Below are positions 1 to 64,000 of a stretch of DNA of 64,000 nt, in pieces. Position 1 is the first letter of the stretch, and every line of letters begins with the position of its first letter. The notes under the pieces are model-generated. The model was not told where the DNA came from. It did not search any database and saw only the letters and a list, made by a program, of their open reading frames with translations. The stretch is from Mesorhizobium sp. YIM 152430. Lineage in GTDB: Bacteria; Pseudomonadota; Alphaproteobacteria; Rhizobiales; Rhizobiaceae. The stretch covers positions 1 to 64,000 of the forward strand of contig NZ_JARGES010000032.1 in the NCBI RefSeq assembly GCF_029210365.1, given 5' to 3'. Both the position numbers and the translations under genes were made by a program.

Positions 1-157
1 TGTGTGAAGCGCGTTCAGCCCCCTCGCCTGCTCCGCTTCGCTCCGCCCCGCCGTGGGCGGGGTGGAAAACAGGGACGCCACAGGACTCTATGCCTTGGCC
101 GCCTGACGTCGGCCGTTCAAGCCAGCCCGTATTTCTGGTTCGTGAAGTAGTATAGCC

Positions 158-898
158 TCATATCGGGTTCGCTCGTAGCTCGCTCAGTTCCGCGCTAATG
201 CCGAGGAGTTCGAACTTCGCCGGGTATACCAGCCGGAAGAGATGCAAGGTCCACATGCCGACCCGAACGACGTTCTCCAGTCCCAGGTCGAGCTGAAGGC
301 CACCCTCATGGAGGTAGACCTGCTCGATCTCCTTGCGGTCCTCTCCCTCCTTCATCTTCATGCTGAATGAGAAGCCGCGCTCGTTGGGGTGAGCACCCTG
401 GTCGATGGTCTCCTCATACAACGCCTCGTAGTCGGCGGCGATCGGCTTGGACATGGTCTCGAGATGACGCACGATCTTGCGGGGCCGGAACTCGTTCCGC
501 ACCTTTTCCTTGCCGGTGGCCGTGTCGTGGCGACCCATCCAGAGTTCGTATAGAGGGACGTTATCGCCGATGTAGACGCCATAGGCCGAGATTTCGATAG
601 AAGCGCGCAGAGTGGCATTCGTCTCGTAGACCTGGCCGGCCATGGCGGCGCCGGCGGCCGCTCTCCAGGCCGAGTGAGCCCGCAGCATGAAGGTCATCGG
701 CAGCATCGGCCGCGGGTTGATCGACCGGTCGAGGATGCGGAAGAACATGTCATCGAGCCGGACGATTTTCTTGACCGTCGGGTGGTTGTGGAACGTCGCG
801 AACTGGTTGTGACGGTACGTGTCGAGGTACTGCGTCAGGTGGTCCCCGCCCCATCCCGGCGGCGGCGGCTTCAGCGTCCGTACCACTGTCGGCGGCAT
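158..898 (-). CDS. Hypothetical protein (246 aa)
   Basis: I do not recognise this family with confidence. The protein is soluble, with no signal peptide or membrane segment. A mid-protein stretch (around residues 85-150, containing YETNATLRASIEISAYG and LWMGRHD) resembles the helical arrays of large uncharacterised bacterial families, but I see no catalytic motif. Its ATG overlaps the stop of the upstream gene by one base (TGATG), so the two are probably translationally coupled. It is the last gene of a three-gene minus-strand cluster. The left edge (1-157) shows no further gene, so the cluster probably ends here. Confidence 0.7.
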   Translation of the reverse strand: MPPTVVRTLKPPPPGWGGDHLTQYLDTYRHNQFATFHNHPTVKKIVRLDDMFFRILDRSINPRPMLPMTFMLRAHSAWRAAAGAAMAGQVYETNATLRASIEISAYGVYIGDNVPLYELWMGRHDTATGKEKVRNEFRPRKIVRHLETMSKPIAADYEALYEETIDQGAHPNERGFSFSMKMKEGEDRKEIEQVYLHEGGLQLDLGLENVVRVGMWTLHLFRLVYPAKFELLGISAELSELRANPI

Positions 899-1641
899 CA
901 GGCCTTCCTTCTCGCCCAGTACTCATCGGGGTTCTTGGCGACGAGAATTAGCGACATGGACTCCTCGACCTTCTGCCGCTCGACCTCATCGGGGATCTGA
1001 GAGGTCATGGCTTTGAACATGTTCACGTAGCTTCGGCCGAACTTGAGCGTCAGGGCAATGAGTTTCGTCTTGGCCTCGACATCGTCCGCGATGATCTCGA
1101 TCGCCGTCCTGGGCAGTGTATTTGCCGTCCTCGGTCCTGCCTGCCATTTCGGAAGTTCGGCGCGCAGCGCGGGTATTGCCGTATCGAAGATCTGCGTGCT
1201 GCTCAGGCCGCCGAACGTTGCCTCGGCCGCGTCGATCGCGGTCTTTCGCATGAAGTCGTAGGTTGGCCAGATTCCCGACGCCGGATTGAGCAGCTCGCGC
1301 CTCTCCCAGACGCCGGCGTCGTACTGTCGGAGGATCTCGGTAATCGTCTCCATCTGCTTCGGTACCATCGCGAAAACGGTAGGATCCGGTGCCGAGTATT
1401 TGACCAGGTAACCCATCGACTCGATCAGGGCGGCATTCCAGAGCTCGACCACGGAGGCGGTTCTGGACATCTCGACCAGCGGATAGGCGATCTTACCGGA
1501 GTTGATGCCTGCCCAGTGTTCGGCAGCCAGCTCGCTGTATGCCCCGAGCAGCGCCATCGGCGCCATCACAGGGGCGATCGTCGCCTGGAGCTCTGCGGAG
1601 CTCTTCTCGGCTTGTCGCCTCTTCAGCCAGTCGAAGATCAT
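898..1641 (-). CDS. Hypothetical protein (247 aa)
   Basis: Middle gene of a three-gene minus-strand cluster. The product is predicted to be helix-rich and soluble. It starts MIFDWLKRRQAEK and has no signal sequence or nucleotide-binding motif that I can see. Its start codon lies directly next to the stop of the small upstream gene, and its stop overlaps the start of the downstream gene, so all three are probably one transcript. The function is unknown. Its position beside a toxin-antitoxin module and an insertion sequence makes accessory cargo likely, but that is inference only. Confidence 0.7.
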   Translation of the reverse strand: MIFDWLKRRQAEKSSAELQATIAPVMAPMALLGAYSELAAEHWAGINSGKIAYPLVEMSRTASVVELWNAALIESMGYLVKYSAPDPTVFAMVPKQMETITEILRQYDAGVWERRELLNPASGIWPTYDFMRKTAIDAAEATFGGLSSTQIFDTAIPALRAELPKWQAGPRTANTLPRTAIEIIADDVEAKTKLIALTLKFGRSYVNMFKAMTSQIPDEVERQKVEESMSLILVAKNPDEYWARRKA

Positions 1642-1872
1642 CTAAGAGCCCCCGGATCCAATTTTGCCCGCCGCCAGCGAACTGTAGTATGCGACGATCT
1701 CCATGCCAGTCCCAGACCGGATCCGGCAGTGGTTCTCGTTGACCGTCGAACAGCACGCCCCGGAACAGTTGCTTTGACGTTTGCCCGTGACGTCGTACTC
1801 CTGTACCGCCTTGATAATCGAGTTGCAGGCATTCGTGAACTTTCGATCGTCCATGTTCGGCTGTTCGAACAT
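1642..1872 (-). CDS. Small Cys-containing hypothetical protein (76 aa)
   Basis: First gene of the three-gene cluster. It carries a compact cysteine patch (CSGACCS, with another Cys a few residues later) that could bind a metal or form disulfides, and an early single Cys. There is no signal peptide. The gene is retained because its stop codon abuts the start codon of the next gene without a gap. The ATG at 1872 is the only good start. About 150 bp without genes separates it from the Fic module. Family unknown; the coding call rests mostly on operon packing. Confidence 0.5.
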   Translation of the reverse strand: MFEQPNMDDRKFTNACNSIIKAVQEYDVTGKRQSNCSGACCSTVNENHCRIRSGTGMEIVAYYSSLAAGKIGSGGS

Positions 1873-2026
1873 TCATAGGCAGTGTCAGGTTCTGGCGCTG
1901 CCTGCTCGTTCAGATCGAGAAGACTTGCTGCAGATTTCCACACAAAGGCGAAGCTAAGGAGGGTGGAAGACCGCGCAGGGCCGGTCGGACGGCACAGCTG
2001 ACTCCTACGTTCCAGACGGCAAGGAA

Positions 2027-3412
2027 TTATCGGACGGGGCCGCCCCTATCGAGAGGCCGCAATTGTGCCCCGGTGCGCTCCTGGGCCTGGGCCCGGTCGA
2101 GCGCCCTCAGGACGGCTCTCGCTTCCACGAGCTGCTTCTCGTCGACGCCGTGCCTAGTAGCGAGTGGACCGAGATTCTTGCCTGAACGCAATGCTGCGAG
2201 ATCATCACCGAAACGGCGCTCGATTGCGCTCGTGGTCTGCCGCAATTCGACCTTGAGGTCGGGCGACAGCACATCACCCCGATCAAGCGCGCTCATGAGC
2301 TGGTCACTCGGCCGCGAGACCTCCGTGCTCGCGCGCCGCACCTGGTCGTGACGTTGCTGCTGCATCGTCTGCCGGATTCCATGCACGATTTTCAGGTAGC
2401 TCTCGGCGATCCCGCGAAGGCTGGGCTGTGCAGCGATCGCTTGCCGGTGCGCCTCCCGCTCCTGACGACTGGCAGTTATGGCGCCCTTGCCGGCAAGCGG
2501 CCCGAATCTTCCCAGAGCATCCTGCAACTCCGAAATCACCTGCCGATTGCCGATTTCACCGTCAAAAGCGGCATTCCGGATGGCTTCAACCACGGGCCGG
2601 TGATCGGCAAATACCGTCTTTGCCGTGGTGACAAGGCGGTTCATCGCCTCGGTGGCGCTTTCCGAAGCGGCAATCCGTTCTCGCAGCTCGGCCTTGGGAA
2701 CTTCCGAGGCGAGGGTACGGCCAGGAAGTAATACAGCCCGCCCTGCCTGCCCAATGTCGGTGCGGCTTTGGGGCCCCAGGCGCGCCTGGCTCCGCTCGCG
2801 CGCATGTTCGCGTTGGCGCGCGTCGGTCAGGATGCGTGTCAGATAATGGGTTTCACCATGGGTCCCGACCACCAGCGCATGACGGACGTATTCAGCATTC
2901 GCGCGGATCAGCTCGCGGTCCAGTGCGAAGCCCTTGGCCGCCGCAAACTGGTGCATGAAGGTCATGGTCGTGCGCGTATTGCCTTCCCGGAACGGATGGA
3001 TTTTCCAGAGGTCGACAATCATGCCTGCAAATGAGGCCATGTCCTGCGCCCGCGACAGATCGCTGAGACCCGACCAGTCGCAGGCATTGAGTTGCTTAAG
3101 GTGGTGTTCGGCCTGGAGGCGCGCCAGATGGAACGGCGCGTATTCGACGCTGCCTCCGCCCAGTTTTTCCTCGGCCTTGACCATATCGATGCGGCGGATT
3201 TCGCCGGCGAACGGATACACCGGCGCAAAGATGCGCCGGTGTAATTCCAGCAGGTGGGCGAGGCCAAAATCGCCCTTGACCGGATTGTCGTAAAGACCCT
3301 TCAACGTCTTCAGAGTCTCCCGACGCTCCTTGCTGTCGAGTTTGGCCTGATCCCTGATGTTGAAATGATTGATGAGGACTGTGGTGCCCGGATAAAGATA
3401 GGGGTCACTCAT
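2027..3412 (-). CDS. Fic-domain toxin with C-terminal BID-like secretion domain
   Basis: Predicted Fic-family AMP-transferase toxin of 461 aa. The Fic core spans about residues 15-200, with the signature HPFREGNTR at 139-147. This departs from the canonical HxFx(D/E)GNGRxxR: Gly is replaced by Thr, and the last Arg by Met. Residues about 237-355 look like a BID domain (helical, with FGPLAGKGAI and a following basic RQEREAHRQ segment), which type IV coupling proteins recognise in Bartonella Bep effectors and in the plasmid toxin VbhT. A charged tail follows. The ATG at 3412 overlaps the stop of the upstream small gene (TGATG), the usual antitoxin-toxin coupling; an upstream in-frame extension is unlikely. 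With a trb type IV system on the same replicon, an interbacterial toxin moved by conjugation is plausible. The BID call is by eye. Confidence 0.85.
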   Translation of the reverse strand: MSDPYLYPGTTVLINHFNIRDQAKLDSKERRETLKTLKGLYDNPVKGDFGLAHLLELHRRIFAPVYPFAGEIRRIDMVKAEEKLGGGSVEYAPFHLARLQAEHHLKQLNACDWSGLSDLSRAQDMASFAGMIVDLWKIHPFREGNTRTTMTFMHQFAAAKGFALDRELIRANAEYVRHALVVGTHGETHYLTRILTDARQREHARERSQARLGPQSRTDIGQAGRAVLLPGRTLASEVPKAELRERIAASESATEAMNRLVTTAKTVFADHRPVVEAIRNAAFDGEIGNRQVISELQDALGRFGPLAGKGAITASRQEREAHRQAIAAQPSLRGIAESYLKIVHGIRQTMQQQRHDQVRRASTEVSRPSDQLMSALDRGDVLSPDLKVELRQTTSAIERRFGDDLAALRSGKNLGPLATRHGVDEKQLVEARAVLRALDRAQAQERTGAQLRPLDRGGPVR

Positions 3413-3702
3413 CAAGCGGCACGGGCACGCCTTGCTTCGACATAGGCATCGCCCAGCTGATCGCAATCCTTCTCGCTCAACAGCCCGGCCTCTTCGCACA
3501 GGACGAGGAACTGTTCGAACAGGTTTGGCTCGTCCCGCGACACAGCCATTGCCGAAAGCGCGGCCTTGTGACCATCAGTCAGCATTGCTGCGACGATCGG
3601 CTCGAGCGGCTTCTGATCGAAGGTTCTGATGACCTGTTTGGCAAGCCGCAACGCATGTGCGCGATCTGCGACAGCGGGGCTTTCCATTAGCGTTGCGGTC
3701 AT
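3412..3702 (-). CDS. Putative antitoxin/partner of the Fic-BID toxin
   Basis: A 96-aa helical protein encoded directly upstream of the Fic toxin and overlapping it by one base. The position is that of VbhA/FicA-type antitoxins, which obstruct the Fic ATP site with an (S/T)xxxE(G/N) helix. I cannot find that motif exactly; the nearest text, SRDEPN, does not fit. So this is either a divergent inhibitor or a different kind of partner, for example a secretion chaperone. There is no signal peptide. Assignment as antitoxin is inferred from gene order and coupling, not from sequence identity. Confidence 0.6.
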   Translation of the reverse strand: MTATLMESPAVADRAHALRLAKQVIRTFDQKPLEPIVAAMLTDGHKAALSAMAVSRDEPNLFEQFLVLCEEAGLLSEKDCDQLGDAYVEARRARAA

Positions 3703-3818
3703 GTTTCAGGCTCCTGTAACTTGCTCTTTTGTATAGCCGAAATTCGGCTCGAAAACCAGTCTGCGCGGTCCTTCTACCGCCAAGGACGGCCATTCCTTTT
3801 GTACGCGGCGTCAAGCAG

Positions 3819-3845
3819 CAGGCCCCGCCGTTTCGGCGGGGCCTG
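3819..3845. terminator. Strong GC hairpin, probable terminator
   Basis: A perfect 12-bp inverted repeat (CAGGCCCCGCCG / CGGCGGGGCCTG) with a 3-nt loop lies just past the stop of the DUF736 remnant on the minus strand. No clear U-tract follows on either strand, so it may be a weak or Rho-assisted terminator separating the remnant from the Fic module. Confidence 0.5.
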
Positions 3846-3858
3846 CGGGCCGGCGTGA

Positions 3859-4050
3859 TCAGTCCCGGTTAGGCCGAGACCAGATCAGCTGGAGACCGTC
3901 TTCGCCTTCCACTTCGACCAGGGTGGCGTAAATCGGGGCGGGGAAGCTCGGATCGTCCAGCTTGACCGAGAGGTAGTCGCGTCCTTCGTTGGAGGTCTTT
4001 TGCCATGCGGCACCCAGCTCGACCGCGCCGGAAAAGAGGTTCTTCCTCAT
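3859..4050 (-). pseudogene. DUF736 protein, C-terminal fragment cut by ISL3 element
   Basis: The 63 encoded residues match the C-terminal half of DUF736 proteins ([35 protein letters not shown]), a small family common on alphaproteobacterial plasmids and integrative elements. The N-terminal half, including the usual MATIG start, is missing. Homology begins exactly where the insertion sequence ends. The present ATG and first residues (MRKNL) are encoded by the element's terminal repeat, and this ATG overlaps the transposase stop codon (ATGA). I found no N-terminal half on the far side of the element, so insertion was accompanied by deletion or rearrangement. Confidence 0.8.
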
Positions 4051-5735
4051 TTTGTGTGGAGCGGAGGGAGCATTCGTGCCCTCAGCAGTTCGGGGCCTGC
4101 CCTGCCGTACATTGCGCGCTTAAGGGTCTTGAGGCGGTTGATTTGGCCCTCGGCCTGTCCGTTGGTCCAGGGCAGCTCAATCGCGTTGTTGACGGCATCG
4201 ATGTCTCTGCGCAGGACACGGGCGAACCGCATGATCGGAATGAGCTCGGTGTCGATGGCATCGTCGATCCACGCATCCAGTGGTGCCGATCTTTTGCCAC
4301 GAAGGATACCGTTGAAGCGCATCGCCAAGCGTCGCATCTCGGCAAAAGCGTCGGATCCCTTCTTCAGCGCATCAACCTTCCTTGCCTGTCGGTGTGTCAG
4401 CAGGCTTCGTGGCTTGATGCACAGCGCCGCTGCAATCACCGGCGAGATCGCATGACCAGTTTCTGGATCTCGAACCGGCTCCAACTTCAACACGAGTGGG
4501 GGTAAATCACTGGCCTGCTCTCGTTCGGCCCGCCGCCAGGCGCCCAACAAGCGCTCCAGATTGGCGAAGCTGCCGGTGTAGCCACGCTGCTTGACGTCAT
4601 GAAACAGGTGCCGGCCGAGGCGGTTCCCATCCTTCCAGCATTGGGCAAGAAAGGTTTCAAAATACCATGGCGATGTGGGTTTCAACGCTGCTCGCCGCCT
4701 GTCTAGTGGAGCCTCGAACTTGAGCCAATTCGCTACGCTGCGACGTTCATAGCCGGTCCGACGGGCGATCTCGCTGTAGGACAAACCCTCTTCTCGCAAG
4801 GCGCGGAGCGTTTCGAGTATCTCATGGCGAGATTGCCTATGCGCGAGTCGGGCACGCCGGCGATGTGTCGCAGCGTCAACAATCGCGTCCTCCGACAGGA
4901 TGGCCCTGCCGGTAGCGCGCCCGGAAAGGCTCATCTCTTCCTCGATGGCCGAACGAAGGTTCTGGATCAGATGAAACCGATCGGCGACCTGCTGGGCTTG
5001 CGGTGCGCCTTCACGGACGGCCTGCGCGTACAGGCCGCAGCGGTCCCGGCTGACGACCTCGACGGAAGGATGGTTCCGAAGCCACGTAGCCGCACTCTCG
5101 ACGCTCCGATCGTCCAGTATGTCGACAACCGAGCGGCGCTCGAGATCGACCATGATGGTTCCATAGTTCGTCGCCCGCCGCCAACTCCAGTCATCGATGC
5201 CGACCACCCGTATCTCGGTGCTGCTGCGGTTAGCGACCGTGGCATCCCGCTTCAGCTGCCGCAGGATGGTGTCGTCGCTGACCGGCATGCCGAGCCGCTG
5301 CATCAAGCGCTCGCCAGGACGGCCGCCTGTGCTGTGGCCCAGCAAGCCGACAATCTCAACAACCCTTGCCGTCCGGCGCGCATAAGGAGCCGCAACCGTC
5401 GGCAGACGATCGGTGAACGTTCGTCGCTCACATTTACGATGTAAACATCGCCAGCGGCTCAGCAGGAGCCTCACTGTCACGGGCTTGCCCTGGACCGGCA
5501 GATCCTGAAGGCTGCGGAAGTACGAGCCATGCCGACTTCGGCTTCGTCGACCACAATCCGGGCAAATGCCGATCGCGGATCCGGCAGCGGAGACAACCCA
5601 ACCGTCGTCAACAGTGAGCGCGACACCCAGTATCTTGACCCCTGGGCCGGGCGACCATTTCGATTTCGTTCGCATGCCCGCCCATAGCGACAACGTCGCT
5701 AACACAGGATGAACCACACAAAGTGAGGAAGAACC
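4038..5735 (-). mobile_element. ISL3-family insertion sequence
   Basis: Bounded by terminal inverted repeats: about 22 bp beginning GGTTCTTCCTCA at the left end and its complement at the right end, with one mismatch in the inner part (T versus C). The GG(T/C)TCTTC start is typical for ISL3. One transposase gene fills the interior. ISL3 elements usually make 8-bp target duplications, but the flanking octamers differ here (GGAAAAGA versus TGTTTCGC). The element has therefore probably taken part in a later deletion or recombination. Confidence 0.85.
4047..5675 (-). CDS. ISL3-family transposase
   Basis: DDE transposase of 542 aa. In order: an N-terminal zinc-finger-like Cys region (CPDC ... CLHRKC), a helix-turn-helix segment, and the DDE_Tnp_ISL3 core with [11 protein letters not shown] (first Asp), [10 protein letters not shown] (second Asp) and the C-terminal [16 protein letters not shown] containing the catalytic Glu. 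The length is typical for ISL3. The ATG at 5675 is preferred; a GTG at 5717 would add 14 residues unlike family members. The gene ends inside the left terminal repeat. It looks intact. Confidence 0.9.
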
Positions 5736-6084
5736 TGTTTCGCTGCCAGAAGCGGCGCCAGTTTCCCTTGCCGGCCGTTGCGCGCAAGCGGCACCAGGAC
5801 TTTTCGGTTTTCTCCAATCCTCTCAACCGCACTGCGCGTCAGAGATGGCCGCCCGTATGGGGAAGACCGCTTGCGGGCTTCAGCTCTGCCAACAGCCCGG
5901 CCCGAAGGGCGACGCCAAACATCAATCCAGCGTGGCCGACAAAGCTTGGTTACGATAACTGAGAATTATCAGGGCCTCAAAAGCGCGTAGCAATCGCCAG
6001 CGCTCTGTCGGGTCAGACCTGTTAATAGCCCGTGTGTTCTGGCTACTGACCAAAGATTGTATTTAATCTTTGGTCAGTAGCTGC
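5736..6084. other. Gene-poor stretch between IS right end and next gene
   Basis: No convincing gene. The sequence directly right of the IS does not encode the missing DUF736 N-terminus. Its only notable structure is the perfect palindrome at 6043-6080, annotated separately. Confidence 0.5.
6043..6080. terminator. Perfect 16-bp inverted repeat hairpin
   Basis: CTACTGACCAAAGATT and its exact complement are separated by a 6-nt loop (GTATTT). The hairpin lies 5 bp past the stop codon of the minus-strand gene at 6085-6528, so it probably ends that transcript. It lacks a U-run on either strand. A recombination or protein-binding site is an alternative. Confidence 0.5.
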
Positions 6085-6528
6085 CTATCGTGCCGTCAAC
6101 AAACGGCAGGCCAGTTCCCGGTCGCCCCAACGTGTCGAAAAGGTATCGGAGACTTCGAACCAGCTTCCGTCGTTGCCGGCACCGTGGTTAGCGCCCATGC
6201 ATGAACATTGGCACTCATGACCGAGCGCTTCCTGGCATGCTCTCGCGCAGATCTCCTGCTCGCGGTAGGGTTGAATGATGTTGATCTTGCCATATCTGAC
6301 CAGCGCTCGATCGACGAGGTCATTGAACCAGGATTTCGGCAACTCCCAGTAAGCTTCTGTGCCGCCGATCCATTCGGGAGCAGTTCGCCGCCCGTTCTGA
6401 AGCCAGTGCCGATTGTCGTCGGCGAATGGTAGTCGCACGCGAATGCGCTCGCCTCGCCCCGTACGGCGCAGCACAACAGGTATTTGCTTCTGCTTCCAGA
6501 CGTAGGAGAGGGTGAGCTGATCCATCAT
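6085..6528 (-). CDS. Hypothetical protein with CxxAC...CxCSCxGxNHG motif
   Basis: A 147-aa protein. The N-terminal half is basic and beta-rich (VVLRRTGRGERIRVRLPF). A Trp-rich centre (EAYWELPKSWFNDLV) is followed by a Cys cluster: ICARACQEALGHECQCSCMGANHG. Such closely spaced cysteines plus a His suggest a structural zinc or Fe-S site. I have an impression of similar Cys motifs in small proteins of actinobacterial mobile elements but cannot name a family. It is monocistronic, with a hairpin just after the stop. Function unknown. Confidence 0.65.
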   Translation of the reverse strand: MMDQLTLSYVWKQKQIPVVLRRTGRGERIRVRLPFADDNRHWLQNGRRTAPEWIGGTEAYWELPKSWFNDLVDRALVRYGKINIIQPYREQEICARACQEALGHECQCSCMGANHGAGNDGSWFEVSDTFSTRWGDRELACRLLTAR

Positions 6529-6691
6529 CTGCCTCAGCTTGTCTCAGAACGCAGGACACGGGACTAATTCTAGTGCTCCGGATTGCCAACGCCCGATGGT
6601 TCCGTCTGTCCTGCTCCCAATGGACGTATCACCAGAATATCAACGCAGCTCTCACCTTTGTATTCTGGCGCTTTACGTCCTTGTTCTCGCA

Positions 6692-7738
6692 TCAGGTTGC
6701 GACCTTGTTCAATTGATGTTCGATGGCTGCTGCGGATGCAAGCACGTCCTCAAATTCAGGCGCCGTTCCGAAGATCATTGCGGTCGTGTTGGCGTAGTCT
6801 TCCTTGAGCGCCGCCACCATGCCGTCGACAGGCTCAATGGCGAATGTACCCGGCATGGCCGAGGCGAGGTCCATGTCAGGTCGGTTGAAGAACATCCGCG
6901 CATGTCGGACGCAATCTGCACCGAGATCAAAATCTCCGAGGGTAGCCAGGCCCACATCTGAGTTTAGGAGGCAATGAAGATCGTAATAGTGCCGCGACAC
7001 GCGTTGACCTTCTTGGCGAAGGACGCCACGCCGCTCATACCAGCGGCGCAAGCCATGCGCGATGACAACCTTGTCCCAGAAGGTCCGTGTTGCCTCGACA
7101 GTGGTTACGTCAGCTACTGCCAAATCCAATGATGACGCCTCGTCGGCGATGTAGGGGCGGATCGTGACGGGCCGATTAGGATCAAGCGCTGACTTTGCGC
7201 CGGATTCGATTCGAACGGCTGGGCGCACATATGCGCCGTCGCGCGGCTCAACCTCTGGATACCAGACGAGAAGTGTCTGTCCGTCGGGATCGGCCTCGTC
7301 GATCTCGATGCGCCCTACACCACCGGTTAGGTCGGCCAGTTGCTCGGCAAGAAGTTCTCGAAGCGGGCCGGTGATATACGCGCGGCACGCGTCCCGGATC
7401 GCATCCAGTCTGGCACGGCGTTTCTTGTTCGAGAGGGCTTCGAGTTCTTCGACCGACGCCGGTTCGTGGAGATCATCGCGGAAAACGGTGATGTCGATAT
7501 CCTCGGAGAACCGTTGAATGAGACCGTAAGCTTTCGACAGCGATGTGCCGCCTTTGAAGAGGAGGCGCGGCACTCCGGTAGGTCGCTCATGATAGAGCGC
7601 GTTCAGGGTCCAGCACACCCAGAAGTCCTTCTCGATATTACCCACTGGCGCTCCGAGACGGTTAGCGGTTGCCAGGAATAGATCGAGCCGGTCCCGCGCG
7701 GGGGTCTCGACGACCTGCTTGTAGGCGGTCGTGCTCAT
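6692..7738 (-). CDS. abiEii: AbiEii/AbiGii-family nucleotidyltransferase toxin
   Basis: Toxin of an AbiE type toxin-antitoxin/abortive infection module, 348 aa. The nucleotidyltransferase signature is clear near residues 60-85: LFKGGTSLSKAY followed by RFSEDIDI, giving the GG-S and D-x-D metal-binding residues. Proteins of this family transfer nucleotides to tRNA or other targets and stop growth until phage infection or plasmid loss is resolved. The gene starts 4 bp inside the end of the antitoxin gene (ATGA overlap), so expression is coupled. On a repABC plasmid the pair can act both in phage defence and in plasmid maintenance. The length and motifs look intact. Confidence 0.9.
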   Translation of the reverse strand: MSTTAYKQVVETPARDRLDLFLATANRLGAPVGNIEKDFWVCWTLNALYHERPTGVPRLLFKGGTSLSKAYGLIQRFSEDIDITVFRDDLHEPASVEELEALSNKKRRARLDAIRDACRAYITGPLRELLAEQLADLTGGVGRIEIDEADPDGQTLLVWYPEVEPRDGAYVRPAVRIESGAKSALDPNRPVTIRPYIADEASSLDLAVADVTTVEATRTFWDKVVIAHGLRRWYERRGVLRQEGQRVSRHYYDLHCLLNSDVGLATLGDFDLGADCVRHARMFFNRPDMDLASAMPGTFAIEPVDGMVAALKEDYANTTAMIFGTAPEFEDVLASAAAIEHQLNKVAT

Positions 7739-8403
7739 TGCTCGGCCTCGTTGGTATCGACGGGAGTGACAAGGTCGCGCAGGAATTCCTGCATCCAGAT
7801 CGGCAGGGCTGAAAGGCCGGCGCGAAGGTCGTCACGGATCGCTTTTCCGTGTTTCGGATCAGCGAACAAACGGCGCAGCACATCCCCTACCCGGTCTCGC
7901 TCGTCGTCATGGGACAGCATGTCCTGCATCCAGTACAGGGCCTGGACGACGCGCATGGCCGGTCGGTCGGCCCAGTAGAGCCGGCTCGGGGCGGCGAACT
8001 TGAAATGAATTTCCTGCTTGCCGAGTTTGATCGGCTTCAGCCGTGCATCAACCAGCACTTCGATGCGCGCCGGGACGGCCGTGGTAAGACCGAGATCGTT
8101 TGCGGCGGTCATGCCGTCGACAACGGCCCGCGCCTGGTCGCGACGGGTGACAGCACGGATCACGGCCCGATAGTCCGGAACGGTGGGCCGTCCCGTCAGG
8201 GAGTTTTTGCGCGGACGATCATAGAGACCGCGATCAATACGGCGAAGCTCGCCGGCGGCGGCGAGCCGCTGCAGGGTTTTGTCTATGGCGGCACGCCCGC
8301 CGAGATCGGCGAAATCGGCAGGCGTCCAGACCTCGTCGGGCTGAGACGCAACCCGAGCAAGCAGTTTGGAACGCAGATCTGTCTCTTGATTTGGATCCGT
8401 CAT
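7735..8403 (-). CDS. abiEi: DUF6088/AbiEi-type antitoxin and autorepressor
   Basis: Antitoxin partner of the nucleotidyltransferase toxin, 222 aa. The N-terminal winged-helix region (about residues 10-65: WTPADFADLGGRAAIDKTLQRLAAAGELRRIDRGLY) is the DNA-binding part of AbiEi/DUF6088 proteins. The C-terminal domain would counteract the toxin. Two large palindromes directly precede the start codon, as expected for autoregulation. The nearer palindrome touches the ATG, leaving no room for a Shine-Dalgarno sequence, so translation may be leaderless. I see no better downstream start that keeps the whole winged helix. Confidence 0.85.
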   Translation of the reverse strand: MTDPNQETDLRSKLLARVASQPDEVWTPADFADLGGRAAIDKTLQRLAAAGELRRIDRGLYDRPRKNSLTGRPTVPDYRAVIRAVTRRDQARAVVDGMTAANDLGLTTAVPARIEVLVDARLKPIKLGKQEIHFKFAAPSRLYWADRPAMRVVQALYWMQDMLSHDDERDRVGDVLRRLFADPKHGKAIRDDLRAGLSALPIWMQEFLRDLVTPVDTNEAEQ

Positions 8404-8473
8404 GTCCGAAAAATGTCACATTTTTCGGACGCCAACAAGAGAGTCCGAAAAATGTGACATTTTTCGGACTCTC
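8404..8473 (-). promoter_or_regulatory. Twin palindromic operators of the AbiE module
   Basis: Two nearly identical 27-bp palindromes with half-site GTCCGAAAAATGT occupy 8404-8430 and 8443-8469. The second extends to a 35-bp palindrome (8439-8473) through flanking GAGAG/CTCTC. The centres differ by one base (GTCAC versus GTGAC). Centre-to-centre spacing is 39 bp, close to four helical turns, so two dimers would lie on the same DNA face. They sit immediately upstream of the antitoxin ATG. Paired inverted repeats bound cooperatively by the antitoxin are known for AbiE systems. Confidence 0.8.
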
Positions 8474-9145
8474 TTCGACCGCACAGTACGACCAATTCGC
8501 CTTGAATTGCATATTCGCGTTGTCATTTCATTACTCATGCAAACGAGAATGCAGCTAAGCGGGCGGCAGCCTCAGTACGCGACGTGACGAAAGATTGTCG
8601 TTGGCTGCGGAAGGAACAAATGGCTGAATGGGGGCCGACAGCGGACTGGCGGGTTTCTAAATTGCCAGACGGCAGAGCGGACATTCAACCGCACCGTTGC
8701 GGCGACATTTTCGGCCCAAAGCTGCCGATTGGTGGACAACAAATGTATGTCCGCTTTGCGCCCCCATCTCGGTCATTGGCACGGTCTTGACCCTCCTCCA
8801 AAAGCGGACATTGTCGGCGCTCGCGCCGTAAGCGAGTTGTCCAGTCTGCTCGTCGAGTTCTTTGAGTTCGCGGCTGGGAGGGCGAGTGTGGCTTCACGCT
8901 GTGTTATTCGATGCCCTGATCCCCTTTCTGTGTTCGAGAGCCACCCCTCTACGATGTGAAACTCTGAGCTTTTCAGTGGGGCCATTGTTGGGAGCCGATG
9001 AGGGGTTAGTCAGTCCGCCGGTTCACAGAGGTCACCACCGCTATTTGCACAGCAGTCATCAGTGCACCGTGGAATGTCAGAGAATCAGAACCATCAATTG
9101 ACAATGTCAGATTTCCTCCCTATCTTGCGAGACACGGAGGTTGCC
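8474..9145. other. Intergenic region between AbiE and defence island
   Basis: About 670 bp with no coding region I can defend. It must contain the minus-strand abiE promoter near its left end and the plus-strand promoter for the island near its right end. The words GCGGACATT recur here in degenerate context, as often seen in decayed intergenic DNA. No tRNA, integrase or attachment-site duplication is visible. Confidence 0.4.
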
Positions 9146-9724
9146 ATGACTGATGGTCCGTTCAAGAATCTGAAGCTTGGGAGCTGCTGGAAGCGGCTTG
9201 CCGAGGCGGTGCAGAACGATGCGGCATCTCTAGCAGACTGTGGTGCATTCGCTTCGGACGCGCTGGCTCGCCACCTCGTCACCACGGAACACGCCCAGGC
9301 GCTTCAAGAAGTCGATGCGCATATTGCCCGCGGTCAGCTGGAACTCGATCCGCTTGGTTCGATCGAAGCTATTTTCGATCACTGCGAGAAGACGCCCTTC
9401 CTCGACGCGCTCCAGAAAGAGTTGCTGTTCCGCGCCGCCAACGACACGCCCCTCGGCGACGCGATCGCGCCAGCACTCGACGCCGCCATCGACACTCAGA
9501 TCAGTGAAGCCCGAAACCGCTTTCAGGAAGAGTGTATCCGGGCGCAGGAAGCAGGCGAGCTGGGCCGAAGCCCGGCGGATCGGGTACGCGAAAAGATTGA
9601 TTCCGCCTTCGACGCAGTGGCGAGCGCAAAAGTCCGTGACGCTCTGTTGGCGGGCAAGAAGGATGCTTTCGAGAAGGACTTGGGCAGAAGCGACGGCGTC
9701 GACGAAGGGATGGTCCGCTTGTGA
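9146..9724 (+). CDS. Small helical protein, first gene of QatC-like operon
   Basis: An unrecognised 192-aa, acidic, helix-rich protein without signal peptide. The ATG at 9146 is chosen because GGAGG lies 5 bp upstream; earlier in-frame ATGs (for example 9104) lack one. A central coil-like segment (ARNRFQEECIRAQEAGELG) suggests an oligomerising or partner-binding scaffold. Its stop overlaps the GTG start of the QueC-like enzyme (GTGA). In Qat systems the gene before the QueC-like enzyme encodes QatB, a protein of unknown fold that associates with it. This gene sits in the equivalent place, but I see no sequence match. Confidence 0.7.
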   Translation: MTDGPFKNLKLGSCWKRLAEAVQNDAASLADCGAFASDALARHLVTTEHAQALQEVDAHIARGQLELDPLGSIEAIFDHCEKTPFLDALQKELLFRAANDTPLGDAIAPALDAAIDTQISEARNRFQEECIRAQEAGELGRSPADRVREKIDSAFDAVASAKVRDALLAGKKDAFEKDLGRSDGVDEGMVRL

Positions 9725-11112
9725 ACACTCACTTGACCAGTCCCGAGCGTTACGGTCTGACGCTGCGCGTTATCGAGGCAGGCCGTACGCACCGTCCGGT
9801 TCGTCCCAATTCCGAGACCATCGCCGAAATCGGCAAAGAAATCGCCTTCGTTCCCGATGCCCTGGACACCTACGACTACGAGGGATGGAAGCCGATCCAC
9901 CATGACCTTCTGGTGGTCAGTGCTGCTGTTGAATATGCCGACCGCCGCACCGCAAGGCGGATCAGTCGGTGGGCCCGCGATTTCAACATCACCGTACCCG
10001 TCGTCGAGGTTGCGACGTGGCAAGAGCCGAAGGTGCAAGCAAGCCTTCGGGCAGCGCTGCGGCACCTCACGGGCGACGATTGGCAATTCAGCTTTGTTCC
10101 ATGGCAGGGCCAGAGCGTCTTGGGGGCACGGCAGCGGTCGCTTCCGTTTGGCACGGAGCGGAGCTTCGTCATCGCCTATAGCGATGGGCTAGATTCGCGT
10201 TGCGTCTCGAAGGTATCGGGAAACGGAAGCGACGCCGTTTGTGTACGCGTGACCAAACATCGCCATACCTTGAAGGCGGGCGATGAACCTTTCGACCAGA
10301 TCCCGTTTCGGGTCGACGTCCCCTCGGCGCGAGAAAGCAGCGTACGTTCGCGCGGCTTCAAGTTCGCCGCTGTGACGGCTATCGCCGCGCACCTGACGGG
10401 GTTGACCAGGATCGTGGTCCCCGAAAGCGGTCAAGGCGCGCTTGGCCCGGTCCTCTTGCCCCTCCACAACGTGTATGCCGACTACCGGAACCACCCGACG
10501 TACTTCCGGAAGATGGAGCGGTTCATCAAGACGGTACTTGGGCACGACATCCGCTATGACCAACCGCGCCTGTGGAACACGAAGGGCGAGACCATTTCGG
10601 CCTTTCGGCTTGCCACGAACAAAGCGGTCGACGAGCTGTTCGAGACCCGCTCATGCTGGCAGCAGCGTTGGAACGCAAAAATGGACGGCAAGCTGCGGCA
10701 GTGCGGCCTGTGCGCTGCATGTCTCCTTCGCCGGATGAGCATGCATGCCGCTGGAATAGAAGAGCCGGATCACACCTACATCATCGCTGATCTCACTGTT
10801 CCGGCCTTTCGGGATGCCCTTCCAGGCAGGGAGAAAGTCCGCTTGAGCCGAACGATGGCGGAATACGGAAGCGTTGGCGCTCGGCACTTCCAGCAGCTTG
10901 CCGTCATGGCAGACCTGCCCGATGCGGCATTGAACGTTCATGCCTTCGAAATTGCACGCGCGACGGGGGAAGCGCAGGAAGACGTCTTGAAGAACTTCAG
11001 GAACATGTTGCTGACCCATGCAAAGGAATGGCGCGCCTTCATGGCCGCCCAAGGAAAACAAAGCTTCTTGAGAAGCTGGACGCAGGGAGGGCGCCATGGC
11101 CGATCTGAATGA
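9721..11112 (+). CDS. QueC/QatC-like PP-loop ATPase (7-cyano-7-deazaguanine synthase-like)
   Basis: A 463-aa protein. Residues 1-150 form an extra N-terminal domain absent from housekeeping QueC. Residues 151-160 give the PP-loop (AYSDGLDSR, variant of SGGxDS), which binds ATP. A four-Cys zinc site follows: C312 and CGLCAAC at 328-334. QueC makes preQ0 in tRNA queuosine biosynthesis, but no other que gene is nearby. The extra domain and the defence neighbourhood point to the QueC homologues recruited into antiphage operons (QatC, type IV CBASS). The start is GTG, overlapping the upstream stop; the 3' end overlaps the next gene by 17 bp. Confidence 0.8.
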   Translation: MNTHLTSPERYGLTLRVIEAGRTHRPVRPNSETIAEIGKEIAFVPDALDTYDYEGWKPIHHDLLVVSAAVEYADRRTARRISRWARDFNITVPVVEVATWQEPKVQASLRAALRHLTGDDWQFSFVPWQGQSVLGARQRSLPFGTERSFVIAYSDGLDSRCVSKVSGNGSDAVCVRVTKHRHTLKAGDEPFDQIPFRVDVPSARESSVRSRGFKFAAVTAIAAHLTGLTRIVVPESGQGALGPVLLPLHNVYADYRNHPTYFRKMERFIKTVLGHDIRYDQPRLWNTKGETISAFRLATNKAVDELFETRSCWQQRWNAKMDGKLRQCGLCAACLLRRMSMHAAGIEEPDHTYIIADLTVPAFRDALPGREKVRLSRTMAEYGSVGARHFQQLAVMADLPDAALNVHAFEIARATGEAQEDVLKNFRNMLLTHAKEWRAFMAAQGKQSFLRSWTQGGRHGRSE

Positions 11113-12286
11113 ACTGAGCGCGCAGGAAATCGGTCGCCGCCTGCGCTTGGCGAGGGAGAACGCGGGCATCCGTCAAGATGAGGCGGCCGAGGTCATCGGC
11201 ATGTCGCGGCCGACTCTTGTGTCCATCGAAAAGGGCACGCGGCGCGTCCGTATTCAGGAGTTGCAGCTTCTTGCGCGGCACTATGGAGTTTCCGTCAACA
11301 GCCTTCTGCGTCGGGAAGCGGTTCATACCGATCTGATGCCCCGTTTCCGTAAGATGCGTGAGACGGAGGACGACCATACGCTCGAAGCCGTGGAGTTTCT
11401 CAATGTCCTGGTGAAGGCGGAGGTGGAACTTGAAAACGTCCTCGGGATCGAACGGCGGCGACACTACCCGCCGGAGAAAGGGATCAACGAGGGCGACGTT
11501 GTCGAACTTGCCGAAAAGCATGCGCAAGAGCTTCGCGACTGGCTCGGGCTCGGCGCGGGTCCGATCGGCGACATCTTCTCAGTCATCGAGCTCGATCTCG
11601 GCATCCGCCTATATCAGCGACGGCTATCTTCAAAGTCTAAGGTCGCTGGCCTGTTTGCCTATGATGACGCCATCGGAGCCTGCATCCTTCTGAACGCTAA
11701 TCACCCGCTGGAGCGGCGTGTTCAATCCGCTGCTCACGAAATCGGACACTTCGTGGGGACGCGCCGCGTCCCCGAGGTCTTAGGGGACGACGAGCAGTTC
11801 CTGTCCCGCGATGAGCGCTACGCCAACGCCTTCGCCCGTGCATTCCTGACGCCGCGCAAGAGCTTCTCGGAGAGTTTCAAGCAACTGACGGCCGGCGCCG
11901 ACATGCTCACCCGTCGTCATGTCATCTTGCTAGCGCACCAGTACAACATCTCCCGCGAGGCGTGCGTGCGCCGCCTCGAAGAGTTGGAGCTTCTGAAAAA
12001 GGGGACGTGGGAATGGCTCAAGACGAAGGGGGGGATCAAAGACTACCACGCACGCGAGGTGCTTGGAGACGCCGCAGAGCGGCTGGATGTGGCCAAGACC
12101 GACGCCAATCGGCCCGTATCCCACAGGATGAGCCTCATGGCGCACGGGGCCTGGAAGCGTGGCATCATGTCGGAAGGGCAGTTGGCCGAACTGCTGAAGA
12201 TGCGCCGCGTGGAGGTGCGCGAGCTGATTGACCAGATTGAGCTCGAGGAAAACGTGACGGATGACCTTCTCAAGCTCCCTAGCTGA
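11096..12286 (+). CDS. XRE-family HTH / ImmA-IrrE metallopeptidase
   Basis: A 396-aa two-domain protein. Residues about 9-70 form a Cro/C1-type helix-turn-helix (AGIRQDEAAEVIGMSRPTLVSIEKG). Residues about 140-290 are an ImmA/IrrE (COG2856) metallopeptidase with zinc motif HEIGH at 214-218 and a downstream Glu-rich helix (RDERYANAFARAFLTP). Family members cleave repressors or partner proteins on a damage or infection signal. The C-terminal 100 residues are an unassigned helical extension. GGGAGG precedes the ATG. It overlaps the previous gene by 17 bp and the next by 26 bp, which argues for tight co-production. It may regulate the operon, act as effector switch, or both. Confidence 0.85.
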   Translation: MADLNELSAQEIGRRLRLARENAGIRQDEAAEVIGMSRPTLVSIEKGTRRVRIQELQLLARHYGVSVNSLLRREAVHTDLMPRFRKMRETEDDHTLEAVEFLNVLVKAEVELENVLGIERRRHYPPEKGINEGDVVELAEKHAQELRDWLGLGAGPIGDIFSVIELDLGIRLYQRRLSSKSKVAGLFAYDDAIGACILLNANHPLERRVQSAAHEIGHFVGTRRVPEVLGDDEQFLSRDERYANAFARAFLTPRKSFSESFKQLTAGADMLTRRHVILLAHQYNISREACVRRLEELELLKKGTWEWLKTKGGIKDYHAREVLGDAAERLDVAKTDANRPVSHRMSLMAHGAWKRGIMSEGQLAELLKMRRVEVRELIDQIELEENVTDDLLKLPS

Positions 12287-12935
12287 CGATCTTAGACCGC
12301 TGGTTCTCGACACGAGCGTCCTGATCAACCTGCACGCCTGTACCTACGGCGAGCGGGTGTTGACGGCCATCGCGAATGACATTGTCGTGCCCGACATCGT
12401 GGCCGGGGAGTTGGAGCACGAGACGAGCCGGAAGAACGGAGACCACAGTTTTCTTCGCGGCCTCATTGCGCGCGGCAAGGTAATGGAAGCCGGCATGACC
12501 GGCGCGGACTACGAGCTGTTCGCCACTCTGTCCGGCGGGTCTCCTTCTCTGGATGACGGGGAAGCCGCGACGATTGCGATCGCGGCACGTCGGGGGTTCC
12601 GAGCCGTCGTCGATGAACGAAAGGGCCGCACTCGGGCAGTGGGGCTGATGGATGGCCAGGAACCCGGCTGGTCCCTCGACCTCCTCCGACATCCCAGCGT
12701 CGTGCAAAGCCTTGGCGAGCATCTGGCCGCTGACGCCGTCTATCTGGCGCTGCGCGATGGGCGAATGCGCATTCCAGCGGAATGCGGCGACGCAGTCGTT
12801 GGATTGATCGGCCGAGAGCGTGCGCTTGAGTGCTCCTGCCTACCGAACTTCAAGAATCTGTCGCGGGATGCGGCGCTTTCGGCGCCGCCACAAGCACATG
12901 CGATTATCCGGCAGGAACGAATCGACACGGAATAA
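12261..12935 (+). CDS. PIN-domain-like nuclease
   Basis: A 224-aa protein with a PIN-type ribonuclease layout: first Asp in LVLDTSVLINL (about residue 17), acidic GELEHE near residue 50, LDDGEAATIAIA near 97-108 and a final acidic residue in VVDERKG. These can assemble the metal site of an RNase H-like PIN fold. The ATG lies 26 bp inside the preceding metallopeptidase gene, so it is translationally linked to it. There is no adjacent small antitoxin, unlike VapBC; the HTH-protease could take the antitoxin role. I regard it as the probable toxic effector of the four-gene operon, by inference. Confidence 0.75.
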   Translation: MTFSSSLADDLRPLVLDTSVLINLHACTYGERVLTAIANDIVVPDIVAGELEHETSRKNGDHSFLRGLIARGKVMEAGMTGADYELFATLSGGSPSLDDGEAATIAIAARRGFRAVVDERKGRTRAVGLMDGQEPGWSLDLLRHPSVVQSLGEHLAADAVYLALRDGRMRIPAECGDAVVGLIGRERALECSCLPNFKNLSRDAALSAPPQAHAIIRQERIDTE

Positions 12936-12997
12936 ATCCACTCCACGGCAGACCCGTGTCTGCCAACCGGAGTCGAAAATAATCGAGGGGTTGAACA

Positions 12998-14731
12998 TTG
13001 GCACGGATACGCGCGGTCGAGATAAAGCACTTCAGAGGCATCAAGGAACTCGTTTGGCATCCCTCGCCCGGCATCAATTGTTTGATTGGGCCGGGGGACA
13101 GCGGAAAGTCGACCATCCTCGACGCCGTCGATTTCTGTCTGGGCCCGCGCCGAAACGTCCAGTTCACCGACGCGGACTTTCATCGGCTGGATGTCGAGAC
13201 GCCGATCACCATCACGGTGACCCTGGGCGAGCTTGATGATGGTCTGAAGAACCTCGACGCGTACGGGATGTTCGTCCGTAGCTTCGACCCCGCGACCGGG
13301 AAGATCGAGGATGAACCGGAAAAGGATGCGGAAACCGTCCTGAGCCTGCGGCTAACGGTCGCCAGTGATCTGGAACCGAGCTGGACGCTGGTGTCGGAGA
13401 GGGCGGAAGCCCAAGGGCTTGACCGAAATCTCAGTTGGGGCGATCGGGTGCGGCTGGCGCCGACCCGGATCGGAGCTCTGGCGGACTACCATCTGGGTTG
13501 GCGGCGCGATTCGGTTCTGAACCGTGTCTCTGAGGAGCGTGCGGACGCCTCGGCCGCCCTGGCCAAGGCCGCGCGGGATGCACGGGCCGCCTTTGGCGAA
13601 GAGGCCCAAGGCCAGCTGGGCGAGACGCTCGGCATCGTGGCGACGACTGCTAAGGAGCTGGGCATACCGGTCGGCGAGAACATCAAGGCGATGCTGGACG
13701 CGCACTCCGTGTCGTTCAGCGGCGGGATGATCTCTCTGCACGACGAAGGCGGCATTCCACTTCGGGGATTGGGAATCGGCTCGACCCGCCTGTTGATCGC
13801 CGGCCTTCAGCGAAAGGCTGCTGCGCAGTCGACGGTCATCCTGATCGACGAGTTGGAACACGGGCTTGAACCGCACCGCATACTCCGGCTTCTCGCGTCG
13901 CTCGGCGCAAAGGAAAAGTCGCCGCCGCTCCAGGTCTTCATGACGACGCATTCGCCGGTTGCTTTGCGCGAGCTTTCGGGCAGCCAGTTGTTCGTGGCAC
14001 GCCGGTCGCCCGGTGGCCACGAGGTGTTGAACGTGGGCATCTCTGACGGCGTGCAGAGCACGATCCGCCTCTATCCCGATGCCTTCCTCGCCCCGTCAGT
14101 GATCGTTTGTGAAGGAGCAAGCGAGGTCGGTCTCGTCCGGGGTCTCGACCAGTACAGGACGGCAATTGGGAGGGACGCCATCACGGCGTTGGGGACGGCT
14201 TTGGTCGATTGCGGTGGCGGAGATTCTGACCGACCTTTCGCAAGAGCGGACGCTTTTCACGCGCTGGGGTACCGGGCTGCGGTCATCCGTGACGACGATA
14301 AGAAGCCGACGGCCGCCATCGAAGACGGTTTCATCGCGAAAGGCGGCAAGGTGATTGCCTGGCGTGACGGTCGGGCTTTGGAGGACGAGCTCTTTCAGAC
14401 CCTGTCCGATGACGGGGTCAAGAAGCTGCTGGCCCGCGCAATCGAGCTCCATGGCAACGACTTGGTGAATGAGCACATCAAGTCGGCGACCAAAAACGCA
14501 AAGGATCTCGCAGCGATCTTGGCAGAGGCGGAAGCGGGTGGGATTTCCCCGGATAGCCGGACTGCCCTCGGCGCGGCGGCGCGAACGAAGCGAGCTAGGT
14601 GGTTCAAGTCGGTGACTTGGATGGAGGACGTGGCGCGGGACGTCGTTGGCCCGGACCTCGCGCATGCCGACGCTGGCTTTCGCGATCTTGTCGAGAGCAT
14701 CTTCGGGTGGTGCGCCAATGCCAGCACCTGA
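12998..14731 (+). CDS. OLD-family ATPase/TOPRIM nuclease (GajA-like)
   Basis: A 577-aa protein. The N-terminal ABC-type ATPase has Walker A GPGDSGKST at 31-39, an RGLGIGSTRLL signature-like segment, Walker B VILIDELEHGLEP and the switch His in MTTHSPVAL. The TOPRIM nuclease domain begins near residue 367 (VIVCEGASEVGLV), with Asp residues in VIRDDDKKP. The architecture and size match overcoming-lysogenization-defect nucleases, including GajA of Gabija, which degrades DNA when nucleotide pools fall. The following gene encodes a UvrD-like helicase, as in Gabija. The start is TTG with GAGGGG upstream. A 62-bp gap separates it from the PIN gene. Confidence 0.85.
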   Translation: MARIRAVEIKHFRGIKELVWHPSPGINCLIGPGDSGKSTILDAVDFCLGPRRNVQFTDADFHRLDVETPITITVTLGELDDGLKNLDAYGMFVRSFDPATGKIEDEPEKDAETVLSLRLTVASDLEPSWTLVSERAEAQGLDRNLSWGDRVRLAPTRIGALADYHLGWRRDSVLNRVSEERADASAALAKAARDARAAFGEEAQGQLGETLGIVATTAKELGIPVGENIKAMLDAHSVSFSGGMISLHDEGGIPLRGLGIGSTRLLIAGLQRKAAAQSTVILIDELEHGLEPHRILRLLASLGAKEKSPPLQVFMTTHSPVALRELSGSQLFVARRSPGGHEVLNVGISDGVQSTIRLYPDAFLAPSVIVCEGASEVGLVRGLDQYRTAIGRDAITALGTALVDCGGGDSDRPFARADAFHALGYRAAVIRDDDKKPTAAIEDGFIAKGGKVIAWRDGRALEDELFQTLSDDGVKKLLARAIELHGNDLVNEHIKSATKNAKDLAAILAEAEAGGISPDSRTALGAAARTKRARWFKSVTWMEDVARDVVGPDLAHADAGFRDLVESIFGWCANAST

Positions 14732-16139
14732 GATCGATTTGCTCGCCATCGACCGCGGAACCGTGACCGCCCCGGCCGGATGCGGAAAGACGCACCTGAT
14801 TGCAGAGGCGCTGACGCGGCACAGCGCCGATAAACCTGTCCTTGTTCTGACCCACACGAACGCCGGTGTCGTTGCCTTGCGGGGGCGACTCGACAAAGCC
14901 GGTGTGCCGTCGAAGGCATATCGGCTTTCGACGATCGACGGATGGGCCATGCGGCTCATTTCGAGCTTCCCGACGCGCAGCGGCCACGATCCGGACCTTC
15001 TCAAGCTGGCTCGACCGGGGACCGACTACCCAAACATTCGCGTCGCGGCCGCAAGGCTGCTGAAGGCTGGTCACGTCGCCGATGTGCTCAAAGCCAGCTA
15101 TGCGCGGTTGATCGTAGACGAGTATCAGGACTGTTCGATCCGCCAGCATGCCGTCGTCGCCTTCGCTGCCCAGACGCTTCCGACCTGTGTACTCGGCGAT
15201 CCCATGCAGGCGATCTTCGGGTTCGGCGGCGACAATCTGGCGACCTGGGACGACCAAGTCTGCGGCTACTTTCCGCTGGCGGGAGAGCTCGCGATGCCGT
15301 GGCGCTGGATCAACGCAGGCGCCGAACCGCTGGGGCAATGGCTGCTGGACGTCCGCGGCAAGCATTTGAGGGGAGAGCCGGTCGACCTCCGCACCGCGCC
15401 TGACGGTGTGACCTGGGTCCACCTCGACGGAACGAACGACCATGAGAGACGCCTTGAAGCCGCGCGGGTCAGACCGCCCGGCGCGGACGGCCGCGTGCTG
15501 ATAATTGGCGAGAGCACAAGCCCCGACAGTCAGCGGCGGTTCGCAAGTCAGACGCCCGGAGCGGTGACTGTGGAAGCGGTCGACTTGAAAGACCTCGTCG
15601 CGTTCGCAAGGCGCTTCGACCTTGCATCGCCACAGGCGCTGCAACACCTCGCCGAGTTCGCGCAAAGCGTGATGCGCAACGTGGGCGCAGCAGATTTCGT
15701 CCAGCGCGTCTCGGCACTCCAGCGTGGCACGGCGCGAACCGAGCCCACCGAGGTCGAGGGGATCGCCCTCGCGTTTATCCGTGATCCGTCGCATCGACGG
15801 GCTGTCGACGTCCTTGTCGAGATCGGCAAGCAGGGTGGTATCACGCCCCACCGTCCTGCCGTGCTCCGTGCCTGCATCAAGGCCCTCCAGCTCTGCGACG
15901 GCACGGAAGGCATGTCCTTTTACGATGCAGCCATTCGCATGCGGGAACAGAACCGCCTCGTTGGCCGCCCCCTCCCCAAACGTGCCGTCGGCAGCACCCT
16001 GCTCTTGAAAGGCCTCGAAGCGGAGGCCGTCGTCATCCTGAACGCCGATGCCTTAGACGCACGGAACCTCTACGTCGCAATGACCCGCGGATCTAAACAG
16101 CTAATCGCTTGTTCGCGGTCGCCAATATTGAGTCCCTAG
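14718..16139 (+). CDS. UvrD/Rep-like helicase (GajB-like)
   Basis: A 473-aa superfamily 1 helicase-like protein. Walker A is TAPAGCGKTHL near residue 20. Motif Ia is LVLTHTNAGV. Walker B is LIVDEYQDCS near residue 130, followed by motif III (VLGDPMQAIFGF) and, near the C-terminus, KGLEAEAVVILNA and LYVAMTRGSKQL (motifs V and VI). It is compact, as GajB is, lacking large UvrD insertions. It overlaps the OLD-family gene by 14 bp, so the two are co-translated. Earlier in-frame starts lie deep in the upstream gene and are unlikely. The pair is best described as Gabija-like. Confidence 0.85.
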   Translation: MPAPEIDLLAIDRGTVTAPAGCGKTHLIAEALTRHSADKPVLVLTHTNAGVVALRGRLDKAGVPSKAYRLSTIDGWAMRLISSFPTRSGHDPDLLKLARPGTDYPNIRVAAARLLKAGHVADVLKASYARLIVDEYQDCSIRQHAVVAFAAQTLPTCVLGDPMQAIFGFGGDNLATWDDQVCGYFPLAGELAMPWRWINAGAEPLGQWLLDVRGKHLRGEPVDLRTAPDGVTWVHLDGTNDHERRLEAARVRPPGADGRVLIIGESTSPDSQRRFASQTPGAVTVEAVDLKDLVAFARRFDLASPQALQHLAEFAQSVMRNVGAADFVQRVSALQRGTARTEPTEVEGIALAFIRDPSHRRAVDVLVEIGKQGGITPHRPAVLRACIKALQLCDGTEGMSFYDAAIRMREQNRLVGRPLPKRAVGSTLLLKGLEAEAVVILNADALDARNLYVAMTRGSKQLIACSRSPILSP

Positions 16140-19100
16140 ATTGGCTGGCGGTCGAGTGGACTGTATGGTCTCTGCGCAATTTGACCATCGGGGGAGGCTT
16201 AACAGTTTATATTTCCCGCGCGCTCGTCGTAGACGAAAAGACCTTTACTGAAGAAGAGCTGCTTCAGGTGGGGACGGTATTCGTTGTCTTGGCGGAACCG
16301 GGTGCGGGCAAGACCGAGCTGCTTAAGGCGCTTGCCGGGCTGCTCCAGGCAAACCGGACTCGCGCCAGCATCTTCCAGAACAAGCCGGGGCTCGCGGGAA
16401 CCGGCCCGCTCGTTATCGACGCGATGGACGAGGTCGCGCGGATCGACACCGTCGCGACCGACAAGATCATCGCGATGGCGAGCGAGACACCGGCGGCGAC
16501 GGTCGTCTTCGCGAGCCGGTCGGCGGAGTGGGACCGCAGCCGCACGGCGTATGTCGAGCAGTGCTTCGGTGCGAAGCCCGTCGTCGTGCATCTGCGGCCC
16601 TTCAACGAAGACGAGCAGCGCCAGCTCTTCGAGAGCAAGTTTCCCAGCGAGCATTTCGAGGCCTTCGCTGCGGAGGTTCATCAGTTTGGGTTAGGCCCGT
16701 TGCTTGGCAATCCACAGTTTCTGATCCTGTTCGGCGAGGCCTACATCGAGAGCGGGCGCGTCTTCACGTCGAAGGCGAAGATTTTCTCGGATGCAATACG
16801 TCGTCTCGCGCACGAGGCGAACACCGAACGGCCAATACCGAAATTGAAGCCGCCGCTTGACGCCATCATCGCAGTTGCAGGCGAGGTGTTCGCCAAGCTC
16901 CTCTTGTCCGGCGCGACCGGCATCGCCACGGTCGAGAGTTTAAGCGACCGCGATTTTCCCTACATCAATGCCCTGTGCCGCGACGCATCGAACGCACCCT
17001 TCCTGATCGATACGCGGTTGCTGAAGCCCTCGGACGATCCGGACGAGCACGAACCGATCCATCGGATCGTCGCAGAATATTGTGCTGCGTCGTATCTGGT
17101 GGGTCGGATCGAAGATCCGAAGGACCGACTCTCCTTGGAACGGGTCCTTGCCGTCGTCGCACCGAATGGCGTGACCCGCGACGAATTGCGCGGTATGGCT
17201 GGCTGGATGGCGGCGCTGGGACATCAGCCGCTACAGTTGCGCCTGATCGAGCTTGATCCCTATGCGGTGCTGGCGAACGGCGATCCAAGCCAGCTGACGA
17301 CGGCGGCAAAGCGCGCTCTGTTGTCGGCCTTGGATAAGCTCGCGGATTTGGAGCCGCTGTTCCGTCGCAGCGACACCTGGCGACGCTTCAACGTCGGTCA
17401 GTTTTTCACGCCGGACATTCTAGGTCCGGTTCGCACGATCCTGAGGAAGCCGGGGCAGTTTCGCACGCTTGTCCTTGAGCTACTGATCGACACGGACGCG
17501 GCGGCCAGTCTATTGCCGGAACTGTCGGTATTGGTCCTCAATACGGCGACCGATAGCGATACCCGGAAGTGGGTCGGCGAGGTCCTGCTGGCCGCCGGCA
17601 CCTTTGATCCTGCGGTCGAGTTCGATGCTCTGGTCGCGGAGGGCTCGGCGACGTCGCTTGAGATCGTGGCGCGATGGGTCACCAAGCGCGGCGTTGAATC
17701 GGTCGGCGCGGCCAAGGTTGCAGACCTTCTGGACAAGCTCTCGGTGCTGTACGGCACGCCAAACCGCAGGCATCGTGACGGGACGTCGCGCTATTTCATC
17801 GACCGCCTAGTGCAGTCTTTCACGCTCGCCGAAGTCACGAACTTTCTCGATGCCCTGACGACGGGCCTCGTCTGTACCTGCGCGCCCAAGCACGCCTATG
17901 CGTGTACGTGCCGGTACGGAAAAAGCAAAATCCTCGGTCGGCTCCTTGATCGGTATTTCGAGCTTGCGGAAGCAGGAACGCACGACCCGGCTCGCATCTG
18001 GCAGTGGATCAGATCGCTCCATTTCCAGAGCAACGCAACGACCGAGCGGAGCGCGTCGGTCAAGCATCTCGTCGCCAATGACGAGCTTAGGCGCGACCTT
18101 CAGCGGCGTGCCGTCGAGGGCTTACGCGGCGAGCAGGCGCAGAACGCGGTTATCGAGCTGTATTCGAGCCACGCGCACTCTGGCCTGCATATGCATGTCG
18201 GCGACCCGGACGCGCTCAGCCAGTACGCTTTCGACCACAACATGGTGGACGTTTGGGGATCGCTTCTCTCCGGCCATAACTTATGGGGCAAGGAGAAAGG
18301 GCCGAAGGCGCTTCGCGCGACGCAGCGTGCGCAAAGCCAATTCTCACCCGATTTCATGCGACTGTGGGCGAGACGAGAGCGGGCCCGACGCGAATACTGG
18401 CGCGACGAGCGTCGCGTGACCCACATACGCGGCCGGAAAAAACGGGCGGAGAAGGAAGCGGCGGTCGAGGCCAATAACCGGGCCCATCTTCGCGCCAACC
18501 TCGCGGAAATCGAGGCGGGACGCCATGGATGGTGGCTCACGGAATTTACCCGCGCTTTTCTCTATCACCCGGATGAACTAGAGTGCATGGTCGACAATCC
18601 GCAAACGCCGCTGCGCGCGCTCCGAAACTGTTTGCCTTTCGTCGAGCCGCACATCCCCACTGTCGAACAGCTGGGCCAGCGCAAGAGTACCAACATTGCC
18701 GAGATTTTGCTCGCGGCCCTGATTGTCCTGTATCGCGACGGTGTCGACCTGACGATTCTCGATCCGCGCATACTGGCGGCGGCGAAGACCGAAGCAACAT
18801 CGTCCTACCCTGTGTTCAAGGACAGTGAGGCCGATGGCGAAGCGTTCGAGGCGGCGCTCGACGCAGCGCTGTTCAAGGAGCCAGGATCGGCGGAAACGTT
18901 CTTACGCGCCTACATCGAGCCTCAGCTGGCCGAGCCCGAGAACGCGCCGCAGCATGTCTATTGGTTAAATAACAAGCCCGCCTTCCACGATTTGCGCGCG
19001 ACGCTGCCGATGGAATGGCTGGAGCGCTTCCCGCAGATGCCCCAGGAGGCAATGCGGCCGCTGTTCGGCATGGCATCGCAGTACGGGCGGCGGGAAGATC

Positions 19101-20251
19101 TGATTGCGCTCATCGATCGGCGTTGCGGTGATCCACTGGTCGATAGCGGCAAGGAAACAGAGGAAGACAAGCGCGCACGCGGTCGCCGAAAATTCTGGCA
19201 GCTCAATGCCGTGCTTTATCGGACGCCCGGTCATGACGCCGCGTGGCAGGAACTCAAGACTGATCCGCAGGCAATCTTCGGTTTCGAAGGCCGCCTTGGC
19301 CGAATGTACGAGCGGGAAGACGACGACCATCCGCCTATAACGGCGGAGACCATCTACAAGGTCATGGATGCGTTCGTGCCGGTTTGGCCGAAGGTTCATC
19401 TGCCGAGCAGCTGGGGCACAGGCGATCCCGAAGACCAGACGGCTTATCGTTTCCTGCGGGATTGCATCTGGAGGATCGCGGAGGATGCGCCGGAGCGCAG
19501 GATAGAGGTGCTCGACCGCATGCTTCCCGATGCGCGTTTTGCGGACTACCACGAGGCGATGCTGACGATGCGGGCCGAAGCCCAGCGAAAACTCGCACTT
19601 CAAGATTTCAGGGCGCCGCGTCCGTTGGAGATATACAAGATGCTCGAAGAAAACGACGTGGCGTCGGTCGAGGACCTTCGGGCCTTGATGGTCGAGCAGT
19701 TGGAAGAGCTGCAGCGTTGGCTCAACGGCTCGGAGACCGATCCGCTTGTTTCCTTCTATTACGGCGACAAGCGCGTCGATGAAAACACCGCGCGCAACAG
19801 GATCGTGGATCAACTGCAAGGGCAAATGAAGGCCCTTGGCTTGTCGATCGTGATCGAGCGTTACATGGCGGGCGGCAATCGCTGTGACATCACCGCGTCC
19901 GCCATTCTGGAAGGACGCAATCGCCTTCTCGTGACGGAGGTGAAGGGCCAGTGGAACGACGAGCTATACTCGGCTGCCGCCGCACAGTTGGATCAGCGAT
20001 ACGCGATTCACCCCGACGCTGCGCGTCAGGGCGTCTATATCGCACTGTGGTTTGGCAACGGCGAAAAGGTCAACGGTCTGGTTGATGCGAGCGTCACATC
20101 GGCCGGCGATCTGAAGGCGCGCATTCTCGATAAGATGACGGATGAGCTGAAGGCGCGGGTTGACGTGGTTGTGCTCGACCTGTCGCGGCCGCCCAAATTG
20201 CCGAAGCCGCCTAAAAAGACGTCTGCGAAGAAGGCCGCGCCCAAAAACTAA
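16109..20251 (+). CDS. NACHT-type NTPase with C-terminal PD-(D/E)XK-like domain
   Basis: A very large protein (up to 1380 aa). Walker A LAEPGAGKTELL is at about 61-72 and a NACHT-style Walker B, LVIDAMDEV, at 101-109; a sensor-like SRSAEW follows. Long helical repeats fill the middle, typical of STAND sensors. An unusual CTCAPKHAYACTC cluster near residue 590 could bind zinc. Near residues 1250-1290, CDITAS followed by LLVTEVKGQW and a downstream Gln resemble a PD-(D/E)XK nuclease core. A Lys/Pro-rich tail ends the protein. The start is uncertain: TTG at 16109 overlaps the helicase gene, TTG at 16181 is an alternative, and neither has a good ribosome-binding site. A bacterial NLR-like antiphage protein is the best reading. 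Confidence 0.8.
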   Translation: MFAVANIESLDWLAVEWTVWSLRNLTIGGGLTVYISRALVVDEKTFTEEELLQVGTVFVVLAEPGAGKTELLKALAGLLQANRTRASIFQNKPGLAGTGPLVIDAMDEVARIDTVATDKIIAMASETPAATVVFASRSAEWDRSRTAYVEQCFGAKPVVVHLRPFNEDEQRQLFESKFPSEHFEAFAAEVHQFGLGPLLGNPQFLILFGEAYIESGRVFTSKAKIFSDAIRRLAHEANTERPIPKLKPPLDAIIAVAGEVFAKLLLSGATGIATVESLSDRDFPYINALCRDASNAPFLIDTRLLKPSDDPDEHEPIHRIVAEYCAASYLVGRIEDPKDRLSLERVLAVVAPNGVTRDELRGMAGWMAALGHQPLQLRLIELDPYAVLANGDPSQLTTAAKRALLSALDKLADLEPLFRRSDTWRRFNVGQFFTPDILGPVRTILRKPGQFRTLVLELLIDTDAAASLLPELSVLVLNTATDSDTRKWVGEVLLAAGTFDPAVEFDALVAEGSATSLEIVARWVTKRGVESVGAAKVADLLDKLSVLYGTPNRRHRDGTSRYFIDRLVQSFTLAEVTNFLDALTTGLVCTCAPKHAYACTCRYGKSKILGRLLDRYFELAEAGTHDPARIWQWIRSLHFQSNATTERSASVKHLVANDELRRDLQRRAVEGLRGEQAQNAVIELYSSHAHSGLHMHVGDPDALSQYAFDHNMVDVWGSLLSGHNLWGKEKGPKALRATQRAQSQFSPDFMRLWARRERARREYWRDERRVTHIRGRKKRAEKEAAVEANNRAHLRANLAEIEAGRHGWWLTEFTRAFLYHPDELECMVDNPQTPLRALRNCLPFVEPHIPTVEQLGQRKSTNIAEILLAALIVLYRDGVDLTILDPRILAAAKTEATSSYPVFKDSEADGEAFEAALDAALFKEPGSAETFLRAYIEPQLAEPENAPQHVYWLNNKPAFHDLRATLPMEWLERFPQMPQEAMRPLFGMASQYGRREDLIALIDRRCGDPLVDSGKETEEDKRARGRRKFWQLNAVLYRTPGHDAAWQELKTDPQAIFGFEGRLGRMYEREDDDHPPITAETIYKVMDAFVPVWPKVHLPSSWGTGDPEDQTAYRFLRDCIWRIAEDAPERRIEVLDRMLPDARFADYHEAMLTMRAEAQRKLALQDFRAPRPLEIYKMLEENDVASVEDLRALMVEQLEELQRWLNGSETDPLVSFYYGDKRVDENTARNRIVDQLQGQMKALGLSIVIERYMAGGNRCDITASAILEGRNRLLVTEVKGQWNDELYSAAAAQLDQRYAIHPDAARQGVYIALWFGNGEKVNGLVDASVTSAGDLKARILDKMTDELKARVDVVVLDLSRPPKLPKPPKKTSAKKAAPKN

Positions 20252-20763
20252 AGCCAGCCGCTAGGGTGAAACCCAAGCCCTTGCCAGCTTAGAAGATTGG
20301 GGCAAGGATGCCCGTCTCATTTGTGGCATCGCGCTCGTCAAGTCACGCGTTGTTTACTGAAGGCAAGCGGAACAACTATTTCTAGGTCCCCATCCAATGC
20401 CTTGGTCGCACACTAGCGTACATCCAGCTGTGGTGAGCGGCTGCTATCCCAGCTCCGCGTACAGAAGCTGACCGTCCGGAAGCGGCCCCTCTTCGGTCAT
20501 TCGTGCCGACCGCAGCAAATGTCCGTTCTCCGCCCTGTCAGGACCTTGCTGCTTAGTGCAACGAGTGACTGCTTCCGGTAACTAAGTCCAGGATAGTGAA
20601 CGGCTGAACCGGGGGCGCATTCCTGTCCGGCTCATTTGGAGCCGTTCGCGGACCGTCCGCTTTTCAGCGAAAAACATGAGAAAGCTGACCTAATACGGTC
20701 ACTCAATCGGTGGAAAGGAAGGGCCTGATATCCAACCTTCTCCACCCAGAAACCCAATACTTG
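20252..20763. other. Gene-free stretch after the defence island
   Basis: About 510 bp between two converging units (NACHT gene on plus, VIT gene on minus). No convincing coding frame, RNA gene or transposon end. It probably marks the seam between the defence island and the metal-redox cluster. Confidence 0.4.
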
Positions 20764-21465
20764 CTACCCAACCGTGACGCCAAACAACGCTCCTACCGCT
20801 GCTGTCGCAGCCATTGCGAGAGCGCCCCAGAGGGTGACCCGCGCAGCGCCCCGAATGATACCAGCGCCGCCGGCGGATGCGCCCAGACCGCCGAGGACCG
20901 CGAGGCCGACGATCGTCAATGCCGCCACGAACAGCGCAATCGACGTTTCAGGCGCCAATAGAACGACGATCAGCGGAACGACCGCACCCACGGCGAATGT
21001 GAGAGCTGAGACCAGCGCCGCCTGGATCGGGCGTGCCGTCACGGTCTCGGAGATGCCGAGTTCGTCGCGGGCATGCGATCCGAGCGCGTCGCGTTCGGTC
21101 AGCTGGTGGGCCACCTTTTCCGCCAGGTCGCGATCCAGCCCCCGTTCTACGTAGATCCGGGTGAGCTCCTCGAGCTCTGCCTCAGGCGTTTCCGCCAGCT
21201 CGCGGGTCTCGCGGGCAAGATCGGCTTGTTCCGCATCAGTCTGCGAACTGACCGAGACGTATTCGCCTGCGGCCATGGACATCGCACCGGCCACGAGGCC
21301 AGCCAGCCCCGCGATCAGGACCTCCGGCTTTCCCGATCCTGCCGCGGCGACGCCGACCACGAGGCTTGCCGTCGAGACGAGCCCGTCGTTGGCGCCGAGA
21401 ACGGCGGCCCGCAGCCAGCCGATGCGATGCACCATGTGGATTTCGGAATGCGAGAGGCGGCTCAT
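20764..21465 (-). CDS. VIT/CCC1-family iron or manganese transporter
   Basis: A 233-aa membrane protein of the VIT1/CCC1/nodulin-21 family. Its opening HSEIHMVHRIGWLRAAVLGANDGLVSTASLVVG is diagnostic (GANDG motif, first membrane helix). The next helix, AGAMSMAAGEYVSVSSQTD, carries the conserved metal-site residues; an acidic cytosolic helix pair follows (ELEELTRIYVERGL), then three more membrane helices. Relatives move Fe2+ or Mn2+ out of the cytosol. It is the last gene of the operon and overlaps the P-type ATPase gene by 4 bp, so both probably handle the same metal. Confidence 0.9.
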   Translation of the reverse strand: MSRLSHSEIHMVHRIGWLRAAVLGANDGLVSTASLVVGVAAAGSGKPEVLIAGLAGLVAGAMSMAAGEYVSVSSQTDAEQADLARETRELAETPEAELEELTRIYVERGLDRDLAEKVAHQLTERDALGSHARDELGISETVTARPIQAALVSALTFAVGAVVPLIVVLLAPETSIALFVAALTIVGLAVLGGLGASAGGAGIIRGAARVTLWGALAMAATAAVGALFGVTVG

Positions 21466-23378
21466 GGCGTGGCTCCTTGCGCGATGTCGTCCTGCCCGGA
21501 GGAGACAGCCTTTGGTTTCGGAGGGGTGGGTTCATGGGGCGCGATGCGCAGCGCACGGAGGGCGTTCAGGATAACTGCAACGTCGATGACCTCCTGCAGG
21601 AGCGCACCCTGCACCGGAGTGAGATAGCCGAAAGCCGCCGCGATCATGCCCATGACCGACAGCCCGATCCCGGCGACAACGCTTTCAACAGCGATGCGCC
21701 GCGCGCCGCGCGCGATCTCGATCCCCGGCCCGAGCCGGTCGATACGGTCGACCAACAGCACGACGTCTGCCGCCTCCGCCGATGCAGCGGCCCCGCGTGC
21801 GCCCATCGCGACACCCACATCGGCCGCCGCGAGGGCCGGCGCGTCGTTGACGCCGTCGCCAACCATCATCACGGGCCCGCGCTTGCGCTCGGAGAGAACC
21901 AGCAGAACCTTCTGGTCGGGCGTGAGCCCGGCGCGCAGCCCGTCGAGGCCAAGCCCCTCGGTCACGCGCTCGGCCACGTCGGCGCGGTCGCCGGTGGCGA
22001 GCAGGATTCGCGCGATCCCCTCGCCGCGCAGCCCGTCGAGCATGGCGCCCGCGCCGTCGCGCAGGGGATCGGACATCACGAGATGCCCCGCCATGCGCCC
22101 GTCGACCGCGACCGCGACGAGGACCGACCCGGCGGCAATGGCCGAATGATCGCCGGGCCTCCGTCCGACGCGGGAGGCGACGAAGGCATCGCCGCCGACG
22201 ATGACCTTCCGGCCCTCGACATGGCCCACGACGCCTTCACCCGGGATCTCAGCCACGTCCGACGGAACCGGCAGCGTGAAGCCGCGCGCCTTCGCGGCCG
22301 CAACGATGGCCTGCGCCACGGGGTGCTTGGACGCCTGGTCGAGCGCCGCAGCGAGGCGCAGTATGTCGTCCTCCGCCATCCCGTCGTGGCTATCAATCGA
22401 GACGATCTGCGGCCGGCCGTCCGTCAGCGTGCCGGTCTTGTCGAGGATCAGCGTTCGGATGCGCGCCATCGTCTCGAGCGGTCCCGCGCCCTTTATCAGC
22501 ACCCCGAAATGCGCGGCACGCGACAGCCCGGCCACCAGCGCCACAGGCACGGCCAGGATCAGCGGACAGGGCGTGGCGACGACGAGCACGGCGACGGCCC
22601 GGATCGGGTCGCCGGTGAACCACCATGCAGCGAAGGCAATGCTGACCGTGACCGCCAGAAACCCCAGCGACCAACGGTCGGCCAGCCGCGACATCGGCGC
22701 CTTCGAGGCCTGCGCCTCCTCGACCAGCCGGACGATCCCGGCATAAGTGCTGTCCTTGGCTTCTCTCGTCGCCGTCAGATCGAACGCCTCGCCTGCGTTT
22801 GTGGAGCCGCTCATGGCTTCGGCGCCGTGGGCGAGGCGCACTGGCAGGGACTCGCCCGTCAGCGCGGAGGTGTCGACGAAGGCCGTCTCCGAGGCCACCG
22901 TGCCGTCCACCGGCACCACGTCGCCCTGACGGATCAGGAGGCGGTCGCCGGGCGCGATGTGGTCGAGCGGGATCTCCTCCAGCCCGCCGTTGCGGTGGCG
23001 GGTCGCGGTCCGCGGCACGCGGGAGAGGAGGTCGTGCATCTCGCGCCGGGCGCGGCCTTCGGCGAAGGCTTCGAGGAATGTGCCGCCGGAATACATCACC
23101 GCGACCACCGCCGCGGCGAGGGTCTCGCCGAAGACGAGCGCCGCCGACATCGACAGCGCTGCGACGATATCGAGGCCCACCTCGCCGGAGCGCAGGCTGC
23201 GCAGAATCTCGACCACGAGTGCAGCGAGCGCGGGAACGACGCCGGCGATCCAGATCAGGTTCGCTGCTTCGGGTCGGCCGGAAAAGTAGAAGGCAAGTCC
23301 CGCAATCAGGCCGGTCGCGGCAATGAGCAGGATAGCGGTCTTGAAGCGGTCGGTCCGTGTCGTTTCCATGCGGCTCAT
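21462..23378 (-). CDS. Heavy-metal P1B-type ATPase with TPCP motif
   Basis: A 638-aa P-type ATPase. Visible motifs: actuator TGES (ALTGESLPV), membrane metal motif VATPCPLILAVPVAL, phosphorylation DKTGTLTDG, and MVGDGVNDAPALAAADVGVAMG. There is no N-terminal CXXC metal-binding domain. In the P1B classification CPC marks Cu or Zn/Cd pumps and SPC marks Co/Fe pumps; TPCP is the mark of the small P1B-5 group, linked to Ni and Fe export. Many P1B-5 enzymes carry a C-terminal hemerythrin domain; this one does not. Its neighbours (VIT transporter, ferric-reductase-like genes) favour iron. Overlaps of 4 bp with genes on both sides show an operon. Confidence 0.88.
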   Translation of the reverse strand: MSRMETTRTDRFKTAILLIAATGLIAGLAFYFSGRPEAANLIWIAGVVPALAALVVEILRSLRSGEVGLDIVAALSMSAALVFGETLAAAVVAVMYSGGTFLEAFAEGRARREMHDLLSRVPRTATRHRNGGLEEIPLDHIAPGDRLLIRQGDVVPVDGTVASETAFVDTSALTGESLPVRLAHGAEAMSGSTNAGEAFDLTATREAKDSTYAGIVRLVEEAQASKAPMSRLADRWSLGFLAVTVSIAFAAWWFTGDPIRAVAVLVVATPCPLILAVPVALVAGLSRAAHFGVLIKGAGPLETMARIRTLILDKTGTLTDGRPQIVSIDSHDGMAEDDILRLAAALDQASKHPVAQAIVAAAKARGFTLPVPSDVAEIPGEGVVGHVEGRKVIVGGDAFVASRVGRRPGDHSAIAAGSVLVAVAVDGRMAGHLVMSDPLRDGAGAMLDGLRGEGIARILLATGDRADVAERVTEGLGLDGLRAGLTPDQKVLLVLSERKRGPVMMVGDGVNDAPALAAADVGVAMGARGAAASAEAADVVLLVDRIDRLGPGIEIARGARRIAVESVVAGIGLSVMGMIAAAFGYLTPVQGALLQEVIDVAVILNALRALRIAPHEPTPPKPKAVSSGQDDIAQGATP

Positions 23379-24355
23379 CTCCCCTCGGCTGAGGCGATTG
23401 CCGCTGGCTCTTCGGAAAATAGTCGTCCGACTCCCACGCCCCGTGCGCTGGCATCATCATCGCGCAAGAGAAACAGGGCGTCGAGCCCGCTTCGTCTTGC
23501 GAGCGCAGCACCTTTGTCCGGCCCAAGCACCATGAGGGCCGTCGCCCACGCATCGGCCTCGGCACAGGTGCGGGCCACGACGGTGACGGAGGCCGGCGAC
23601 GCGATCAGCGGCACTCCCCGCATCGGGTCCATTGTGTGCGACAGGCGGCGCCCCTGCACCTCGACCCAGTGACGGTAGTCGCCCGAGGTGGCGACGGCGG
23701 CATCCTGCAGCGCGAGGATCGAATGCGGCGTCCGGCGCTCGGCGTCCGGCGCCTCGACCGCGATGGTCCACGCCTCACCGTCCGGCCGGAGGCCCATTGC
23801 ACGCATCTCTCCATCGATCCCGACGAGGGCATCGGAAATCCAATGATCGCGCAGCGTCTCGGCGAGCCGGTCGACGCCATAGCCTTTGGCGATGCCGTTG
23901 AGGTCGAGCTTCAGGACTGCGGCCTTGCGCACGCGGGCGTCGTCCATCTCCAGCACCTCATGTGCCGGGCGGCGCGAGGTTTCCATCGCGGCGCGGATGC
24001 CATCCGGCGCGGCGGCCTCCGGTCCGAAGCCCCAGGCTGTCACCGCATCGCCCATGCCGATATCGAAGGCTCCGCCGGAGGCACGCCCGATCTCGAGGCC
24101 GAGGCGCAGCACCTCGGCGAGACGGGCTGGAACCGTCACCCATTCTCCCACCGGCGCCGCATTGAGCTGCATCAGGTCGCTGCCCGGGTTCCAGGTCGAC
24201 ATCTGTCCGTCCACCTCGTCCACAGCCGCCTGCAGCGCCGCGCGGATCGGGGCCGGGTCGAAGTCCGGCTCCGCGAAGAATAGCGCCGACCAGCGCGTGC
24301 CCATGGTCGCCCCATTCAGGGCGTGCCTCGTCAGCTCAGTAGACATCTTCGACAT
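23375..24355 (-). CDS. apbE: FAD:protein FMN transferase
   Basis: A 326-aa ApbE family protein. It covalently attaches FMN from FAD to a Thr/Ser of exported redox proteins. Typical elements are present: MGTRWSALFF near the N-terminus (start of the ApbE fold), GGAFDIGMG, LDLNGIAKGYGVDRLAE (FAD-binding loop) and SGDYRHWVEVQGRRLSHTMDP, cut here by one residue from longer family text. No clear lipoprotein signal is seen, so the enzyme may be cytosolic or exported another way. GGAGG precedes the ATG at 24355. It overlaps the reductase gene by 20 bp and the ATPase gene by 4 bp. Its substrate is likely a flavoprotein of this cluster. Confidence 0.92.
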   Translation of the reverse strand: MSKMSTELTRHALNGATMGTRWSALFFAEPDFDPAPIRAALQAAVDEVDGQMSTWNPGSDLMQLNAAPVGEWVTVPARLAEVLRLGLEIGRASGGAFDIGMGDAVTAWGFGPEAAAPDGIRAAMETSRRPAHEVLEMDDARVRKAAVLKLDLNGIAKGYGVDRLAETLRDHWISDALVGIDGEMRAMGLRPDGEAWTIAVEAPDAERRTPHSILALQDAAVATSGDYRHWVEVQGRRLSHTMDPMRGVPLIASPASVTVVARTCAEADAWATALMVLGPDKGAALARRSGLDALFLLRDDDASARGVGVGRLFSEEPAAIASAEGR

Positions 24356-26558
24356 ACCGCCCCTCCGCCTTCAGGACCGCCGGCGTCAGCCCGGAGGTCG
24401 CGAGGATCTCGGCCAGCGCCTCGGCCACGCCGGCGGCCATGTCCCGTCCGCCGCAGACCATCACGCGCGCGCCATTGCGGATGAGCTCTGCGACCTGAGT
24501 GGCCTCGCTGCGCAGCGCGTCCTGGACGTAATGGGGACGCGCCCCGCGCGAGACGGCCGTGACCAGCCGGCTTACACGCCCTTCGTCCTGCCATCCGGGG
24601 AACTCCTCGCCGTAGAAGAAATCGCTATCGGGATGGCGCATGCCGAAGAACAGATGGATCGGCCTGCGGCGCGTATTGCCGCGCACAAAGCCCGCGAGCG
24701 GCCCGATGCCGGTCCCTGCGCCGATCAGGATCAGGGGCGCCCGGCTTCGGCCCGGACGGAAGCCGGGGTTGGGGCGCAAGAAGGCGCTCACCGTGTCGCC
24801 AGGTTCCAGCGCTGTGAGCTGACCCGAGCAGAGGCCGCCGGGAAGCTTCTTGACCACGATCTCGATGAAGCCGTCGCGGCGTCCGGAGGCGAGCGAGTAG
24901 AGCCGCGGGACGAGACTTCCCTCCGGAAGGACGCCGATCAGGTCACCGGCCTCGAACCGCGCGAAGCCGTCGCCTCGCAGCCGTTGCCAGAGTGAGACGT
25001 GCGGAAGCGCGAAACGGAGGATCGCCGTCGGGGCCTGCACCTCAGCGCCGTAGTCGCGGCGCGATACGAGGGTCAGCGTCTCGGTTTTCGGCAGAACCGG
25101 CTGATGCGACAGTTCGAGCGCAATGCCGAGAACGTCTCCCAGCGCACGGCCCCAACGGGCGAAATCCTGCGGCGATTGCCGGTCGATTGTGTCGAGCGGC
25201 AGAAGCTCGGGCCAACCCTTCGCCTGCGCCGCTGCCGCGACGTCCCTTGCGAAGGCGCAATAGGCCGGAAAGCTGCGGTCGCCGAAGCCGAGCACCGCCA
25301 GAGAAATGTCCGGCGCCCGGTCGGAAGCGTTCAGCCGGTCGAGAAAGCCCTTCGCCGAGGCGGGCGCCGCGCCGTCGCCATAGGTTGCGGCGAGCAGGAT
25401 GATCCGCTGGGCCGTAGCGTAGCGTTCTGGCGCGAAGGCCGACATCGGTGCTGTGTGCACCTTCTGCCCGGCTTGCGTCAGTGCGGTGTGGAGCGTGGCC
25501 GCAAATCCCCAGGTGCTGCCGCCCTCGCTGCCGACGAGCAGGATCGTCTCGGCACGTCCCGCGGGCTGATTGCTTCGGATGCGCGGCCGCCCCCTCCGTC
25601 CCGCGAGCCAGACGACAACGCCAGTCACGCCCATGGCCGGGACGCCGAGCGCCATCAGGCCCAGAACGAGGCCAAGCGTCGCCGCACCCTGTCCGGTGTG
25701 CAGCATGTAGATGGTTTCCGAAACGCGTTCCCACCCGGTCAGGTCAGTCCAGGCCAGCAGCGCCCCGGTGCCCTGATCGAGATACCCGGTCCCACGGTCG
25801 GTCTTCAGCGTGAAGACGTCCGTAGCGTCGCCGGGATAGGGAAAGCTCAGTTCGCGCAACTCGGCGACGGGCGTCTGCTGCAGCGTGGCCATCCGGTCCA
25901 GCGCAAACCCCGTCGCTCCACTGACCTCGGTCGGTATGGCCGGGATGGCGCCGCCATCCGGCAGGAGATCGAAGGTCGACGCCGTCATCCAGAGGGCGGT
26001 CGTGGAAGACAGAACGAAGCCGACGACGGCGATCCGGGCGATCTCGACGTGCAGCCGCCCGGCAAGCGGTCCGCGCAAGCGCGCGAACCAGTGTCGCCAG
26101 CCGCCCGCCCGCCGCGCGACCAGCGCCGCGCCGGAGAGCGAGAGGATCAGCATCGCGGCAGCCCCTGCGGCCGTGGCGATGCGCCCGCCGTCCCCGAGGA
26201 ACAGCGAACGGTGAAGGTTGGTGAGCCAGCGTTCGGCCTGGTTCGGGTCGGCCGAGGCCACGCCTTCACCCGTCGCCGGGTCGATCACGGCGGCACCCGG
26301 CGCGCCCTGATCGAACCAGTAGGCAGTGATCCGACCGGAGGGCGACCGCCGGATTTGCTCGACGCCCGGATAGACGGCCTCGATGCGGTCCGCGAGGGCG
26401 GCGACCGTGAGCCCGGTCTCCGGCTGCGGGGCGGCAAGCCGTTCGGCCGCAGGGAAGACCGACAGTGCCGCGCCACTCAGCGCGAGGATCGTGACGAGCG
26501 CGAGGGCCAGAAGACCCGGCCAGCGATGGAGTGCACGGATCATGGCCCCGATCCTCAC
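24336..26558 (-). CDS. PepSY-TM / flavodoxin / FNR-type reductase fusion
   Basis: A 740-aa membrane flavoprotein. Residues 1-330 form a PepSY-associated membrane domain: first helix LLALALVTILALSGAALSVF, a periplasmic PepSY part, then further helices including AAAMLILSLSGAALV. A cytosolic flavodoxin domain starts near residue 340 (ILLVGSEGGSTWGFAATL, FMN loop). A sulfite-reductase-like FAD/NAD(P) module follows, with RLYSLASGR, LIGAGTGIGPLAGFV, FFGMRHPDSDF and a C-terminal YVEDVY typical of NADPH-binding family members. It would pass electrons from NADPH across the membrane, plausibly to ferric iron or to a flavinylated exported partner. ApbE is encoded immediately downstream. Confidence 0.88.
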   Translation of the reverse strand: MRIGAMIRALHRWPGLLALALVTILALSGAALSVFPAAERLAAPQPETGLTVAALADRIEAVYPGVEQIRRSPSGRITAYWFDQGAPGAAVIDPATGEGVASADPNQAERWLTNLHRSLFLGDGGRIATAAGAAAMLILSLSGAALVARRAGGWRHWFARLRGPLAGRLHVEIARIAVVGFVLSSTTALWMTASTFDLLPDGGAIPAIPTEVSGATGFALDRMATLQQTPVAELRELSFPYPGDATDVFTLKTDRGTGYLDQGTGALLAWTDLTGWERVSETIYMLHTGQGAATLGLVLGLMALGVPAMGVTGVVVWLAGRRGRPRIRSNQPAGRAETILLVGSEGGSTWGFAATLHTALTQAGQKVHTAPMSAFAPERYATAQRIILLAATYGDGAAPASAKGFLDRLNASDRAPDISLAVLGFGDRSFPAYCAFARDVAAAAQAKGWPELLPLDTIDRQSPQDFARWGRALGDVLGIALELSHQPVLPKTETLTLVSRRDYGAEVQAPTAILRFALPHVSLWQRLRGDGFARFEAGDLIGVLPEGSLVPRLYSLASGRRDGFIEIVVKKLPGGLCSGQLTALEPGDTVSAFLRPNPGFRPGRSRAPLILIGAGTGIGPLAGFVRGNTRRRPIHLFFGMRHPDSDFFYGEEFPGWQDEGRVSRLVTAVSRGARPHYVQDALRSEATQVAELIRNGARVMVCGGRDMAAGVAEALAEILATSGLTPAVLKAEGRYVEDVY

Positions 26559-27025
26559 ATGTCGTAGGCGAAGCTGGCGATGTACCGGCGGCCGCTCACC
26601 GGCGTGCCCGCGCCATCGGTCGTGAGCGGCACCGCCACCTCGTTCGGACTGTCGCGCATGTCCTCGACGGCGGCGTCAATGTGCAGCGTGTAGCCCGCGT
26701 CGAAGAGCGCGTCGGCGAGGTCGAGCGTGATCTCGAGCGTGCGGCCCGCGCCGACGCTGGCGCCGGTGATGCCGTTGACCTGCGCAGTGTCGCCGCCGGT
26801 GGCTCGGTACCAGTCGCTCAGATGCTCGTAGTACTTGGACTTGCCGCCAGCCATCCAGAGACTGCCGACATAGGCGCCCGAGGTGTCGGTGACGTAGAGC
26901 GCGAGATAGGCCCCGTCGCCGCCGTAATTGTTGAGGGTCGTGGTGAGCGTCACAGGCCTCGCCATGGCGAGGCCGGGGAGCGTCAGCGCGGTGGTGAGCG
27001 CGAGCGTTGCAAGAAGCGATTTCAT
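26555..27025 (-). CDS. DUF2271 exported protein
   Basis: A 156-aa protein with a Sec signal peptide (MKSLLATLALTTALTLPGLAMA, cleavage after AMA). The mature part matches DUF2271, a periplasmic family regularly encoded beside PepSY reductases and ApbE: GAYVGSLWMAGGKSKYYEHLSDWYRA, with the GKSKYY element, then a beta-rich region ending in YIASFAYDM. Its role is unknown; it may be an electron carrier or the target of flavinylation. It overlaps the reductase gene by 4 bp and lies 37 bp after the Asp-rich gene. Confidence 0.85.
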   Translation of the reverse strand: MKSLLATLALTTALTLPGLAMARPVTLTTTLNNYGGDGAYLALYVTDTSGAYVGSLWMAGGKSKYYEHLSDWYRATGGDTAQVNGITGASVGAGRTLEITLDLADALFDAGYTLHIDAAVEDMRDSPNEVAVPLTTDGAGTPVSGRRYIASFAYDM

Positions 27026-27062
27026 CGGGTTGATCCTTTTTGGAGAGGAGCTCGAGAGCGGT

Positions 27063-27434
27063 TCAGTTCACCTGAACCTGCGGCGGAGCGCCGTTCCCGA
27101 AGAGGCCGTTCTGCGGAGGGGCGACCGTGCCGGCGGGCGCTGGATTGCGAGCGCCACCGCGGCAGTCGTCGTCGTCATCGTCGTCGTCGCAGTCATCGTC
27201 GTCATCGTCATCGTCGTCGTCGTGGCCGCGACGAGAACCGTCCCGCCAACGGTCGTCATCGTTGTCGTCATCGTCGCTTGCGAGAACGAGCGGCATCGCT
27301 TGCGGGGCGTCATCGAAGAGAGCGGCGACGGACCGAAGGACGTCGGGCGGGGATTGCATCGCGCTCCAGGCGGGGACGCCGATCGCGGCGGTCAGCGCCG
27401 TGGACGCGACCAGAAGTGTCAGGGTCTTCTTCAT
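27063..27434 (-). CDS. Secreted Asp-rich low-complexity protein
   Basis: A 123-aa protein with a signal peptide (MKKTLTLLVASTALTAAIGVPAWSA) and a mature region dominated by Asp runs: DDDDNDDDR, then a ten-Asp run, Cys, eight-Asp run and Cys. The C-terminus is Pro/Gln/Asn rich. Such polyacidic stretches bind divalent cations with low affinity, so metal buffering in the periplasm is a reasonable guess. The Asp runs are encoded by GAC/GAT repeats that could slip during replication. It is the first gene of the six-gene metal-redox operon, with response-regulator-like sites upstream at 27479-27529. No family known to me. Confidence 0.75.
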   Translation of the reverse strand: MKKTLTLLVASTALTAAIGVPAWSAMQSPPDVLRSVAALFDDAPQAMPLVLASDDDDNDDDRWRDGSRRGHDDDDDDDDDDCDDDDDDDDCRGGARNPAPAGTVAPPQNGLFGNGAPPQVQVN

Positions 27435-27478
27435 GGCAGGGTCTCCTTTTGTCTGCTGGAGACAATCTGGAGATCCGA

Positions 27479-27529
27479 CCTGAGGGCTTCCTGACGCGTC
27501 GGCGATTCCCGCTTCAGCTTGCCGTCAGG
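27479..27529. promoter_or_regulatory. Putative response-regulator boxes (TCAG-N7-TCAG)
   Basis: Two sites: CGTCAGGAAGCCCTCAGG on the minus strand at 27479-27496 and CTTCAGCTTGCCGTCAGG on the plus strand at 27512-27529. Each has TCAG repeated at an 11-bp period, the usual spacing for OmpR/PhoB-type dimers. They lie 45-95 bp upstream of the Asp-rich gene start. The same pattern recurs at 29298-29348. Confidence 0.55.
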
Positions 27530-27532
27530 AAG

Positions 27533-27564
27533 AAAAGGCCCCGCGGGTGAGAGCGGGGCCAAAA
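27533..27564 (-). terminator. Rho-independent terminator of the ferric-reductase-like unit
   Basis: A perfect 8-bp stem (GGCCCCGC / GCGGGGCC, 27537-27560) with an 8-nt loop is followed on the minus strand by TTTTCTTCC. It lies about 50 bp beyond the stop of the gene at 27615-28937 and ends that transcript just before the promoter of the next operon. Confidence 0.75.
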
Positions 27565-27614
27565 GGCGCAGGCGAGAGCCACACGGCTGGCGTGGCGATG
27601 TGACAGGCCCTTAC

Positions 27615-28937
27615 TCAGACGAATTCGAACTGCTCGAAGCGGACCCGCCGCGGCATCTGGCCCTGTGCCTTCAGGCCCTTGAGGATCCCGTCCTTCAGGC
27701 CGGTCGGGCCGCAGAACCACAGATCGGCATCCTTGACCGCGAACGGCGCCGCGCCGATCAGGCGCTCGGCCGTGAGCCGGCCATCGCGCGTCGTGACGAC
27801 CACCTCGAAACTGAACCTCGGGTTGCGGGCGACCGCAGCGCGCAGCGTCTCTACCCCGATCGCGTCCTCTTGCGTTCGGACACAATGGACGAGGTGAATG
27901 TCGCGCCTCTCCGCCTCGGTCAGGCTTTCCGCCCAGGCGAGGAAGGGTGTGATGCCGATACCGCCGGCGAGCCAGATCTGGCGCGCACCACCCTTGCGGA
28001 AGTCGAACCGTCCATAGGGGCCCTCGATCTGCACGCGCGTCCCGGCGCGGAGCGCCCGAGGCAGATCCCGTGTCCAGCCGCCGAGGGCCCGGACCGAAAA
28101 CGCCAATGTGCCGTCAGGACGCGGGGCACTGGCGATCGTGAAAGGATGAGGCTCGGACAGCCCCGCCTCCGGCGCACGGACGAAGGCGAATTGCCCCGGC
28201 CGCCACCGCATGGCCCGCCCCTCGGGGCGGAGGGTCACCGTGGTGGTGTCCCCGGTCTGGCTGATCTCTGTGATGGTGAACGCCCGACGCCGCAGGCGTG
28301 GGGCGATCAATTCGGTATAGATCCACGCGATCACTCCGGCGATGCCGAATGTGTTCAGAAGCATCGAGAGCGATGGATCTACCCCCGTCGGCATGTCGAC
28401 GAAGAACTGGTGAAAGACCACCATGGCAAATAGGGCGCCCATGAAACGATGGCTGAACCGCCAGATCTGATAGGGGATTTCCAGCCCGATGAAGGGCAAC
28501 CGCCGGAACCAGCTGACAGCAATCAGCGCGAGAAGCGCGTTGAAGGCGAACTCGCCCGCCTCCTCACCCAGTTCACCAAGGCCGGTTTCACGAACTGTCC
28601 GCTCGAAGTCCGGCTCGATCTGCTGATGCAAAATCATCAGAACCATCGCGGAGATGCCCAGCCATTTGTGGACCCGGTACATGCGGTCGAGTCCGCCGAA
28701 CAATGGCTCCACCAGAGGCGGCCGTGCGGCGAGGATCAGGGTCTGCGCCATTGCGACGACCGCCGCGGCCCCAACGGCAATGCCGAGCGCGGCATCCGCG
28801 CCATAGGGCGAATAGCTGTTGAACCCGAGCAGTGCGGCCAGCAGGCATGGCAACGCCACGAGCAACGGGCCCATCATGGGCAGTGTCGGAAAGCCGGGCG
28901 CCGGGACATCACTGGCGCGATGCACTGCATCAGTCAT
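27615..28937 (-). CDS. Ferric-reductase-like transmembrane oxidoreductase with FNR domain
   Basis: A 440-aa protein. Six or so membrane helices fill residues 20-220 and contain paired histidines for haem b: HKWLGISAMVLMILHQQ and HRFMGALFAMVVFHQFF. A ferredoxin-reductase module follows: FAD motif HPFTIAS, then IWLAGGIGITPFLAWAE and LWFCGPTGLKDGI for NAD(P)H. This is the layout of FRE/NOX-type enzymes, which carry electrons from cytosolic NAD(P)H through haem to an external acceptor such as Fe3+. The upstream PepSY gene overlaps it by 8 bp. A terminator follows it. Confidence 0.9.
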   Translation of the reverse strand: MTDAVHRASDVPAPGFPTLPMMGPLLVALPCLLAALLGFNSYSPYGADAALGIAVGAAAVVAMAQTLILAARPPLVEPLFGGLDRMYRVHKWLGISAMVLMILHQQIEPDFERTVRETGLGELGEEAGEFAFNALLALIAVSWFRRLPFIGLEIPYQIWRFSHRFMGALFAMVVFHQFFVDMPTGVDPSLSMLLNTFGIAGVIAWIYTELIAPRLRRRAFTITEISQTGDTTTVTLRPEGRAMRWRPGQFAFVRAPEAGLSEPHPFTIASAPRPDGTLAFSVRALGGWTRDLPRALRAGTRVQIEGPYGRFDFRKGGARQIWLAGGIGITPFLAWAESLTEAERRDIHLVHCVRTQEDAIGVETLRAAVARNPRFSFEVVVTTRDGRLTAERLIGAAPFAVKDADLWFCGPTGLKDGILKGLKAQGQMPRRVRFEQFEFV

Positions 28938-29247
28938 CGTCGCCTCCCTCTCGGTCCCGGTCGCGCCGATCGCCCTCGTCGTCCTCGTATTCGAACTCGA
29001 TCACCTGCAGCGTCGCCGGATGAACGGTCACCTCGATCGGGCGCCCCCCGGCGTCCCGGCCGTCAATCTCGTAGCAGCCGTCGTCGATCTTGATCCGGCG
29101 CACCGTCCAGCCGTTCTCCTCGGCCAGACGGGCGACGGCGTCGCGCGGCTGCCAGTCGGCCATCGGCACGAAGCAGTCGTCGTCAGCCAGCGCGACACCG
29201 GCCGGAAGGACCGCGAGAAAGCCGAGAATTGTCAATGTCTTCTTCAT
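28930..29247 (-). CDS. PepSY-domain exported protein
   Basis: A 105-aa protein with a signal peptide (MKKTLTILGFLAVLPAGVALA). The mature domain fits PepSY: ARLAEENGWTVRRIKIDDGCYEIDGRD with two cysteines, then IEVTVHPATLQVIEFE. The C-terminal tail is strongly acidic/basic (DDEGDRRDRDREGGDDD), echoing the Asp-rich protein downstream. PepSY proteins of this size are commonly encoded beside OmpR-type two-component systems and cytochrome-like reductases. It is the first gene of its unit, reading away from the divergent regulator genes. Confidence 0.85.
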   Translation of the reverse strand: MKKTLTILGFLAVLPAGVALADDDCFVPMADWQPRDAVARLAEENGWTVRRIKIDDGCYEIDGRDAGGRPIEVTVHPATLQVIEFEYEDDEGDRRDRDREGGDDD

Positions 29248-29297
29248 GGGCCAAACTCCTCGCTACGGCCATCGTGACGCAATTCATGCGCGGCGAA

Positions 29298-29348
29298 GCT
29301 GACGGTAGCCTGAAGGGACGTACCCCGCCGCTTCAGCTTCGTGTCAGC
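29298..29348. promoter_or_regulatory. Divergent promoter region with two TCAG-N7-TCAG boxes
   Basis: CTTCAGGCTACCGTCAGC lies on the minus strand at 29298-29315 and CTTCAGCTTCGTGTCAGC on the plus strand at 29331-29348. They are diverging copies of one 18-bp motif, sitting between the PepSY gene and the response regulator gene. The 11-bp repeat period suits an OmpR-type regulator, probably the one encoded at 29392. Confidence 0.6.
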
Positions 29349-29391
29349 CAGACGGATCATGGAGGGTCATCGCAAGAGGACGGGGACGAGC

Positions 29392-30051
29392 ATGCGCATC
29401 CTACTGATTGAGGACGACACGGTGCTGGGGGCTGCGGTGCGCGACCAGATCGCGGCCGATGGGCAGTCGGTCGATTGGGTGATGCGCCTAGATGCGGCCG
29501 GCGACGCTGTGAAAACCACGGCCTATGACCTGATCCTGCTCGACCTCATGCTGCCGGACGGTCGCGGGATCGGCTTCCTGAAGAGCCTGCGCGCGCGCGG
29601 AGACGTAACGCCGGTCATCATCCTGACTGCGCTCGACCAGGTGTCGGACCGGATCGAGGGGCTGAACGCGGGCGCCGACGACTATCTCGTGAAGCCCTTC
29701 GATCTCGCTGAGTTGTCCGCGCGGATCGGGTCTGTCGCTCGACGCTACAGCGGCAACCCGAACCCCATCGTCACACACGGGCCGCTGGACATCGATCTCT
29801 CCGCCCGCAGCGTCCATCGCGACGGCAAGGCGGTGCAACTGACCGCAAGGGAATGGGCGCTGTTCGAAGCCTTTCTCGCGCGCCCCGGTCAGCTTCTGTC
29901 CAAGGCGCAGCTGGAGGAAAAGCTCTACGCCTTCGACGCCGAGGTGGAGAGCAACACCATCGAGGTCCATGTGAGCCGCCTGCGAAAGAAGCTCGGGAGC
30001 ACGGTGATCGAGACCGAGCGCGGCATGGGCTACAGGCTGGGCCGTCCATGA
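29392..30051 (+). CDS. OmpR/PhoB-type response regulator
   Basis: A 219-aa two-domain regulator. The receiver domain (1-115) has the acidic pair IEDD, phospho-acceptor Asp in LILLDLMLPDG (about residue 51), TALD and KPF. The winged-helix DNA-binding domain (about 125-219) shows TAREWALFEAFLARPGQ and NTIEVHVSRLRKKLG, followed by RGMGYRLG. It resembles the QseB/PmrA branch. The ATG at 29392 begins the canonical MRILLIEDD. It is co-translated with the kinase (ATGA overlap) and divergent from the PepSY/ferric-reductase unit, which it probably regulates together with the operon starting at 27434. Confidence 0.93.
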   Translation: MRILLIEDDTVLGAAVRDQIAADGQSVDWVMRLDAAGDAVKTTAYDLILLDLMLPDGRGIGFLKSLRARGDVTPVIILTALDQVSDRIEGLNAGADDYLVKPFDLAELSARIGSVARRYSGNPNPIVTHGPLDIDLSARSVHRDGKAVQLTAREWALFEAFLARPGQLLSKAQLEEKLYAFDAEVESNTIEVHVSRLRKKLGSTVIETERGMGYRLGRP

Positions 30052-31406
30052 GATGGCCGGCCAGCCTTCAGGGCCGACTCGGCCTGTCGCTCGGCCTGGC
30101 GCTAACGGTGTTGTGGCTGGTCGCGGCGACGGTGACGGCCGTCATCGTCAGGGGCGAGCTGGACGAGGTCTTCGACAGCGCTCTGCGAGAGACTGCGGAA
30201 CGGATCCTGCCGCTGGCCGTCACCGATATCGTCGGGCGGGAAGATCAGGGCGTGACGCAGCGGCTCGCGCCCATCCGGGAGCACGACGAGTTCTTCACCT
30301 ACCTCGTGCGGGATGCCGAGGGGCGCATCCTGCTGCAATCCCACGCGGCCGATGCGGCGGTATTCCCGCCCTGGGACGGACCCGGGTTCCGGCAGACCGC
30401 CACCCACCGGTTCTACAGCGACGCAGCGCTTCAGGACACGATCCGGATCACCGTGGCCGAGCCGCTGGCCCATCGCGCGTCGGTCGCGCGTGAGATCCAG
30501 ATGGGCCTCGGCCTGCCGCTGCTCATCATGCTGCCGATCGCGCTGATGGTGATCATTCTTGCCGTTCGCTTCAGCCTCGATCCGCTGCGTCGGTTCCGCG
30601 CTCGGCTGGAGGCGCGCGGCGCCCGCGACCTGTCGGAGGTTCCTGCCGAGGGGCTGCCGACGGAGATCAGTCCTCTGGCCAAGACGCTCAACGGCCTTCT
30701 GGCCCGCTTGCGCGAGGCGTTCGAGGCCGAGCGCAGCTTTGCTGCGAACGCGGCTCACGAGTTGAGAACGCCGTTGGCCGGCGCCCTCGCTCAGGCGCAG
30801 CGGCTGAGGGCGGAGACACAGGAGCCGGCCACCGAAGCGCGGGCCGCCGAAATCGAGGCGATGCTCAAGCGCCTGACCCGGCTTTCCGAACGCCTCATGC
30901 AGCTTGCCCGGGCTGAAGGCGGGCGTCTTCGACAGGAACAACTGTCGGATCTGCGCCCCGTGGCCCGCGTCGTGACCGATGAGCTGGCGAAAACAAGTGT
31001 TGAACATCGAATTGTTCTGAGCCTGCCCGACGTGCCAGTGATGTCGGACCTCGATCCCGACGCATTCGGGATTCTGTGCCGAAACCTCGTCGAAAACGCC
31101 CTTCGGCACGGAGCCGGAGATTTGGCTGTCCAGGTGACGCTGACTGCGGACGGCCGCCTTGTTGTCGCGAACGATGGTCCCGTCGTGGCGCGCGAGATGC
31201 TCGACCGCCTGACGGCACGCTTTGAACGGGCGAACGCAAGCACCGATGGCAGCGGGCTTGGCCTAGCCATCGTCGCGGCCATCGCGAACCGGATCGGAAG
31301 CTCTCTCGTTCTGAGATCGCCGCGGCCTGGTGCATCTTCCGGTTTCGAGGCATCACTCATTTTGCCGACCGATAGCCCCGGGTTCGGCGCCGGGCGCGAC
31401 GCGTAA
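30048..31406 (+). CDS. Sensor histidine kinase
   Basis: A 452-aa membrane kinase. The first helix is LGLSLGLALTVLWLVAATVTAVIV; a periplasmic sensor of about 110 residues follows, then a second helix (LPLLIMLPIALMVIILAVRF). The dimerisation box contains the phospho-acceptor His in FAANAAHELRTPLAG. The ATPase domain has the N-box LCRNLVENALRHG and GSGLGLAIV. The architecture is that of QseC/PmrB-type kinases. The likely signal is extracytoplasmic metal or redox state, judging from the neighbouring genes; no ligand motif is visible. The start overlaps the regulator stop by 3 bp. Confidence 0.92.
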   Translation: MRWPASLQGRLGLSLGLALTVLWLVAATVTAVIVRGELDEVFDSALRETAERILPLAVTDIVGREDQGVTQRLAPIREHDEFFTYLVRDAEGRILLQSHAADAAVFPPWDGPGFRQTATHRFYSDAALQDTIRITVAEPLAHRASVAREIQMGLGLPLLIMLPIALMVIILAVRFSLDPLRRFRARLEARGARDLSEVPAEGLPTEISPLAKTLNGLLARLREAFEAERSFAANAAHELRTPLAGALAQAQRLRAETQEPATEARAAEIEAMLKRLTRLSERLMQLARAEGGRLRQEQLSDLRPVARVVTDELAKTSVEHRIVLSLPDVPVMSDLDPDAFGILCRNLVENALRHGAGDLAVQVTLTADGRLVVANDGPVVAREMLDRLTARFERANASTDGSGLGLAIVAAIANRIGSSLVLRSPRPGASSGFEASLILPTDSPGFGAGRDA

Positions 31407-31661
31407 TCCGCGACAAGTGCCGGAGGATCAGCACACCCGCGCCTGTTCCCGCAATACCGCGTAGTCGCTCATCATCTCCGCGATCGCCGAGCCCTCCAGT
31501 AGAAGACTCCGCTCCGTGGCCGCCGGCGCCCATCCCAACCAGAAACGACAGTCGCGCAGCCACCCCAAAGCTCAATGATCCACATGAGGCACTAACCGGA
31601 CCAGCAGTTCTTGGGAATTCATTTGAGACTACCCAACGACCGGAAGGAGGGCGCAAACCAG

Positions 31662-32768
31662 TCACAGGATCCCCCACGCCCGATACCGCCCTCGCCCCGT
31701 CATCTCCCGCACGCCGAGCTCGCTAACCAGGTTCAAGGCCCCGCGCGGCGTGACCTTCGCGGCTTTTGCAACCATATGAGCAGACACGATTGGCCGCGAA
31801 AGGAGAAGATCAATAGCAGTAGGGAGACTGCTCGTTGAGCGCTTGCCAATCGCGCGGCGCTCTAGCTGACGCTTGGCGAGTGTCAATCGATCGATGTCCT
31901 TCATTCCGGCGGCGGCAACTGCGTTCATCGCGTCGAGGTAAGCAATCAGCCTGGTCGTCCGATCACGGGCTCGCCGACGCTCGCGCGGTATGTCACGCAG
32001 CCCAACCGCATAGGCCAGCAGGTGAGACCGCACTTTTCCGCGCGATCGCAGGAAATCCGAAACGAGCACCTGCCCGAGCCAGTGCTGGCGCTGTAGGGGT
32101 TCGAGATATTCCCATGCATCCCAGAGAACCGCTGCGGCGAGTGTGGCCGGAAGCCCTTCAACCTTCTTGACCAGATCGAGCCACTCGCCGATCCGCTCGC
32201 CCTCATCCCAATCCGGATCGCGAATGACCAGCTCTCCGACGCTTGTTTCCGATACCCGCTTCCTTTGTTCGACAGCCGCATTGCCATTGACCAGCCATTG
32301 GGTGCGAGCGAGTACCTCGTCGATCTCCGCCAGCTCGGGCGATAGTGCATCGTGATCGACTAAGTCGAGCTCCACTCCCTCCCCTCCCCTATCGGCCGGT
32401 TCGGCTTCGGCGGAAGGTTCCTCCGCGACGCCAGCCAGCGCCATGATCCCCGCCCGGGAAATCGACCAGCCGGGATCGTTCCGTGACACGCGGCGCCGCG
32501 CCCGGACAATGCGGTGCGCAATAACAAGCTCATGGCTGGGCGCCCGAATGTCCATCTGTGCATCGTGGAGAACCAGGTCCTCGATATGGACGAGTTCGCC
32601 GCCGACCCACATACTGGAAACGGAATCGAAGAAATCTGCCCGCTTAGAAAAGCCCGGTCCGACCTCCGACCGGGCCACGCGCTCATCAAGCCGGGCAAGC
32701 GCGTCCTCCGCGGCCGCGATCGGCCCCAGGAGGGTCTCATGGGTCAATTTTCCGATTTCATAAGCCAT
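31662..32768 (-). CDS. RHE_PE00001 family / DUF1612 HTH protein
   Basis: A 368-aa protein of the RHE_PE00001 type, common on rhizobial plasmids and phage-like elements. It starts MAYEIGKLTHETLLGPIAAAE and contains the conserved ADFFDSVSSMWVGGELVHIEDLVLHDA block. The C-terminal part has a helix-turn-helix (SAHMVAKAAKVTPRGALNLVSELGV) with an end typical of DUF1612 (MTGRGRYRAWGIL). Its function is unknown, presumably DNA binding in plasmid biology. ATG at 32768 is preferred over 32777. The 255 bp between it and the kinase gene hold no visible gene. Confidence 0.8.
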   Translation of the reverse strand: MAYEIGKLTHETLLGPIAAAEDALARLDERVARSEVGPGFSKRADFFDSVSSMWVGGELVHIEDLVLHDAQMDIRAPSHELVIAHRIVRARRRVSRNDPGWSISRAGIMALAGVAEEPSAEAEPADRGGEGVELDLVDHDALSPELAEIDEVLARTQWLVNGNAAVEQRKRVSETSVGELVIRDPDWDEGERIGEWLDLVKKVEGLPATLAAAVLWDAWEYLEPLQRQHWLGQVLVSDFLRSRGKVRSHLLAYAVGLRDIPRERRRARDRTTRLIAYLDAMNAVAAAGMKDIDRLTLAKRQLERRAIGKRSTSSLPTAIDLLLSRPIVSAHMVAKAAKVTPRGALNLVSELGVREMTGRGRYRAWGIL

Positions 32769-33051
32769 TGAAAACACGGTGATTCGAATTCGATACGGAA
32801 GCTATCATGCGTTTCGCTTCTGTCACACCGGTAATTTTCTGGCGCCTCTATATATAATGAGCGCTGCGGCCTTCAGGATTGAACAAGGGACACGGCACTC
32901 AGCGCTCAGATCGACGAGAGAGCCTGTTTTTCCGGGGTTTTTGGAGCGTTCGGTTGTCAGAAAGGCCCTCAAGCGACGTTTACAAACGATCGGTTATCCG
33001 TATCTTCTACGTTTGTAATTTCGTCTCCGATACGGTTCTCAGGCGCTCCAA

Positions 33052-33975
33052 ATGGCCAAAACACCGCACAACCACTCCTCCCGTCGACCACAGGGCCGGC
33101 AAATCGGCTATGCGCGAGTCTCGACAGACGAGCAGGCTACAGAAGCCCAAGAGATGGAGTTGCGGTCGGCCGGATGTGAGACAATCGTCCGGGAGCACGG
33201 CTCCGGGGCCTCACGAGCCCGCCCTGCCCTTGCCAAGATTGTCCGCGAGATCGACGCCGGCGACACGCTTGTCGTCGTTCGGCTCGACCGCCTGGCGCGC
33301 TCGGTAAGCCATCTGCTCGATGTCATTGAGGACCTGACGGCAAAAGGTGCGCATTTCCGGTCGCTCAGCGACCCGATCGACACCACGACGCCGCAGGGCA
33401 TGTTTTCCCTGCAGATTCTTGGCGCCGTGGCCCAGCTGGAGCGGGCTCTCAACTCCGAGCGGACCAAGGCAGGCATCAAAGCCGCCAGGGCAAAAGGCCG
33501 GATGCCGGGCAATCCAGGGATCCGCGAACGTCGGCCGGACGCGCTGGCCAAGATGACGGCCGCGCAAAAGGCAGCCTATGGAGCGCGTCTCCAGTCATCC
33601 GCGAACCAGTGGCTTCCCATTGTGCGGCGCATGCGACCCGACCACACATGGGACGATATCTCCCGCGTTCTCAGGCAACGTGGTCTCGATTGGACTCCCG
33701 AGCGTTTACGGCGCGCGGTGAAATGGATTGTCAGCGAGGGAATGGCCGACAAGTCGCTTCTGAGGAAGTCGCCGCCTCGGCCAGCCGAGGATCGTCTGAT
33801 GACCCTCGTGGCGGGCATCCATTCCTCCAATCCGGAGCTGACCTTGCGCGATATAGCCAACCAGCTCGAACGCCTTCATGAGCGTACGCCCCGTGGCGGT
33901 ACGAAATGGGCACCATCGTCCGTCAAGAACCTCATCGACAGGGCAAAGCGCAGCGGCTTGCTTGAGGTGGCCTGA
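33052..33975 (+). CDS. Serine recombinase/resolvase
   Basis: A 307-aa serine recombinase. The catalytic domain opens with IGYARVSTDEQ (nucleophile Ser), followed by LVVVRLDRLARS and the QILGAVAQLERALNSERTKAGI E-helix. An extended C-terminal region of about 150 aa contains two helix-turn-helix-like segments, longer than in Tn3 resolvases. It could resolve plasmid multimers or serve a lost transposon. The upstream 274 bp contain an inverted pair, GTTTACAAACG and CGTTTGTAA, about 30 bp apart, a candidate crossover or operator site. It is transcribed divergently from the DUF1612-type gene. Confidence 0.88.
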   Translation: MAKTPHNHSSRRPQGRQIGYARVSTDEQATEAQEMELRSAGCETIVREHGSGASRARPALAKIVREIDAGDTLVVVRLDRLARSVSHLLDVIEDLTAKGAHFRSLSDPIDTTTPQGMFSLQILGAVAQLERALNSERTKAGIKAARAKGRMPGNPGIRERRPDALAKMTAAQKAAYGARLQSSANQWLPIVRRMRPDHTWDDISRVLRQRGLDWTPERLRRAVKWIVSEGMADKSLLRKSPPRPAEDRLMTLVAGIHSSNPELTLRDIANQLERLHERTPRGGTKWAPSSVKNLIDRAKRSGLLEVA

Positions 33976-34069
33976 ACACGCAACCGAGGACTGATATTAT
34001 GGCCCGTACGAAGTACAATTCGCGGGGCTCGATTGTAGCCAGAATATGGAGCGCGCAGCAGTGGAAGCC

Positions 34070-34276
34070 ATGACCGTCAACAGCCGAGACGATTTCGCGC
34101 AATGGGCCATCGAGCGAACCAGGTCGATCCTGACCGACCAGGGTTCGGATCTCGCTTCCGCGGCGCGATGCGGAGACAATGCCCGGATGGGCGAAGCTGC
34201 AAACGCCCTCGGCCAGGCGATCATCGATGCACTACTCGAAACCTTTGACGGTTTGATCGACGACGACAGCGACTGA
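34070..34276 (+). CDS. Small hypothetical protein
   Basis: A 68-aa acidic helical protein (MTVNSRDDFAQWAIERTRS ... LLETFDGLIDDDSD). The ATG at 34070 has GGAAG upstream; an ATG at 34046 lacks one. It lies between the recombinase and repC, convergent with repC. No domain recognised. The position downstream of a recombinase suggests a plasmid accessory gene. Confidence 0.5.
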   Translation: MTVNSRDDFAQWAIERTRSILTDQGSDLASAARCGDNARMGEAANALGQAIIDALLETFDGLIDDDSD

Positions 34277-34313
34277 CCGAGGTGCCACCCGCGAAATTCA
34301 GATCGAACAGTCA

Positions 34314-35624
34314 TCACGATCTGGGCTTGTTCAGCGACCGCAGAAGGGCTTCCGAGACCTCAAGCCGCCCTTCCCCGCCGCCGCTTGGCGGTTCGTGGCC
34401 AGCCTTCACCGCCGATTTGTCGGCGTCCAGCTTGGCGCGCAGCAGCGCCATGATCATTGGCCAGGTCGAGAATTTGTCGTCCCTTGCCCTGTCGGTCAGG
34501 CTGCGTAGATAGCCGCCAGCGCTGTTGATCTGGTCTGATCGCTGGTAGATCGCAGCGAGCGTGATCGCCGCATGCTGTTCGCCCATGACCTCGCAGGCGT
34601 CTCGCCACGCGCTGGGGCTGATCGCCAGCATCGGCCGCGCCAGTTCCGCTGCGGCCAGAAAGTCGCGCCAGTGACGGATTTCGCCGCCTTGGGCCAATTC
34701 TCGCAGGTTCGGGCAGGCATCCAGCACAATGCCCAAAGGCAATTCCCGCTTCGGCAAGCTCCGTACGTTGTCGGTTTCCGCGGCGCTGCCGCCCGCTTCC
34801 TCTTCTTTTCCAGAGCCTTCTTCAGATTCAAATATGGAGTCTGGGTTTGAATTTTGTATGTGGCGACCGGAATGGGACTCATTGGCGTCCGAATTCTGTG
34901 TTTTTACAAATGATTCCAGTACCTCGAGGATCTCTGTGTAGAGGCCGTGGAGATCGCAGCAGATATCCTCGATGAGTTGCCTCGGCGCTGAGCGCGGTAA
35001 CCGGCCGACGATGGCCTGATAGGTCTGGTGGACCCTGCCCCAATTACCTGGAACGTTCTCCTCAATGCCGGTCTCGATGAGCTTGACGATATCGCGGCGC
35101 AGGAGCGTGAGACGCTCCTTGGCGATCCGAAAGGCGTTCTTTTCGGCCCGGACGGTGTCCGCCAGCTCCTTGAATTCCTCGGCCCGGGCAACGATCGGGG
35201 ACAGGTCGAACCCATAGGCCTGTTCGACTTGTCCCCCCCTGCCCTTGCGGGCGAAGCGCTTGCCGTTCGGACTATCTCTACGGATAATCAGCCCGCAGTC
35301 GACCAGGACGGCCAGATGGCGCCGCAGTGTCGTCGCCGGCATTCCGTTTGCACGGGCCATGAGCTGCTCGTTCGACGGCCAGACAATCAGTTCGCCGTCG
35401 CCTGTGAGTTCCGTTTCCGGATGAAAGGAGAGCAGGGCGTTGAGAATGGCGAGTGCGCGGTCCGTAGCGCCGATCAGCTCGCGCGCTTCCCGGATCGTCT
35501 GGAACACTTTCCATTTCTGGACCTGCGCCCCTTCCGGGACTGCCTTCGCCACGGCCTGGCTTGCCATCATGCCAAGCGACATCGTTCGCCGCCCAAAGGG
35601 CGTCGTTGGGGTATGCGTCTGCAT
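34314..35624 (-). CDS. repC: Plasmid replication initiator RepC
   Basis: A 436-aa RepC of a repABC plasmid. The N-terminal winged-helix part is visible (KWKVFQTIREARELIGATDRALAILNALLSFHP, then NEQLMARANGMPATTLRRHLAVLVDCGLIIRRDSPNGKRFARK). A charged low-complexity linker (EEGSGKEEEAGG) precedes the conserved C-terminal domain (RDACEVMGEQHAAITLAAIYQRSDQINSAGGYLRSL). RepC binds the origin located inside its own gene and is the limiting replication factor. It is the last gene of the operon, 166 bp after repB, with the antisense RNA region in between. GAAGGA precedes the ATG. Confidence 0.95.
   Translation of the reverse strand: MQTHTPTTPFGRRTMSLGMMASQAVAKAVPEGAQVQKWKVFQTIREARELIGATDRALAILNALLSFHPETELTGDGELIVWPSNEQLMARANGMPATTLRRHLAVLVDCGLIIRRDSPNGKRFARKGRGGQVEQAYGFDLSPIVARAEEFKELADTVRAEKNAFRIAKERLTLLRRDIVKLIETGIEENVPGNWGRVHQTYQAIVGRLPRSAPRQLIEDICCDLHGLYTEILEVLESFVKTQNSDANESHSGRHIQNSNPDSIFESEEGSGKEEEAGGSAAETDNVRSLPKRELPLGIVLDACPNLRELAQGGEIRHWRDFLAAAELARPMLAISPSAWRDACEVMGEQHAAITLAAIYQRSDQINSAGGYLRSLTDRARDDKFSTWPMIMALLRAKLDADKSAVKAGHEPPSGGGEGRLEVSEALLRSLNKPRS
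34795..34865. other. AT-rich segment in repC, candidate oriV
   Basis: A markedly AT-richer stretch (TTCTTTTCCAGAGCC through TTTGAATTTTGTATG) inside otherwise GC-rich repC, in the mid-gene position where repABC plasmids carry their replication origin. It encodes the low-complexity linker. Assignment follows from family knowledge; no iterons are visible. Confidence 0.5.
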
Positions 35625-35659
35625 TGTCCTTCACCTATCGCTAGGCAAAAGAAACCGGC

Positions 35660-35795
35660 TCACCGAATCGGCGCTCAAACCGACCTGAATGGTCTTGACT
35701 ATGATTCGCGGAAGTGGGATTCTCTCAGTCGCCAAACTTAAAGAGAAGGTCTTCCGGAATTGCCGTTTCGGGGGCCTTTTTCTTTTGCGCTCAAT
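35660..35795 (+). ncRNA. Probable repABC antisense RNA (ctRNA/incA region)
   Basis: The repB-repC gap of repABC plasmids encodes a small RNA antisense to the repC leader. Here the gap carries the conserved word GACTATGATTCGCGGAAGTG on the plus strand. It ends in a hairpin (CCGGAA / TTTCGG with a 6-nt loop) followed by GGGCCTTTTTCTTTT, a good terminator for plus-strand transcription. The exact 5' end cannot be read from sequence; the limits are approximate. Confidence 0.6.
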
Positions 35796-36801
35796 CTCCG
35801 TTCGTGGTTGCTCGTTTTTCCCGACGGAAAGCCTCATACAACTCGCTGAGATTTTCCGAGAGGTAGTCACCGAACGCTGCTGCGTCGGTCCCCTTCGCCT
35901 TGAGGGCGATGGTGAATTTCTTGCCACTGGCCACCATCTCCGCGGCGACACGCCCATCAGACGGCGCCCAGCTGCGTTTGGATGGCGCCTGCGCGGCACG
36001 GCGGCGCGGCTTGGATGCCTTCAGCTTCGCGACGACCGCATCGAACCGCGCTTCGCTTGGCATCCCATGAAAATCGGAACTCGATGCCAGAGCCAAGGCA
36101 GTGTCGACATTGCCCGGCTTGTCGAGGAGGAGCTTGAGCTCATACCAGCGATCACGACCGACAGCCTTCGCGCGGCCGATCGCTGCGAGTAGATCCTTGG
36201 GCATCGAGGCGACAGAGAGCATCTTTGAAAGCGTCGGCCGATCGACACCGATTGCGGCGAGGGCTGTGGCGTTGTCCTCGTCGAATTTCCGCTGAACGAT
36301 GTCGGCGGCAAACAGTGCTTTCTCGATGAAGGACGTGTTCGCTCGCGCGTTGTTTTCCTGTCCCTGGGCGATCACATGATCGCGCTCGGAGATATCCTTG
36401 ATGACAGCGCGAAGCTTGAGACCAAGCTCTTTTGCGGCGCGCCAGCGGAGGCGACCGAAGACCAGCATGTAGCGGCCGGGCCGCTGCGGGTGAGGGCGAA
36501 GGAGCGCCGGGGAGTTCTGGCCGGAACTGCGGATCGACTCCATCACCTGAGCGTAGTCGGCCTCGTAATCTTCCTGATCGACGTTGAGCCGGTCGTTGGC
36601 GAAAGATTGGTCCACCAGGTCGGGGTCAACCTCGATTATCGTCTCACCCTCGAGCAGCTTGCCTGCCTGGGCCGCCATTTCGTCGATCGAGCTTATGAGC
36701 GAGCGTGATGCCCCCTTGAAGGTGTAGTCTCGTGCAACTGGGCGCTCGGCGGGAGCGTCGCCGTTGTCCATAATGCTGGCAAAGGGATTTTTTCGCGCCA
36801 T
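35791..36801 (-). CDS. repB: Plasmid partitioning protein RepB
   Basis: A 336-aa ParB-family protein. It opens MARKNPFASIMDNGD, typical for RepB. The ParB/Srx nucleotide-binding part shows NSPALLRPHPQRPGRYMLVFGRLRWRAAKELG, then AIGVDRPTLSKMLSVASMPKDLLAAIGRAK for the helix-turn-helix that binds parS. The C-terminal dimerisation part follows. RepB loads at parS and activates RepA ATP hydrolysis for segregation. It lies 75 bp downstream of repA, with a parS-like site in that gap. Confidence 0.95.
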   Translation of the reverse strand: MARKNPFASIMDNGDAPAERPVARDYTFKGASRSLISSIDEMAAQAGKLLEGETIIEVDPDLVDQSFANDRLNVDQEDYEADYAQVMESIRSSGQNSPALLRPHPQRPGRYMLVFGRLRWRAAKELGLKLRAVIKDISERDHVIAQGQENNARANTSFIEKALFAADIVQRKFDEDNATALAAIGVDRPTLSKMLSVASMPKDLLAAIGRAKAVGRDRWYELKLLLDKPGNVDTALALASSSDFHGMPSEARFDAVVAKLKASKPRRRAAQAPSKRSWAPSDGRVAAEMVASGKKFTIALKAKGTDAAAFGDYLSENLSELYEAFRREKRATTNGD

Positions 36802-36859
36802 TTGACTAGCACCCCCTTATGCGGCTTATGCGCTTGAAACCGTGGGGTTTTTTGGCGGT

Positions 36860-36875
36860 TTTGACGGCAGTCAAC
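36860..36875 (-). promoter_or_regulatory. parS-like RepB binding site
   Basis: On the minus strand this reads GTTGACTGCCGTCAAA. It matches the repABC parS consensus GTTNNCNGCNGNNAAC at all fixed positions except the last base. It lies immediately after the repA stop, in the repA-repB gap, a known parS location. No perfect copy was found by eye nearby. Confidence 0.6.
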
Positions 36876-36876
36876 A

Positions 36877-38100
36877 TCACAACCGCCCCCATGCCTGGTG
36901 GATCAGTCCCTGAATCTCGAAGTTCACGGCATCCATGCTGTCGATCGCCCGATCATAGGTATCGCGATTGAAGTTCGATCGCTCGACCTCATAGAGCGTC
37001 TGCTTGGTGAGGCCGGCGTCAGAAATCGCCGTGGATTTGAGCATTGGGCTTTTCAGGATTTCCTCGGCAAGCATCGACTGCATGAAGCCGACCATCTGCG
37101 CCTGGGGAATGTCCGTGGGCTCGTATCGGGTGATGAGATAGCGCAGCCAGTCCAGCTGGACCTTCGCGCCAGCATTCTTGATGGACTTCATGATATTGCC
37201 CAGCATCAGCAGAAACTGACTCATGGACATCAGGTCCAGCATCTGCGGGTGGACGGTGATCAGAACCGAGGTGGCGGCCGACAGTGCCGACAGCGTCAGA
37301 TAGCCAAGCTGCGGAGGGCAATCGACGACCACGACGTCGTAGCGCTCGCTGACCGAATCCAACGCCCGGGCGACCCTCGTGAAGAACCGCTTTCCTTCCT
37401 GAGACGGAGACTGCATGGCAAGCGGAGTCTCGTACTCATATTCCTGCAGCTCCAGGTTCGCCGGGATGATATCGAGCAAGGGAAAGTTCGTCTTGCGGAT
37501 GACATCTTCGGTCGAGGCAGGGTTGTCGTACCGGATCGCGTCGTAGAGCGAGGGGTTCTTGTCGAGCTCCGGCTGGAAGCCATGGAGGGCTGAAAGCGAA
37601 GCCTGCGGATCGAGATCCACCGTCAGGACCCGGTGACCGGTGAGCGCCAAATGCTGCGCGAGGTGTGCCGTGGTGGTGGTCTTTCCCGATCCACCCTTGA
37701 AGTTGACGACCGCAATGACCTGCAGCTTCTCGCCAGGTTTGCGGTAGGGCACATACTTCTTGGAATCCGATCGCCCGTGCTTGTCGAGATAGTCCCGAAG
37801 CTCGGTCATCTGCTCGGCCGCGTAAAAGCGCCGTCCGCCGGCACCGACGAAAGGCTCAGGACCTTTCTTTTCAAGATGGAGGCGCTTCAGATTGTTCGGA
37901 CTGATACCAAGATAGTGGGCGACCTCGGCCATCGAGAACCGCCGAAGGGTCTTCTGCCCCTCGGTCGGAAACTTCTCGACGCGCAATTGGTCGAGCTTGC
38001 GCGAAATCTCGGCCCCTTGGGCAAGGATCTTGTCGTCAAACTCAAAACTTGGGAGAAATGCCATCTCCGCTTTGTCCCCCGAACGAGAAAATAGCGCCAT
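36877..38100 (-). CDS. repA: Plasmid partitioning ATPase RepA
   Basis: A 407-aa ParA-type ATPase. An N-terminal MerR/HTH-like segment (FSMAEVAHYLGISPNNLKRLHLEKKGPEPF) mediates operator binding. The deviant Walker A is VVNFKGGSGKTTTTAHLAQ, followed by LDPQASLS, and Walker B VVVVDCPPQLG. It acts with RepB in segregation and autorepresses the repABC operon. The ATG at 38100 has AAAGGT 6 bp upstream; a TTG at 38118 would add six residues and is less likely. Confidence 0.95.
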   Translation of the reverse strand: MALFSRSGDKAEMAFLPSFEFDDKILAQGAEISRKLDQLRVEKFPTEGQKTLRRFSMAEVAHYLGISPNNLKRLHLEKKGPEPFVGAGGRRFYAAEQMTELRDYLDKHGRSDSKKYVPYRKPGEKLQVIAVVNFKGGSGKTTTTAHLAQHLALTGHRVLTVDLDPQASLSALHGFQPELDKNPSLYDAIRYDNPASTEDVIRKTNFPLLDIIPANLELQEYEYETPLAMQSPSQEGKRFFTRVARALDSVSERYDVVVVDCPPQLGYLTLSALSAATSVLITVHPQMLDLMSMSQFLLMLGNIMKSIKNAGAKVQLDWLRYLITRYEPTDIPQAQMVGFMQSMLAEEILKSPMLKSTAISDAGLTKQTLYEVERSNFNRDTYDRAIDSMDAVNFEIQGLIHQAWGRL

Positions 38101-38683
38101 ATTCGACCTTTCGGCCAATCTGGCGCCAGTATGAGCGATTCCCGTTCTCTGGCAAGGGATTTTAGGTTAACGAAACCTTAACGCCATGCTCAGGTCCACG
38201 CCAACAAGATCACTCAGCGGAGCCTCACAGTCCGGAATCCCGGCGTCGGCGCGTACATTTTCCATCGATTTTTCAATCGCTTAGTTGCTCCGCGGTTGGT
38301 CGTTCCGCGAGAACCTTCAATGCCACATGCCGCCGGCTCGGTCCATGCAGCACCCTGAGAAGTTTCACAGTGGTGGATGGCGTCAAATCGAGTGAGTGGG
38401 CGTGACTACCGCTCCTTTGGGGCGACTCACCTTCACGCATGAACAGATGGCTCTTAGCCGGCTATGCAGCGCCCAGCGTGGTGGCTCAAATTGCCCAAAG
38501 CGTATTTGTCAGGCTGCCACAAGTCCATGGGCCGACGGGAAACGGAAGTGACTAGAACCAGAGTTCCCTCCGGTTGATCGTCTTTCCCGGCAGAGAGGCA
38601 ATTATCATCGACGTGAATCCCTCACGCCCAAACGATTCAGCCAATGAATTGGACGTGGGTACCGGAGTCGGTGACAATCAGAC
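38101..38683. other. repA upstream region
   Basis: No gene visible in about 580 bp. It must hold the repABC promoter and operator. Close to repA it contains GTTAACGAAACCTTAAC (38165-38185 area), an inverted GTTAA/TTAAC pair that may bind RepA. The rest is featureless to my eye. Confidence 0.4.
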
Positions 38684-38959
38684 ATGGTCGAGCCGAAGCT
38701 CCAAGTTGTCCTTCAGCGCCGCGATTGCGCTCGCAACGTTGCGCGGTTTTATGTACTCGCGATAGAACCGTCACTGTACGGTGATGCGGCGCTTATGCGC
38801 GCGTGGGGGCGGATCGGCTCGCTCGGCCGACAACGCCTTGACCTCTATGCGTCGGCCGCTGAAGCCGGCGAAGCGCTCGAGGCCTGGCTCGCCCGTAAGG
38901 TCCGACGGGGCTACACGCCCGTCACTGCCAAGGTCACATTCCAGTCCAGGGGCCTATAA
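38684..38959 (+). CDS. WGR-domain protein
   Basis: A 91-aa protein that is essentially a single WGR domain: LQRRDCARNVARFYVLAIEPSLYG, then LMRAWGRIGSLGRQRLDLY (the WGR motif) and KVRRGYTPV. In eukaryotic PARPs this domain binds DNA; stand-alone bacterial copies are frequent on rhizobial plasmids and have no established role. It reads away from repABC. The ATG at 38684 begins at the expected domain edge, although no clear ribosome-binding site is seen. Confidence 0.8.
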   Translation: MVEPKLQVVLQRRDCARNVARFYVLAIEPSLYGDAALMRAWGRIGSLGRQRLDLYASAAEAGEALEAWLARKVRRGYTPVTAKVTFQSRGL

Positions 38960-39104
38960 TCACGGCAATTGTTGCCGCGGCTACAACGGGCTTGCACAGC
39001 AGCATAGGACCGGCATTGTCGATATTCGGCTGACCGAAGGCAGTGTTCTACACTCTGAGCGGGGACGGCCGGAGTCGTTCCGGTTGTCACCCCTGAAATT
39101 CCAC

Positions 39105-40334
39105 TCATCTGAAAGACAGTGAGGGCGGTTCCGGGACATTGGGTTCGACATCGGTGAAGAGATTCGGAAACAGCCGTTCCCTGAAATCGAGGGGGAAGGC
39201 AATACGTACCGGTGCCTTCGGAGTTTCAGATTTCAGAAAACCGCGCTCGACGAGATCCGACAGCGTGCTCCGTGCCGTGCGCTCGGATGTTTTCAGCACG
39301 AAATTGGCCTCGCCACGGGGCAACCTGCCGTGCCGCAACACGGCCGCCACCAGATCAGGTGCTCGTTTATCGTCGACGACATCTTTTATTAGGGCGCGGT
39401 AGCGAGCATCGAGCCGTCCGAGGTCGAACATTGCGGTCGAGAACCGCACCTGGTCGAGCGCGACTGTAAGGAACCATTCGACGAAATCCTTGAGTGCCGA
39501 TTCCGAAAGATTTCCTCGTCCATCACGATCGCCTTGTCTAGGACTGTCGGCGTGATCCATCATGCGCTTGTATTCGCCACGATCTTTCAGGCCACGAGCG
39601 AGGCCACGAGATATCGACCACAGGCCGTTGCCTCCAATACCGGCCTTGAGCGCCATGGCGTGAGACATCAACCGACTGACGCGGCCGTTGCCGTCTGGAA
39701 ACGGGTGGATGTAGTTGAGGCGGTGATGAGCTGACGCAATCGCGATGATCCGCAGGCTAGCCTGCTTTTCGGCCATGGCAAACCGCTTCTGGAAATACTC
39801 CATAAAAGTCACCACCCTGTCAGACGACGGTGGCTGATGGCGGCCGACAGCGACATCATGATCCGCGGACAACCGGAACTCGCCGGGCACAATCTCGGTC
39901 TTGGTGCCGTTAGGTTTGTAGATGAACCGGAATTCGTCGGGCATCTCATCGTAAAAGGCGCGATGAACCCACCTTATGAAATCGATCGAAGTCGGGCTCG
40001 GCAACTCGCCGCGCAACCCGAGACCGTCGATCATCCTCTGAACTTCGACATGGGCCTTGGCCTCGAGGGCGAGGGGACGACGTTCGGGATCTATCTCGGC
40101 GCCGGCCAGGGCGCTCTCGATATCCCGAGGTCGTGTGTTGTGGCCTTCTATCAAATTCGAATAGTAAGAATTCATGACTCGTACGAGATCGGCCAATTCG
40201 TCAGCCGACTCCGGATGTAGACCTCGGCCGAGTTCATCGGCAGCCTTCTGCAGCTCGATCGCAAGATCGGCCAGAACGGTCGGCACCGCGTCGTCAAAAA
40301 ACAGCGGCTCGATGCGGGCAGGGGTTTCAAGCAT
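39105..40334 (-). CDS. Class II Fic-family protein (AMP-transferase) with C-terminal wHTH
   Basis: A 409-aa Fic protein with the canonical catalytic loop HPFPDGNGRVSR. N-terminal SNLIEGHNT contains the (S/T)xxxE(G/N) inhibitory motif, making it a self-restrained class II Fic enzyme; no separate antitoxin is needed. The C-terminal domain has a winged-helix look (KTSERTARSTLSDLVERGFLKSE), consistent with DNA binding and autoregulation. A cluster of TTGCCGAT words lies directly upstream. It is distinct in architecture from the Fic-BID protein at 2027-3412. It belongs to the widespread chromosomal/plasmid SoFic-like group. Confidence 0.9.
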   Translation of the reverse strand: MLETPARIEPLFFDDAVPTVLADLAIELQKAADELGRGLHPESADELADLVRVMNSYYSNLIEGHNTRPRDIESALAGAEIDPERRPLALEAKAHVEVQRMIDGLGLRGELPSPTSIDFIRWVHRAFYDEMPDEFRFIYKPNGTKTEIVPGEFRLSADHDVAVGRHQPPSSDRVVTFMEYFQKRFAMAEKQASLRIIAIASAHHRLNYIHPFPDGNGRVSRLMSHAMALKAGIGGNGLWSISRGLARGLKDRGEYKRMMDHADSPRQGDRDGRGNLSESALKDFVEWFLTVALDQVRFSTAMFDLGRLDARYRALIKDVVDDKRAPDLVAAVLRHGRLPRGEANFVLKTSERTARSTLSDLVERGFLKSETPKAPVRIAFPLDFRERLFPNLFTDVEPNVPEPPSLSFR

Positions 40335-40338
40335 TTTT

Positions 40339-40451
40339 TTGCCGATCTCAATCGTGCCTCAACGGATTGCAATGTAAGGCATTGGAAGCAACGAGTCAGC
40401 ACAATTGCCGATATTAGTTGCCGATCGCCCCTGCCGATATCGGCCGCCGAT
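40339..40451 (-). promoter_or_regulatory. Tandem TTGCCGAT operator array upstream of fic
   Basis: TTGCCGAT occurs at 40339-40346, 40405-40412 and 40418-40425, with TGCCGAT at 40432 and GCCGAT at 40446. The last four are spaced 13-14 bp apart. One forms a perfect palindrome, GCCGATATCGGC (40433-40444). The copy at 40339 is 4 bp from the fic ATG. This is likely an autoregulatory operator for the winged-helix domain of the Fic protein. Confidence 0.55.
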
Positions 40452-40597
40452 CAGGACGCGAACCGAATAAGCCTCAAACGGCCGGACGGGCAGGGTAGGG
40501 GGCGTCGGCGCCATCGCGGACAACTCCCTACCGCCGGCAAAGCACAACTTACACGGCTGAGTAGAGGCGGAAAGGCCCTCTCGCCGGGCGAACGGGA

Positions 40598-41359
40598 TCA
40601 AATCAACTGTTGACGCACTGCAAGCGCGACGGCGTGGGTGACGTTGGTGGCATCGAGCTTCCGCCGAGCATTTTGCAGGTGATACTCGACCGTCCGGACC
40701 TTGGTCCCGACGATTTGCGCGATTTCGGACATGCGCTTGCCTTTTGCCATCCAGCTCAGGCAGAGCCTCTCTCTGGGGCTTAGCTTGACGGCGACAGCAG
40801 GCATTGCCTCAAGCATCCAGCGCCGCGCATAGACATCCACGTGCGATGCAATCGAAGCGGCTAGGAAGGGGCATTCCACCAGGCAATTGTCACACCGGCT
40901 AGACGACGCGAGCGTGAACAATACTGTCCTGCCGAATCCGGCCGACACCGGCACAGATATCCCCGATGCGATGCCATGATCCCCGGCTTCTCCAAGGAAG
41001 CGCACCTGGTCCGGCGACAATGCCCGTGCAAGGTCGCGTTCGGACCACGCAAAGCAGCGCTCAGAACGGCGGGCTTCCTGCACGACGGGATCGATCGTCG
41101 CGTATTTCTTGTTGATATAGTGGCCTTGCCATGCGCGCGGGTACGTCGAAAACGTGTCGATCTCCGGCCCACAAACCGAGAGATAGGCGAACCAGTCAAA
41201 TCCCAATTCGCCGGCGAATTCCTTCACCGCGGCTTTGACCGGGGCTATGCCTCGGGCTGTTTCTAGTGAGTCTCGCAGTTCGTCGAAGGCTCTGCTCGGC
41301 AAGTGTCCTCTCCGGGTGTTTTCGTCCTCAAGTCGAGTGGTTTCAATTCCGAGTTGCAT
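40598..41359 (-). CDS. LuxR-family quorum-sensing regulator
   Basis: A 253-aa regulator. The autoinducer-binding domain (about 20-175) shows the conserved W/Y/D pattern in YPRAWQGHYINKKYATIDPVV and GSGISVP-like ASGISVPVSAGFG. The GerE/LuxR helix-turn-helix is LSPRERLCLSWMAKGKRMSEIAQIVG, then KVRTVEYHLQNARRKL. It would bind an acyl-homoserine lactone made by the divergent LuxI. By analogy with TraR of Ti plasmids it should activate the luxI-trb operon. Confidence 0.92.
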   Translation of the reverse strand: MQLGIETTRLEDENTRRGHLPSRAFDELRDSLETARGIAPVKAAVKEFAGELGFDWFAYLSVCGPEIDTFSTYPRAWQGHYINKKYATIDPVVQEARRSERCFAWSERDLARALSPDQVRFLGEAGDHGIASGISVPVSAGFGRTVLFTLASSSRCDNCLVECPFLAASIASHVDVYARRWMLEAMPAVAVKLSPRERLCLSWMAKGKRMSEIAQIVGTKVRTVEYHLQNARRKLDATNVTHAVALAVRQQLI

Positions 41360-41403
41360 GGCAATTCAGCCATAAGTGCGGCAGCGGCGCCTCGGAATCT
41401 CAA

Positions 41404-41449
41404 CTGTCTATCACAGCGACGACTCTCCATCCCCTGTGACTTTTCACAG
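41404..41449 (+). promoter_or_regulatory. Putative lux/tra box in the luxR-luxI gap
   Basis: CTGTGACTTTTCACAG (41434-41449) is a perfect 6-bp inverted repeat with a 4-nt spacer. A weaker pair, CTGTCTATCACAG, lies at 41404-41416. The stronger element is 62 bp upstream of the luxI ATG, near the position expected for an activator overlapping a -35 region. Confidence 0.5.
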
Positions 41450-41511
41450 CTGGCGGTGCGCAGCCGTACCGGATTCAAGAGACCGCAATTCAACGGGTTG
41501 AGGATTTGGTC

Positions 41512-42141
41512 ATGCGCGTCGTCGCCATCTGCCGTACGAGTGCCTCAAGAACTGAGCAACGTCTGCTCGAGCGCATGCACGAGCTGCGCGCAAGGGTCTT
41601 CAAGCACAGGCTGGATTGGGACGTCCACGTCGAGCACAACCAGGAAAAGGACGAGTACGACCGACTCGATCCGACCTATCTTGTGCTCGTCGGCAACGAT
41701 GGCCAGGTGGTCGGTTGCGCTCGGCTGCTGCCGTCCACCGGACCAACGATGCTCGGCCAGACATTTCCGTTCTTGGCTAGCGCGTCTCGCGTGCCCCAAT
41801 CGGGCCGCGTTGTCGAGAGCTCGCGCTTTTGCATCGACACCGAACGCAGCGACATCGTTTCCGCGAGCGGCCTGCGCGACGCCACGCACACTCTATTTGC
41901 TGGCATCATCGAATGGTCGATGGCCAATGGGTTCGACCGGATCGTCACTGTTACCGACGTTCGGTTCGAGCGCATTCTCAACCGGGCGAAATGGCCGCTG
42001 GAGCGGCTAGGATCTCCACATCCTGTTGGCAATACCATTGCTGTCGCGGGTCTCTTACCTGCCGACGAATTCAGTCTCGAGTTGGTGCGGCCGTCGAGCT
42101 ACGTCCCCCTCTTCCCGACCGCTGTTGAAGCCGCGGCCTAA
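41512..42141 (+). CDS. Acyl-homoserine-lactone synthase (LuxI/TraI-like)
   Basis: A 209-aa LuxI family enzyme. Conserved residues are present: Arg and Trp in LRARVFKHRLDWDV, the acidic EKDEYD segment, Arg in VVGCARLLP, and Glu/Arg in VVESSRFCI. It joins an acyl chain from acyl-ACP to S-adenosylmethionine. GAGGA precedes the ATG at 41512. In Ti plasmids traI is the first gene of the trb operon, and the same order is seen here: trbB starts 26 bp downstream. Cell density therefore probably controls conjugation. Confidence 0.93.
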   Translation: MRVVAICRTSASRTEQRLLERMHELRARVFKHRLDWDVHVEHNQEKDEYDRLDPTYLVLVGNDGQVVGCARLLPSTGPTMLGQTFPFLASASRVPQSGRVVESSRFCIDTERSDIVSASGLRDATHTLFAGIIEWSMANGFDRIVTVTDVRFERILNRAKWPLERLGSPHPVGNTIAVAGLLPADEFSLELVRPSSYVPLFPTAVEAAA

Positions 42142-42166
42142 CCAGCAGCCAGGAAGGGGGCGGTCT

Positions 42167-43150
42167 ATGAGCGAGTCGAAACGACGGCTGATCCTCGGTC
42201 TGCAGGACGCACTTGGCGCCGCGGTTACGACAGCGCTGCATGACGCGGACGTTGTGGAGGTCATGCTCAACCCCGACGGCAATCTATTCATCGAGCGGGT
42301 AGGGCAGGGGATAGCGTCGGCGGGGCGGATGGCCCCCCATGACGCCGAGACCGTCATCGGCAAGGTCGCCCACGCCCTCAAGACCGAAGTCGACCAGGAT
42401 CGACCAATTATTTCCGGCGAATTGCCCCTTGGCGGACATCGCTTTGAGGGGATTTTGCCACCGGCCTCGCCCGCGCCGATGTTCACGATCCGAAAGCGCG
42501 CCTCGATGCTGATCCGACTCGATCAGTATGTCGCCGATGGCATCATGACGCCCGAGCAGGTTGATGTGATTCGCGATTCGATCGTCAACCGCCTCAACAT
42601 CGTGGTGTCGGGAGGCACTGGAACAGGCAAGACCACGCTCACCAATGCAATCCTGGCGGAGCTGGTCGAGACGACGCCAGAACATCGGCTGGTGATCCTG
42701 GAAGACACTGCCGAGATCCAGTGCGCGGCGGAAAACCATGTGATCCTGCACACCACAGACACCGTCGATATGGGCCGTCTATTGAAGTCGACAATGCGGC
42801 TGCGTCCGGACCGCATTATCGTGGGCGAGGTCCGCGACGGCGCTGCGCTCACTCTCTTGAAGGCGTGGAACACCGGCCATCCGGGAGGCATCGCGACGGT
42901 TCACTCGAACTCGGCCGCCGCCGCTCTTACCCGCCTTGAACAGCTCGTTGCCGAACTCAGCTCCCAGCCGATGCCGGAAGTCATCGGAGAGGCGGTCGAC
43001 CTGATCGTCTCGATCGAACGCGCTCCTGGCGGGCGAACCGTTCGCGAGATCCTGAGGGTCGAAGGTTTTCGCGACGGGCGATACCTCACCATGCCGGTCG
43101 GCGCGTCGAAATCGGAATCCATCCAGGGAAGAAATCTTCATGTCGTCTAA
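42167..43150 (+). CDS. trbB: Conjugal transfer ATPase TrbB (VirB11 family)
   Basis: A 327-aa hexameric secretion ATPase on the cytosolic face of the type IV system. Walker A is [16 protein letters not shown]; the Asp box follows ([13 protein letters not shown]), then the Walker B/His-box stretch [21 protein letters not shown] and [12 protein letters not shown]. It powers pilus assembly and DNA transfer. AGGAAGGGGG precedes the ATG. It overlaps trbC by 11 bp. Intact. Confidence 0.95.
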
Positions 43151-43508
43151 GAAGGCTCTCACACTTCTCCTCGGCCTCGCGGCCGCATCCCTCGTTATGA
43201 TCGAACCGGCGCTCGCCAGCGGGGGAGGGGGCCTGCCTTGGGAAGGGCCACTGGAGCAAATTCAGGAATCCATCACCGGCCCGGTTGCTGGCGCCATCGC
43301 GCTCGCGGCGGTCGCCATTGCCGGCGGCATGTTGATCTTCGGCGGCGAGCTGAACGATTTCGCCCGGCGGCTTTGCTACATCGTGCTCGTCGCCGGCATC
43401 CTGCTCGGCGCAACGCAGATCGTCGGTCTCTTCGGGTCCAGCGGCTCATCCATCGGCGTGCCGCTCGAGGCGCACGAACAAGCGTCGGTGGTTGCCCCGC
43501 ATGGCTGA
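43140..43508 (+). CDS. trbC: Pilin TrbC (VirB2 family)
   Basis: A 122-aa prepilin. A signal peptide (up to PALASGG) is followed by two hydrophobic helices ([20 protein letters not shown] and [22 protein letters not shown]) separated by the short polar loop ELNDFARR. This is the VirB2/TrbC hairpin that forms the conjugative pilus. It overlaps trbB by 11 bp and trbD by 8 bp. Confidence 0.92.
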
Positions 43509-43800
43509 AAGGGAAAGCCGGCTGGCGACGGCGCGGATACACCGCGCCCTTTCGCGTCCGACGCTTCTCTTTGGGGCTGACCGTGAGCTCGTGCTTCTGA
43601 CCGGGCTCGCCGCGATCATTCTCGTCTTCGTCGTTTTGACGACCATATCGGCGCTGCTCGGCACGGTTATCTGGATCGTGGTTGTCGGGCTCTTACGCAT
43701 GATGGCGAAAGCCGATCCGCTGATGCGCCGCGTCTACCTACGCCACATCAAATACCGGCCCTACTACCGGCCGACCTCCACTCCCTGGCGGACGTTCTGA
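43501..43800 (+). CDS. trbD: TrbD (VirB3 family)
   Basis: A 99-aa inner-membrane protein. [22 protein letters not shown] is the VirB3/TrbD family start, followed by two membrane helices. The ATG at 43501 is preferred over an upstream TTG at 43492. It works beside the TrbE ATPase in pilus assembly. The gap to trbE is 3 bp. Confidence 0.9.
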
Positions 43801-43803
43801 CTC

Positions 43804-46239
43804 ATGGTTGCGCTCAAGCGATTTCGTCATTCCGGCCCGTCCTTCTCCGACCTGCTGCCCTATGCGGCCCTGGTCGATAACGGTACGCTCTTGCTCAAGG
43901 ACGGGAGCCTGATGGCCGGCTGGTATTTCGCCGGTCCGGATAGCGAAAGCTCGACCGATTTCGAGCGCAACGAGGTCAGCCGCCAGATCAATGCCATTCT
44001 CGCCCGCCTCGGATCGGGCTGGATGATCCAGGTCGAGGCCGTGCGCGTGCCGGCGACGGCCTATCCGACACGGGAAAACTGCCACTTCCCCGACAAGGTG
44101 AGCGCGCTGATCGATGAGGAGCGGCGCAAGCGTTTCGAGGCGGCGGACGGGCACTATGAGAGCCAGCATGCCATCATCCTGACCTATCGCGAACCGGAGA
44201 AACGCAAGTCCGGCCTCGTCAAATATGTCTATTCCGACGATGAGTCCCGCGCGACAACCTTTGCCGATCGCGCGCTCGATCACTTCCGGCGTTCGATCCG
44301 CGAATTCGAGCAGTATATGGCAAACGTCGTCTCGATCCGGCGCATGGTCACACAGGAGACCGAGGAACGCGGCGGAACCCGTATCGCCAAATATGACGAT
44401 CTGCTGCAGTTCGCCCGCTTCTGCATTGTCGGCGAAAACCATCCGGTCCGCCTGCCCGACATTCCGATGTATCTCGATTTCGTCGTCACGGCCGAATTCC
44501 ACCACGGTCTCTCGCCGCTGGTCGACAACCGCTATCTGGCGGTCGTGGCAATCGACGGTTTTCCGGCCGAGAGCTGGCCAGGCATTCTCAACTCTCTGGA
44601 TCTGATGCCGCTCACCTATCGCTGGTCGAGCCGCTTCGTTTTTCTCGATCCGATCGAGGCCCGCCAAAGGCTCGAGCGCACGCGCAAAAAGTGGCTGCAA
44701 AAGGTGCGGCCGTTCATGGACCAGCTATTCCAGACCAATTCGGGCGCGATCGACCAGGACGCTGCGCTGATGGTGGCGGAGACCGAGGACGCCATTGCCG
44801 AGACCAATTCACAGCTTGTCGCCTATGGCTACTATACGCCGGTCATCGTCATGTTCGATGACAACGAGGCGCGTCTTCGCGAAAAGACCGAAGGCGTGCG
44901 CCGGCTGATCCAGGCCGAAGGCTTTGCCGCGCGCATTGAAACGCTGAACGCCACCGAGGCTTTCCTTGGGAGCTTGCCCGGCAGCTGGTACGCCAACATC
45001 CGCGAACCGCTGATCAATACCCGCAACCTTGCCGATCTGGTGCCGCTCAACTCGGTCTGGTCGGGCTCGCCGGTTGCACCGTGCCCGTTCTATCCCGATG
45101 GCTCACCGCCGCTGATGCAGGTCGCAAGCGGATCATCGCCGTTCCGTCTGAACCTCCATTCGGGCGACGTGGGCCATACCCTGATCTTCGGTCCCACCGG
45201 ATCGGGCAAGTCGACGCTTCTGGCCCTGATCGCGGCACAGTTCCGCCGTTACGGCCGCGCGCAGCTCTTTGCTTTCGACAAGGGCAAGTCGATGTACCCG
45301 CTGACGGTGGCTGTTGGCGGCGATCATTACGATGTCGGGGCAGGGGAGGCGCTGACCTTCTGCCCGCTTTCCCAACTTGAGGATGATGGCGACAAGGCCT
45401 GGGCGGCCGGATGGCTGGAAACCCTTGTCGAACTGCAGGGTGTGAAGGTGACGCCCGACCATCGCAATGCGATCGCCAAGCAAATCGAGCTCATGGCCGC
45501 ATCGTCCCGCCGGTCGCTCTCCGATTTCGTGTCGGGCGTGCAGATGCGGGAGATCAAGGACGCACTGCGCCACTACACCGTCGACGGTCCCATGGGGCAT
45601 CTGCTCGATGCCGAGGAGGATGGCCTGACCCTCTCGGATTTCCAGACATTCGAGGTCGAGGAATTGATGAACCTCGGCGACCGCAATCTCGTGCCGGTCC
45701 TGCTCTACCTGTTCCGTCGCATCGAAAAGCGCCTGACCGGCGCTCCCAGCCTCATCATCCTCGACGAAGCCTGGCTGATGCTCGGCCATCCAGCCTTCCG
45801 CGAGAAGATCCGCGAATGGCTGAAGGTGCTGCGCAAGGCCAATTGCGCCGTCGTCTTGGCAACGCAGTCGATTTCTGACGCGGAAAAGTCCGGCATCATC
45901 GACGCGCTCAAGGAAAGCTGCCCGACCAAGATTTGCCTGCCTAATGGCGCGGCGCGCGAAAGCGGCACGCGCGAGTTCTATGAGCGCATCGGCTTCAACG
46001 AGCGGCAAATCGAGATCGTCGCCACCGCTCTGCCCAAGCGCGAATATTACGTCGCCTCGCCTGACGGCCGACGATTGTTCGACATGGCCCTCGGGCCGAT
46101 GACCCTGTCTTTCATCGGCGCGTCCGGAAAGGACGACATCAAGCGCATCGATGAGCTGCGCGTCCACCACGGCGACGAATGGCCCGTCCACTGGCTCAAG
46201 CAAAGAGGTATCGAAAATGCCGAAGCTCTTCTTGCGTAG
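43804..46239 (+). CDS. trbE: Conjugal transfer ATPase TrbE (VirB4 family)
   Basis: An 811-aa VirB4-type ATPase, the largest motor of the type IV system. The N-terminal domain opens HSGPSFSDLLPYAALVDNGTLL. Walker A is IFGPTGSGKSTLLALIAAQ (about residue 465), with FAFDKGKSMYPL after it. Walker B is PSLIILDEAWLMLG, then VLATQSISDAEKS (RecA-like motif). Full length for the family. Its 3' end overlaps trbJ by 23 bp. Confidence 0.96.
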   Translation: MVALKRFRHSGPSFSDLLPYAALVDNGTLLLKDGSLMAGWYFAGPDSESSTDFERNEVSRQINAILARLGSGWMIQVEAVRVPATAYPTRENCHFPDKVSALIDEERRKRFEAADGHYESQHAIILTYREPEKRKSGLVKYVYSDDESRATTFADRALDHFRRSIREFEQYMANVVSIRRMVTQETEERGGTRIAKYDDLLQFARFCIVGENHPVRLPDIPMYLDFVVTAEFHHGLSPLVDNRYLAVVAIDGFPAESWPGILNSLDLMPLTYRWSSRFVFLDPIEARQRLERTRKKWLQKVRPFMDQLFQTNSGAIDQDAALMVAETEDAIAETNSQLVAYGYYTPVIVMFDDNEARLREKTEGVRRLIQAEGFAARIETLNATEAFLGSLPGSWYANIREPLINTRNLADLVPLNSVWSGSPVAPCPFYPDGSPPLMQVASGSSPFRLNLHSGDVGHTLIFGPTGSGKSTLLALIAAQFRRYGRAQLFAFDKGKSMYPLTVAVGGDHYDVGAGEALTFCPLSQLEDDGDKAWAAGWLETLVELQGVKVTPDHRNAIAKQIELMAASSRRSLSDFVSGVQMREIKDALRHYTVDGPMGHLLDAEEDGLTLSDFQTFEVEELMNLGDRNLVPVLLYLFRRIEKRLTGAPSLIILDEAWLMLGHPAFREKIREWLKVLRKANCAVVLATQSISDAEKSGIIDALKESCPTKICLPNGAARESGTREFYERIGFNERQIEIVATALPKREYYVASPDGRRLFDMALGPMTLSFIGASGKDDIKRIDELRVHHGDEWPVHWLKQRGIENAEALLA

Positions 46240-47005
46240 TTCGCTCGCAAGCGTCCTGATCGCTGTCAGCCTTGCGGCGCCGGCCCAAGCCAGCGGAGCG
46301 CTCACCGGCGCGACCGAGTTCACGCAGATCCTCAACAATGGGGAACTGATCGCGCTCGGCGGGCAGAATGCCGAGCAGATCGCAAATCAGGTGACGCAGA
46401 TCTCCAACCAGGTGGAGCAGATCGCCAACCAGATCCGCATCTACGAGAACATGCTGCAGAACACTATGCAGCTTCCGGATCACGTGTGGGGGCAGGCGCA
46501 ACAAGACCTCGCCAGCCTGCAAGGCATTGTGCAGCAGGGGCAGGGCATGGCCTTCTCGATGGGCAACCTCGACGATGTGCTCAAGCAGCGTTTTCAGAGC
46601 TATGCCGATTTCAAGAACGGTCTTCCGAACGGGCAGGATTTCTCGTCGAGCTATCAGTCCTGGTCGGACACCAACCGTGACACCATCGGTGGAACGCTGG
46701 CGGCGGCTGGCCTCACGGCCGATCTGTTCTCAACCGAAGAATCCACCATGGCGCAACTACGCTCCCAATCGGAGTCGGCTGATGGCCAGATGAAGGCCTT
46801 GCAGGTCGGGCATCAGATCGCGACCCAACAGGTCGAGCAGATGCAGAAGCTTCGCGGCCTCGTTTCTCAGCAGATGACGATGATGGGCACCTGGTATCAG
46901 TCGGAGCAGGCTGAAAAGGATCTCGCTCAGGCTCGCCGCGACGCATTTTTCGGCTCTACGGCTCCGTCCACCTCCGGCGGCCAACAAATGCAGCCTCGGT
47001 GGTGA
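46217..47005 (+). CDS. trbJ: TrbJ (VirB5-like)
   Basis: A 262-aa exported protein. Signal peptide MPKLFLRSSLASVLIAVSLA with cleavage near AQASG. The mature part is a long coiled coil (QIANQVTQISNQVEQIANQI, IATQQVEQMQKL), as in VirB5/TrbJ pilus-tip proteins. The ATG at 46217 has AGAGGT upstream and overlaps the trbE end. The C-terminus, TSGGQQMQPRW, recurs almost exactly in the next gene product. Confidence 0.92.
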   Translation: MPKLFLRSSLASVLIAVSLAAPAQASGALTGATEFTQILNNGELIALGGQNAEQIANQVTQISNQVEQIANQIRIYENMLQNTMQLPDHVWGQAQQDLASLQGIVQQGQGMAFSMGNLDDVLKQRFQSYADFKNGLPNGQDFSSSYQSWSDTNRDTIGGTLAAAGLTADLFSTEESTMAQLRSQSESADGQMKALQVGHQIATQQVEQMQKLRGLVSQQMTMMGTWYQSEQAEKDLAQARRDAFFGSTAPSTSGGQQMQPRW

Positions 47006-47008
47006 CCC

Positions 47009-47269
47009 ATGGCAACGCTCAAACTCCCCATCGTCGTCGTGATCGCGATCGTTGCCGCCCTTGCAGGCGGCGCGGCGTCCTATGTGTTCATCACGAACAC
47101 CGATCCAGAAACGAAGGCGCTCCTCCAGCGCCAGGTCGAACTTGCCGAGCAAGAAGCGGCGGCACGCGAGGAAGCCGCCGAGCGGGCAAAGGACTTTTTC
47201 AACGCCAATCCCGACGACTACCCCACGTCGGGAGGCCAACAGATGGCCCCCCGCTGGGGCGACAACTGA
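47009..47269 (+). CDS. Small membrane protein in the trbK position
   Basis: An 86-aa protein with one N-terminal membrane helix (LPIVVVIAIVAALAGGAASYVFI) and a charged helical tail (LLQRQVELAEQEAAAREEAAERAK). It lies between trbJ and trbL, where Ti-like plasmids carry trbK, the entry-exclusion gene. TrbK proteins are usually lipoproteins, but no lipobox Cys is present here, so I leave the symbol blank. The C-terminal TSGGQQMAPRW repeats the end of TrbJ. It starts 3 bp after the trbJ stop. Confidence 0.75.
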   Translation: MATLKLPIVVVIAIVAALAGGAASYVFITNTDPETKALLQRQVELAEQEAAAREEAAERAKDFFNANPDDYPTSGGQQMAPRWGDN

Positions 47270-47280
47270 AGGCCTGAGTC

Positions 47281-48456
47281 ATGCGCGCTTCGATGCTTTT
47301 GAGATTGGCTGGACTGGTGATCGCCGCGCTTGCCATGGTCGATCCGGCCTTTGCGCAGGACGGTTCGATCCTGACCGATCTCGAAAACCAGGTCGCCAGC
47401 GCATCGCAGGGCTGGCAGGACACCGTCATCAATGCGGCAACCTCGCTGTTCTGGATACTGGCCGGCATAGAAGTGGGTATCGCGGCGATCTGGCTCGCGA
47501 TCCAGGCTCCGTCGCTCGACACATGGTTTGCAGAGCTTGTGCGGAGAATCCTCTTCATCGGCTTCTTCCTCTTTGTTCTGCAGCAGGGTCCGGACTTGGC
47601 CAAGTCGGTTGTCGATAGCCTGTTTCAGCTCGGCGCGGATGGTGGTTCGGCTTCGCCGGCCGACGTCTTCAATGCCGGCGTCAAAGTGGCATCCGAACTT
47701 TCAGAAAACGCCCGGTTCGGTCTTTGGGAGGACAATGCCCTCGCCATGGCCTCGGTCTTCGCGATGATCGTCGTTGTCATCTGCTTTGCCCTCGTAGCGG
47801 CGATCTTCGTGGCCGTGCTGGTCGAAATGTACGTCGGTCTGCTCGCCGGCATGATCATGCTTGGCCTTGGCGGCTCGTCCTTTACCAAGGATTTCGCGGT
47901 CCGGTACCTCGTCTATGCCTTCTCAGTCGGCATGAAGCTGATGGGCCTCGTGATGATCGCGCGCATCGGCTCCGAGGTGCTGATCGGCCTTTCGAACGAT
48001 ACGGCTTCCGACGATCAATTCCTCACTACCCTGACGATCGCGGGCATTTCGGTCGTCGTCTTCATGATCTCCATGTACGTGCCGAACATCATTCAGGGCG
48101 TCGTCCAAGGCGTTTCCGTCGGCAATGGCATGGAAGCCATCCGCAGCGGTGGCCAGATTACCGGCTTCGCGGCGGTCGGTGCTGGCATGGCGGCCGGCGG
48201 CGCCGGCGTCGTCAAAGGTGGGATGGCTGCCGCCTCGGCGGCATCGCAAGCCGGCGCATCGCGTGGCGCGGCTGCAATGGCCGGGTTGAGAGCCGCGGGT
48301 GGCGCGGTCGGCTCTGCGGCGACCGACAAGCTGATGGGGATCCCCGGCGCCAGGATGGGTTCGACCCTCGGCCTCGCCAACGAAAAGCTGCGGCAAGGCA
48401 ACAATCCGGGCACCAGTTCGAGAAGTTCAAACAAAAAGATGGACGCCGACTCGTGA
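47281..48456 (+). CDS. trbL: TrbL (VirB6 family)
   Basis: A 391-aa polytopic inner-membrane protein. Signal-like start (MRASMLLRLAGLVIAALAMVDPAFA), then at least five membrane segments (for example AAIFVAVLVEMYVGLLAGMIMLGLGG, in two parts by family topology). A Gly/Ala-rich cytosolic tail (MAAGGAGVVKGGMAAASAAS) is typical of TrbL. It forms part of the DNA channel. Gaps of 11 bp upstream and 33 bp downstream. Confidence 0.93.
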   Translation: MRASMLLRLAGLVIAALAMVDPAFAQDGSILTDLENQVASASQGWQDTVINAATSLFWILAGIEVGIAAIWLAIQAPSLDTWFAELVRRILFIGFFLFVLQQGPDLAKSVVDSLFQLGADGGSASPADVFNAGVKVASELSENARFGLWEDNALAMASVFAMIVVVICFALVAAIFVAVLVEMYVGLLAGMIMLGLGGSSFTKDFAVRYLVYAFSVGMKLMGLVMIARIGSEVLIGLSNDTASDDQFLTTLTIAGISVVVFMISMYVPNIIQGVVQGVSVGNGMEAIRSGGQITGFAAVGAGMAAGGAGVVKGGMAAASAASQAGASRGAAAMAGLRAAGGAVGSAATDKLMGIPGARMGSTLGLANEKLRQGNNPGTSSRSSNKKMDADS

Positions 48457-48489
48457 GGTCGGCCGGCCGTATCGATCAGGCGAGGCTAG

Positions 48490-49152
48490 ATGGCGAAGCG
48501 CAAATACCCCGACAATCCGTATCTGGCCGCCCGCTATGAGTGGAACGAGCGCTACGGCAGCTATATGCGCGCGGCCTCGGCCTGGCGCACCGTCGGCCTG
48601 CTTTCGATGAGCATGGCGGTGATCGGGTTCGGCTATGCCCTCTATCAGTCCACACAAGTCAAGCTTGTTCCTTATGTGGTCGAGGTAGACAAGCTCGGGG
48701 CGGCTGTCCTGGCCGGCTTCCCCGCGCAGATCGAATATGCCGACGAGCGCGTTGTGCGCTCGATGCTCGGCGCATGGGTGTCGAACTTCCGGTCGATCAC
48801 TCCGGATGCCACTGTCCAGAAGGGCTATATCGATCGCACCTACGCGATGCTGAAACAGCAGGACCCGGCGACCGAGAAGGTCAACAACTGGTTCCGCAAC
48901 AACTCACCCTTCGATCGCGCGCGCACCATGACGGTCTCGATCGAGGTCAACAACGTCGTCGCCCTCTCGAACCAGAGCTACCAGGTCGACTGGAGCGAGA
49001 TCGAGCGCGACCGCGCGGGCAAGGAACTGCGCACCCGCCGCTTTCGCGGCATCGCCACCGTCACCCTTTCGCCGCCCCAGGACGAGGCGGTCATTCGTCT
49101 GAACCCGATCGGCCTCTACCTCAAGGATTTCGATTGGACGGCCCAGCTTTGA
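48490..49152 (+). CDS. trbF: TrbF (VirB8 family)
   Basis: A 220-aa protein: cytosolic N-terminus ([18 protein letters not shown], a TrbF hallmark), one membrane helix near residue 40 and a periplasmic VirB8-like domain ([21 protein letters not shown]). It assembles the core of the type IV system. Complete. Confidence 0.94.
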
Positions 49153-49175
49153 GAAACGCTCGCGGAGTCAGAGTA

Positions 49176-50015
49176 ATGTTCAACCTCAAGAAAATGCACG
49201 CGGGCGTGTGTGCGGCAACCCTGTTGCTGGGTACGTTCGCCCTCAATGTCGCCGTTGCGGCCGATCAGCAGGGCCTCAGCAGCAACGAAGCGCGGGGGAC
49301 CGGCCTTTCCACTCAGTGGCAGGGCACGGCCGCGGTAATGACGCGCGGGCCGGACGGCAAGGTCATTTACCTCTACGGCCAAACGCAGCCCTCCGTCGTT
49401 TGCTCGCCTCTCCAGCTTTGCGAAATCGAACTGCAGGCCGGTGAAGCCGTGCGTGACGTGCTGGTGGGCGACACGGTTCGCTGGAAGGTCGAGCCGGCAA
49501 CCTCGGGCTCGGCCGAAGGCCAGAAAATCCACCTGATCGTCAAGCCTTCGGAGCCCGGGCTCGAGACCTCCATGGTGGTGACGACATCGCGGCGCACCTA
49601 CCACATCCGGCTCAGGTCACATCATCGCGACTACATGGCCCGCGTTGCCTTCGAGTATCCCGAAGACGTGCAGGCCAAGTTCGATGCCCTCAACGCGCGC
49701 GTCGAGGCGAGCATCATTCCCGGCGCCGGCATCCCGGCCGAAAACCTGAGCTTCAATTTCGCTATCAGCGGGCAAGCCCGTTGGCGCCCGACCCGCGTCT
49801 ACACCGATGGCGTCAAAACCTACATCCAGTTCCCCGGCCAGATGATGAGCGGCGATGCACCGGTGCTGTTCGTCGTATCGGGCGGCGAAAACCGCATCGT
49901 CAACTACCGGCTCAACGGCACGATGATGATCGTCGACTATGTGTTCGATCGCGCCGTGCTCCTTTCCGGCGTCGGCTCCCGCCAGCAGAAGATCACCATT
50001 TCGAGGAAGGGCTGA
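49176..50015 (+). CDS. trbG: TrbG (VirB9 family)
   Basis: A 279-aa periplasmic/outer-membrane core protein. A signal peptide (ending ALNVAVAA) is followed by the VirB9/CagX fold: the N-terminal [24 protein letters not shown] part and the C-terminal [17 protein letters not shown] and [16 protein letters not shown]. The ATG at 49176 begins at the expected signal peptide; longer readings overlap trbF in another frame and are unlikely. Confidence 0.94.
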
Positions 50016-50017
50016 CC

Positions 50018-50479
50018 ATGCGCGCCATCCACCGACTTTCCCATGTTCTGGCACTCGTTCTTCTCACAGGTGCAACGAGCGCATGCACCACCACGGGCGG
50101 GGGATACTTCACGCCGACCGTGAGTGCCGATGCCGCCAATCTCTCGCCGGTCGCAGCCTCGGCCGTCGCCGGCGACATGGTCGCCAAGCTCGCCGAGCAT
50201 GTCGGCCCGGGCACCGGCACGATCGTCATCAAACCCGACGATTCCGCCTTCGGCCTGGCGCTCGAAGAGTCGCTGCGCGGCTGGGGCTATGCCGTCGCCT
50301 CGAACCAGGAGGCTCCCGGCGACAATATGATCCCGCTAGCCTATGTCCTCGACACGTTCGAGGGCGCGGTCATGACCCGGATTTCGACACCCTCGGTCGA
50401 ATTGACCCGCACCTATGCGATGTCGGCGACCGGCGCCACGCCGACAAGCCCGCTTTCCGTGATGCAGCGTGTGAGCTGA
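50018..50479 (+). CDS. trbH: TrbH lipoprotein
   Basis: A 153-aa protein with a hydrophobic leader and probable lipobox Cys (LLTGATSAC). The mature part (ADMVAKLAEH-like segment, PGTGTIVIKPDDSAFGLALEESLRGWGYAV) fits TrbH, which is found only in trb-type systems and may act like VirB7. It starts 2 bp after the trbG stop. Confidence 0.88.
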   Translation: MRAIHRLSHVLALVLLTGATSACTTTGGGYFTPTVSADAANLSPVAASAVAGDMVAKLAEHVGPGTGTIVIKPDDSAFGLALEESLRGWGYAVASNQEAPGDNMIPLAYVLDTFEGAVMTRISTPSVELTRTYAMSATGATPTSPLSVMQRVS

Positions 50480-50490
50480 GGGGAGGGCCC

Positions 50491-51798
50491 ATGAGTTCGC
50501 TCGATCTTTCCCCCGGCGCCGAAGGCGGCGACGAGAAGCCCAGGATCCGGCGCCTGAACAAGCTGCCGGTCTTTCTCTTCATCGGCCTGGTCGTCCTTTT
50601 CTTCGGCGTTATCATTTGGGGGTTGTCAATCCGAGGGCTCAACCGGAGCGGCGGCGCGATCGATACTTCGACCGGCGCACCGGCAACCGATTTCGCTGAC
50701 CAGCTCAAGCGCGGCGTTTCGGATGGCGTGATCGAGGAGCCGCGCCCCGCGCAGCAGATTCAGGTGGTGCAGCCCGTCGAGGAAACGGAACAAGAGCCGC
50801 AGTCCACCAATCCTTTCCAGCGCCAGCCGACAACACCGCAACAGCAACAGGCAACGCCGGTTGAAAGCGAGGTCGACTGGCGCGTGCGGCTGCAAAGGGA
50901 ACAGGACGAGCAGATGTTTCGCTTGCTGCATCAGCAGCGTATGGCCCGGCTCCAGGCCGACGATGCCGCCTATGACAGCCCGATCGCGGTCAATATCGGC
51001 AACGTTGGGCAAGCGGCACAAGCGGAAACGCCACAGGCGACGACAGGGCAGGGGGCGCTTGGCGATCGCGCCGGCATGGCCGATCTCTATGCGGCCGCGC
51101 TGCGCGCCGGCGGCGCCGGGCAACAAGCCGATCCGAACAACCAGGCCGGCAAGACCGACTTCTTCAATCAGAACATCGCCGATCTCGGCTATCTGCCGAA
51201 CCGCGTCGTGCCGCAGCAGTCGCCCTTTGAGCTCAAACGCGGTTCGGTAATCCCGGCAACGCTTGTGACCGGCATCAACTCCGACCTTCCTGGCCGCATC
51301 ACCGCTCAGGTCAGCCAGAACGTCTACGACAGTGCCACCGGCCACCGGCTGTTGGTGCCGCAAGGGGCCAAACTCTTCGGCCGATACGATTCCAACGTCT
51401 CGTTCGGGCAAAGTCGCGTGCTGGTGATCTGGACCGATCTCATTTTCCCGAATGGATCGACACTGCAGATCGGCGGCATGGCCGGCGTCGACGCGCAAGG
51501 CTATGGCGGCTTCCGCGACCAGGTCGACAACAAATACCTGCAGACCTTCGGCTCGGCGATTCTCATCGCCTTGATCGGTACCGGCATCGACATGGCCGTG
51601 CCGGAAAGCTCGACGCTTGCGACGCAGGATACCGCCTCGGATGCAGCGCGGCGGAATTTCGCGGAAAGCTTCGGCCGGGTCGCGGACCAAACCATCTCCC
51701 GCAATCTCAATGTCCAGCCGACCCTCACCATCCGCCCGGGCTATGGGTTCAACATCATTGTCGAGCAGGACATCATTTTCCCGGGAGCCTATCGCTGA
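50491..51798 (+). CDS. trbI: TrbI (VirB10 family)
   Basis: A 435-aa bridge protein between inner and outer membranes. One membrane helix at about 27-47 (PVFLFIGLVVLFFGVIIWGL), a Pro/Gln-rich periplasmic linker (QPTTPQQQQATPVES), and the C-terminal VirB10 domain (PFELKRGSVIPATLVTGINSDLPG, VPQGAKLFGRYDS, PNGSTLQIGGMAGVDAQGYGG). GGGGAGGG precedes the ATG. Complete. Its stop overlaps the ATG of the next gene. Confidence 0.95.
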   Translation: MSSLDLSPGAEGGDEKPRIRRLNKLPVFLFIGLVVLFFGVIIWGLSIRGLNRSGGAIDTSTGAPATDFADQLKRGVSDGVIEEPRPAQQIQVVQPVEETEQEPQSTNPFQRQPTTPQQQQATPVESEVDWRVRLQREQDEQMFRLLHQQRMARLQADDAAYDSPIAVNIGNVGQAAQAETPQATTGQGALGDRAGMADLYAAALRAGGAGQQADPNNQAGKTDFFNQNIADLGYLPNRVVPQQSPFELKRGSVIPATLVTGINSDLPGRITAQVSQNVYDSATGHRLLVPQGAKLFGRYDSNVSFGQSRVLVIWTDLIFPNGSTLQIGGMAGVDAQGYGGFRDQVDNKYLQTFGSAILIALIGTGIDMAVPESSTLATQDTASDAARRNFAESFGRVADQTISRNLNVQPTLTIRPGYGFNIIVEQDIIFPGAYR

Positions 51799-53485
51799 TG
51801 GCTGAGCTGTTTTCGCTCGCCCGCAATGCCGCCGCGACGGTTGCGGTTGCAGTGCTTCTGGCTGGTTGTCTCGTGCCGGAAACCATCGACGCCAACATCG
51901 TGCTCGATGGCAGTTCATTGATGAAGGCGCGGTCACCGGCATTCATCGCGCCGATCGGCCGGCCGAGCTGGTCGGCGATGGCCCCACGGGCTGCGAGGCC
52001 ATTTGGATAAGCGGTCTCTATTGCGGGTTCCGGAAACGGTGTCCGCCGTACACTCAGCCCAGCCGTGGTCGGGGGCAGCGAAGGCAATGGACGATCCCCG
52101 CCGGTGACCGCGGCGCGGGGGAGCCCAAGTTGGTCTGCCAGGCGCACCACCTTGTCGAGCCGCTCTTCGAGCTTGCTCTTCTGGTATTTGCGATAGCGAA
52201 AGAGGGGAACCGCCCCGCGCGAAGGTTGGAATGGACCGAAGCGCTTGCCCTCATGCTCGACGAACAGTTCCTGATCGAACAGGCCCCAGAGCAAGGTCAC
52301 CGTTTCGCCGGCAAGTTCGGGCTCGACCTCATAGGATGCGCCTTCGACCGATACGGTCGCGTCTCCAGCAACCGTCCGTCGTTCCGGTTCGCGCGCAAAG
52401 GCGCAGAACCGCTCCCAGGAGCACATCGCCCGCACCCCGTCAGGAGGAAGATGCCGCAGCCAATCCTCGATGCGTGCATGAGACTCTGTGCGATGGTCGC
52501 CGTTATTGTAGGTGACCAAGGCGCGCCTGAGCCAAAGGTTGGCTTCCTCTTCGTCCTTCGGCTTGTGGAAATGATAGAGGGTCTCGTGCACTTCCTTGAT
52601 CGTGCGAAACGGCCGCTCGACCTTGCCTTTCGCTCGCGCCGGCGTGCGCCGCTCGCTGTCCGACGGGGGCATATGCGTGAGAACCCGGACACCAAGGCTA
52701 CCCATGACGGACTGGAAAACGCGCGAGCGGCTCACCGGCCCGTTATCCATATGGATGGTCGTTGGAATCCCCTGAAGCGGCAGTTCCGGTTCAGGCTTGG
52801 CGGCGAAGGCATTGTAGAGAAAGCGCAAGGCGGACTCCGCGTCCTCGCCGTAGACGGAGCGGTATTCCTGATAGCTCGCGCCGGAGCGATCATCGACCAC
52901 GGAGAACAGCATCAGCGTCGGCCGGCCGCGCCCTTCCTCGACCCAAAGCGGCGCTTCCACCTGCTTCAGGTCGGACGGGCTCATGTCGAAGTGCCAGAGT
53001 TCGTTGGAACGCCGCGCCTGGAATCGGACGGCAGCCACCGGGCGGGTGACGCGCGCATAATCCAGGCCGGAAACACGCAGCAGCCGATCGACCGTTGCGC
53101 GTTTCAAGATGCCGGGCGGTGCACGGACCAGGCCATCGGGCGTCACCACGCCGTCTTCCTCAAGCAGCTTGATGGCGCGCGCCGTGGAGATATGCCGCCC
53201 CTTCCGGTTCGCCGTTCTGATCTTCAGGGCCGCGATGATTTCGGCATAGGTTTCCATCTCCGGCTGCGGGGCGATCCGGGAGGTTCCGTGATCGGCGCGC
53301 CGTACGGATTTCGGGCGGTTCAACTCCCGCAGCGCCCGATACAGGGTCCAGATCGAGATGCCGTAGGCATCGGCGGCACGAGCAACAATCTCGGTACGGC
53401 CTGGATCACGGGGAGAAAGCAGCGACAATCGGCGTCGAAGATCGACAAGAGCCTCTCCGGGCGGCCGCTTTCTCCGCTCAGCCAT
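51773..53485 (-). CDS. Mu/TniA-type DDE transposase, 3' end altered
   Basis: A 570-aa transposase with an N-terminal helix-turn-helix region (AYGISIWTLYRALRELNRPKSVRR), a retroviral-integrase core (RSNELWHFDMSPSDLKQVE; VVDDRSGASYQEYRS; IHMDNGPVSRSRVFQ; ARAKGKVERPFRTIKEVHE, giving D, D and E), and a Mu-type C-terminal beta domain (GASYEVEPELAGETVTLLWGLFDQELFVEHEGK). The last ~50 codons read antisense through the truncated lipoprotein gene and trbI end, so the native C-terminus is probably lost. Its start overlaps the resolvase stop by 8 bp. TniB/TniQ-like genes are absent. Confidence 0.8.
   Translation of the reverse strand: MAERRKRPPGEALVDLRRRLSLLSPRDPGRTEIVARAADAYGISIWTLYRALRELNRPKSVRRADHGTSRIAPQPEMETYAEIIAALKIRTANRKGRHISTARAIKLLEEDGVVTPDGLVRAPPGILKRATVDRLLRVSGLDYARVTRPVAAVRFQARRSNELWHFDMSPSDLKQVEAPLWVEEGRGRPTLMLFSVVDDRSGASYQEYRSVYGEDAESALRFLYNAFAAKPEPELPLQGIPTTIHMDNGPVSRSRVFQSVMGSLGVRVLTHMPPSDSERRTPARAKGKVERPFRTIKEVHETLYHFHKPKDEEEANLWLRRALVTYNNGDHRTESHARIEDWLRHLPPDGVRAMCSWERFCAFAREPERRTVAGDATVSVEGASYEVEPELAGETVTLLWGLFDQELFVEHEGKRFGPFQPSRGAVPLFRYRKYQKSKLEERLDKVVRLADQLGLPRAAVTGGDRPLPSLPPTTAGLSVRRTPFPEPAIETAYPNGLAARGAIADQLGRPIGAMNAGDRAFINELPSSTMLASMVSGTRQPARSTATATVAAALRASENSSAISDRLPGK
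51798..52010 (+). pseudogene. Truncated lipoprotein gene after trbI
   Basis: Only the N-terminus looks native: a hydrophobic leader with lipobox LLAGCLVPE, then TIDANIVLDGSS. From about 51915 onward the reading frame runs antisense through the transposase gene and has no lipoprotein character. So the transposon end lies near 51915 and removed the rest. It was probably the last gene of the trb operon, judging from the ATGA overlap with trbI. Confidence 0.6.
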
Positions 53486-54074
53486 GGACGTCCTCGGATT
53501 CCACTGTTTTGGGAGAGCCACCCTTCTTGCCGATATGACGATAGAGGGTTGCAACAGAAACCCCCATGCGCTGCGCAATATTGCGTACCGGTATGCTGCC
53601 TTCCTTCATCAGGGCGCGCGCCGCGGCAATATCGCCCGGGCGCATCGCGGGCGGGCGGCCACCCTTGCGGCCACGTTGCCGCGCCTCGACCAGTCCAGCC
53701 GTCGTGCGTTCGCGGATCAGAGCACGTTCGAACTGGGCGATCGCACCGAAGACATGGAAGGTCAGCATGCCGCCCGGCGTCGTCGTATCAATGCTCTCGG
53801 TCAAGGACACGAGCCCGATCTTCGCGCGCTCCAACTCTTCCGCCGTCGCGATGAGCTTCTTTAGCGATCGCGCCAACCGATCGAGTTTCCAGACAACGAG
53901 CGTGTCACCAGTGCGAAGCACGTCGGAGAGAATTCGGCCCAATTCCGGGCGGTCATCGCGAGCGCCTGACCCGCGCTCGGTAAACACCTTCTCGCAACCG
54001 GCGCGTCTCAGCGCCTCAAGCTGAAGCTCCGGATTTTGATCGATCGTGCTGACCCTGGCGTACCCGACCCGCAT
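53478..54074 (-). CDS. Resolvase/DNA invertase-type serine recombinase
   Basis: A 198-aa Tn3/Hin-type resolvase: MRVGYARVSTIDQN with the nucleophile Ser, LVVWKLDRLARSLKKL, GAIAQFERALIRERT, and a C-terminal helix-turn-helix (IPVRNIAQRMGVSVATLYRHI). It would resolve cointegrates of the adjoining transposon. ATG at 54074 gives the canonical family start; 54080 is also possible. The AT-rich 54080-54150 stretch just upstream (ACAACCGTTTCTATAACAG) is a plausible res site. Confidence 0.9.
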   Translation of the reverse strand: MRVGYARVSTIDQNPELQLEALRRAGCEKVFTERGSGARDDRPELGRILSDVLRTGDTLVVWKLDRLARSLKKLIATAEELERAKIGLVSLTESIDTTTPGGMLTFHVFGAIAQFERALIRERTTAGLVEARQRGRKGGRPPAMRPGDIAAARALMKEGSIPVRNIAQRMGVSVATLYRHIGKKGGSPKTVESEDVHG

Positions 54075-54340
54075 AGCCATCCAAATGTTCTTGAAAGTCG
54101 TTGGACACATAGCATTTTGCGACAACCGTTTCTATAACAGTTTTGAGAAGATTCCATCGCGCCATTCAAGGGGCGTGACGGCATGCGCTATGGCATGCTC
54201 AAAAACCCTCGTTTATGACAAACGATCCATGGAAACCAACTATGTGTCTGACGGCCGAATATTCGCGACATGGAGCAGGGAACCTTACGCATCGAAAATC
54301 GGGCGGTCCCCGATCTTGTCCCCCTTGTATGGGATACTCC

Positions 54341-54449
54341 GGGAATTGAGGCGGCGATACCAAAGGATGCGGTCGGCCAGGCCGTTACCATGTTCGAGCC
54401 GCAGGAATGCGCCAACTACTTCAAATCTTGCGGATATGACCCCGAGTAA
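54341..54449 (+). pseudogene. IS630-family transposase, C-terminal remnant
   Basis: The last ~25 codons of an IS630-type transposase: the plus-strand frame ending FEPQECANYFKSCGYDPE then TAA matches the conserved F(T/S)PxECANYFxxxGY ending. Everything upstream of the fragment is lost. It overlaps the 3' end of the LysR-type gene by 29 bp. The 54126-54340 stretch between it and the resolvase holds no other recognisable gene. Confidence 0.65.
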
Positions 54450-55341
54450 TGTGGACGTGCTCTAGGTCACCCAGAGGGGCGCTCGCATCGAGTATAACCT
54501 TAAGCGCGATTGCTTCCGGTGAACCATCCTCCATATGTACGGGATGTACAGCCCACACAGACTTTTCGAGAACCACATTCTCAACAGAAACCTCATAAAG
54601 CCTACCCGACGCGAGCTCATCGAGGACAGTGCTCCTCATCACGATCGAAATGCCGAGACCAGCTCGAACTGCATGCTTCACAGCCTCAGTGCTCCCGACA
54701 TTGAATGAGATTGGGAATTGCTCTGCCGCTTGGCCGAAGGCCTCGCGGAGCACGGATCCGGTACCGGTTCCACGTTCTCCGCCAATGAGGGACTCTTGAA
54801 ATAACTCTGCCGCTTCAATTGTTTTTCGCGTCCTCCAATTATGCTGTGGGGATACGATTATTACCAGCTTTTCCTTCCGCCAAAGGCGGGCTTGATATCC
54901 TTTTCGATCGTCCCACCATTCGGTAAAGGCTAGATCAATCTCCTTCCTCAAGAGCTTTTCGATGATTTCAGGATTTGAGGCAACGGCCACCTCAGGTGGC
55001 CGGCCTTGAGCATCCTGTAAACGCTTCAAGTGGACTGGCAAAATATAGGTACCGATGTTAGTACTGGCACCCAACGTAATCCGGCCGCTGTGCAGGCGGT
55101 CCAGAGATCTCTTCGTGACGGTCAAAAGGCTGCGTGCGAATGGCAAGAATACGAGCCCTTGCCGAGTCGGCACACACTTGTCCTTCCTCCTCTCGACCAG
55201 CCGCACCCCTAGTATATCCTCCAATCGTTTCACATTATGTGAGACAGTCGGTTGGGATATCTGAAGCCGTCGCGACGCCTCGTGAAAGCTGCCAGTTTCG
55301 ATTACCTCTATGAATGCTGCGACATGCGAAAGGCTAAACAT
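54421..55341 (-). CDS. ptxE: LysR-type regulator of phosphite genes
   Basis: A 306-aa LysR protein: N-terminal helix-turn-helix (FIEVIETGSFHEASRRLQISQPTVSHNVKRLEDILGVRLVERR) and a periplasmic-binding-like effector domain. It lies 12 bp downstream of ptxD on the same strand, the position of ptxE in known ptxABCDE operons, so it probably senses phosphite or a related signal. The symbol rests on operon position. Its last codons overlap an IS630 remnant, so the C-terminus may be altered. Confidence 0.85.
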   Translation of the reverse strand: MFSLSHVAAFIEVIETGSFHEASRRLQISQPTVSHNVKRLEDILGVRLVERRKDKCVPTRQGLVFLPFARSLLTVTKRSLDRLHSGRITLGASTNIGTYILPVHLKRLQDAQGRPPEVAVASNPEIIEKLLRKEIDLAFTEWWDDRKGYQARLWRKEKLVIIVSPQHNWRTRKTIEAAELFQESLIGGERGTGTGSVLREAFGQAAEQFPISFNVGSTEAVKHAVRAGLGISIVMRSTVLDELASGRLYEVSVENVVLEKSVWAVHPVHMEDGSPEAIALKVILDASAPLGDLEHVHITRGHIRKI

Positions 55342-55353
55342 TACTTTCTCTAA

Positions 55354-56352
55354 TCAAGGAATTAGTTGAACCTCGTTAATTGCCGCACGAGGTCTTCGGC
55401 CTTGGACAAAATCTATAATGTTGTCAGCAGCCTCGTGCTCGATAGCCAAACGCGACTTCGCCACTGCTGAGCCTATGTGGGGTGTCAAGATCGAATCATG
55501 TTCGCGATTGAGGAGACCCCCGTGGACCTTGTCAGGCCGGTCGGGTCTGGCCCAGTCCTCCATCTCATAAACATCAGCGGCGTAGCCTCCCAAGCGCCCC
55601 GCCTGCAATGCAGCGACAACAGCCTCTTCATCAACCACGCTTCCGCGTGCAGGATTAATAAGAAGTGCTCCTTTGGGCATTTTGGCGAGTTGTTCAGCGC
55701 CGAGGAGATGCTTCGTTTCGGCCGAAAGCGGGAGTGCACACACAAGAAAGGTAGACGACGAGATCAACTGGTCAAATTCAAGAGGCTTTACGTTCAGTCT
55801 GATCTCATCGGCTTTGTCCAGGGATTGACGATCCCAGTACGACACAATGGCGCCGAAGGTACTTAGGCGCTGTGCTATAGCTTTTCCGATCGCTCCCATC
55901 CCTAAAATGCCGATTGCTGTGCCCTGCAGCCCAAGGCCGTAAAACCGAGGGCGCCAACCTTTGTAATCCCTCCTGACGCTCTTGTCGCCTGGCAGAATGT
56001 GCCGCCCAAGAGCAATCATCAGACCGATTGTAAGTTCGGCTGTCGGGTCAGTGAGAAGATCGGACACTATCGTGACGTGGACTCCACGCTGCGTGCAGGC
56101 TTCGATGTCGAAGTTATCGAAGCCTTTCAGCGCACATGCCACAAGTTGAAGATCGGGAGCGTGCGCGAGTACAGACGCGTCGATCATGTCCGGCATGAAC
56201 GCCATCATCGCCTTGGCGTCGCTCAATTCTGCGAGCAGTTTCTCGCGGGGCCATGTATCATCAGTATCGTTGCAAACTAAACGAGCGTGGGGAGATAGCT
56301 TTGAGATAATCTCCTCGTGGACGCGATGGGTGATTACTACCTTTGGGAGCAT
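55354..56352 (-). CDS. ptxD: NAD-dependent phosphite (phosphonate) dehydrogenase
   Basis: A 332-aa D-2-hydroxyacid dehydrogenase family enzyme that oxidises phosphite to phosphate with NAD+. It follows the known PtxD sequence pattern closely: MLPKVVITHRVHEEI, AMMAFMPDMIDA, ALKGFDNFDIEACTQRGV, GILGMGAIGKA (dinucleotide fold), NPARGSVVDEEAV with the catalytic Arg, GGYAADVYEMEDWARPDRP with the Glu, and LTPHIGSAV with the His. AAGGA precedes the ATG. All catalytic residues are present, so it should be active. Distinguished from ordinary glycerate/lactate dehydrogenases by the FMPD and EMEDWARPDRP segments. Confidence 0.95.
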   Translation of the reverse strand: MLPKVVITHRVHEEIISKLSPHARLVCNDTDDTWPREKLLAELSDAKAMMAFMPDMIDASVLAHAPDLQLVACALKGFDNFDIEACTQRGVHVTIVSDLLTDPTAELTIGLMIALGRHILPGDKSVRRDYKGWRPRFYGLGLQGTAIGILGMGAIGKAIAQRLSTFGAIVSYWDRQSLDKADEIRLNVKPLEFDQLISSSTFLVCALPLSAETKHLLGAEQLAKMPKGALLINPARGSVVDEEAVVAALQAGRLGGYAADVYEMEDWARPDRPDKVHGGLLNREHDSILTPHIGSAVAKSRLAIEHEAADNIIDFVQGRRPRAAINEVQLIP

Positions 56353-56365
56353 TTAATTTATCCTT

Positions 56366-57175
56366 CTATTGCAGCTGGCGGCGGAGGAGAGCGCCGACCT
56401 GGTCAACGATGGTGACCATCAGAAGGACAACGAGCATGATCGCAAGAACCTCCTGATAATTCATGATCCGGAGGGATGTCATCAACTCGAAACCGATACC
56501 ACCAGCTCCCACAGTGCCCAGGATTGTCGAGGCGCGGAAGTTGTACTCCCACCGATAGATGGTCACATCGGCCAATTGCGGTAGAACTTGTGGCAAGATC
56601 GCCCGCGTCACGATCTGGAACGGCGACGCACCAGCTGCGCGTGCGGCTTCTATAGGCGCATTATCGCAATGCTCGATCGCCTCCGCAAAGAACTTGCCCA
56701 CCATGCCAACCGAGTGAAGACCAAGAGCCAGCACGCCTGGGAGCGCTCCAAATCCCACTGCCGCCACGAAGACGATGCCCATAATCAGCTCCGGGATCGA
56801 CCGTAGACCATTCAACAATCCACGCGAGATCATATAGATGACAGCGTTGGGTGCTGTTTTCCCTGAGGCGAAAAAGCCAACTGGAAGTGATATCAGTACC
56901 GCGATCGCAGTCCCAGCTATACTCATCGCCAGAGTGTCGATGAGAGGGCTGATCCACTCCAAGCCTCGGTTGAAATCCGGGGGAAACATTTCCGTACCGA
57001 GCTGCCAGAGCGCAGGAAACCCAGATCCCAGACGCTCCAGATCAAGAAGACCGGAGTGATAACTGCTAACAATGATCACACACGCAATTGCCAACGCGAT
57101 CACGCCAGCTCTGGTCCAAGCTTTGTTTTGATGTTGAAGGATAGAGTCGTAGTCGGCCGACGGCTGTGTCATCAC
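56366..57175 (-). CDS. ptxC: Phosphite ABC transporter permease
   Basis: A 269-aa membrane permease of the PhnE/PtxC family. Five or six helices are visible, including AGVIALAIACVIIVSSY near the start. The cytoplasmic EAA-type loop that contacts the ATPase reads EAIEHCDNAPIEAARAAGASP. The end of the protein carries EVLAIMLVVLLMVTIVDQVGALLRR. It imports phosphite with the PtxA ATPase and PtxB binding protein. The gap to ptxD is 13 bp. Confidence 0.93.
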   Translation of the reverse strand: MMTQPSADYDSILQHQNKAWTRAGVIALAIACVIIVSSYHSGLLDLERLGSGFPALWQLGTEMFPPDFNRGLEWISPLIDTLAMSIAGTAIAVLISLPVGFFASGKTAPNAVIYMISRGLLNGLRSIPELIMGIVFVAAVGFGALPGVLALGLHSVGMVGKFFAEAIEHCDNAPIEAARAAGASPFQIVTRAILPQVLPQLADVTIYRWEYNFRASTILGTVGAGGIGFELMTSLRIMNYQEVLAIMLVVLLMVTIVDQVGALLRRQLQ

Positions 57176-57242
57176 ATATCCTGGAAGAAAGGACGCAGGC
57201 CAGCGCCTGCGTCGAAAGGTGAGAAACTGTCTCGAACGCGCC

Positions 57243-58091
57243 TTACTGACTCAGGTCCAAGTTCAGCACTTTACCGAGCTCACGGACGACGTCGTAGGCT
57301 TTGTCATCGATCGGAGCGAACCCATCGGCTTTGAAGGATGCCAATACCTTTTCGTCTTTAAGGTCGATGAAGGCTTTGGTGATCGCCTCTTTCAACGAAG
57401 TGTCAAGATCCGACCGCATGGTCCAGGGGTACTGCGGGAACGGATCGGACTCGGCGAGGGCGATAACTTTCTTAGGATCAATGGTGCCACGAGCGACCAT
57501 TGAATTGTAGATGGGCAACGAAAGTCCGCCAATCTGAGCATTGCCATTCTGCACTGCAATAGCCACGGCATCATGCGACCCTACGAAGTTCTCGCTATAG
57601 TCTTTTCCAGCCTCAACTCCGGCCTTAAGCAGCATAGATTTCGGGATAAGGTGGCTTGAGGTGGAAGCCACGTCCCCAAACGCGACCTTTTTCCCTTTTG
57701 CATCTTCAAGGCTTTCGATGCCAGCCTCTGCATTGGCGACAACTACAGCGCGATAGGTAGTTTCGCCATCCTTCATAAGTGCTGCGAAAGGCTCGATATC
57801 AGCCTTGGTTTTCGCGAGCGTGTAAGAGAGCGGCCCGAAATAAGCCAACTCAAGCCGGCCGAAACGCATCGCTTCGATCATTGACGAGTAGTCGGTCGTT
57901 ACGATCAGTTCAATCTCCCGACCGAGTGTCTTCTCAAGATACTCCTCGAGAGGACGATTGTTTTTGATGACAGTGGCGGCGTTCTCGTCCGGTAGCAACG
58001 CGACGCGCAATGTCTCTGGATTTGAGCCAGCATGCGCCAACGAACTCCAGCCAAGAACGGCGAGGAATGCGAGGGACAGAAGCTTCTTCAT
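57243..58091 (-). CDS. ptxB: Phosphite-binding periplasmic protein
   Basis: A 282-aa phosphate/phosphite/phosphonate-binding protein (PhnD/PtxB family). A Sec signal peptide (MKKLLSLAFLAVLGWSSLAHA) precedes the mature domain: LRVALLPDENAATVIKNNRPLEEYLEK, TTDYSSMIEAMRFGRLELAYFGPLSY (ligand-binding YFGP loop) and FGDVASTSSHLIP. The binding fold is complete. Overlaps ptxA by 4 bp; 67 bp to ptxC. Confidence 0.93.
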   Translation of the reverse strand: MKKLLSLAFLAVLGWSSLAHAGSNPETLRVALLPDENAATVIKNNRPLEEYLEKTLGREIELIVTTDYSSMIEAMRFGRLELAYFGPLSYTLAKTKADIEPFAALMKDGETTYRAVVVANAEAGIESLEDAKGKKVAFGDVASTSSHLIPKSMLLKAGVEAGKDYSENFVGSHDAVAIAVQNGNAQIGGLSLPIYNSMVARGTIDPKKVIALAESDPFPQYPWTMRSDLDTSLKEAITKAFIDLKDEKVLASFKADGFAPIDDKAYDVVRELGKVLNLDLSQ

Positions 58092-58897
58092 AATGCGGCC
58101 TCCATGGCAGCTAAAGGTTGATCATACTCGTAGTTGGACAAATCTTGTGTTGTGGTCGGATTTCTTGGGGCGCTGCGGTAGATCGACGCACACATTTGAT
58201 CGGTCAGTTCGTCGACAGCGGCGTCCGCAACCACTTCCCCGTCGCGCATAGCAATGACCCGGTCGCCGAACCGGCGAGCTAGATCGATCTGATGAAGGCT
58301 GATCACAGCAGTGATGCCGTCGGCTGTGCATATTTCGCGAAGCTGCGACAGGACCTCGACAGCCGTTTCAGGGTCCAGACTTGCAACGGGCTCATCTGCA
58401 AGGACCAGTTGGGGCTTCTGGACCAGCGCGCGCGCAATGCCCACCCGTTGCTGCTGACCGCCGGATAGTTGATCCGCCCTGACGAGAGCCTTATCAAGAA
58501 GGCCTACGCGTTCAAGGCATTCCAACCCCAGCCTTCGATCCGAACGCGGCATAGGGAACAACGTACGCCAGCCAGAGTGGTAGCCCAGGCGGCCCGTCAT
58601 GACGTTGTCGAGCGCGCTCAAGCGCCCTATGAGTTGGTGCTGCTGGAATATCATCCCAGTTCGCCTTCGGTGAATGCGAAGCTTAGTTTCCGCATCCAGA
58701 GCACCAATATCGTTAGAAGTGATCGAACCAGACGTCGGCGCAACCAAGCCGTTGAGTGTCCGGATGAGGGTAGATTTGCCTGCGCCGGATCTACCGAGGA
58801 GCACGACGAACTGACCCTGGTTGAACGTCAATGTCGTTGTCTTCAAAGCTTGGGTGCCGTTGGCATAGGTCACGGCAACTCCGTTCAGAGCCAGCAT
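58088..58897 (-). CDS. ptxA: Phosphite ABC transporter ATP-binding protein
   Basis: A 269-aa ATPase: Walker A LLGRSGAGKSTLIRTLNG, Q-loop in IFQQHQLIG, signature LSGGQQQRVGIARAL, Walker B LVLADEPVASLD and switch His in VISLHQIDL. First gene of the ptx operon. The ATG at 58897 has AGGA 8 bp upstream; a GTG at 58900 directly before it is an alternative. I could not identify a Pho box with confidence upstream. Confidence 0.94.
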   Translation of the reverse strand: MLALNGVAVTYANGTQALKTTTLTFNQGQFVVLLGRSGAGKSTLIRTLNGLVAPTSGSITSNDIGALDAETKLRIHRRRTGMIFQQHQLIGRLSALDNVMTGRLGYHSGWRTLFPMPRSDRRLGLECLERVGLLDKALVRADQLSGGQQQRVGIARALVQKPQLVLADEPVASLDPETAVEVLSQLREICTADGITAVISLHQIDLARRFGDRVIAMRDGEVVADAAVDELTDQMCASIYRSAPRNPTTTQDLSNYEYDQPLAAMEAAL

Positions 58898-59105
58898 CAC
58901 AATAATCCTGATCGTTAGTGGTGCATCGATTGAATATTTGCATCACTATGGGCGACATATGACGTCCGTTTATCAGGCTCGTGAAACTTCAATGACAGCA
59001 CTTAAACTCAGCTCTACCTCCTCGCGTAGCTGCGATGGAGAAATTTCACCCAGAGCCGCCTGATCATGACGGCCCGGTCCCAATTCTACACCACCTTGAC
59101 GGATG
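58898..59105. other. ptx promoter region and IS remnant border
   Basis: About 200 bp containing the presumed ptxA promoter (minus strand) and the decayed end of an IS66-type gene. No conserved regulatory motif was readable. Confidence 0.35.
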
Positions 59106-59320
59106 CTATCCCATATTCGGCCAGATAAACCGGCCCTTCTCCAGCCGCCGGGTAAAAAGGCAGGCGCCCAGACCATCATGCCAGATGATCTTCAAAATAT
59201 CCGATCTGCGGCCCCTGAAGACGAAGAGATGCCCTGACAACGGATCATGCTGCAGAACCTCCTGCACCCGAAGCGCCAAGGAGGGAAAGCCACAGCGCAT
59301 GTCCGTATATCCGCGCCTTC
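59106..59320 (-). pseudogene. IS66-family TnpB (Orf2) remnant
   Basis: The minus-strand reading TDMRCGFPSLALRVQEVL, then DPLSGHLFVFRGRRSDILKIIWHDG and GACLFTRRLEKGRFIWP, is the core of IS66 TnpB. The start region is degraded: the usual ATG and MIPxPAGVRVW segment are replaced by unrelated text. The reading frame stops after RFIWPNMG, about 35 residues short. No IS66 TnpC lies nearby. A dead fragment. Confidence 0.8.
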
Positions 59321-59430
59321 CTGGCGGGCACCCTTGATCCCGAATATTCCCGTCAGCTGACCGAGCAACTACGACAGGCAGGCGTCCCGGTTTGACCATG
59401 CCGTCGCTGGCAATTAATCTGAGCACGTGG

Positions 59431-59564
59431 CGGATGTTTGCAAGCAGACCCGGATGTTTGCGAGCACATTGGCAAAGAGCGTGAGCACGACGCCCGCTCC
59501 ATTGTCAGATAATTCGAGCAGAAAATGCCGATGTTTGCGAGCAGAGGCGCTTATGTTGGCAAGC
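59431..59564. repeat. Short repeats (GATGTTTGCRAGCA), probable IS21-type terminus
   Basis: CGGATGTTTGCAAGCA at 59431-59446 and CGGATGTTTGCGAGCA at 59451-59466 are 20 bp apart. CGATGTTTGCGAGCA recurs at 59529-59543, with a weaker ATGTTGGCAAGC at 59553-59564. Multiple short terminal repeats like these are usual for IS21-type elements. The array coincides with the truncation point of the restriction gene. Confidence 0.5.
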
Positions 59565-60636
59565 CGCTACAGATATCGGCGACGACGAAACCCTTGTACT
59601 GGTCGAGCCCCTGCGACATGTCGAAGAGATTGTCGTTACGGCTGACATTGCGCACGGCGCACTTCACGCCTGAGGCCTGCTTGATCTCCATTTCCATCCG
59701 GGCAACCGGCGGCTTGCTCGCCGATATCTGGATCGATTCCAGATAGAGGTAAGCGTTCGTGCCGCTGAGGCCCTTCACGGTGATTCCGCGCACCGCAATT
59801 TTCTTGACCAGCTTCTGATTGTAGGCGTCGATCGCGTCGAGCCGGTAAACCTTGTTGTGTTCGGTCTTGTGGGTCGCCGAATAGCGCAAGATCATCAGGG
59901 GATTGAACCCCGCCAACGAGTCCAGCGTTTTCGCGCCTTCCATCTTCTGCGGCTCGTCGAGGATCATGATCGGCCGGTTGCTCTTGATCACGTCGATGGG
60001 ACGCCGGGACTGAAAGTCGTCCAGTTCCTCATAAATGCGGCGCGCATCCTTGCCGGTCGCATTGAACGCCTGGACGTTTATAATCATGACGTTGATACCG
60101 GCGTCCGACGAAAAGCTCTCCAGATTGTGAAGCTCTTTGGAATTGTAGATGAAGAAGCGTGCGCGCTTGCCGTATTCCTCTAAGAAATGTTCGGCGGTGA
60201 TCTCGAAGGATTTATCGACGCCTTCGCGGATGGCGATGCTGGGCACGACGACGATGAACTTGCTCCAGCCGAACCGCTTGTTCAGCTCGAACATGGTCTT
60301 TATGTAGCAATAGGTCTTGCCGGTGCCCGTCTCCATCTCGATATCGAGATTGATCGGGCAGACCTTTGTGTTAACCAGCGCCGATGACAGGGGAAGATTC
60401 TGCCGCTGTTGAATCGTGTGCAGGTTCTCCAGAATCTTCGATGCCGGAATGGCAATGTCGGCGTTCTTGAATCCCTCCACCTCCAGATCGGAGATTGTCT
60501 GTCCGCTGGCGTCCACCGAACGCCCAGGGTCGACGCGGTATTTGATGCCCGCGCTGCTGGGCTGCCCGGCGAAACAATCGGCGACGGCCTCAACAGCGTC
60601 GGTCTGGAAGGGCTGTTTCTTGAATTTGAGCTTCAT
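59551..60636 (-). pseudogene. Type III restriction Res subunit, truncated
   Basis: The N-terminal 361 residues of a Type III restriction endonuclease subunit. Helicase motif I is [20 protein letters not shown] (about residue 100-120), motif Ia [14 protein letters not shown], motif [11 protein letters not shown] (DEPQ, as in EcoP-type Res) and motif III RYSATHK. Complete proteins are roughly 900-1000 residues. The second helicase half and the C-terminal PD-(D/E)XK nuclease are missing. The frame ends at TAA 59551, inside the repeat cluster of an IS end, so the enzyme cannot cut DNA. Confidence 0.85.
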
Positions 60637-60649
60637 GCCTGCCTGCCCC

Positions 60650-62667
60650 TCAGATCGATTTCACATCGGTCTCGGGAGACAGAAGCTTGAATATCTGTTC
60701 GACATTGATCTTGACAGCGTCGCTGGCAAAACCGTTATCACGGAAGACGACGCGCATCGGATGCCGCGCTGCGATTTCCTTGACCAGGTCCTCGGACACA
60801 CCCTGATCGAAACAGGCAGCCAGGGCATCTTCGTCAACAAAATAGACCGTCTTGCCCGCGATCGTCTCCTTGCTGATTGGCAGGGAAAGATCGACACCCC
60901 AATCCAGCAACACCTGAAACAGCAAGTCCTCGGCGGTCCGCCCTTCATGAATGTTGTCTACTTGCGAAAGCAGGTCGTCCTTCTGCACTGCGTCGGGTGA
61001 ATAGTACACATCCCGCATGTTTGCCGTATCAACTTTCAACACCCGAAATCCAACATCCACGCCCCCCTCTGGTTATGCTCGATCTCCATTATTTCGGCAC
61101 CTGCACGACGGATGCGCTCTTTGCTTATCTCTGCAATCGTGAGCGGCTTGTCGATGGATTGAAGAAACGTTATTGCTCTTTGAATTGTTTGCCTTGCGGC
61201 GGGACTTGTTGCGGTCTGCACATCTAGCGTCTCCGGAATCTGCACCATGATAAACCTACGGCTTCCGCCATCCGCTTTGTTTAACTCCATCACTGCGTGC
61301 GCAGTCGAGCTAGACCCTGCAAAAAAGTCTAAGACGATAGCATCCCTGGTCCCTTGCAAGCAGTAAGATATAACATCAGCCAGGATCAAATGGTCCTTGG
61401 GGTTGTTAAAGATGACTTCCCCAAAGAGTTTCTTCAAAACCCCAGACGCGGCGCGGCCATCCTTATAAATAACGGGCGTTTTGACAATAGAGTCGACTTC
61501 AAAGAGGTGGCTTTTCTTCAAGGGTATGGTTGTTTCGTCGGAACCGAATAGCACTTCATCATTTTTGATGCGTTCAAGCATAACTGGTTCAGTCGCGCCC
61601 CACCCTCGTGAGGGTTTCTTAACCGGCTTCTTTGTTACCGGGTGGAATATTTCGTAATCTGGGATGCTCGTGCTTGCGGACGAGATATCCGCCCCAAAGA
61701 ACAAGCCACGGTCATCCGATCGATAGAAATGGGCCAGCTTTTTTGCCGGATCATCATCCTCCAAGTTTGAATAAAATACACGCATTGCGCTCTCGATAGC
61801 AGCATGGTTTCCCTTTAGCTCGCGCTTGATTTCCTCGTATCTATCGAGAATTCCATCGATGCCATCTTTCTTCTCTCGCCATTTTCCACGCTCAGCTAAA
61901 GCGGCCTTATTCCTTGCAAAGGCAATCATATACTCGGCGCTGTCAGAGAAGAATGTAGAGTCATTTTTTCTGCCCTTCTCCCAAGTGAGTACAGATATTC
62001 TGTTGTCCTCGCCGAATACCTCTCCTACAAGGCCGATAAGATTTTTCAGCTCTTCTTGTCCAATTGAAATAAGCATCACGCCATCATCGGTAAGAAGGTT
62101 CCTGGCGAGCCGCACCCTAGCGTACATCATGCTCATCCAGTCCGAATGAAAGCGTCCATTACTCTCAAAGTTAGAAACAAGGCGATTTCCACCGATGTCA
62201 ACCTGGAGAGACCTCTTTAGAAATTCATCAGTCGTCTCTGCAAAATCGTCGTCATAGATGAAATCTGATCCTGTATTGTATGGTGGATCAATATATATGA
62301 TCTTTATCCTGTTGAGATAGCTCTCCTGGAGCAGCTTCAGCGCATCGAGGTTATCGCCCTCAATAAATAGATTCTCGGTTCCCTCAAAATCTACACTCTC
62401 CTCACGGTACGGCCGTAGCGTCTTCGCAATGGGCGCATTCGCTGTCAGCAACGCCTCACGCTTTCCTGGCCATGTCAGTTGATAGCGTTCACGCGGCCCA
62501 TCGACGATGTGGTCAGAAAGCTCCTGCCGAAGCTGATCAAAATCGATGGCCCTGACCAACTTGCCATTCTCGTTGGCGGTCTCCGTCACGCATGAGGGAA
62601 ACAGCGCCGCCAGCCTGTCGATGTTTTCGGCCGTCAAATCCGGCGAATGAAGTTTCAGCTTTTGCAT
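60650..62667 (-). pseudogene. Type III DNA-methyltransferase Mod, frameshifted
   Basis: A beta-class adenine methyltransferase: IDPPYNTGSDFIYDDDF (DPPY motif, near residue 110) precedes VLDFFAGSSSTAHAV (SAM-binding motif), the order typical for Mod. The first frame ends at 61036 after AWMLDFGC. The true continuation (VDVGFRVLKVD, then EDLLFQVLLDWGVDLSLPI to 60650) is in another frame. The shift lies at a run of six G on the coding strand (61062-61067); seven G would restore one continuous frame. The ATG at 62667 has GGGGG upstream. Either phase-variable, decayed, or an assembly error. Confidence 0.85.
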
Positions 62668-62683
62668 TATGCCCCCGCGCAAT

Positions 62684-63358
62684 TCACATATTTACTTTGG
62701 TCATCTGGTCAATATCACTCTTTATTGACCGCATTTTCGCATTCAATTCAACTTTTCTGTTGAATTGCTTTTCATTCCGCAACTTTGATTCCATCTTCGC
62801 ATATTCCGCTTCCATGCTCCGGACACGGGCAATCCGCTCGACCTGGTCCTTCAGGCTCTCGCCGCGTCGCGCAGGTTCGGCGATGAGCGCGCGAACCATC
62901 TGCTCGTACAGCCCGGCGAGATCAAGCGCGACGGGCAGCGGTTTTCGGGATGTACCGACCGGCTGCCAGCCCGTGCCGTAATAGTCGCCGATCACCCATT
63001 TTGATGAGTCGGCCTCATTCGGCCGCTTATAGGTGGCGACCGCCTTGACCTTGTCGCCATAGGTCAGCTCAAACAGGATCGGGAACGGAATCGCCTTGTC
63101 GATGGCGCGCAGGACGTTCTCGTCCAGCGTGACAGATTTAAGCGCGATCTCGAAAATCTGAATCTCCGGCACGCCGGGCTTTGCCGCCAGGCGGATGGTT
63201 TCCGGCGCGAGCTTGTAGCGCCAGACGATCTGGCCGACCTGAGAGACAAACAAGCCGCGCAATTTCGTGCCCGGACTGGCATGGGCGTAAAACTTGTTCT
63301 TCGGCAGAACGCGGCCGAAGGCGGCTTTGGCCGGATAGTCAAAGAGCGCGTCGGTCAT
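62684..63358 (-). CDS. DUF4391 protein
   Basis: A 224-aa DUF4391 protein: MTDALFDYPAKAAFGRVLPKNKFYAHA, then LRGLFVSQVGQIVWRYKLAPETIRL and a basic coiled-coil C-terminus. DUF4391 genes are normally found between a large helicase gene and type III-like mod/res genes, as here. The molecular role is unknown. Its ATG overlaps the helicase stop (ATGA). It lies 16 bp upstream of mod. Confidence 0.85.
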   Translation of the reverse strand: MTDALFDYPAKAAFGRVLPKNKFYAHASPGTKLRGLFVSQVGQIVWRYKLAPETIRLAAKPGVPEIQIFEIALKSVTLDENVLRAIDKAIPFPILFELTYGDKVKAVATYKRPNEADSSKWVIGDYYGTGWQPVGTSRKPLPVALDLAGLYEQMVRALIAEPARRGESLKDQVERIARVRSMEAEYAKMESKLRNEKQFNRKVELNAKMRSIKSDIDQMTKVNM

Positions 63359-64000
63359 GACGCCTCCTGCACGACGACGAAAGCGATCAGCTCAAAATCG
63401 TCGAGACCCGCGATCGAATCAACGAGGGCGGTGGTTCTGTGACCGGAGAACAGGCTGTCGATATCCTTGTCCGCCTTCAGGTCGATCATCGAACGGATGG
63501 CGTCGCCCAGCAGGCTTGAATAGGCCTGCATGTCGCGACCGTCCTGGGTGCTGCGGTTGAAGATGCGGCACACCTCTATGACCGGTTCGGAGCGGCCCTT
63601 GCAGGCCGTCCGCAGGAGGTCGAGCAGCTTCTTGACCTCCATGTGATTGATGATGACCTCACCATCCCGGCCGACATAGATCAGATAGTACGGATGCAGC
63701 CGGTTCTGCTGGTTGATGTTGACGCCGTGATTGCGGTTGCGCAGCGCGAACATCACCCCCGGCGGCAAACCCTTATCCGGCGCGGCCGGGACGACCGCGT
63801 GCATGCCGTTTGGAACGCCGGCCAGGTCGCCGGCGACCTTGACGTAGTTCAGCAAGTCCATGCGGAATTCGTTCAGGCCAAGGTCGGTGATCGACACGCC
63901 AGTCTTCAAATCCTCGAGCTCAATGACCTCTTCCTGAAGACGGCGGAGCTGTTCCTTGCGATAGGAAACATCGTTGGCTTTCGCGCTTAGGACATTGTCG
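63355..64000 (-). CDS. Helicase-related protein, C-terminal part (runs off window)
   Basis: The open frame continues past the right edge; about 214 C-terminal residues are visible. They include QLRRLQEEVIELEDLK (coiled), GVSITDLGLNEFRMDLLNY, and FALRNRNHGVNINQQNRLHPYYLIYV. This matches the C-terminal region of the DEAD/SNF2-type helicases encoded before DUF4391 and mod genes. The helicase motifs themselves lie outside the window, so the assignment depends on gene order and the end region. Confidence 0.7.
   Translation of the reverse strand, partial: DNVLSAKANDVSYRKEQLRRLQEEVIELEDLKTGVSITDLGLNEFRMDLLNYVKVAGDLAGVPNGMHAVVPAAPDKGLPPGVMFALRNRNHGVNINQQNRLHPYYLIYVGRDGEVIINHMEVKKLLDLLRTACKGRSEPVIEVCRIFNRSTQDGRDMQAYSSLLGDAIRSMIDLKADKDIDSLFSGHRTTALVDSIAGLDDFELIAFVVVQEAS

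What the first reader, a model, noticed from the sequence alone, without database searches (positions are those of the whole stretch)
9146..12935. Candidate undescribed four-gene defence operon: QatC-like enzyme + HTH-ImmA/IrrE protease + PIN nuclease
Four genes overlap by 4, 17 and 26 bp, so they are made together. The QueC-like enzyme keeps the PP-loop (SDGLDS) and all four zinc Cys, but it has a 150-residue extra N-terminal domain and no queuosine genes nearby. Known Qat operons pair such an enzyme with a KAP ATPase (QatA) and a TatD nuclease (QatD); neither is here. Instead there is a protease with HEIGH and a PIN nuclease. A possible circuit: the QueC-like enzyme modifies the small first protein, the HTH-protease senses infection, and the PIN nuclease kills. 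The circuit is inference; the gene set is seen directly.
Basis: partly seen in the sequence, partly recalled or inferred. Interest (0 to 1): 0.82.

Follow-up and report, generated by a model that had tools for sequence, protein, structure and literature searches.

The report
QatC-like enzyme wired to toxin–antitoxin
A four-gene bacterial operon, found in the same order in about ninety other loci, joins an enzyme related to the Qat anti-phage system to a protease-antitoxin and a predicted RNA-cutting toxin; it looks like an uncatalogued phage-defence system whose enzyme probably tags the start of a partner protein.

Summary
The four genes (9146-12935) overlap by 4, 17 and 26 bp and carry the motifs described. 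They are a conserved unit: 77 of 80 relatives returned from genomes, and all 11 quartet plasmid loci opened (of 25 records), carry the four in the same order. In the plasmid collection enzyme and protease pick out the same 25 records, and PIN those 25 plus one orphan.

The enzyme has the QatC scaffold but forms its own group and keeps the QueC-type Tyr-x-Asp base-recognition motif (91 of 92) that 12 of 12 other QatC-type enzymes lack. Its neighbour begins M-[S/T]-D-G-P in 90 of 94 loci; QatB begins MGTS. A TTGACAWTGTCAG-type operator lies upstream in 80 of 89 loci. Yet 9 of 51 hosts, this one included, lack QueC and QueE, so host-made carboxy-deazaguanine cannot always be the substrate.

Best reading: a protein-tagging pair controlling an IrrE-type antitoxin and PIN toxin, in a defence island (AbiE, Gabija, EruA). 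The order of events is inferred. New variant of a known kind.

The parts
9073..9080 (+). upstream AATGTCAG half-site of the putative operator
   Evidence: read directly; a similar half-site stands at about the same place in many relatives (by eye)
9098..9110 (+). TTGACAATGTCAG operator-like palindrome that contains a -35 hexamer TTGACA (9098-9103); -10 TATCTT at 9121-9126 (17-bp spacer) and GGAGG at 9136-9140, placed by eye
   Evidence: 80 of 89 upstream regions match the pattern, against 5 matches in 2.28 Mb (both strands) elsewhere in the same loci; single occurrence in the window
9146..9724 (+). p1: 192-aa all-helical protein with invariant N-terminus M-[S/T]-D-G-P and a conserved D-E-G-P-like C-terminal tail; proposed substrate of p2 (functional counterpart of QatB)
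   Evidence: 90 of 94 relatives start M[ST]DGP; AlphaFold2 pLDDT 88.8, eight helices, disordered C-terminal tail; no Pfam match, no PDB or BFVD fold match at E 0.001
9721..11112 (+). p2: QatC-like QueC-family enzyme (463 aa), PP-loop 154-159, Zn Cys 312/328/331/334, QueC-type motif Y252-x-D254-x-R256
   Evidence: PADLOC QatC E 7.8e-33; NCBIfam QatC 121.6 bits, below its 280-bit cut-off; solved QatC 9vlk E 2.6e-31 and QueC 2pg3 E 3e-5; motif in 91 of 92; own group in a tree
11096..12286 (+). p3: Xre HTH + M78/IrrE metalloprotease (HEIGH 214-218, E240) + C-terminal SEGQL region with weak UPF0175 antitoxin similarity
   Evidence: Pfam Peptidase_M78 2.7e-15, HTH_3 3.1e-13, UPF0175 0.0016 below cut-off; fold matches to IrrE (7.2e-4) and PprI-ssDNA (6.8e-3)
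12261..12935 (+). p4: PIN-domain nuclease, proposed toxin
   Evidence: Pfam PIN in 20 of 39 relatives; acidic residues invariant in 39 of 39; an ATG at a near-fixed place inside the end of p3 in 89 of 91 loci

Best explanation
This is a four-gene, probably abortive-infection-type phage-defence operon. SHOWN by comparison: the four genes are a constant, mobile unit; p2 has the QatC scaffold with intact PP-loop and zinc site plus a QueC-type Tyr-x-Asp motif; p1 has an invariant extreme N-terminus; p3 has a complete HTH and IrrE-type active site; p4 has a complete PIN active site; one conserved operator-like element precedes the operon. INFERRED: (1) p3's HTH binds that element and represses the operon; (2) p3's C-terminal part holds the PIN toxin inactive; (3) p2, using ATP, activates a carboxylate with a guanine-like face (carboxy-deazaguanine, CDG, or a relative) and joins it to the N-terminus of p1 (Ser/Thr-Asp-Gly-Pro after methionine removal), as Cap9 does to the CD-NTase of type IV CBASS and as is proposed for QatC and QatB; (4) tagged p1, or a change in its state on infection, engages p3; (5) p3's IrrE-type protease then destroys p3's own repressor/antitoxin activity, which releases and derepresses PIN, and PIN cleaves RNA and stops the cell and the phage. 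Step 3 is the best-supported inferred step; the trigger and the direction of step 4 are least certain.
For: Quartet in 91 of 108 loci with a related enzyme, including 77 of the 80 returned from genomes. The same 25 plasmid records for p2, p3 and p4. Catalytic residues of all three enzymes conserved. p1 starts M[ST]DGP in 90 of 94 while most of p1 varies (mean column identity 41%). Other enzyme groups go with other N-terminal motifs: MGTS in 14 of the 16 non-quartet loci read, with the start placed at that motif, and MGHIRLG in the other two. Y252-x-D254 falls on the QueC Tyr-x-Asp in two alignments; that pair recognises CDG in QueC and Cap9 (PMC13279940). Operator in 80 of 89. p3 resembles IrrE and ssDNA-bound PprI. 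PIN next to HTH-M78 matches a predicted three-component TA (PMC2701414, passages). Defence island: AbiEi/AbiEii upstream, GajA/GajB (E 3.3e-240 and 4.7e-191) and EruA (1199.8 bits, cut-off 1000) downstream; the second copy lies between AbiE and a type IIG restriction enzyme.
Against: No experiment. p1 shows no detectable homology to QatB (hhalign probability 0.7%) and no fold match, so the QatB analogy rests on position and N-terminal invariance. Position 2 is Ser/Thr, not Gly, so the acceptor differs from CBASS and Qat or the N-terminus is only recognised. Nine of 51 hosts lack QueC and QueE, which argues against CDG made by the host. No relative among phage records or in IMG/VR. An orphan p4 on a Microvirga plasmid shows that the PIN gene can persist without the other three, at least in that copy. 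The operator could be bound by a host regulator instead of p3.
Confidence: 0.55

Rival explanations
1. Two independent modules sharing a promoter: a QatBC-like pair that defends by itself (as QatBC does against lambda) and an HTH-IrrE/PIN toxin-antitoxin pair that is an addiction module or back-up, with no signal passing between them.
For: QatB-QatC alone protect against phage lambda (PMC13279940). HTH-COG2856 with PIN is a known pairing elsewhere (PMC2701414). A MGHIRLG-protein + QatC-like pair exists without protease or PIN in L140, and L141 looks alike as far as its stretch reaches.
Against: p2 and p3 mark the same 25 plasmid records; in that collection the next p3 relative is 30.6% identical, and the two such relatives opened (H66, H67) are followed by small genes of no known family, not PIN. 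Order and overlaps are near-fixed. Independent modules would be expected to swap partners.
Confidence: 0.2
2. A plain N-terminal deazaguanylation (NDG) system: p2 joins host-made carboxy-deazaguanine (CDG) to p1, exactly as Cap9 does in type IV CBASS.
For: PP-loop and zinc site intact; the Tyr-x-Asp motif that recognises CDG in QueC and Cap9 is kept in 91 of 92 (PMC13279940); 40 of 51 hosts have a strong QueE match.
Against: Nine of 51 hosts lack both QueC and QueE, and the enzymes of those hosts, both copies in this genome included, keep the Tyr-x-Asp motif (10 of 10 sequences). No glycine at position 2 of p1.
Confidence: 0.18
3. Mobile-element maintenance rather than phage defence: an elaborated addiction system of plasmids and islands, with p2/p1 as an extra antitoxin layer.
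For: Found on conjugative and mobilizable plasmids; TA-like gene overlap and a conserved operator.
Against: Some copies lie on chromosomes (for example L070 and L108); the window and the second copy sit among defence genes; QatC-family enzymes tested so far are anti-phage (PMC13279940, PMC13329287).
Confidence: 0.12

Closest known systems
qatABCD (QatB-QatC core)
   Same: QatC-family enzyme with N- and C-terminal extensions, PP-loop and CGxCxxC zinc motif; a helical partner encoded just upstream with an invariant extreme N-terminus
   Different: no QatA ATPase or QatD TatD nuclease; YxDxR motif (91 of 92) where 12 of 12 other QatC-type enzymes have TR[T/S]xHP; Asp/Asn/Glu/Lys instead of Gly at the second PP-loop position and ESGQG instead of ENG; partner starts M[ST]DGP, not MGTS, and has no detectable QatB homology; separate group in the tree
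Type IV CBASS Cap9 (N-terminal deazaguanylation)
   Same: QueC-family enzyme with the Tyr-x-Asp base-recognition motif, next to a protein with an invariant N-terminus
   Different: no CD-NTase or Cap10 in the quartet; large QatC-type scaffold; partner position 2 is Ser/Thr, not Gly; some hosts lack CDG synthesis
Xre/COG2856 (ImmA/IrrE) + PIN predicted toxin-antitoxin systems; RosmerTA (RmrA)
   Same: HTH + M78 protease protein next to a toxin gene; PADLOC RmrA profiles match p3 at E 1.5e-23
   Different: here the pair stands behind a QatB/QatC-like pair; the p3 subfamily is distinct (next plasmid relatives 31% identical or less)
CapP/CapH and IrrE/DdrO (PprI) protease-repressor switches
   Same: M78 protease and HTH repressor; fold matches to IrrE, PprI-ssDNA and DdrO; PADLOC capP E 2.5e-13
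   Different: protease and HTH fused in one protein with a further C-terminal region; precedes a PIN gene in a QatC-like operon

Membership tests
qatABCD | QatC-family enzyme (PP-loop, four zinc Cys, N/C extensions) | tested here: met
   (121.6 bits, below the equivalog cut-off of 280)
qatABCD | invariant Thr pair (T278/T280, motif TRT.HP) in the substrate pocket | tested here: not met
   YxDxR in 91 of 92 quartet enzymes; TR[T/S]xHP and no YxDxR in 12 of 12 other QatC-type enzymes
qatABCD | QatB partner with MGTS N-terminus | tested here: not met
   M[ST]DGP in 90 of 94; hhalign p1-QatB probability 0.7%
qatABCD | QatA KAP ATPase and QatD TatD nuclease in the operon | tested here: not met
   absent at 9146-20251 of the window; no gene so annotated around the 9 annotated plasmid quartets
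Type IV CBASS | CD-NTase substrate and Cap10 | tested here: not met
   none among the seven proteins scanned at 9146-20251
Type IV CBASS | CDG-recognition Tyr-x-Asp in the QueC-family enzyme | tested here: met
   Y252/D254 aligned to the QueC motif by hmmsearch and hhalign; 91 of 92; Cap9 itself not aligned here
Type IV CBASS | CDG joined to an N-terminal glycine | not testable with these tools
   needs mass spectrometry; position 2 is Ser/Thr in 90 of 94
Canonical QueC (preQ0 synthesis) | over the TIGR00364 cut-off, beside queD/queE | tested here: not met
   no over-cut-off match in this genome; no QueE match
RosmerTA / COG2856-PIN toxin-antitoxin | HTH + M78 protease protein next to a toxin-type gene | tested here: met
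   PIN pairing described in PMC2701414 and PMC10440598 (passages read)
RosmerTA / COG2856-PIN toxin-antitoxin | toxicity of the toxin and neutralisation by the protease protein | not testable with these tools
   needs a growth assay
RosmerTA / COG2856-PIN toxin-antitoxin | stands as a two-gene system | tested here: not met
   p3 of this subfamily shares all 25 plasmid records with p2; only an orphan PIN was found alone

The most novel reading that the evidence does not exclude
A conjugation-gated toxin-antitoxin: a QueC-fold ligase joins a guanine-faced carboxylate to an N-terminal Ser/Thr (S/T-D-G-P) of p1, and the tag state of p1 tells an IrrE-type protease whether to release an RNA-cutting toxin. 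In hosts that cannot make 7-deazaguanines the carboxylate could come from the phage (phages with 7-deazaguanine DNA bases bring such pathways; PMC13329287 mentions such phage DNA), so there the substrate would itself be the infection signal.
Probability: 0.22. Interest if true: 0.88.

Novelty: new variant of a known kind. Interest (0 to 1): 0.72.

Why it matters
It shows that a QatBC-like pair is modular and has been wired to another type of effector. It offers a natural set of about 90 loci in which a QatC-type scaffold carries a QueC/Cap9-type base-recognition motif and a different partner N-terminus, a bridge between Qat and type IV CBASS. It also bears on an open question: what small molecule do QatC-type enzymes use? 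Nine of 51 quartet hosts, and 5 of 10 hosts of other QatC-type enzymes, lack both QueC and QueE by these searches, so host-made carboxy-deazaguanine is unlikely to be the general answer. Mass spectrometry of one co-expressed protein pair would test it.

Tried and rejected
Withdrawn on re-checking: I first read columns 254 and 256 of the MAFFT alignment (Asp/Arg in 92 of 92 against Thr and Thr/Ser in 12 of 12) as a wholly new substrate pocket. The gap there is ambiguous: hmmsearch against solved QatC shifts it by one residue. Alignment to QueC, by hmmsearch against 2pg3 and by hhalign against 15 QueC, puts Y252-x-D254-x-R256 on the QueC YPDCR motif, and the motif count needs no alignment. The fair statement is that the quartet enzymes keep the QueC-type motif and other QatC-type enzymes do not. 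I raised the odds of the plain CDG rival for that reason and lowered the two-module rival, the maintenance rival and the novel case slightly.

Rejected: p1 as a sequence homologue of QatB (hhalign probability 0.7%); p1 against the MGHIRLG protein is only a hint (E 0.008, probability 4.9%, two-sequence profile). p1 fold matches: none at E 0.001 in PDB or BFVD; I do not know whether QatB chains are in that PDB copy. Phage origin: no tblastn hit in 50,697 phage records; 34 pattern hits in IMG/VR, none a relative. QueD (PF01242) as a pathway marker: 37 of 50 hosts match, but this genome's only match is not next to other que genes, so I used QueC and QueE. A single QueE protein was too insensitive (no match in 2 of 8 QueC-positive genomes), so a 12-row profile was used; it too finds no strong QueE in G406 and G425, which have QueC, so only double absence is counted.

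Selections to bear in mind: alignment A2 (48 rows, M1/D3/G4/P5 invariant) was built after keeping only sequences with M[ST]DG (76 loci) and dropping near-duplicates (47 left), so its 48 of 48 is partly by construction; use 90 of 94, which takes the first [MVL]xDG in the first 120 residues. MGTS starts were likewise placed by looking for the motif; L140 had none and the L141 match was spurious and dropped. The operator pattern was written after looking at the sequences. The comparison set of 12 leaves out 2 of 14 non-quartet loci (L016 fragment, L018 weak match) and includes two of the MGHIRLG type. The 50 genomes are 50 of the 80 fetched, chosen to be mostly named isolates. Searches used 10 of the 11 non-quartet genomes (G308, weak match, left out). 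Only 80 of 227 relatives were returned. The tree is a quick search with one support value and a long-branch warning that touches the QueC outgroup and the quartet. Absence from print cannot be shown: the library holds open-licence PubMed Central papers only and I saw listings.


Full report
OBSERVATION. The four genes are present as described: p1 9146-9724, p2 9721-11112, p3 11096-12286 and p4 12261-12935, with overlaps of 4, 17 and 26 bp. p1 has no Pfam match; p2 matches QueC just under the curated cut-off; p3 matches Peptidase_M78 (2.7e-15) and HTH_3 (3.1e-13); p4 matches PIN weakly (0.0041). In PADLOC, p2 is QatC (7.8e-33), p3 is closest to RmrA (1.5e-23) with capP/capH similarity, and p4 is closest to candidate family PDC-S70 (2.9e-9). 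NCBIfam QatC gives p2 121.6 bits against a 280-bit equivalog cut-off. No profile names the quartet.

SURROUNDINGS. The operon sits in a defence island. Upstream on the other strand are AbiEii (6692-7738, E 2.8e-101) and AbiEi (7735-8403, E 2e-100). Downstream on the same strand are GajA (12998-14731, 3.3e-240), GajB (within 14646-16139, 4.7e-191) and the NACHT protein EruA (16109-20251, 1199.8 bits, cut-off 1000). The same genome carries a second quartet on another contig, its p2 40% identical, flanked by AbiEi/AbiEii and a type IIG restriction-modification gene. Among nine annotated plasmid quartets, five have a recognised defence or restriction gene near by: Lit, AbiE, an Eco57I-type restriction gene, AbiE with an AbiJ-like gene and Shedu. 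No background rate was measured for this.

CONSERVATION OF THE QUARTET. A scan of GTDB-representative genomes with a 14-row profile of p2 found 227 relatives, of which 80 were returned. With p2-related loci from other searches, 108 loci were examined; 91 hold all four genes: 77 of the 80 genome loci, the 11 quartet plasmid loci opened (of 25 records), and 3 from the class search. The three genome exceptions are L055 and L093 (contig ends) and L072 (p3 split, no p4). The other 14 of 108 are non-quartet QatC-type enzymes or fragments. Some quartets counted as full look damaged: p1 is fragmentary in L032, L041 and L056, p3 is split in L054, and p2 is short in L087. In 72,556 plasmids p2 matches 67 records, 25 of them over at least 80% of the query; p3 has its 25 best hits in the same 25 records, down to 41.6% identity, and then drops to 30.6%; p4 hits the same 25 plus one orphan on a Microvirga plasmid. 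The two next p3 relatives opened are followed by 171-aa proteins without a Pfam family, not by PIN. Carriers are mostly Alphaproteobacteria, with Paraburkholderia, Pseudomonas, Hahella, Hydrocarboniphaga, and metagenome bins labelled Cyanobacteria, Acidobacteria and Geobacter. L055, labelled Latescibacterota, has the same upstream sequence as the Henriciella bin L054 and is probably misbinned. In a sample of the window's class 3 of 385 genomes, this one included, carry a strong p2, so the system is sparse.

PROMOTER AND OPERATOR. 80 of 89 regions upstream of p1 carry TTGAC(A/T)(A/T)TGTC(A/G) or its form one base shorter, usually 46-50 bp before the start codon; the same pattern occurs 5 times in 2.28 Mb (both strands) elsewhere in these loci and once in the window. 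In the window it is TTGACAATGTCAG at 9098-9110 and contains a -35 box 17 bp from TATCTT (by eye). The closeness of this promoter to the ATG at 9146 supports that start codon. That p3 binds it is inference from its HTH.

THE ENZYME. p2 aligns to solved QatC (9vlk, E 2.6e-31) and more weakly to QueC (2pg3, E 3e-5). In 92 family members S154, G156, D158, S159 and all four zinc cysteines are invariant; the second PP-loop position is Asp, Asn, Glu or Lys, where 12 of 12 other QatC-type enzymes have Gly. In P. aeruginosa QatC two threonines (T278, T280) stand where QueC and Cap9 have the Tyr/Asp pair that binds the 7-deazaguanine base, and mutating them abolishes defence (PMC13279940, Results and Discussion read). 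The quartet enzymes do not share those threonines: 91 of 92 have YxD[YFHL]R[NST]xP, and 12 of 12 other QatC-type enzymes have TR[T/S]xHP and no YxDxR. Aligned to QueC, this motif falls on QueC's YPDCR (YxDCR in 15 of 15 QueC read). So the quartet enzyme joins a QatC-type scaffold to a QueC/Cap9-type base-recognition motif. In a quick maximum-likelihood tree of 68 rows the 50 quartet enzymes are one group (SH-aLRT 96), apart from 14 Qat enzymes and a two-member third group (long-branch warning, one support measure).

THE PARTNER p1. 90 of 94 p1 reading frames begin M[ST]DGP, one MVDGP, one VRDGI, and two are fragments, while the rest of the protein is poorly conserved (mean column identity 41%). 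81 of 94 end in a [D/N/E/G][D/E/Q/A]G[P/V/M] tail. The model is an eight-helix protein whose C-terminal tail is disordered and whose first ten residues are of lower confidence (pLDDT 88.8 overall). Of 16 non-quartet loci read, 14 have a QatB that can start MGTS and two (L140, L141) have an upstream protein that starts MGHIRLG. p1 and QatB show no detectable homology. In CBASS and Qat the N-terminal motif of the partner is essential (PMC13279940). An invariant, group-specific N-terminus beside a group-specific pocket motif is what an N-terminal substrate would look like; that p2 modifies p1 is therefore likely but not shown. With Ser/Thr at position 2 the methionine should be removed (established rule; recalled), exposing Ser/Thr rather than Gly.

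THE SUBSTRATE. The kept Tyr-x-Asp motif speaks for a guanine-faced substrate such as CDG. Against host-made CDG: this genome (99.84% complete) has no canonical QueC and no QueE match. Of 50 other carrier genomes, 42 have QueC over the cut-off; the eight without it also lack a QueE match above 25 bits: L038, L071, L077, L081, L091, L101, L105 and L107, none titled as a metagenome bin. So 9 of 51 carriers lack both, and the ten enzymes of these nine genomes (two in this one) all keep YxDxR. Among 10 genomes with other QatC-type enzymes, 5 have QueC and 4 have QueE; 5 lack both. Two carriers with QueC (G406, G425) and one comparison genome (G295) lack a strong QueE match, so the QueE profile is imperfect and only double absence is counted. 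Either these hosts get CDG from outside (uptake or phage), or the enzyme takes another guanine-faced carboxylate.

PROTEASE AND TOXIN. p3 keeps HExxH (H 94 of 94, E 93 of 94) and E240 (36 of 36). Its model matches IrrE (3dti, E 7.2e-4) and PprI bound to ssDNA (8sln, E 6.8e-3), and its HTH matches DdrO. Its C-terminal SEGQL region weakly matches UPF0175 (below cut-off), a family seen beside PIN genes (PMC2701414, passages). Makarova et al. 2009 noted that HTH-COG2856 fusions lie next to PIN or RelE toxins and predicted a three-component TA; RosmerTA pairs such proteases with varied toxins and defends against phage (PMC10440598, passages). p4 keeps the acidic residues of PIN nucleases and starts inside the end of p3 at a nearly fixed place (ATG 25 nt before the last base of p3 in 77, 22 in 9, 13 in 3 of 91).

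READING. The parts are known; the constant combination, the QueC-type motif on a QatC scaffold, the N-terminal motif of p1 and the shared operator are not described in any source I could search. The Biochemical Journal survey of the QueC family (PMC13329287; parts 1-2 of 5 read, rest searched by term) reports qatA and qatD next to only about a third of its QatC cluster; its main text has no hit for M78, IrrE or toxin and one for 'pin' that I did not see in context. Its supplementary neighbour table could not be opened here and might list such genes. I rate the system a new variant of a known kind: a Qat-like tagging pair wired to an IrrE/PIN toxin-antitoxin.

Noticed in passing
L125:3790-7484 (own genome, contig C37): A second, diverged quartet in the same genome, between AbiEi/AbiEii and a type IIG restriction-modification gene.
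   Followed up: yes
L140:3087-3863 (-) and the enzyme beside it; L141 likewise: A third QatC-type group: a protein starting MGHIRLG plus a 615-617-aa QatC-like enzyme, with no QatA, QatD, protease or PIN in the stretch read; little of the downstream side of L141 is held.
   Followed up: partly
window 6692-20251: Dense defence island: AbiEi/AbiEii, the quartet, Gabija (GajA/GajB) and EruA in 13.5 kb.
   Followed up: partly
window 9686-9721 and the p1 C-termini of relatives: p1 ends in a conserved DEGP-like tail (81 of 94) that resembles its own N-terminal SDGP motif; role unknown (pseudosubstrate, degron or protease site?).
   Followed up: no
L154:5935-6573: Orphan copy of the PIN gene on a Microvirga plasmid without p1-p3, upstream of a reading frame that looks like a transposase piece (by eye, not scanned).
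   Followed up: partly
L032, L041, L054, L056, L072, L087: Apparently damaged quartets (fragmentary p1, split p3, missing p4 or short p2), suggesting decay of some copies or assembly errors.
   Followed up: no
L055 versus L054: A contig labelled Latescibacterota has the same p1 upstream sequence as a Henriciella bin: probable misbinning.
   Followed up: no
G340, G065, G252 (L143, L144, L146): Genomes with MGTS-type QatB/QatC but neither QueC over cut-off nor a QueE match: evidence against host-made CDG as the Qat substrate too.
   Followed up: partly
L118:5242-5757 and L119:5257-5772: The next relatives of the protease (26-31% identical) are followed by 171-aa proteins of no Pfam family, perhaps other toxins.
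   Followed up: partly
L031:1-1571: E2/UBC-family and ThiF genes (ubiquitin-like conjugation) about 4 kb from a quartet on a Methylocystis plasmid.
   Followed up: no
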